22,724 nt of DNA. It comes from a virus. Under the pieces are notes generated by a model. The model did no database searches, was not told the origin of the DNA, and saw only the letters and a program-made list of their open reading frames with translations. Each line of letters starts with the position of its first letter. The stretch's first letter is position 1. The translations under genes and the position numbers were made by a program. Below, one piece after another: positions 1 through 22,724 of the stretch. The stretch lies in the IMG/VR virus record IMGVR_UViG_3300025598_000192, positions 1-22,724 of that record; one strand, written 5' to 3'.

Positions 1-319
1 GCTCTACGACGATACGCATTTCAAAGATACGCACGGTGTGCCGTTCATTGCCGAACAATTCACCAAAGAATTCACAGTCAAAGTCGATGGACACTCTAAC
101 AGTCCCATCTTTACGGAAGATACCCGTACACTGGCATTCAACTTGCTTAAAGCAGGGGCTATCGACAAGAAATCTCTGCTTGATTTGATTGAGCCGCCAA
201 TGAAAGAGGAGCTGATTGAGCGCTTGAAGATGATGGAAGCCAAGCAAGCCGCCCAACCACAACCTCCCGCTGGCGAACACAAAAAAGGGCACAAAACCCC
301 TGAACACAAGGAGTCGTGA
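1..319 (+). CDS. Portal protein, C-terminal end (partial, 5' end outside window)
   Basis: The reading frame is open from base 2 to the TGA at 317-319, so only the last ~105 residues are present. An internal GTG at 38 is not needed as a start because the frame continues leftwards. Visible features are a short beta-rich stretch, then a helix-rich segment (AFNLLKAGAIDKKSLLDLI, then PPMKEELIERL) and a charged, Pro/His/Lys-rich disordered tail. The pattern of Gly-His-Ser, then Leu-Ala-xx-Gly-Ala-Ile-Asp and a Leu-Leu-x-Leu-x-x-Pro-Pro helix matches the C-terminal end of podovirus/siphovirus portal proteins. The portal forms the dodecameric ring through which DNA enters and leaves the capsid. Position just upstream of scaffold and capsid genes agrees. 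The identification is inference from this tail alone. Confidence 0.65.
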   Translation, partial: LYDDTHFKDTHGVPFIAEQFTKEFTVKVDGHSNSPIFTEDTRTLAFNLLKAGAIDKKSLLDLIEPPMKEELIERLKMMEAKQAAQPQPPAGEHKKGHKTPEHKES

Positions 320-489
320 TGGCTACTAAAAACGTCGGTGGACCTCAAACGCAACCCAAAGCTGACCAACCACGGGTTAGTTCTGAAACTTTACGCAAAG
401 AATCTTCTGGACCTGGATTGACACAGCGCACAACAGGTGTTAGAAACACGGCTGGGGGTAGAACTCAGAGAAACTACGCCAGAACGTAA
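319..489 (+). CDS. Small basic disordered protein, unknown function
   Basis: A 56-residue ORF starts at an ATG that overlaps the portal stop (TGATG), and an AGGAG lies 5 bases upstream inside the portal gene, so translational coupling is likely. The product has many Thr, Gly, Arg, Gln and Asn, almost no large hydrophobics, and a basic C-terminus (several Arg in the last 15 residues). It looks unstructured and could bind nucleic acid or a head protein, but no family was recognised. The tight coupling and the strong ribosome site support a real gene. Confidence 0.6.
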   Translation: MATKNVGGPQTQPKADQPRVSSETLRKESSGPGLTQRTTGVRNTAGGRTQRNYART

Positions 490-499
490 GGACTTCATC

Positions 500-544
500 A
501 TGATGCACAGATACGGTAAAAAAGGTCGCAAGACCCGTCGCTGA
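500..544 (+). CDS. Tiny basic peptide (14 aa), possible leader peptide
   Basis: ATG-ATG start, 14 codons, TGA at 542-544. The peptide is MMHRYGKKGRKTRR: seven of its residues are Lys or Arg. An AAGGA at 488-492 lies 7 bases before the ATG, a normal Shine-Dalgarno position. The stop codon is immediately followed by the first of four mutually complementary segments (545-590), as in leader-peptide attenuators. It could instead be a small DNA- or RNA-binding peptide, or simply chance. Too short for homology-based assignment. Confidence 0.4.
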   Translation: MMHRYGKKGRKTRR

Positions 545-590
545 TTTCTCGAAAGAGAATAGGGTATGGTTTCTCCCCTTGAAGAGAAAC
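545..590 (+). promoter_or_regulatory. Four-segment alternating stem-loop region (candidate attenuator/switch)
   Basis: Segments: TTCTC at 546-550, GAGAA at 555-559, GTTTCTC at 569-575 and GAGAAAC at 584-590. Segments 1-2 form a 5-bp stem with a GAAA loop, and 3-4 form a 7-bp stem with an 8-base loop. Segments 2-3 and 1-4 are also complementary, so two exclusive folds are possible. A short basic ORF stops directly before segment 1, and a strong ribosome site (AAGGAG, 599-604) follows segment 4. The complementarity is seen directly; regulatory function is inference. There is no U-run after the 3-4 stem, so transcription termination there is unlikely and control of translation or RNA stability fits better. 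Confidence 0.4.
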
Positions 591-609
591 TGCTGTTTAA
601 GGAGTTGCC

Positions 610-642
610 ATGCGTAAAGCTCGTAAACACAAACGCAAGTAA
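610..642 (+). CDS. Tiny highly basic peptide (10 aa)
   Basis: ATG at 610, ten codons, TAA at 640-642; the peptide is MRKARKHKRK, in which eight of ten residues are Lys, Arg or His. A strong Shine-Dalgarno AAGGAG sits at 599-604, 5 bases before the ATG, as good as those of the verified structural genes nearby. A good ribosome site in front of a ten-codon ORF with no in-frame continuation suggests that translation here matters, either to make a cationic peptide or to position ribosomes ahead of the hairpin at 660-686. No known family. Confidence 0.4.
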   Translation: MRKARKHKRK

Positions 643-659
643 TTGCGTTTAACGACTTC

Positions 660-686
660 GGGGGAGTAGTCGATATCCACTCCCCC
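660..686 (+). terminator. G/C-rich stem-loop, possible terminator or mRNA processing site
   Basis: GGGGGAGT (660-667) is perfectly complementary to ACTCCCCC (679-686), giving an 8-bp stem with an 11-base loop. It begins 17 bases after the stop of the ten-residue ORF. It lacks the U-run of an intrinsic terminator (ACCTATTG follows), so it may be a pause or processing site, a stability element or an inefficient terminator in front of the promoter at 692-720. Confidence 0.35.
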
Positions 687-691
687 ACCTA

Positions 692-720
692 TTGACAACT
701 GGTTTGTAAGTGGTTACAAA
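692..720 (+). promoter_or_regulatory. Sigma70-type promoter candidate for the head gene operon
   Basis: TTGACA at 692-697 is a perfect -35 consensus. After exactly 17 bases comes TACAAA at 715-720, a four-of-six match to the -10 TATAAT. It lies in the only sizeable non-coding gap of the plus-strand gene array and 20 bases before the ATG of the 740-1225 gene. If used, transcription would start around 727, leaving a very short 5' leader that still contains AAGGAG (729-734). The short leader is a reason for caution. Confidence 0.5.
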
Positions 721-724
721 CTAG
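699..724. promoter_or_regulatory. Dyad overlapping the -10 element (operator-like)
   Basis: GTTTGTAA (702-709) and TTACAAAC (714-721) are perfect inverted repeats around a 4-base spacer. The dyad extends outwards to 699 and 724 with one G-T wobble (CT/AG), giving 11 paired positions. One half-site covers the -10 hexamer of the promoter above, the usual geometry of a repressor operator. As RNA it could also be a hairpin. No other copy was noticed in a gap of this window, so the binding protein is unknown. Confidence 0.4.
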
Positions 725-739
725 CCCCAAGGAGTAAAC

Positions 740-1225
740 ATGAGTGTTCCGCAAGACAAATTGATGGAGTTGATGAAAGGTAGCCGTTCGGCTGGCGTAC
801 CAATGCCCGACGCACCACCTCCAGGAGCAAATTTGTCTGATGCTGAAGTGCCCCCAATGGGTTCTCCAATGTCTACTCCAGAGCCTAAGATGGGTTCTAA
901 AGAAGCAGCAAAAATTAACTTGGGGATGGCGCAAGACTTGCTAGAGCAATCTTTGCCAGCACTGGGTTCGGATAGCGAAGAAGGTCGTGCGGCTTTGTCA
1001 GCTATCAGCGCTATCAACAAAGTTCTTGGCTCTAAAAAAGGGAAAGTCAACGAACTTCAGCAGTCAGAGATTTTGCAGATGTTGCAAACGTTGCCTCAAG
1101 CGGGTGGCGGTACACCAGAAGGCAAAGCAATGGCTGCTGCTCCAATCCCTGGTATGCCTCCTGCTGGCGGTATGCCTCCCCCACCTGGCGGTATGCCTCC
1201 AGGTATGCCACCTTCCCCAATGTAA
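740..1225 (+). CDS. Hypothetical head-region protein with Pro/Gly/Met-rich tail
   Basis: 161 residues, start supported by AAGGAG at 729-734. The N-terminal third (to ~50) is Pro/Met/Gly-rich and disordered. The middle (~52-110) is predicted helical (KEAAKINLGMAQDLLEQS... and VNELQQSEILQMLQTL). The last ~30 residues are tandem GGMPP-type repeats (nt ~1149-1216). It sits between portal and scaffold with no family recognised. Low complexity at both ends and a helical core suggest a flexible assembly factor, for example a second scaffold-like or portal-associated protein, but that is inference from position. Confidence 0.7.
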   Translation: MSVPQDKLMELMKGSRSAGVPMPDAPPPGANLSDAEVPPMGSPMSTPEPKMGSKEAAKINLGMAQDLLEQSLPALGSDSEEGRAALSAISAINKVLGSKKGKVNELQQSEILQMLQTLPQAGGGTPEGKAMAAAPIPGMPPAGGMPPPPGGMPPGMPPSPM

Positions 1226-1237
1226 ACAGGAGTAATC

Positions 1238-1420
1238 ATGGACTTGTTCAAACCTCGTGGTAATTCACAACCCCGTCGCCCTACTGACAACAACCAAAAA
1301 AATGGCGTGGTGGTTAACACCCCCCGTTATTCACAACTTGGTGGTTTGTCTGCTGCGGCAAAAGCTGCATTCGGCGGCATGAAGGTTGAAAAACCTGCTG
1401 ACGGCAAAAAAGTCATTTAA
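1238..1420 (+). CDS. Small hypothetical protein in head operon
   Basis: 60 residues, ATG 6 bases after AGGAG (1228-1232). It begins MDLFKPRGN, has an Asn/Gln/Pro/Arg-rich disordered first half, then a short Ala-rich helix (LSAAAKAAFGGM) and a basic end. There is a 12-base gap to the previous gene and 20 to the scaffold gene. Family not recognised. Its place directly before the scaffold gene suggests an assembly role. Confidence 0.6.
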   Translation: MDLFKPRGNSQPRRPTDNNQKNGVVVNTPRYSQLGGLSAAAKAAFGGMKVEKPADGKKVI

Positions 1421-1440
1421 TACGATAAGAGGGTAACAAA

Positions 1441-1971
1441 ATGTCTTTAGAAAATCTTTCCTTAGAAGCCCGTGACGAGTTGGCATCCTTGATGCAGACT
1501 CTGGCTGATTCTCCCGATACACGGGAGGACATCTTGCGTTTGACTAAAAAAGTTAAACCCAACTTGAACATTCCTGAAATTGATTTGAAAGATAGGACCA
1601 ACCAAGAGTTGGACAAAATCCGTCAGGAAAATGAATCTTTGCGTAACGAGTTTCGTACCCGTGATGCACAAGCCGAGTTGGACAAACGTCGCAAATCACT
1701 GGTGAAAAAAGGTTTGGTTTCATCTGAGGATGAGATTGATGCGGTGGAAAAAGTGATGTTGGAGAAAAAAATCTCTGACCACGAAACCGCCGCTGAATAT
1801 CATCGCTTCATGAAAGAAGCTGCGAAGCCAACTCCTACTGGATACAATCCTTCCGCAATTCGAGGACTCAACCTCCAACAATTCTGGAAAGACCCACGGG
1901 GTGCAGCGCAGCAAGAGGCAGTTAAGGCTTTCCAAGATTTGCGTAAGCCACAACGCCCAATCGGTTTGTAA
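1441..1971 (+). CDS. Capsid scaffolding protein (putative)
   Basis: 176 residues, rich in Glu, Lys and Arg, mostly helical. Residues ~52-105 form a likely coiled coil (NQELDKIRQENESLRNEF... followed by KRRKSLVKKG). The C-terminal part has a short Pro-rich linker and a basic amphipathic segment ending KPQRPIGL. This architecture (charged, helical, coiled coil, basic C-terminus that could touch the capsid floor), together with its place directly upstream of the major capsid gene, is typical of internal scaffolds of tailed phages. It would guide procapsid assembly and leave before DNA filling. No protease signature is visible. Start supported by AGAGGGTAAC upstream. Confidence 0.7.
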   Translation: MSLENLSLEARDELASLMQTLADSPDTREDILRLTKKVKPNLNIPEIDLKDRTNQELDKIRQENESLRNEFRTRDAQAELDKRRKSLVKKGLVSSEDEIDAVEKVMLEKKISDHETAAEYHRFMKEAAKPTPTGYNPSAIRGLNLQQFWKDPRGAAQQEAVKAFQDLRKPQRPIGL

Positions 1972-2022
1972 AAAGAGGGTGCAATTTTGTCAGGGCAGCA
2001 ATGCCTACTTTGAGGAGCTAAT

Positions 2023-3045
2023 ATGGCTATAGGTGGTGGTATTCTGCCCCAGACAGGTAGTTCGCAATTTACGGAGTTAACGTACGTTACCCGTAGAGCG
2101 TTCATTCCTAAACTGGTTGTGCAGTTGTATAACAGCACACCCTTGATGGCAGCGTTGATTGCAAACAGTCAACAAGCCAGCGGTGGTGTTTCTTCTGTAA
2201 CTGTCCCCGTTCAGGGCGCTCAGTTCGTTAACGCTCAGTGGTCTGACTACAGCGGCTCGTTCGCTCAACCGTCAGTCCAACAAGGTGCGTACAACGCTGA
2301 GTACGACTTGAAGTTGATGATTTCTCCCGTGCCGTTCCTCGGTATGGAAGGTGTCGCACAACAAGACGCTGCAATCATTCCTTTGATTGAAGCTCGTATG
2401 AACGACGCAACCAACGTGATGATGGATGCAATGGCTACCGCCTTGTATAACAACACCACAAACAACCAACAGTTCATCGGCTTGCCCGCTGCTGTGGATG
2501 ACGGTACTGGTGGCGCAACTTACCAAACCACTTACGGTAACATCAACCGTAACACATACTCTTGGTGGCAATCCAAGGTGTATAACGCTGGTAACGTTAA
2601 CCCAACTCGTCAAAACATTCTCCAGTACATTTCTGGTACTGTTAAACGTGGCGCTGAAATGCCATCGTTTGGCGTGTGCGGTTTTGGTACTTGGACTCTG
2701 TTGGCTCAAGACTTTGTGGGTCAAGAGCAATACGTTATCACCCCAGGCTCTGGCTTTGACGGTGACAACAATGGTCCTCAAGCCGCTTTCCGTGCTTTGA
2801 TGGTCGCTGGTGTGCCAATCTATCCAGACCCATACTGCCCAGAAGGTACTGTGTACTTCCTGAACACTAACTACTTGTCGTTGTACATCCACGAACAAGG
2901 CTCGTTTGTGTTTACTGGATTTGAATCAACACTTCCCAACTGGCAAATTGGTTATGTGGGTGCTGTTCTTATGATTGCTGAATTGGTGTCTGTGAAGCCC
3001 AAGTCAATGTCTAAGATTAACAACTACAACTACTTGTCACTGTAA
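2023..3045 (+). CDS. Major capsid protein (HK97-fold)
   Basis: 340 residues, the usual size for capsid proteins without a long delta domain. The middle holds the characteristic stretch Gly-Leu-Pro-Ala-Ala-Val ... Gly-Asn-Ile-Asn-Arg-Asn-Thr-Tyr-Ser-Trp-Trp (~153-185), common to many phage capsid proteins. The C-terminal half shows the expected order: a Phe-rich substrate region, Gly-Val-Pro-Ile-Tyr-x-Asp-Pro-Tyr-Cys-Pro (~265), Tyr-Phe-Leu-Asn-Thr-x-Tyr-Leu (~283), then a hydrophobic strand and a short polar tail. It assembles the icosahedral shell. GAGGAG lies 6-11 bases before the ATG, and the 51-base gap upstream contains a small GGCA-GCAA-TGCC hairpin (about 1994-2005). Very likely the most abundant product of this window. 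Confidence 0.9.
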   Translation: MAIGGGILPQTGSSQFTELTYVTRRAFIPKLVVQLYNSTPLMAALIANSQQASGGVSSVTVPVQGAQFVNAQWSDYSGSFAQPSVQQGAYNAEYDLKLMISPVPFLGMEGVAQQDAAIIPLIEARMNDATNVMMDAMATALYNNTTNNQQFIGLPAAVDDGTGGATYQTTYGNINRNTYSWWQSKVYNAGNVNPTRQNILQYISGTVKRGAEMPSFGVCGFGTWTLLAQDFVGQEQYVITPGSGFDGDNNGPQAAFRALMVAGVPIYPDPYCPEGTVYFLNTNYLSLYIHEQGSFVFTGFESTLPNWQIGYVGAVLMIAELVSVKPKSMSKINNYNYLSL

Positions 3046-3057
3046 GGAGAAAAAATC

Positions 3058-3405
3058 ATGTCATTAGCACTGAACAAAATCATCCTTGCAAATGCAAACG
3101 CAAACACGCCTGGTGCGTATTTCCAGTTTGCTAACTTGACAGTTACAACCGTCGGTAACGTTGTTCCCGCTGGTTTGTACCTTGTTCCTCCCACTGCGAA
3201 CGTCACTATCAACATGACTTCTGGTGTCAACGCCACAACTGGCAACATCACATCTGTTGGTCCATTGTTGGCAAATAACACTGGCGGCGTGATTGTGTCT
3301 GACGGCGTGAACGTGTTTGCAAACGCTGCAACCGCCAATACAACTATCCAAGTTTTGACAGTTGACGGTGGTATCAACGTTTCTGGCACTTACAACGCAT
3401 CTTAA
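3058..3405 (+). CDS. Beta-rich protein after the capsid gene (possible decoration protein)
   Basis: 115 residues with strong AAGGAG before the ATG. After a short N-terminus (MSLALNKIILANANAN) the sequence is alternating Val/Thr/Asn-rich strands with many Gly turns, with no charged helices and no Cys. Composition and place directly after the capsid gene fit a small capsid decoration or head-fibre protein. No family recognised. It shares an Asn/Thr/Val-rich style with the next gene and with the fibre genes, which may reflect common composition rather than homology. Confidence 0.6.
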   Translation: MSLALNKIILANANANTPGAYFQFANLTVTTVGNVVPAGLYLVPPTANVTINMTSGVNATTGNITSVGPLLANNTGGVIVSDGVNVFANAATANTTIQVLTVDGGINVSGTYNAS

Positions 3406-3414
3406 GGAGCAATA

Positions 3415-3876
3415 ATGGCTAATCCCGATTCAGTCAGTCAGTATTATCTCGATTCGTTTGGGAATGGTCGTATTGGTCAAGGTCCGTTGGCGAATTTGTC
3501 TGCCGCTGCTAACGCAGTGGTGACAATTCCCATCTTGAGTGGCGGTTTAACCAACAGCGGAAACCTTACTGGTTCAGGTGCTGTGATTGTTCGTCGAGTA
3601 ACAGTCAACGCACCTACTGGTAATGTTTCTAGCGCAAACGTCTCGATTACGACAAGTAACGATGGCAACCTGTCTAACGCAGTGGTGTCTCCCGTTATCT
3701 TGGCTAACGTGACAGCGGTTAACCGTTATCAAGACTTGACTATTGCTCAACCATATCTGTCTAACACGACAGTCTCTGGTTCTGTTACTCAGGCTTTGTA
3801 TGTCAACGTGCATACTGGCTCTAGCAACAGCAACACAGTAAATTTCCAAATTTACGGCGACGTTGTGTCTTTCTGA
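3415..3876 (+). CDS. Beta-rich structural protein, unknown
   Basis: 153 residues, AAGGAGCAATA before ATG. N-terminus MANPDSVSQYYLDSFGNGRIGQ, then a predicted all-beta domain with repeated Val-Thr/Ser-Ile alternation and no obvious enzymatic residues. Its TGA overlaps the ATG of the next gene (TGATGG), so the two are probably coupled. Position between capsid and neck genes suggests head decoration, a head fibre or a connector-associated protein. No family recognised. Confidence 0.55.
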   Translation: MANPDSVSQYYLDSFGNGRIGQGPLANLSAAANAVVTIPILSGGLTNSGNLTGSGAVIVRRVTVNAPTGNVSSANVSITTSNDGNLSNAVVSPVILANVTAVNRYQDLTIAQPYLSNTTVSGSVTQALYVNVHTGSSNSNTVNFQIYGDVVSF

Positions 3877-4217
3877 TGGAAAACGTATTTGTAATTAATC
3901 GTGGCAACACCGAATTAACCATCGGTTATGACGGTGTTGTCTACGAATTCAAAAAGAACGTTCCCGTTGAGATTCCTCTGGACGGGGCTGTCAAACTGTT
4001 TGGTTACAAACTACAAGACAGAGAACATATTTTGGTTCGGCATGGGTGGATTAACACTCATGCGGAGCTTGAAGAAAGTTTGAAAAAGCTGGACCAGTTT
4101 GTAATAACAACTGAGAAGCCTCAACAAGACAGCTCGTTACCCTCGGCTGTTGGCGTAGTACCCCTGCGGATTGAAAAATCCGCTGGGGGAAAGTTCCATC
4201 AAAAACGGGTAGCATAA
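3876..4217 (+). CDS. Neck/head-region conserved hypothetical protein
   Basis: 113 residues. The first ~70 form a compact beta-rich domain: Val-Phe-Val-Ile-Asn-Arg-Gly-Asn, then Ile-Gly-Tyr-Asp-Gly-Val-x-Tyr-Glu-Phe, then Leu-Phe-Gly-Tyr followed by Leu-Val-Arg-His-Gly-Trp. A similar pattern (an 'FGY ... L-x-R-x-GW' end) is known to me from uncharacterised proteins encoded between capsid and adaptor genes in many phages. The rest is a charged tail ending KSAGGKFHQKRVA. The last codons overlap a strong hairpin (4161-4188). Function unknown. Confidence 0.6.
   Translation: MENVFVINRGNTELTIGYDGVVYEFKKNVPVEIPLDGAVKLFGYKLQDREHILVRHGWINTHAELEESLKKLDQFVITTEKPQQDSSLPSAVGVVPLRIEKSAGGKFHQKRVA
4161..4188 (+). 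promoter_or_regulatory. Strong GAAA-capped hairpin inside coding sequence
   Basis: CCCCTGCGGATT (4161-4172), loop GAAA (4173-4176), AATCCGCTGGGG (4177-4188): 12 positions pair with one T-T mismatch, closed by a GNRA-type tetraloop. It lies in the last 20 codons of the 3876-4217 gene and 43 bases before the next start. No T-run follows, so it is not a standard terminator. It may be an RNase processing or stability site that separates abundant head mRNA from tail mRNA, or a weak pause. Confidence 0.5.
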
Positions 4218-4230
4218 CAATGGATGCTTC

Positions 4231-5103
4231 ATGCCAGCGCTCAATGACTACCTCTATCAAGTCGAAAATTTGTTGCATGACTCAAACAATGTCTTTTGGT
4301 CGCAAAGTCAGCTAACAAATTACATCAACGAGGCTAGAGAGCGCCTTGTAAGGGACACGGGTTGCCTAAGAACAATTCAAAATACCCAAACTCCCATTGC
4401 ATCTTCCAACCCATATCTGGGTACAAACAACAACACAACTCCTGCATCCACTTGGACAGCTAACACGGCTGTAACTGCGGGTCAGTATGTGTTCAGCAAC
4501 ATCTATATTTATCAGTACCAAACATCGGGAACATCTGGCAGCACAGCGCCAGCATATCCCACGGGTACAAACATTTTCCCGCCTACAACGTCTTTTGCAG
4601 ACGGTACTGCTACCCTGCAATACGTCCAAAACGCTGAAATTATCCCGTTTGCGGCACTGCCTGACGGAATTCAGACCATAGACATCTTGGGTATCAATTT
4701 GTACTGGGGCAACAGTCGCATTCCTATGCGTTATTTGCCCTGGTCAGACTTCACGGCTCAATTGCGTTACTGGCAAAATTACGTTGGTCGCCCTATTTGT
4801 TTCTCTGTGTACGGTCAGCAGCAGTTCTACATTGCGCCTGTGCCCGACCAATCGTATTACATTGAGTTGGATACGGTGATTTTGCCTTCTCCATTGGTTT
4901 TGACTTCTCCTACTGCCACTGACTCAATTCTTGACCCGTACAGCACGGCTGTGCAGTATTACGCTGCTTACAAAGCCAAGTTTTACGAACAATCCTACGG
5001 CGAAGCAGAGATTTTTAAACAAGAGTACAACAAGCACGTTCTCAACATCCTGAATTCAACGTATACACGACGTATTCCTAACCCCTATAGCAGTGGAGGT
5101 TAA
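4231..5103 (+). CDS. Head-tail adaptor/connector protein with inserted carbohydrate-binding-like module
   Basis: 290 residues. The N-terminal helix pair (DYLYQVENLLHDSNN, then WSQSQLTNYINEARERLVRDT) and the C-terminal helical segment (YYAAYKAKFYEQSYGEAEIF..EY) match the layout of podovirus adaptor proteins (T7 gp11/P22 gp4-like role) that bind under the portal ring. Residues ~72-132 look like an insert: Trp-x-Ala-Asn-Thr-x-Val-x-Ala-Gly-x-Tyr-Val, then Gly-Thr-Ser-Gly-Ser-x-x-Pro and Asp-Gly-Thr-Ala-Thr-Leu, the signature of a small beta domain found in many phage structural proteins and resembling CBM5/12 modules. An ATG at 4220 is out of frame; the one at 4231 has only a weak ribosome site. 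Role is inferred from order and helices. Confidence 0.7.
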   Translation: MPALNDYLYQVENLLHDSNNVFWSQSQLTNYINEARERLVRDTGCLRTIQNTQTPIASSNPYLGTNNNTTPASTWTANTAVTAGQYVFSNIYIYQYQTSGTSGSTAPAYPTGTNIFPPTTSFADGTATLQYVQNAEIIPFAALPDGIQTIDILGINLYWGNSRIPMRYLPWSDFTAQLRYWQNYVGRPICFSVYGQQQFYIAPVPDQSYYIELDTVILPSPLVLTSPTATDSILDPYSTAVQYYAAYKAKFYEQSYGEAEIFKQEYNKHVLNILNSTYTRRIPNPYSSGG

Positions 5104-5105
5104 GA

Positions 5106-7109
5106 ATGGCATCAGCAGAGCAAAAGAAAAGCTATGCGGTCATCAAACAATTCAAGGGAATTGATACCAAAGCCAACCGCACGGCTATTGAGAAAGATGA
5201 GTTTTACTGGCTAGAAAATGCCATGCCTATTGGCTCTGGCAACTTGCGTATCACGCCACAATCGGCATACGTCACAAATTCTGCCAACGCAACCGTGGTG
5301 TTTTCTAACACCGTGACCTATTTGACATCTGTCAATGTGCAAGATGACTACATCATTGCTTCTGAAACAGATGGTCGGATGGAATATTTTGACTTGGGAA
5401 CAAAAGCGTTTGGTAACGTTGCCCCCTCTGGCACGTTTTCTGCATCTGGCGTTAGCGCAACGCAGTACCAAAACACCAATATGTTCATTGGAGACCCTAC
5501 TAACGGTCTCTATGAATGGGATGGCGGCAATTTGGTGTCTATTGGCTCTGTAGCGGTCATTGGCATCACAAACCCAGGCTCTGGGTACTCATCTGCTCCC
5601 AACGTCAAAATTTCAGCGCCCAATCAGACCAACGGCGTTCAAGCAACGGCTGTGGCGACCATCACATCCAACGTTGTCACGGCAATTAGCCTGACAAACA
5701 CGGGTAGCGGGTACACATCTCAACCGACAGTGACCATCACGGGCGGTGGTGGTACGGGTGCAGCGGCTATTGCCCAGTTGACCACGTTCAAAACGGGCAC
5801 AGTGGCGGTGCAAGTGACCAACGGCGGGTTTGGATATGGTGCAAACGGCACGTTTTATGTGACTTTCTCTGGTGGCGGCGGTTCTGGGGCAAATGCCACG
5901 GCAATCGTGTCTGGAAACGCTGTCACGCAGGTCATCATGAACAATCCTGGCTCTGGCTATACGTCAGCGCCTACTGTGAGCTTTGCAAACGGCTATTCTG
6001 GCAACGTAACGGCGAATGCAACCGCTACAGCGGTGGTCAACACCAACGGAATTGTGGACGTTGCAACCTTTTCAGGGCGTGTTTGGGTGGCTGCTGGGCG
6101 TACTGTTTACGCTTCTAGCGCTGTTTCCCCCACTGACTTCAGCTCTGTGTCTGCTGTGGCGTTCAATTTGTCAGATTCAACGCTGCACGGCAACATTCAA
6201 GCCCTGCTGTCGGCTAACAACTTCTTGTACATCTTTGGCGACGATAGCATCAACGTTTTCTCTAACCTGCAAGTGACTTCCACGGGCAGCACGGTGTTCA
6301 CCAACACCAACGTTTCTGCTTCTATCGGTTCTAAACGCATTTACGCCATCTTCCCGTACTTCCGTTCTGTGCTTTTTATGAACGATTACGGGGTGTACGC
6401 CCTTGTCGGGTCTACAACCACCAAAATATCAGACCCTCTGGACGGGATTTTCCCTTACATTGACTTTACAAAGCCAATTACGGCGGGGCAGACGCTGCTC
6501 AACAACATTTTGTGTGCGGTGTTTAACTTTTACGTCAGTCCGTCGTGTCCTTACGGGTTTGGCGGTGATAGATACATCCAAGCGGTGTTTTTTGACAAGA
6601 AATGGTTTATCACAAGCCAAGTGCAACCGATTCAGTACGTCACATCTGCGCCAGTGTCAGGAAAAATTAACTTGTACGGCACAGATACAAGCCGCCAGTT
6701 GAATCAGTTGTACTCAAATACGTCCAGCAACATCAACAGTTACATTCAAACGGCTTTGCAGGATATGGGCGACCCTATTCGCACCAAACAAGCCTTAAAA
6801 TTTGCTGTAGAAGCCACTTTGGTGGCGGCTGGTACGTTCAACATTACAGTTGACAGTGAGAGTGGTTCTAGTCCAATATACACCTTGTCAAACGGCTCGG
6901 TTGCTTGGTACAACAATTCTGGTCAATCGGTAATTTGGACTAACAATTCTGGTGCAACCATTGGATGGCAAGCAGAAACTGGGTACTTTTTGTACAAGTC
7001 TGATGCACAACAGTACGGTAAATATTTGGGTCTAACAATGACATCAAGTAACCCCGCATTTACCGTCAATACGTTTGAATTTGAACATGAATTGAGAGTG
7101 AGGTTCTAA
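5106..7109 (+). CDS. Large tail hub/nozzle protein (stabilisation-protein-like)
   Basis: 667 residues, start 2 bases after the adaptor stop with GGAGG just upstream. The N-terminus (Phe-Lys-Gly-Ile-Asp-Thr-Lys-Ala-Asn-Arg ... Trp-Leu-Glu-Asn-Ala-Met-Pro ... Ile-Thr-Pro) is the typical entry strand of large phage tail hub or DNA-stabilisation proteins. Residues ~150-310 hold repeats with GSGYTSAPTV and GGGGTGA motifs. The remainder is beta-rich with aromatic blade-like strands (VWVAAGRTVYAS, LYIFGDDSINVF, YIQAVFFDKKW) and ends FEFEHELRVRF. The size, order after the adaptor and blade-like repeats fit a hexameric nozzle similar in role to T7 gp12 or P22 gp10. Homology to either is inferred, not shown. 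Confidence 0.6.
   Translation: MASAEQKKSYAVIKQFKGIDTKANRTAIEKDEFYWLENAMPIGSGNLRITPQSAYVTNSANATVVFSNTVTYLTSVNVQDDYIIASETDGRMEYFDLGTKAFGNVAPSGTFSASGVSATQYQNTNMFIGDPTNGLYEWDGGNLVSIGSVAVIGITNPGSGYSSAPNVKISAPNQTNGVQATAVATITSNVVTAISLTNTGSGYTSQPTVTITGGGGTGAAAIAQLTTFKTGTVAVQVTNGGFGYGANGTFYVTFSGGGGSGANATAIVSGNAVTQVIMNNPGSGYTSAPTVSFANGYSGNVTANATATAVVNTNGIVDVATFSGRVWVAAGRTVYASSAVSPTDFSSVSAVAFNLSDSTLHGNIQALLSANNFLYIFGDDSINVFSNLQVTSTGSTVFTNTNVSASIGSKRIYAIFPYFRSVLFMNDYGVYALVGSTTTKISDPLDGIFPYIDFTKPITAGQTLLNNILCAVFNFYVSPSCPYGFGGDRYIQAVFFDKKWFITSQVQPIQYVTSAPVSGKINLYGTDTSRQLNQLYSNTSSNINSYIQTALQDMGDPIRTKQALKFAVEATLVAAGTFNITVDSESGSSPIYTLSNGSVAWYNNSGQSVIWTNNSGATIGWQAETGYFLYKSDAQQYGKYLGLTMTSSNPAFTVNTFEFEHELRVRF
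5553..6030 (+). repeat. Gly-Ser-Gly-Tyr beta-repeats within the hub gene
   Basis: Four degenerate units in protein: NPGSGYSSAPNV, NTGSGYTSQPTVTITGGGG, NGGFGYGANGTFYVTFSGGGG and NPGSGYTSAPTVSF. Each is followed by an Ala/Thr/Val-rich strand. Unit spacing is about 45-50 residues. The units lie inside the otherwise blade-like hub protein and were probably gained as a module. Confidence 0.7.
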
Positions 7110-7628
7110 ATGTCTGGTGTACCGTATACATTTGCAAATGCGTCAACGTCTATCCCACTTACTCAGTTGGATAGCAACTTTCAAACGCCTGTAACCATTG
7201 GTAATGCGTCTGTTGCTTTGGGCAACACCATCACAACCATTGGTAATGTGACCCTGGCAAACGCCACTATTAGCGGAAGTTCACTGAACAACTCTAATGC
7301 GGCAAACGTCACCATCACAAACTACACAGAAACCTACGCTACTGCCACGGGTAACGTGACTATTGCACTGGGTAACGGTACTTTTTACGAAGTGACCACT
7401 AACAACGCCACAACAATTACGTTGCCTAACAGTGTGCAAGGTAAGAGTTTTACGGTGATTGTTTCCTACAACGGCGCAAACACGGTGTCGTGGACGGGTG
7501 GTTCTACGCTCAAGTGGGCGGGTAACTCTACGCCTACGCCAACGTCTGTGAATGGCAAATACGACATTTTTAACTTCTACCAAGACGGTACGAACACCTA
7601 CGGTAGTATTTTTGGGCAGAACTATTAA
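7110..7628 (+). CDS. Tail fibre/spike-like protein with shaft repeats
   Basis: 172 residues, ATG directly after the hub stop (TAAATG). N-terminal segment SGVPYTFANASTSIPLTQLDSNFQTPVTIG (written here only as a layout cue) resembles anchor regions of phage fibres where 'xPLxQLDxNF' recurs. Next comes a repeat-like shaft with IGNxxVALGNTITTIGNVTLANATISG, then a beta-rich C-terminal domain (SFTVIVSYNGANTVSWTGG, LKWAGNSTPTPTSVNG, IFNFYQDG, YGSIFGQNY) typical of small fibre heads. The shaft closely resembles the N-terminus of the 10869-11843 protein. Likely a minor fibre or fibre adaptor. Confidence 0.6.
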   Translation: MSGVPYTFANASTSIPLTQLDSNFQTPVTIGNASVALGNTITTIGNVTLANATISGSSLNNSNAANVTITNYTETYATATGNVTIALGNGTFYEVTTNNATTITLPNSVQGKSFTVIVSYNGANTVSWTGGSTLKWAGNSTPTPTSVNGKYDIFNFYQDGTNTYGSIFGQNY

Positions 7629-10072
7629 TGTTTAGCGCAGCAAAAACAGCCGCAACAAGTTCTGGTGGCTACACACTTAACCGCAGCTTGCGGTTTCGTT
7701 CGTCTGCGTCTGCTTATTTGAATCGGACAGTCAATACAGGAGTTAACCAGTACACCTACACATTTAGCTGTTGGCTTAAACGTGGCGCACTGACATCTGG
7801 TTATTTCGGGATTCTTGGCTCTGGTATTTCAGCGGGTGGTGTGTACGATGAAAATCTACGTTTTGACCAGACAAACGACACTCTGACGTTTGTATTGGGT
7901 AATGGATACGGAACGGTTTTTACCACCAACCAAGTGTTCCGAGACCCGTCTGCTTGGTATCACATTGTGCTTGCCGTAGATACAACGCAAGCCACCTCAT
8001 CTAATCGCGTTAAGCTGTATATCAATGGGGCGCAGGTTTCATCGTTTTCGACAATCTCATATCCATCACAAAATGCTTACGGTGTAATGCAGACGGCAAC
8101 GCGACCCATTGTTTTGGGCGCGTACATGAATACGACATCTGTGGTCGGGTATAACGACTGTTATTTGGCTGAATGTATTTATGTTGACGGTCAGCAATTA
8201 ACAGCAGCGTCTTTTGGTTCAAACAACCCCACAACAGGTGTCTGGCAAGCTGCCAAATACACAGGAACTTTTGGCACCGCTGGATGGTATCTGAACTTCA
8301 ACAACAATGCGTCCACTACAACGCTTGGCTACGATACGTCTGGCAACAGCAACAACTGGACAACCAACAATATCTCTCTGACTGCTGGCTCTACATACGA
8401 CAGCATGACAGATGTGCCAACGCTGACGAGTGCGACTGTTGCAAACTATGCTGTGTTAAACGCTGTTTCTACTGCTATGACTATGGCAGATGGCAATTTA
8501 AAATGGACAGGTTCGGGCAGTACGGCTCGAAATGTTGAAGCGTCAATTGCAATGACAACGGGTAAATTTTATTGGGAATTTACAACGGTAAATAGCACTG
8601 GCGGTGGTGGTAATTTAGGTTGTGGCGTGTCTAACAATTTAGCTATGCCAGCAACTGTTGAGCCTGGAAATAACGCATATGGATGGGAATTACTCACAAG
8701 TGGTTCAACAACCACTATGTATAAAAATAACAGTGGCTCAGTTACTTCTTACAGCACTTATACGGCAGGAGATGTTTGGGGTATTGCTCTTGACGTTGAC
8801 GCTGGAAAACTTTGGTTTAGCAAAAACGGAACTTGGGTTGCTGGTGGTAATCCAGCAAGCGGTACAACTCCTGATTACACAGGACTTACTGGACCTTTGA
8901 TACCTTACGGATATGGTTACAACACAGGTGATGTGGGCATTATCAATTTCGGTCAACGTCCATTCGCCTACACCCCACCCACAGGCTTCGTGGCGCTGAA
9001 CACATACAACTTGCCAACGCCATCAATCAGCAATGGTGCGAACTACATGGCTGCTACTACTTATACGGGTAATGGTTCTACTCAAAGTATTACAAATACA
9101 GTAAATGGTATATCGTTTAAGCCTGATTTATTTTGGGCTAAATCCAGAAGCAGTTCTGGAACTCATTCTTTAACTGATTCTGTTCGTGGTGTTAATTCTC
9201 AATTATTTAGCAATTTAACAAATGCAGAAGGTACACAAACAGACCAGGTTACCGCATTTAATTCAAATGGTGTTTCTTTAGGAGCAAATGCGTCTGGTAC
9301 TGGAAGTACAAACGTAAACACAGTTACTTACGTTGGTTGGCAATGGCTTGCAGGAGCAGGAACATCATCCTCTAACACTAACGGCTCTATAACATCTACT
9401 GTGAGTGTGAATGCTACGGCTGGATTTAGCGTGGTGACGTATACGGGTAATGGAACAGGTGGAGCAACCATTGGTCATGGGCTTGGCGTAGCACCACAAT
9501 TCATAGCGGTAAAAAGTAGGTCTGCTGTTAATGATTGGTTGAACTATCATGTCAGTCTTGGAAATACCCAATATCTAAACCTTGATTTGACAAGTGCTGC
9601 CGCAACAAGTTCGGCTGCTTGGAATAACACATCTCCAACGTCTACTGTATTTAGTGTTGGAACTGGGCCAAGTGTAAACAGTAATGGGGTAACTTATGTT
9701 GCTTACTGTTGGGCTGCTGTAGCAGGATTCAGCAAGTTTGGGTCATACACGGGCAACGGGTCTACTGATGGTCCGTTTGTGTATTGCGGGTTTAGACCAC
9801 GGTTTATTTTGATTAAATGTTCAAGCAATAGTTCAACCAATTGGATTATTCTTGACACATCAAGGGACATTTACAACTTGGCTGGTCAATCTCTTGAGCC
9901 AAACTTGTCTGCTGCTGAATACACTCCTGCATCAAGCGGTTATCCATGTGACATATTGTCAAACGGATTTAAATGGAGAGATGGCGGTTCTCAATCCGAC
10001 AACTACAGTGGTTATACGTACATCTACGCAGCCTTTGCCGAAAACCCATTCAAAAATTCTCTAGCGAGGTAA
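7628..10072 (+). CDS. Receptor-binding tail fibre with ConA/LamG-like, SPRY-like and C-terminal repeats
   Basis: 814 residues, ATG overlapping the previous TAA (TAATG). Residues ~20-245 look like a concanavalin A/LamG fold: strands YTFSCWLKRG, AWYHIVLAVDT, VKLYINGAQVSSF, DCYLAECIYVDGQQL, WYLNFNNN. Residues ~305-450 look like a SPRY domain: GKFYWEFTTVN, GNLGCGVSNN, YGWELLTSG, DVWGIALDVDAGKLWFSKNG, and a closing GIINFGQRPF. Then three repeats (~479, ~604, ~706) begin YTGNG(S/T) with a Lys-x-Ser/Cys-Ser strand, and the protein ends AFAENPF, a motif common at phage tail protein C-termini. It is probably the main host-binding protein. Base composition is visibly more A/T-rich at ~9050-9350, with many TTA/AAT codons. 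The gene may be mosaic. Domain calls are by pattern reading only. Confidence 0.7.
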   Translation: MFSAAKTAATSSGGYTLNRSLRFRSSASAYLNRTVNTGVNQYTYTFSCWLKRGALTSGYFGILGSGISAGGVYDENLRFDQTNDTLTFVLGNGYGTVFTTNQVFRDPSAWYHIVLAVDTTQATSSNRVKLYINGAQVSSFSTISYPSQNAYGVMQTATRPIVLGAYMNTTSVVGYNDCYLAECIYVDGQQLTAASFGSNNPTTGVWQAAKYTGTFGTAGWYLNFNNNASTTTLGYDTSGNSNNWTTNNISLTAGSTYDSMTDVPTLTSATVANYAVLNAVSTAMTMADGNLKWTGSGSTARNVEASIAMTTGKFYWEFTTVNSTGGGGNLGCGVSNNLAMPATVEPGNNAYGWELLTSGSTTTMYKNNSGSVTSYSTYTAGDVWGIALDVDAGKLWFSKNGTWVAGGNPASGTTPDYTGLTGPLIPYGYGYNTGDVGIINFGQRPFAYTPPTGFVALNTYNLPTPSISNGANYMAATTYTGNGSTQSITNTVNGISFKPDLFWAKSRSSSGTHSLTDSVRGVNSQLFSNLTNAEGTQTDQVTAFNSNGVSLGANASGTGSTNVNTVTYVGWQWLAGAGTSSSNTNGSITSTVSVNATAGFSVVTYTGNGTGGATIGHGLGVAPQFIAVKSRSAVNDWLNYHVSLGNTQYLNLDLTSAAATSSAAWNNTSPTSTVFSVGTGPSVNSNGVTYVAYCWAAVAGFSKFGSYTGNGSTDGPFVYCGFRPRFILIKCSSNSSTNWIILDTSRDIYNLAGQSLEPNLSAAEYTPASSGYPCDILSNGFKWRDGGSQSDNYSGYTYIYAAFAENPFKNSLAR
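9062..10060 (+). repeat. Three degenerate C-terminal adhesin repeats in the fibre gene
   Basis: Units start near 9062, 9438 and 9740. Each opens Tyr-Thr-Gly-Asn-Gly, then a Phe-x-Pro-x-Phe/Leu-x-x-x-Lys strand with a Ser/Arg pair, a 40-70 residue variable part with Trp and Asp, then an Asn-x-Asn-Gly turn and a Tyr-x-x-Trp/Ala strand. The third ends Tyr-Ile-Tyr-Ala-Ala-Phe-Ala-Glu-Asn-Pro-Phe. They are recognisable as protein repeats but not as long DNA identity, so they are old duplications. Confidence 0.65.
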
Positions 10073-10075
10073 CTA

Positions 10076-10534
10076 ATGTTTTTACTAAACGGACAACCAC
10101 TCAGCCCCGACAATGCTTTTGAGCACAACGGTGTGCAATATCCATCCAACTGGTTGCGTCTTTCAACGCTTGCGGAGAAAGAAGCCATCGGCATCACTGA
10201 AGTTGCAGACCCAGAGCCATACGATGACCGTTTCTATTGGAGTATCAACAACCCTAAAGATTTGACTCAGCTAAAAGCTACATGGACTCAGTGGGTCAAT
10301 GACACGGCTTGGTTGCTGTTGCAAAAGACTGATTACATGGATTTTCGTCATCTGTCTGACAACGCCTACACAGCGCCAGCAGATTGGGTGACATGGCGAG
10401 CTTCTATTCGTACAACGGCTAAGTCAGCTAAAGAAGCTATTGCAGCCGCTACAGACGTTTTCAGCTTGCAGACAGCCATTGCTGTAAATTGGGCGTTAGA
10501 CCCAGTTGCTGCTGCTGCGGGAGTTAAATCATGA
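10076..10534 (+). CDS. Tail fibre assembly chaperone-like protein
   Basis: 152 residues following the fibre gene by 3 bases. The N-terminus (MFLLNGQPLSPDNAFEHNGVQYPSNW) looks like the cap region of fibre-associated proteins. The C-terminal half has LLLQKTDYMDFRHLSD followed by APADWVTWRASIR, the LLxxTDW/Y ... Pro ... Trp-x-x-(Y/W)-R-x-x-(L/I)-R arrangement of the phage tail assembly chaperone family that accompanies fibre genes. It would help trimerise the upstream fibre. The end is Ala-rich. Stop overlaps the next start (ATGA). Confidence 0.55.
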   Translation: MFLLNGQPLSPDNAFEHNGVQYPSNWLRLSTLAEKEAIGITEVADPEPYDDRFYWSINNPKDLTQLKATWTQWVNDTAWLLLQKTDYMDFRHLSDNAYTAPADWVTWRASIRTTAKSAKEAIAAATDVFSLQTAIAVNWALDPVAAAAGVKS

Positions 10535-10866
10535 GTGTAAGCGCACCTTTTGCCCCTAGCGGCAACACAGTGGTCATCTCAGCCGCTACAACAGCGCCAG
10601 CGCCCGTTCAGGTGACTTCTACCACATTGGGTAGCAACCAGTACCGAATCATCAATAGCGGCACTGTGACCGTTATTCTTGGGTTTGGTCAGACATCTAA
10701 TCTGGCATCGTCAGGCGGTGTTGTGCCCGTCACAACCCAAAACAACTGTTTGCCTTTGTTGCCAGGTACAGATGAAATCATCACGTTTGCCCCCAACGCC
10801 TATTTCACGGCTAACGCAACCACGGGCACAGCAACCATTTACATCACGCCAGGTGACGGAGATTAA
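10531..10866 (+). CDS. Small beta-rich structural protein (paralogue of 19023-19373)
   Basis: 111 residues, ATGA overlap with the preceding gene. The sequence begins with a Pro-Phe-x-Pro-x-Gly-x-Thr-Val segment and ends TIYITPGDGD. The gene at 19023-19373 begins Pro-Phe-x-Pro-x-Gly-x-Thr-Val and ends SVYITPGEGL, with similar strand order between them. Both are therefore likely copies of one small beta-sandwich fold. It may be a fibre accessory or a decoration protein. Function unknown. Confidence 0.6.
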   Translation: MSVSAPFAPSGNTVVISAATTAPAPVQVTSTTLGSNQYRIINSGTVTVILGFGQTSNLASSGGVVPVTTQNNCLPLLPGTDEIITFAPNAYFTANATTGTATIYITPGDGD

Positions 10867-10868
10867 TC

Positions 10869-11843
10869 ATGCTAAAGACGGTAAGTAGTGCAAGTGGAGG
10901 TAGTTCTGGCTTTCCAATAACGCTGGGCAACACAGTTGTTGCCGCTGGCAGCACTATTACGACTTTAGGAAATTTGACGCTCAACAACGTCACTATTAAC
11001 GGCACAACAGAGAACAACGTTCAGTTCAGCAACGTCAACGTCATCAGCGGAAACATTGCAAACGTCGCAATTGCAAACGCTACTATCACGGGCGGCACAG
11101 TTGTTTCTAACTTGACAGGCTCAACCATTCCCGCTGCAAACGTGACGGGTTTGGGCACTATGGCAACTGAAAATGCCAATGCGGTAGCTATTACAGGCGG
11201 GACAATTGGTAACGTTACTTACAGCAACGTGACTGTTATTAGCGGTACAGAAGGCAACGTAACTTATAGCAACGTCACAATTAATAGCGGTAATGCAACG
11301 CTAAACAAAGTAACCGCAAACAACGTTATCTCAACTGGAAACATTGCAGCTAACGTTGGAGCTGGAGCATTTTCTTATGGCAATTTGTCTTATACCGACA
11401 CGGGTATTGTTGCGTCTTACGCCAACAACGTTAACAACTACATTCAAATTGTCATGCAAAACACTAACAACGGTAACGCCGCTTCTAGTGACTTTGCTCT
11501 TGTAAACGACACAGGCTCTGCTTACGGTGACTTTGGTATCACTTCCAGCACTTTCTCAGGGTCTGGTCGGTTTTACAACGCCAACGTGGTGTATTTGTAC
11601 GGCGGTTCTGTTGACCTCGTTGTTGGGACACTGGGGGCTAATGCCACGCACTTTGTTGCCAATAATTCAGCAACAGATGCGATGACCTTGAACGCAAACA
11701 ACACGGTCACAATCAACACTCTCAATCAGCCAACGTCTTCTAACGCCACGTTTGCCACGGCAAGTTTGCCTCTTGTACCCGCTGGATACATCACGGTTAA
11801 CTTGAACGGAACAAACGTAAAAATCCCTTACTACGCCGTTTAA
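10869..11843 (+). CDS. Tail fibre-like protein with tandem shaft repeats
   Basis: 324 residues. The N-terminus after ~12 residues reads FPITLGNTVVAAGSTITTLGNLTLNNVTIN, close to the 7110-7628 protein. Then come many short beta repeats of the type GN(V/I)xYSNV(T/N)VISG, including one 15-residue pair identical at most positions (11208-11297). The centre and C-terminus are a globular beta domain (YIQIVMQNTNNGNAASSDF, GDFGITSSTFSG, LYGGSVDLVVG) ending YITVNLNGTNVKIPYYAV, similar to C-termini of beta-helical fibres and appendages. A second fibre or appendage protein is likely. The many Asn-x-Thr triplets come from the repeats. Confidence 0.6.
   Translation: MLKTVSSASGGSSGFPITLGNTVVAAGSTITTLGNLTLNNVTINGTTENNVQFSNVNVISGNIANVAIANATITGGTVVSNLTGSTIPAANVTGLGTMATENANAVAITGGTIGNVTYSNVTVISGTEGNVTYSNVTINSGNATLNKVTANNVISTGNIAANVGAGAFSYGNLSYTDTGIVASYANNVNNYIQIVMQNTNNGNAASSDFALVNDTGSAYGDFGITSSTFSGSGRFYNANVVYLYGGSVDLVVGTLGANATHFVANNSATDAMTLNANNTVTINTLNQPTSSNATFATASLPLVPAGYITVNLNGTNVKIPYYAV
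11208..11297 (+). repeat. 45-bp tandem repeat pair in the fibre-like gene
   Basis: Copy 1 starts at 11208 and copy 2 at 11253, 45 bases each. In protein both begin GNVTYSNVT and end in a Ser-Gly turn. The DNA copies differ at third positions, so the duplication is kept by protein selection rather than being recent. Confidence 0.65.
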
Positions 11844-11847
11844 CATC

Positions 11848-12189
11848 ATGAATCAGGATGATTTATCTTATGTTGAATTTGGAGATGTGCAGGGTTTAGG
11901 ACGTTTTGCGTTTGAGAACTACACGCAGCATCAACTGTTTTTCCAGACGCTGAACAGGAAAGGGTTTGTCACGCCCTTTTATCCTATTGAAGAAATTGAC
12001 CCGTCAAACATTGACGATTGGTTGCTGATTCACAATCAGATGCACGAATCTTTGGCTAACATTCTTAGCCTAAACAATCCGTTTCAATTGTTAGATGCTG
12101 ACTTCAACGTAGAAGATGACTTTTATGATTGGCTGGGCGTTCACTCTGACATTCACACGCAAATTGCAGCAGCACTGGGGGTGTTTTAA
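11848..12189 (+). CDS. Small acidic helical protein with an internal duplication
   Basis: 113 residues, acidic (many Asp/Glu). Two copies of an ~20-residue unit occur: DDWLLIHNQMHESLANILSL (~54-73) and YDWLGVHSDIHTQIAAALGV (~92-112). Each has Asp-Trp-Leu, His four residues later, a second His four residues on and a Leu-rich helix. The spaced His and Asp may be structural or metal-binding. Similar proteins occur near tail and ejection genes of uncultured phages in my memory, with no known role. Start ATG follows TAACATC. Confidence 0.55.
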   Translation: MNQDDLSYVEFGDVQGLGRFAFENYTQHQLFFQTLNRKGFVTPFYPIEEIDPSNIDDWLLIHNQMHESLANILSLNNPFQLLDADFNVEDDFYDWLGVHSDIHTQIAAALGVF

Positions 12190-12458
12190 TGCCTACACAA
12201 CAAGAAGTTCAAGAAGCCTCTCAAAAATTGCAACAGGTTATTCAGTCTAGTGGGGTAAACCCTGAAATCATTGTTAACTTAGGCAAATTAGCCCACAGCG
12301 CCGTGAAAGACAAGGCGTTGTACCCAATGTTTGTCAAACAGCTTGTGGATTACAAGTTGATTGAGCCTGGGGAGATGAGCCAAAAGATAGATTACAGCGC
12401 ACTATCGTTCTTTGTTGCTCTGGGCAAAGTTGCTGAAAAAATGACAGGAGCTGCATAA
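12189..12458 (+). CDS. Small helical protein, unknown
   Basis: 89 residues, ATG overlapping the preceding stop (TAATG). Predicted fully helical: QEVQEASQKLQQVIQ, NPEIIVNLGKLAHSAV, LYPMFVKQLVDYKL, LSFFVALGKVAEKM. No Cys, no signal peptide. Its own stop overlaps the next ATG. Part of the coupled run 11848-14466, so probably a virion or assembly component. Family not recognised. Confidence 0.55.
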   Translation: MPTQQEVQEASQKLQQVIQSSGVNPEIIVNLGKLAHSAVKDKALYPMFVKQLVDYKLIEPGEMSQKIDYSALSFFVALGKVAEKMTGAA

Positions 12459-13438
12459 TGGGTTTTTTTAGTTCACTCGTTTCTAGTCTCAAATCAACGG
12501 CTAGCGACCTTGTTTCTGACGCAAAGAAAGTTGCGCCTATTGTTGTTGCCGTATATGCCCCTGAGTTAGCGCCTGAAGTTGGAGCAGCTATGGGTCTCAC
12601 TGGCACGGCGGCTGCTGCGGCTGGTGGAGCTGCCATTGCAGGGGGTGTAACAGCTTTAGAAGGCGGTACTCCCAAACAAATTCTAGGGTCTGCATTGGCA
12701 GGTGGCGCAGGTGGCGCTGCTGCTGGACTTGCTGGCGGCGGTGTCGGTGGCGCAGCGGCTGGCGGTGCGGTGTCAGGCGGTATTAATGCCGCAGAGACAG
12801 GTCAAAACATCGGTCAAGGCGCACTCAAAGGCGGTTTGGTGGGCGGTGCATCTGCACTTGGTGCACAAGAAGCCAGCAACCTTTTGTCACCTGGTCAAGC
12901 AGGTACTGGGTTAAAAGCACCAGTAACTTCTTTGGACATTGCACCATCCAGCACGGCAGCAACAGTTAACCCAACAGAGCCTTACACGGGCACAGGTGTC
13001 AAAGCTCCCGTGAATGCGTTTCAGGATGTAGACACGACTTTGGCATCTAATCCCAACGTGGGTGTGCCAACCAACACAGGCTTACAATACAACTTAGCGC
13101 CTACAGAATTTAATGCTGGCGGCGTTGATTACGGGTTTAGCCAAGCGCAAGACCCGAGCATTGTCTCTGCCGAGCCTATTCAAGCGTCTGGTTTGTCGCC
13201 AGATGCACAACGTGCGTTGCAATCTGTCATTGGTTTTGGGCTGAACACGGCACTTGCGCCCAAGTCTTCTCTGCCCAAGTCTGCTCTACCTACGGTTACT
13301 GAAGGCGAGACAGGCACAACGTCTGGCACAACAGGTGGCAGTCCTGGCGGCACTGAACTTGACCCCAGCACGGGTAAAACGCCACAATTGGTGTGGGGCG
13401 ACAAGTATTCGTCTTTGAAAGAAGGGCTTAATGTATGA
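12458..13438 (+). CDS. Putative ejection/internal virion protein with glycine zippers
   Basis: 326 residues. After an N-terminal helix (GFFSSLVSSLKSTASDLVSDA), residues ~40-140 are Gly/Ala-rich with dense GxxxG and AxxxG spacing (GGAGGAAAGLAGGGVGGAAA), the hallmark of membrane-inserting glycine-zipper segments. The second half is Pro/Thr/Ser-rich and has an internal repeat (GTGLKAPVTSLDI and GTGVKAPVNAFQDV), ending with VWGDKYSSLKEGLNV. It is the first of four consecutive large genes of this style and is likely a protein ejected with DNA to form a channel through the host envelope. Enzyme motifs (SLT, lysozyme) were not seen. Confidence 0.55.
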   Translation: MGFFSSLVSSLKSTASDLVSDAKKVAPIVVAVYAPELAPEVGAAMGLTGTAAAAAGGAAIAGGVTALEGGTPKQILGSALAGGAGGAAAGLAGGGVGGAAAGGAVSGGINAAETGQNIGQGALKGGLVGGASALGAQEASNLLSPGQAGTGLKAPVTSLDIAPSSTAATVNPTEPYTGTGVKAPVNAFQDVDTTLASNPNVGVPTNTGLQYNLAPTEFNAGGVDYGFSQAQDPSIVSAEPIQASGLSPDAQRALQSVIGFGLNTALAPKSSLPKSALPTVTEGETGTTSGTTGGSPGGTELDPSTGKTPQLVWGDKYSSLKEGLNV

Positions 13439-14466
13439 AGGCAACTAGAAAATTAACCAGCATGGGCGCAGATGTGCGTCAAATTGCTAAATTGTTGCAA
13501 GCAAAAGCCCCTCCTGGACACAAACTTGCTTACATCAACGACGAAGAGGCAGCGTTGCTCAAGCGTCGTGGTGGGTCTGGTCGCATCACAGAAACTGGCA
13601 TTCCTTCTTACGAATTGGATGACGATTTGGCAATTTCTGGCGCATCTCCAGCAACTCAACCAGAAACTCCTTCTGCACCTGTTCAACAAGAAGTTTCTGC
13701 TACTCCTGTTGCACCTGTTCAAGCAACTACGCCAACAGATGTTGCGCCTACTGTTCCCGCAGATACTAACGTGGCAAGTCCTTACGCTGGCACAGAAGCT
13801 CAATCTTTCTTGGGTACTGGACAAACGACTAAACCCGTTGCACCACAAACAAATACTGCCGCTATACCTGAAACACCAGGTCAATACGACATTGCAACCC
13901 AACCCACAACGCCTCCAGAACAACCGTCATTTACTGACAAGCTGTTAACTTCATTGAGCAAGCCTCAATCGTTGGCTGCTTTAGGTATTGGCGGCACAGA
14001 GGCTTTATTGGGTGCTAATGCGGTGCGTAAAGCAAGAGCAGATGCTCAACAAGCTCAACAACAGTTGCAAGCAATGGCTGCTCCTTATCAAACACAAGGT
14101 CAGCAATTGCAACAACTGGCTATTCAAGGTCAGTTGACACCTGCTAATCAACAAACCTTGCAAGCTGCTCAAGCTCAGTTGGCTCAAGGTGCTGAAGCTC
14201 GTGGCGGCGTGGGTGTGGCACAAGCCGCAACTCAAATTGCCAATTTGCAAGCTCAATTGTTGCAAAACCAACTTAACACTGGCATTCAGATTCAGGCAAT
14301 TGGCGACAAGATTGCTCAAGGCGCTGTTCAAACTGGTATCCAACAAGACCAATATATCAACAACCTTACAAACAGCTACGCAATGAATGTTGCTCGTCTG
14401 GCTGCTGGCGCTGCTGGTATTCCTGGTCAACAACCAGTTTATACAACAACACTTACAGCACCGTAA
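13435..14466 (+). CDS. Gln/Ala-rich putative internal virion protein
   Basis: 343 residues, ATGA overlap with the previous stop. The N-terminus (~1-65) is a small basic domain (VRQIAKLLQAKAPPGHKLAYINDEEAALLKRRGGSG) with a Tyr-Ile-Asn-x-Glu-Glu pattern. Residues ~75-165 are Pro/Thr/Ala-rich linker. Residues ~175-325 are a long Gln/Ala helix (ARADAQQAQQQLQAMAAPYQ, GQQLQQLAIQGQLTP, ANLQAQLLQNQLNTGIQIQAIGDKI) likely to be a coiled coil. The layout fits an ejection-protein role and parallels its neighbours. No enzyme motif was recognised. Confidence 0.55.
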   Translation: MKATRKLTSMGADVRQIAKLLQAKAPPGHKLAYINDEEAALLKRRGGSGRITETGIPSYELDDDLAISGASPATQPETPSAPVQQEVSATPVAPVQATTPTDVAPTVPADTNVASPYAGTEAQSFLGTGQTTKPVAPQTNTAAIPETPGQYDIATQPTTPPEQPSFTDKLLTSLSKPQSLAALGIGGTEALLGANAVRKARADAQQAQQQLQAMAAPYQTQGQQLQQLAIQGQLTPANQQTLQAAQAQLAQGAEARGGVGVAQAATQIANLQAQLLQNQLNTGIQIQAIGDKIAQGAVQTGIQQDQYINNLTNSYAMNVARLAAGAAGIPGQQPVYTTTLTAP

Positions 14467-14475
14467 GGAGTAAAT

Positions 14476-15969
14476 ATGGCTGATGTATTAGCTCCAAATC
14501 CACTGACAAGCAAATCCACTGACGTTTTGTTGCCTGACGTTAAAAAAGACCCGTTTGCTAGTCAAGTCCTCACCGCAGCTAAAGCTAAAGGCGAGATGGA
14601 TGCCGCAAAATCTCAAGAAGAGTTGTACGGCAAATCAGAGTTGGCAAAAGCCGAGGCTGAGACAACTAAAAAATACGCAGAAGAACGTGAGCCTCCAGAG
14701 TTAAAAACCAAATTGGAAAGCGCTGTGGATGAGGTTGGAAAACCTTTTGTGCCCACACAACAAACTGCTGGTGACTTGGCGCTCATGTTCACCATGACCA
14801 ACATTCTTGGTTTCTTGATTGGTGGCGGTGCTAAAGGCAACGCTCAAGCTGCTTTATCTGCCCAAAACGGAATGCTGGAAGGCTACCAAAAAGGTCAGAT
14901 GGATGTTTATAAGAAACAAAAAGACATCTTTGACGAAAACCAAAAAGCCTTGGCAAAAACAGTTGAAGGGTTGCGAGACCAACTCAAACGTGCTGCCGAC
15001 ACTGCTGCTGTAAATAAAGAATTGGGCATGGCTCAAGCTAGGGACGCAATTTCTCAACACTCTGCCAACACAATGAAGGAATACCTAGAGAAAAACGGTA
15101 TTGCTGCAACCTATGAGTTGGCTGAAAAAGCCTGGCAGATGAACGAAAAACTGCAAGAGAAAAAACGTCAAGAAGAAGACCGTGCCATCAGGCTTGCCCA
15201 TGAACGAGTCATGGAACGTCAAGGTCAAGAACGTTTAGACATTGAGCGCAAAAAAGCTGAAGGTCAACCAATGACTGATAAGTTGATGGAAGATACAGCT
15301 CAAGCTATTGCCAGCTACTCGATTGCTCCTCCTGGACTGAGAGACAAAAACAGATATTCAATTCTTGCAAAAGTGATGGAAATCAATCCTCAGTGGAGCG
15401 AGAACGAATATCGCACAGAAGGTGCGAATATGCGTTACTGGACAAGCGGTCAAGGCACAAAACAGATTCAGTCTTACAACACCATCTCTGGTCACTTGAA
15501 CTCGCTTGAAGAGTACGCAAACGCACTGAACAACAAAGACACTAGGATTGCCAACGCAGCGCTGAACAAATTGCAAACAGCGTTTGGGGCAGATAGCGTT
15601 ACAAACTTCAACACTGCCAAACAAATTGTTTCGGGTGAATTGGTTAAAGCAATTACCGCTACGGGTGGTGGTGTGCGTGACCGTTTGGAAGCTGAAGAGA
15701 ACTTCAAAGCAGCCAACTCACCAGAACAGTTGCAAGGCGCTATCAACGTTGCCAAAGACTTGATTAAACAACGTTTGAATGCGTCAAAAACAGCCTATGA
15801 ATTTGGAACAAAACGCAAAGATTTTGATTCCATGTTGACCGACGAAACCAAAAAAATGTTTACTGGGGGCACAACTCCTAGTGGACCTGCTGTTGGTGAA
15901 ATTGATAACGGCTACCGATTTAAAGGGGGAGACCCTTCAAAAGCCGAGAATTGGGAAAAGGTGGAATAA
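14476..15969 (+). CDS. Large helical putative ejection protein
   Basis: 497 residues, TAAGGAG 7 bases before the ATG. Lys/Glu/Ala-rich helices run from ~40 to ~80 and ~140 to ~260 (a long coiled coil, e.g. QEKKRQEEDRAIRLAHERVM). Between them is a hydrophobic patch (DLALMFTMTNILGFLIGGG, ~98-116) that could insert in a membrane. The C-terminal half is more globular (SYNTISGHLNSLEEYANALNN, FGADSVTNFNTAKQIVSGELVKAI, RLEAEENFKAA) and ends NGYRFKGGDPSKAENWEKVE, a short C-terminal motif known from other phage internal proteins. Likely an internal/ejected structural protein. Activity unknown. Confidence 0.6.
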   Translation: MADVLAPNPLTSKSTDVLLPDVKKDPFASQVLTAAKAKGEMDAAKSQEELYGKSELAKAEAETTKKYAEEREPPELKTKLESAVDEVGKPFVPTQQTAGDLALMFTMTNILGFLIGGGAKGNAQAALSAQNGMLEGYQKGQMDVYKKQKDIFDENQKALAKTVEGLRDQLKRAADTAAVNKELGMAQARDAISQHSANTMKEYLEKNGIAATYELAEKAWQMNEKLQEKKRQEEDRAIRLAHERVMERQGQERLDIERKKAEGQPMTDKLMEDTAQAIASYSIAPPGLRDKNRYSILAKVMEINPQWSENEYRTEGANMRYWTSGQGTKQIQSYNTISGHLNSLEEYANALNNKDTRIANAALNKLQTAFGADSVTNFNTAKQIVSGELVKAITATGGGVRDRLEAEENFKAANSPEQLQGAINVAKDLIKQRLNASKTAYEFGTKRKDFDSMLTDETKKMFTGGTTPSGPAVGEIDNGYRFKGGDPSKAENWEKVE

Positions 15970-17925
15970 ATGGCACAACCTTGGGAAAAGTACCAAGCGC
16001 CAGAAGCGCCAGCCGAAACCCCAGCCAGCGCAGCTCCTTGGTCAAAATATTCACAAACAAAAGAAAAACCTAAAGCGCCAGAAACGCCTTTTGGCGAAAA
16101 GGCAATTGAGTTTGTTCGACCTACTGTAGAAGCTCTTGGCACGGTTGGTGGCGGTATTTTGGGTGGCGGCGGCGGCACTGTTCTTGGTCCAGTGGGAACT
16201 GCGTTGGGTACTGTTGGTGGCGCTGGCGCTGGTTATGCGACTGCCAAAAAAGGATTGGACGTTCTTGAAGAGTCTTTGGGATACAAAAAATCTCCCACGG
16301 CAAGAGAAGCAATCAAACAAAGTATTGGTGACATTACAACGGGTGCTGAATTAGAAACTGGCGGTCAGATTTTGGGTCAAGGCGTAAAAGCTGCTGTAAA
16401 AAACGTCCCGAAAGCCGTTGAATTTATCAATAAAGTCAGAGGCAAGCCTTTGGAAGAAGCGCTGGGTACGTTAAAAACCAGCACAGAAGACTTGACCAAA
16501 AAAGCGATTTCTAAAGTTGCAGAGACAGAAAAAGTCGGTCAACAGAAAATTTATTCTGACCAAGCACGACAAGAAACAAACTTGCGTGATGCTGCCAAAC
16601 GTTTCACGCAAGAAGCTCAGACTGCAAAAGCAGAAAGCCAAGCCTCACTAAACAAAATTGCTCCCGTTACCAACGAACAACAAGTTGGAACTGGGTTGCG
16701 TCAATTGGTTACAGGCGTAAAAGGCACATTAGAAAATGTGAAAACAAAAATTGCTGAACCTTTGAAAAACAAGTATTTCAACGAAGGCAAAGCCAAAGAG
16801 AAAGCTGGTCAATTCTGGGCGCAATCTAAAACTGGTCAAGAGTTCATGAAATTTTTGAACGACATGACCAACCCAATAAATGCTGGCAAATACACCGAGT
16901 ATGAAGTTGCAGCCGCAAGGGATTTGAGAAACTCGCTTGTCAGTCGCAAAGTCAAGGGTCAGCCCGTGCGGTCTGAAATTGAGAAGATTGAAAAAGTTAT
17001 TCGGGAAACAAAGAAGCTGCCCTCCATGCCTTCTGCAACTGGCGCAGACGCTTTGAAACAACAAGCTATGGGTAAGTTAGCCCAGCGTTTGGAAGATTCT
17101 GTTTACGGATATGTGGATGAAGCTGGCGCAGAAGTAGAAGGTTTTGCCCCTTCTGGTCGTACATTCCGCAATGTTTATGCAGACATGATGAAGCCTTTGA
17201 ACGCTTACGAATCCCCCGTGGGCAAGGCTTTGACGCAAGAAGTTGAACGCTTGAAAGGCATTTACACCACTGATGCTACGCAGTTGCCCAACATGGTGTT
17301 CAGGTCTCCAGAGCAAATTCAAGTGCTGGACCAGATGGGTGTTGGCAAAAAGTCGTTAGAGCCTTTTGCTGCCCAGCACACGGCTAATGAATTGTCCAAG
17401 CTCAACACGGCAGATGGCATCAAAGCCTGGTTGGACTCTGCCAAAGCATCGTACCTGAATGAATTTCCTGCGCTTGCCAAACAAGCCAAAGAGTACGCCA
17501 GAGTTTTTGAGCAGAACGAAGCAAAAGCATTGCAAAAAACTCAAGGTGCAACAGCTTTGGAAAAAGGCGCAAAAGATGCTATAGCTAAAGGAATTGAAAG
17601 CCGACAATCTTTAGAAAAAATGACAACAAGCAATAAAGAATATATTGAAAAATATTCTTTTGCACTGAAAAATGCAACAACAAAAGAACAATTTATCAGT
17701 AATTCTGAGTCGTACATCAAAGGGTTAAAAGAAAGAAACATTGTCTCTTCTGAAGAAGCCGAACAATTGCTTGCCAAAGTAAAAGTTGTAAAAGATAGCC
17801 AAGCTGACCAAGCGGCAGCTAAAAAAGCAATTTCAGGTTTGTTGCCTTGGATTACAGGCGGCAGTGTTTTGGGAGTAGGAGCAATGACGGGTTACGGTCT
17901 TAACAAACTTCTAGGAATCTACTAA
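15970..17925 (+). CDS. Largest putative internal virion protein
   Basis: 651 residues, ATG immediately after the previous TAA. The N-terminus carries two Pro-Trp-x-Lys-Tyr motifs (PWEKY ~4, PWSKY ~23) in a Pro/Ala-rich linker, then a glycine zipper (~58-85: [20 protein letters not shown]). From ~100 to ~620 it is nearly all helix with long Lys/Glu/Gln/Ala stretches. The last ~35 residues hold a hydrophobic segment ([19 protein letters not shown]) that could span a membrane. Two membrane-active ends around a long helical rod fit a protein ejected into the host, comparable in role to the T7 internal core proteins. No catalytic domain is seen. Confidence 0.6.
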
Positions 17926-18080
17926 TGCCACTCAAAAAAGGTAAATCCCGTGAAACCATCTCAGAAAACATTAGCAAGCTCACCAAAGAAGGTGGTCGCC
18001 CAAGAAAACAAATTATTGCGATTGCTCTTTCAACGGCTAGAAAGTCCAAAAAGCCAACTAAAAGAAAGTCCAAGCAATGA
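17925..18080 (+). CDS. Small basic phage protein (DUF6496-like)
   Basis: 51 residues, ATG overlapping the previous TAA (TAATG). [19 protein letters not shown] is followed by a [15 protein letters not shown] segment and a Lys/Ser/Arg tail. The order 'KKGKS-x-x-TISENI ... GRP-x-KQ-x-x-AIAL' is the signature of a family of very small proteins common in phages and some bacteria, to my knowledge annotated as DUF6496. Function is unknown; its basic charge suggests nucleic acid contact. Its stop overlaps the next ATG. Confidence 0.7.
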
Positions 18081-18304
18081 GCGAAAAAAAGCTTAATCTT
18101 TCTGTTGGCAGGGGTGAAAAACTCTCTGTCAAGGCTGGCGGCGGTCTGACTGCCAAAGGTCGCAAGAAGTACAACCGTGCTACTGGCAGCAACCTGAAAG
18201 CGCCTCAGAAATCAGGTCCACGCCACAAGTCATTCTGCGCCCGTTCCAAGAGCTGGAAGGGTGAAAGAGGTAAAGCAGCTAGACGCAGGTGGGGTTGCCG
18301 ATGA
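18077..18304 (+). CDS. Small basic conserved phage protein (DUF6321-like)
   Basis: 75 residues, ATGA overlap with the gene before. It has Leu-Ser-Val-Gly-Arg-Gly, then [17 protein letters not shown] and SNLKAPQ, then KSFCARSK, and a basic Trp-Gly-Cys end. The '[24 protein letters not shown] ... SFCAR' pattern is a known phage family of unknown function (DUF6321-like by memory). Two Cys, no zinc motif, strongly basic. May bind DNA. It forms a conserved pair with the preceding gene here. Confidence 0.65.
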
Positions 18305-18510
18305 GCAAGAAAAAAGACAAAGGTATCAATCAAGAGTTAGAAAAAGCCATTTCTGATTTGCTGAAATCCACGATGGCTGACCCTACTGCTTCTTTGACAG
18401 ACAAGACCAAAATCATTGACCGTGCGCTGAAGTTGGAGCAACTGAAAGCCAAAATCTCGGATGACGAGTACGGGTCAGGGTTTTTTGACCATGCTGATGA
18501 GGATGAGTAA
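18301..18510 (+). CDS. Small acidic/charged helical protein, unknown
   Basis: 69 residues from the ATG at 18301, which overlaps the stop of the preceding gene by ATGA. A GTG at 18289 would add four residues but lacks that coupling. Predicted two-helix protein: INQELEKAISDLLKSTM and LTDKTKIIDRALKLEQLKAKI, then an acidic Asp-Asp-Glu-Tyr-Gly-Ser-Gly-Phe-Phe ending. Similar small 'DKxKxIDRALKLE ... DDEWGSGF' proteins are found in many environmental phages, in my memory without known role. Terminase small subunit is an unproven alternative, because it lacks an obvious helix-turn-helix. Confidence 0.6.
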   Translation: MSKKKDKGINQELEKAISDLLKSTMADPTASLTDKTKIIDRALKLEQLKAKISDDEYGSGFFDHADEDE

Positions 18511-18554
18511 GAGGATACATGATAATATGATTACATTTCTAAAAGGAGTTAATC

Positions 18555-18782
18555 ATGGATTCGGTTTCTTTGCTTCGCCTAGCGTTAGAGGTCATCTCAG
18601 ACCGATTGATAACGATATTGGGGTTGTCGATGAGCTTCGCCCTAGCGTGTTACGCACTGTGGGCGGGGGATTGGACAAGAGTGGCGACATTCAGTATATT
18701 CATCATGTTCACCTATCTGGTGGTGACAAACAAGGAGCGCAGTAATGCCAAGCAACAACAGACAAAATCAGTGGACGAATAA
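18555..18782 (+). CDS. Small membrane protein with two predicted spans
   Basis: 75 residues, AAAAGGAG before ATG. Hydrophobic segments at ~18-36 (LITILGLSMSFALACYALW) and ~43-60 (VATFSIFIMFTYLVV) with a short loop, and a charged Lys/Gln C-terminus. Topology and size resemble small holin-type or superinfection-type membrane proteins. It is ~800 bases upstream of the lysis cassette and separated from it, so a holin role is only one option. Overlaps the next ORF by 38 bases. Confidence 0.55.
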   Translation: MDSVSLLRLALEVISDRLITILGLSMSFALACYALWAGDWTRVATFSIFIMFTYLVVTNKERSNAKQQQTKSVDE

Positions 18783-19023
18783 AAATTCGCACGAAAACAA
18801 TCACATGGCTAATGCGCCCGTAAAGCGCCCTCAAGCCATGAACCAACAGATTGCCAAGTCTGTTCGTCCTCAGTTGCCACGGGATGGCTCTCCTGGACAA
18901 ACACGCTGGCAACCAGGTGAGCTGCCTAAAGGTGGTTTTCGTTCCGTGTTTGACTTCTCGGAAACGTCTAGCTACAACACCAAGAAAAGCCCAACTGAAG
19001 GCAGCGGCAAGAAGGTGTACTGA
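18745..19023 (+). CDS. Hypothetical Asn/Pro-rich protein
   Basis: 92 residues, ATG at 18745 has AAGGAG at 18732-18737, 7 bases away, so the 38-base overlap with the membrane protein gene is accepted. The product has an N-terminal Asn/Gln/Lys-rich disordered region, then KRPQAMNQQIAKSVRPQLPRDGSPG, a Gly/Pro-rich linker and GFRSVFDFSETSSYN, with a basic Gly-Lys end. An alternative shorter start at ATG 18805 is possible. Stop overlaps the next ATG (TGATG). Function unknown. Confidence 0.5.
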   Translation: MPSNNRQNQWTNKNSHENNHMANAPVKRPQAMNQQIAKSVRPQLPRDGSPGQTRWQPGELPKGGFRSVFDFSETSSYNTKKSPTEGSGKKVY

Positions 19024-19373
19024 TGGCTAATAACATTCCATTTCAGCCTATGGGCAAAACCGTCAAAGTGGTGGTTAATGGGTCGGCTAACACACAGTCA
19101 AACGTGTTTACCATTACTGCTGACAGCCCTTGTCAACAGTATTTTGTTGCAAACGCAGACGTTAATTCTGCTGTTTATGTTTGGATTAATCCAACCAACA
19201 CATTTAACGTGGCATTGCCAGACAATGGTCCTGGTTATGTTATTTCATTGCCTCCTTACGCTTACAAAGTGATTTCAGGACCACAAGTAAGCCAAAGCGG
19301 TAACGTTTACGCCCGTGTTATTGGCGACGCAGCAAACGCCTCTGTTTACATCACCCCAGGCGAAGGTCTGTAA
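19023..19373 (+). CDS. Small beta-rich protein, paralogue of 10531-10866
   Basis: 116 residues, ATG overlapping the previous TGA. Predicted all-beta: TVKVVVNGSANTQSNVFTIT, QQYFVANADVNSAVYVWIN, PYAYKVISGPQ, VYARVIG and a final SVYITPGEGL. Start and end motifs match the small protein at 10531 (see there), so the genome keeps two copies 8 kb apart. It may be a virion surface or adhesin subunit. No enzyme residues. The TAA at 19371-19373 is followed by GGGG, which serves as part of the ribosome site for the next gene. Confidence 0.6.
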   Translation: MANNIPFQPMGKTVKVVVNGSANTQSNVFTITADSPCQQYFVANADVNSAVYVWINPTNTFNVALPDNGPGYVISLPPYAYKVISGPQVSQSGNVYARVIGDAANASVYITPGEGL

Positions 19374-19383
19374 GGGGTAAGTC

Positions 19384-19962
19384 ATTGACCCGATAACCGC
19401 ATTCGCTGCTTGTAAAGCTGCCTATGCGGGTATCCAGGGTGCAATTGAGATATACAAAGACCTCAAGCATACTGGCGGTGAATTGTCAGGCATTGCCTCT
19501 GAAGTCGGTGGATTCCTATCCACATTCTTTCAAGGTCAGCAGCACCTAGAAGACGAACACGAAAAGCAAAAAGAGCAAGCCAAGAAGGATGCTGCCGCTG
19601 GCAAGCCACGCAACGTCACGATGGAAGCCATTGACAACGTGATGCGGATTCGCCAAATCAGGCAGTACTACAAAGACCTCGAACACATGGTGCGCTATGA
19701 GCTGGGGATGCCAGACCTGTGGCGCGAGATTGTTGAAGAGCGCCAGCGTCTGAATGATGAGAGAGCCGCTGCCAAGGCTTTGAAAGAGAAGCTGGAAGAG
19801 CAAGCAAGGTTAAAACGTGAGTACCGTTTAACTGTAATAAGGCAGAACATTTTTCTTGTTTTGGCTATCATCTTTGCAATTTTCACAATTGTTGGGACGA
19901 TATGCGGGATAAGTCTGCTAGTTCAGGAGGATATGACAAGACGATACGTTATTTATCAATAA
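19384..19962 (+). CDS. Coiled-coil membrane protein, apparently starting at ATT
   Basis: In this frame a stop lies at 19378-19380, and no ATG or GTG start is found before the TTG at 19483. The codons from 19384 read ATT-GAC-CCG-ATA-ACC-GCA-TTC, i.e. Met-Asp-Pro-Ile-Thr-Ala-Phe if ATT initiates, the N-terminus I would expect for this family. AAGGGG (19372-19377) is 6 bases upstream of the ATT. From ATT the product has 192 residues; from the TTG it would be 159 and lose a coding-looking segment (FAACKAAYAGIQGAIEIYKDL). The middle is a Lys/Glu/Arg coiled coil (EKQKEQAKKDA, ERQRLNDERAAAKALKEKLEEQ), and a transmembrane segment lies near residues 157-181 (IFLVLAIIFAIFTIVG). It may be a lysis-associated or envelope protein. 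Function unknown. Confidence 0.6.
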   Translation: MDPITAFAACKAAYAGIQGAIEIYKDLKHTGGELSGIASEVGGFLSTFFQGQQHLEDEHEKQKEQAKKDAAAGKPRNVTMEAIDNVMRIRQIRQYYKDLEHMVRYELGMPDLWREIVEERQRLNDERAAAKALKEKLEEQARLKREYRLTVIRQNIFLVLAIIFAIFTIVGTICGISLLVQEDMTRRYVIYQ

Positions 19963-20105
19963 CGGCAATTGTCTTGACCATCCTTTTGGTCGTAGTTACT
20001 ATCTTGGGTGCAAGATGGTGGGCTTTGGAAGAGCGAAAACTTGGCACACAGAAAATCAATCGACTCAAAAAAGAGTTAGAGATGTGTTTAAAGGATAAAG
20101 AATGA
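19902..20105 (+). CDS. Single-span membrane protein at start of lysis cassette
   Basis: 67 residues, overlapping the preceding gene by 61 bases in another frame. N-terminal polar 18 residues, then a hydrophobic span (~19-36: LSITAIVLTILLVVVTIL) and a basic, Lys/Glu-rich tail (KINRLKKELEMCLKDKE) that looks coiled. The upstream ribosome site is weak; the ATG at 19902 is the only start near the overlap in this frame. Its stop overlaps the Rz-like gene start (ATGA). Could be a holin regulator, pinholin-like or an accessory membrane protein. No close family recognised. Confidence 0.5.
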   Translation: MRDKSASSGGYDKTIRYLSITAIVLTILLVVVTILGARWWALEERKLGTQKINRLKKELEMCLKDKE

Positions 20106-20536
20106 ATCCCTGGATACTTGCTGGCGCTTTGGCGATGGTTATCAGTGCGTACTTTTACGGACACCATGAGGCTTATGTTGAACAAGCTGCGGAAGTTGCT
20201 CGTCTGAATGCTATTCAACATGAGAAAGAACAAGACATGAAACAAGCTGCGGATGACCAAGCAGCTTCATTGAAAAAGGCGAACGAAAATGCAAAAGCTC
20301 AAATTACTAAGTTGCAGTCTGACCTTGCTTCTGGCGAGTTGCGGTTATCTATCGCCACCCGCAGCGTATCAAGCAGCCAAAATGCCGCCTCTGCCGCAAG
20401 AGATACAGAAACAAGAACCGAACTTGACCCAGAGGCTGCTCAATCTCTTGTCTCCATCGCAGCAGACGGTGACTCAGCCATCCGCAAACTTAACACCTGT
20501 GTCGATTTATACAACCAAGTAAGGAGTAAGCAATGA
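20102..20536 (+). CDS. Rz-like inner-membrane spanin
   Basis: 144 residues. An N-terminal transmembrane helix (~4-19: WILAGALAMVISAYFYG) anchors it, followed by a long periplasmic coiled-coil domain (~30-100: EVARLNAIQHEKEQDMKQ and KKANENAKAQITKLQSDL). The C-terminus, Glu-Leu-Asp-Pro-Glu-Ala-Ala ... Ile-Ala-x-Asp-Gly-Asp-x-Ala-Ile-x-x-Leu-Asn-x-Cys, is a recurring end of Rz/DUF2514-type proteins. It overlaps the gene before and the gene after by ATGA junctions and contains an entire second gene in another frame (20289-20522). Inner and outer spanins bridge the two membranes and destroy the outer one after wall cleavage, so the host is Gram-negative. Confidence 0.75.
   Translation: MNPWILAGALAMVISAYFYGHHEAYVEQAAEVARLNAIQHEKEQDMKQAADDQAASLKKANENAKAQITKLQSDLASGELRLSIATRSVSSSQNAASAARDTETRTELDPEAAQSLVSIAADGDSAIRKLNTCVDLYNQVRSKQ
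20289..20522 (+). CDS. Rz1-like outer-membrane lipoprotein spanin, nested in Rz-like gene
   Basis: 77 residues read in the +1 frame entirely within the Rz-like gene. The N-terminus MQKLKLLSCSLTLLLASCGYL has a basic start, a hydrophobic core and a lipobox Leu15-Ala16-Ser17-Cys18, so signal peptidase II cleavage before Cys18 and lipidation are predicted. The mature protein is proline-rich (PPAAYQ, MPPLPQE), as are Rz1 proteins. A weak AAAAGG lies about nine bases before the ATG. This is the same nested arrangement as lambda Rz/Rz1. It pairs with the Rz-like protein to span the periplasm. The lipobox and its place in the lysis cassette make coincidence unlikely. Confidence 0.75.
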   Translation: MQKLKLLSCSLTLLLASCGYLSPPAAYQAAKMPPLPQEIQKQEPNLTQRLLNLLSPSQQTVTQPSANLTPVSIYTTK

Positions 20537-20757
20537 AATGGGATTTGAAAGCGTGTGTCACGCTAATTGCCAGTTTGTCTCTTATGGGTGTCATCATCAG
20601 TATGATTTGGATGTTTGTCCAAGCGGTGCTTGACCCTACTGTGGACGACAAAATTGTTTTTGATATTGTTGGACCTGCTTTCCAATCAATTTGCGGTGGC
20701 TTTCTTGGTTTGATTACTGGCATTCACATTGGAGCAAAAAATGACACAACTGAGTGA
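20533..20757 (+). CDS. Holin-like membrane protein (two spans)
   Basis: 74 residues, ATGA overlap with the spanin gene and AAGGAG upstream at 20520-20525. It has two hydrophobic segments, ~9-31 (VTLIASLSLMGVIISMIWMFVQAV) and ~47-66 (GPAFQSICGGFLGLITGIHI), joined by a short Asp-rich loop, with both ends short. The class II holin topology, the place between the spanins and the endolysin, and a next-gene overlap of 17 bases support a holin that lets the peptidase reach the wall. Alternative: another membrane accessory. Confidence 0.6.
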   Translation: MKWDLKACVTLIASLSLMGVIISMIWMFVQAVLDPTVDDKIVFDIVGPAFQSICGGFLGLITGIHIGAKNDTTE

Positions 20758-21199
20758 ACACTTCACCCTTGACGAAGCAACGTACAGCGAGACGGCTATT
20801 CGTTTGCACATTGATAATCAACCCAGCGAACAACAGTTGCACAACATGAAAATTGCTGCTGAACACCTTGAGATGGTGCGCTCTGCAACTGGTCCTCTGC
20901 GTGTGAACTCATGGTTACGCTTACCTGCGGTCAATGAAGCTGTGGGCGGTAGCAAAATCAGCTCTCACATGGACGGTTGGGCTATTGATTGCAGCTCATC
21001 TGCACATACCCCCTATGAACTGTGTCAAATAGTGAAGAGTGCAGGTATTAAATTTGACCAAATGATTCATGAGTATGGTCGTTGGATGCACATTAGTTTT
21101 GCACCAGAGATGCGCCAGCAAGAGTTGACCATCTTCAAACCAGAAGGCAAATATAAGCCAGGCATTCTCACAGAAGCTGAGTACCACGCTCACGCATAA
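20741..21199 (+). CDS. Endolysin, M15-type (D-Ala-D-Ala carboxypeptidase-like) peptidase
   Basis: 152 residues from the ATG at 20741, with GGAG 6 bases upstream; a TTG at 20729 is an in-frame alternative without a better site. Peptidase M15 motifs: Ser-Ser-His76-x-x-Gly-x-Ala-Ile-Asp83, then Phe-Asp-Gln-x-Ile-x-Glu111-x-x-x-Trp-x-His117-Ile-Ser. His76, Asp83 and His117 would hold zinc and Glu111 would act as the base. The N-terminus SEHFTLDEATYSETAIRLHI is a common start for this single-domain class. No signal peptide or membrane anchor, so a holin is needed for export. It would cleave peptide bridges of the cell wall. The last gene of the plus-strand operon. Confidence 0.8.
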   Translation: MTQLSEHFTLDEATYSETAIRLHIDNQPSEQQLHNMKIAAEHLEMVRSATGPLRVNSWLRLPAVNEAVGGSKISSHMDGWAIDCSSSAHTPYELCQIVKSAGIKFDQMIHEYGRWMHISFAPEMRQQELTIFKPEGKYKPGILTEAEYHAHA

Positions 21200-21211
21200 A
21201 TCGGTTGGTCA

Positions 21212-21272
21212 GGGGTAGAAAAATCTTAAAACGGATTTCGCTCCCCCGCCACCAAAAAAATCACGTTTTTTG
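21212..21272. terminator. Convergent intergenic region with weak stem-loops
   Basis: Between the endolysin stop (21199) and the methyltransferase stop (21261) lie 61 bases. GGGG 21212-21215 pairs with CCCC at 21243-21246, with an inner GAAA-x-ATC/GATTTC pairing (21218-21225 with 21234-21239). A second A/T hairpin, C plus six A (21253-21259) against six T plus G (21266-21272), follows. Neither is a classical terminator, but the A/T hairpin read on plus ends in a T-run and read on minus also ends in a T-run, so a bidirectional terminator is possible. Confidence 0.35.
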
Positions 21273-21956
21273 AAATATCAAGTTGACGAATGTTCTTGCC
21301 ATCAACTTGTAGCCCTTGCCACGCAAAAACAAGCAAATCTTCTTCACTGAACCTGGTGCAAATTCTTCGCTAGGCTCAATCATGATGATATAGGGCTGAT
21401 ACAAGTCAAAGTCTATATCTGCCAAAATTTCGTAGTCGTGACCTTCTACGTCAATCGACAACATGATGTTTCCTGTGCGATTCTTCAAAATGTCGTTAAT
21501 TCTGATAGTTGGCACAGTGATGGTTTCTGTTATCTGACCATCTTTCCAATTTTCAACAAAACTCTTGTTTACGCTGGATATCTCATTGTCTGGGCTGACG
21601 TAAAACTTAATCTCTTCTTTGTGACTATTGGTTACAGCGTAATTCAGAACTTCTGCGCTTCTGTGCTTTTTCAACTCTGGTATCAGTTTAGGGTTTGCTT
21701 CCACCAACACGCACTTAACGCCCATACGTTCAAACAAGTAGCTGGGGCTTGTATTGACGGGATGGTTTGCACCTATTTCAATGAAAATCAAACCAAACCC
21801 GCCATGTGACGTTTGATTAGCCCATACCAGGCTTGTCAAAATCACATCTTCGTAGGCTTGAGCAAAAGAGGGTTGCAAAAACGTCGGAATGGTCGGTGCA
21901 TCCATGCCGTGTTGATTGATTTTCTCAAGAATAAACGGATTTAAATAATGATTCAC
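21261..21956 (-). CDS. FkbM-family SAM-dependent methyltransferase
   Basis: 231 residues on the minus strand, start GTG at 21956 overlapping the upstream stop by GTGA. SAM-binding motif I is Phe58-Ile-Glu-Ile-Gly-Ala-Asn64, followed by an acidic ribose-binding position in Val-Leu-Val-Glu86-Ala-Asn-Pro, a middle Asn-Tyr-Ala-Val and Ser-x-Asp-Val-Glu-Gly-His-Asp174-x-Glu-Ile-Leu, the FkbM hallmark. It would transfer a methyl group to a hydroxyl, often on a sugar. The neighbour and opposite strand suggest a glycan or surface modification function. It could modify host polysaccharide, a phage-bound glycan or a sugar nucleotide; substrate is unknown. Confidence 0.75.
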   Translation of the reverse strand: MNHYLNPFILEKINQHGMDAPTIPTFLQPSFAQAYEDVILTSLVWANQTSHGGFGLIFIEIGANHPVNTSPSYLFERMGVKCVLVEANPKLIPELKKHRSAEVLNYAVTNSHKEEIKFYVSPDNEISSVNKSFVENWKDGQITETITVPTIRINDILKNRTGNIMLSIDVEGHDYEILADIDFDLYQPYIIMIEPSEEFAPGSVKKICLFLRGKGYKLMARTFVNLIFQKT

Positions 21957-22724
21957 ATGGACTCCAAGTATTCTTGATTGTGTGCGCTGATGTAGTTTTG
22001 AACTGATAGCAGCAGGTCTGTTCTTTTACACATAGACTCGCCCAAAAGCGCCATCACGGTTTTCAAATCTTCATTGCTCATGCTGCCAAGCTCCTCTCGA
22101 ACCCAAGCCTTGTAGTGCGGCGCAAGCTGTTGAGCAAGAATCACAGAAGAGTGGATTTCTTTGATTAGACGGGCTGGTAACTCTGGCGTGTAAAACTCTG
22201 CGGTCATGAGATTTTCGTCAAACATCTCAACTGACTTGATGTAACCGTGGTTTGCACAGTTCATGACTTCCAGCATCTCATTGGTTTGCCCATGTTCTTT
22301 GTTGTTCAAAATGTAGCTGAACTTCTCAGGCAAAACTGGTTTTTCCTTAGTGTAGAAAAAGACGTTGGAATAGTACGCTACCATCACATCCAGCTCTCTG
22401 AACTGACTCAAATGCTGCCAAGTAGCGCCTGTGCTGCTCAAGTCAAAGAACAAGGGATTGCTAGGGCTGTGTGCGTCTAGGTACTGAATGGCTTTCTTGC
22501 CATCCTCATACGCCAGTTTGCGGCTGAATGGCACATAGTAAGCAGTGCCGTAATAAGCTGTGTATATCTTGTGCAATAAGTAACAATCTCTGCCCAAGAA
22601 CACAATGTTTCTGTGACCAACGTTCTTGTGCAGGTACTCGCTGACGCACAAAAGAAAAGGCACATTTACTCTTGCTGACAACTGAGAAAAATAGTTTATG
22701 TGATGGTTTCTAAACTGAATTTCT
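21953..22724 (-). CDS. Possible HAD-type glycan-cluster protein (N-terminus outside window)
   Basis: The frame stays open to the right edge (codons upstream of the TTG at 22681 read without stops), so the gene begins outside the window; 256 residues are visible. The visible part has Ile-Val-Phe-Leu-Gly-Arg-Asp-Cys-Tyr-Leu-Leu-x-x-Ile-Tyr, then Tyr-Val-Pro-Phe-Ser-Arg-Lys-x-Ala-Tyr-Glu, then Phe-Phe-Asp-Leu-Ser-Ser-Thr-Gly-Ala. The order 'F-x-x-RD-x-Y-x-L ... SR ... D-x-(G/S)-x-x-G' resembles HAD-superfamily proteins of polysaccharide clusters (COG5610-like in my memory). Its HAD catalytic motif would be in the missing N-terminus. It overlaps the methyltransferase start by 4 bases, so they are one operon. 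The assignment is tentative. Confidence 0.45.
   Translation of the reverse strand, partial: EIQFRNHHINYFSQLSARVNVPFLLCVSEYLHKNVGHRNIVFLGRDCYLLHKIYTAYYGTAYYVPFSRKLAYEDGKKAIQYLDAHSPSNPLFFDLSSTGATWQHLSQFRELDVMVAYYSNVFFYTKEKPVLPEKFSYILNNKEHGQTNEMLEVMNCANHGYIKSVEMFDENLMTAEFYTPELPARLIKEIHSSVILAQQLAPHYKAWVREELGSMSNEDLKTVMALLGESMCKRTDLLLSVQNYISAHNQEYLESM

Follow-up and report, generated by a model that had tools for sequence, protein, structure and literature searches.

An ATT codon conserved at the probable start of a lysis-region gene in freshwater phages

The ATT codon at 19384 and its surroundings

Where does translation begin in a gene whose reading frame runs well upstream of its first usual start codon? 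The window (the whole stretch of viral DNA that we analyzed, 22,724 nt, IMG/VR record IMGVR_UViG_3300025598_000192) raises this question in its lysis region, where the original prediction had placed an ATT start codon 6 nt after AAGGGG and followed it with Asp-Pro-Ile-Thr-Ala-Phe. We found exactly this arrangement: the AAGGGG resembles a Shine-Dalgarno (SD) sequence, the ATT opens a coding frame of 192 aa as its codon 1, and the codons after it are GAC CCG ATA ACC GCA TTC. The frame around the ATT is open from 19381 to 19962, and its first usual start is the TTG at 19483, 33 codons past the ATT. A TAA lies in frame at 19378-19380, two codons 5' of the ATT, and only a GTC stands between them, so a start farther upstream is impossible. 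We ruled out chance and a sequencing or base-call error, as five further contigs (L002-L006) have an identical ATT site and ATT is present in 124 of 150 distinct relatives.

Table 1. Features of the window around the ATT codon
Feature	Position	Strand	Remarks
Upstream gene	19023..19373	+	TAA at 19371-19373 ends 10 nt before ATT
AAGGGG	19372-19377	+	SD-like
ATT (AUU), probable start codon	19384-19386	+	codon 1
ATT-started gene	19384..19962	+	192 aa; uncharacterized; remote match to phrog_32327
Small ORF with hydrophobic segment	19902..20105	+	lysis-region neighbor; no family match
Rz-like inner-membrane spanin	20102..20536	+	PF03245; phrog_2466
Putative Rz1-like lipoprotein ORF	20289..20522	+	signal peptide and Cys, by eye
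Endolysin, M15 peptidase	20729..21199	+	PF08291; phrog_894
FkbM-type methyltransferase gene	21261-21956	minus	beyond the lysis genes

A GGGT...ACCC repeat, which had been described as flanking the start, is indeed present in the window; it is found in 13/150 relatives and the local RNA fold at the start is no better than that of shuffled sequences (z = 0.18). On these grounds we rejected a GGGT/ACCC hairpin as a functional element. The repeat is incidental and without meaning.

Codon 1 among relatives of the gene

A first tblastn-confirmed scan of viral contigs returned 45 loci encoding relatives, and later scans using other members and a profile returned many more. We read the homologous first codon in these loci with a hidden Markov model and defined a core set of 150 distinct sequences, from which identical cases were removed and the distant DC31 and marine groups were set aside. 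The median pairwise protein identity in the core clade is 46% and the minimum is 34%. No bacterial or prophage relatives were found, as no bacterial genome gave a match, and the annotated phage collection contains a single relative of the window protein, that of Limnohabitans phage DC31 (29% identity). In one relative (L188), the frame stops after 95 codons despite a normal start, which reflects either a broken gene or an assembly error.

In the core loci, codon 1 is ATT in 124, GTG in 24, ATC in 1, ATA in 1 and ATG in none. Where codon 1 is of the Ile type, it is ATT in 124/126 as compared to 560/1913 (29%) of the internal Ile codons of the same genes (ATT:ATC:ATA = 560:678:675), and the constraint therefore acts on the codon and not on isoleucine. 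None of the Ile columns that are conserved clade-wide is fixed for a single codon. When sequences were clustered at 90%, ATT made up 21/22 of Ile-type first codons (naive binomial 1e-10, in which kinship overstates independence). The lack of ATG stands out, since a single third-position change would produce it and third positions in the rest of the gene are nearly saturated. The alignments thus indicate that a large clade of freshwater phages conserves ATT at the codon level and never has AUG there.

In codons 2-33, the mean pairwise difference is about 0.2 at positions 1 and 2 and 0.54-0.62 at position 3, a pattern that points to purifying, protein-level selection from codon 2 on and agrees with the earlier description of the 33 codons 5' of the TTG as coding-looking. 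Because this stretch is constrained as protein, translation starts before it. Gene callers limited to ATG, GTG and TTG would pick the TTG at 19483, and the 5' part of the frame would be untranslated if this or another downstream codon were the true start; however, protein conservation extends over codons 2-33, and the first canonical start downstream has no conserved position, varying from codon 9 to codon 87 among relatives. The position of the TTG is itself not conserved and no set of homologues starts there, so we consider a downstream start exceedingly unlikely. Instead, homologues align from exactly the ATT codon with no ATG in the core clade, as expected from the original reading, and in 24 relatives this codon is a GTG, from which the protein would begin Met-Asp/Glu-Pro. 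In 142/150 loci, no in-frame canonical start separates the upstream stop from codon 1, and in 15 loci a TAA directly precedes the ATT codon. Among the lysis genes that neighbor it in these loci, 77-100% of members begin with a canonical start. The family thus shows two marks of a non-canonical start: no canonical start is available at or before the N-terminus in the window and in most relatives, and a rare codon is conserved across divergent homologues.

Could selection act on ATT as a motif in the DNA or RNA, or on its isoleucine, and not on a start? Marine relatives, too, often have ATT at codon 2, where it accounts for 44/56 of the Ile codons after the start. Compared with that proportion, the 46/47 of the core set (95% clustering) gives 2e-4 with kinship ignored. 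Furthermore, neither the flanks nor codons 2 and 3 are constant, ATT is preceded by 66 different contexts of 15 nt, and its replacements (GTG in 24, ATC, ATA) are start-type codons with no other Val codon ever among them, which makes a motif or a required isoleucine very improbable.

Ribosomes might also reach the N-terminal part from the upstream gene, through readthrough or a frameshift, or initiate out of frame and then shift. Upstream stops are close by, and the start is overlapped by an out-of-frame TTG in the ATT class and by an out-of-frame ATG in loci with GTG. However, the upstream stops of relatives are found in each of the three frames and at widely differing distances, the TTG frame is only 3 codons long in 32 ATT loci, and codons 2 and 3 show synonymous variation when read in the frame of the gene. 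We rejected readthrough, frameshift and fusion models because of the stops in all frames, and we give this whole group of routes hardly any weight. Coupling of the ATT gene to the upstream gene is possible. Taken together, these data strongly suggest that the AUU at 19384 is the start codon.

Two start arrangements and what may maintain them

ATT-class sites mostly have a strong SD at a spacing of 5-7 nt (median duplex energy –5.8), and 8 of 68 representatives are without a good SD by the duplex-energy measure. In GTG-class sites, the SD is almost absent (median –0.2). All 24 GTG-class sites have the form TRATGTGG and read TGATGTGG or TAATGTGG. An out-of-frame ATG is present at –2 in 24/24 GTG-class and 0/124 ATT-class loci; the corresponding AUG shares one base with the GUG in each of the 24, which makes them AUGUG sites, and in 20/24 the stop of the upstream gene lies at –4 and overlaps this AUG. 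On a protein tree built with codon 1 left out, we counted at least 8 switches between ATT and GTG. The –2 ATG tracks GTG in 6/6 well-supported independent pairs (sign test 0.03), a modest association given only six pairs; a weak SD tracks GTG in about 5/6 (sign test about 0.06), which with so few pairs is suggestive when taken alone.

We propose that the gene is translated from an AUU positioned by the SD and that selection keeps its initiation weak: IF3 would strongly discriminate against the AUU, and the strong SD would offset this. Several lineages would have swapped in a second weak design, a nearly SD-less GUG inside UGAUGUGG or UAAUGUGG, in which the out-of-frame AUG would compete and is usually overlapped by the upstream gene's stop. 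The benefit would be that a helical, tail-anchored membrane protein, encoded beside the endolysin and spanin genes, is made in small amounts or only under certain conditions, and such dosing would be the simplest common reason for both weak starts. We consider selection for weak initiation probable, by analogy with published work on IF3 and on AUGUG sites, in which starts of both kinds are weak or ambiguous and are restrained in E. coli. Work in E. coli and Streptomyces makes low expression and IF3 sensitivity plausible but may not fit the hosts of these phages, and the GUG form could be efficient if it is strongly coupled to the upstream gene.

To our knowledge, only a handful of genes have a conserved AUU start, and our search of a literature library for AUU starts in phages returned nothing relevant and no conserved AUU start in a phage family. 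The infC gene of Escherichia coli is autoregulated by its own product, IF3. It has an ATT start and is repressed by IF3 (PMC5472188), and it resembles the present gene in that AUG is avoided in favor of an AUU that IF3 discriminates against; in contrast, the phage gene lies in a lysis region, is unrelated to IF3 and has a repeatedly used GUG alternative. Streptomyces sigR has a GTC start with a conserved strong ribosome-binding site and is also repressed by IF3 (PMC5472188). There, as here, a rare start codon is conserved together with a strong SD, and the start variants are GTC and GTT, not ATG (PMC5472188); however, sigR concerns GTC in one bacterial genus, whereas the phages have ATT (ATC, ATA) alternating with an AUGUG form. 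At AUGUG sites in E. coli, initiation at the AUG competes with initiation at the GUG, and at one site that was tested, use of the GUG frame fell when position 4 was G instead of A (PMC9841429). In the GTG class, too, every start is an AUGUG whose GUG frame encodes the gene, but these starts differ in having almost no SD, a G at the fourth position and an AUG that usually overlaps an upstream stop (TRATG). Re-initiation that proceeds without an SD is likewise repressed when IF3 is in excess (PMC2268962).

More tentatively, both start designs may be kept as a translational gate that responds to host IF3 or to the state of the ribosome, a reading that we consider possible but less likely than not. 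If it were true, the amount of a lysis-cassette membrane protein, and perhaps the timing of lysis, would follow the translation status of the cell.

The distant relatives, which are mostly marine (DC31, Roseobacter CRP phages, HMO-2011 and 69 distinct marine contigs), begin with ordinary ATG or GTG. Their N-termini are either Met-Asp-Pro directly or ATG plus an Ile codon (MIDP), often as ATG-ATT-GAY-CCN, and ATG is followed by ATT, ATA or ATC in DC31 and in 55/69 of the distinct marine relatives. The comparison suggests that the freshwater AUU may have arisen by loss of the ATG from ATG-ATT-GAY-CCN with the next codon taking over; because the outgroup branch is long, we offer this scenario only as a suggestion. 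In most of the phrog_32327-group loci (L047, L115-L123, L249-L261, L343-L422), ATG is followed by ATT, ATA or ATC and then GAY-CCN, so that codon 2 occupies the position of the freshwater ATT. One distant relative (L255 1501-1959, MW202640) is annotated as a peptidase, which is probably a mislabel, as family searches of its relatives do not support it.

The same loss of ATG, with the SD compensating, could account for the AUU start with no regulatory reason, and the ATG-Ile order in DC31 and the marine relatives fits such a history. Under this explanation, however, a T to G change would restore AUG and third positions are nearly saturated, yet 0/126 ATN starts are ATG, and the repeated switches lead to another weak arrangement. 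We therefore regard an AUU without regulation as unlikely and favor selection for weak initiation. With its retained AUU, its avoidance of AUG and its repeated changes to and from a second weak start, the clade offers a natural experiment on selection for weak starts, and callers restricted to ATG, GTG and TTG truncate the N-terminus of the entire family.

The gene product and its lysis-region neighborhood

The lysis-region setting of the original prediction is well founded: an endolysin (M15 peptidase or lysozyme) lies within 3 kb downstream in 99 of the 100 loci that have enough downstream sequence. In the window, the small ORF overlaps the final 61 bases of the ATT gene (19902-19962), and the Rz1-like ORF lies wholly within the Rz gene in a different frame.

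The product of the ATT gene has four predicted helices and, by eye, a hydrophobic segment close to the C-terminus (about residues 155-180). Its structure was modeled with moderate confidence (pLDDT 76, pTM 0.54). Searches for solved-structure relatives by sequence and by fold gave nothing meaningful, a viral fold library gave mainly uncharacterized phage proteins with no informative fold match, and the lysis families of Pfam, PHROGs and NCBIfam (holin, antiholin, spanin) gave no match. A match of phrog_32327 to the window protein is weak (E = 0.0046 over residues 1-174), and there is an indirect link through DC31 (E = 1.3e-10 to phrog_32327; DC31 to P0001, E = 5e-5). Members of this family, in Puniceispirillum phage HMO-2011, Roseobacter CRP phages and Limnohabitans phage DC31, share the homologous Asp-Pro N-terminus, a helical protein with a C-terminal membrane segment and, often, a position near lysis genes; they differ in their ordinary ATG or GTG starts. 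The product would be a helical membrane protein anchored by its tail, and a role as a lysis regulator is possible and is the most natural guess. No tRNA gene is encoded in the window.

In ctz7E20 (MW202753), the closest complete genome by capsid (87% identical), a copy of the ATT gene was not detectable. The same slot (L262 23272-23727) holds a GTG-started gene that ends in a hydrophobic segment; homology between it and the ATT gene was not detectable, and it is possibly a functional replacement of the ATT gene.
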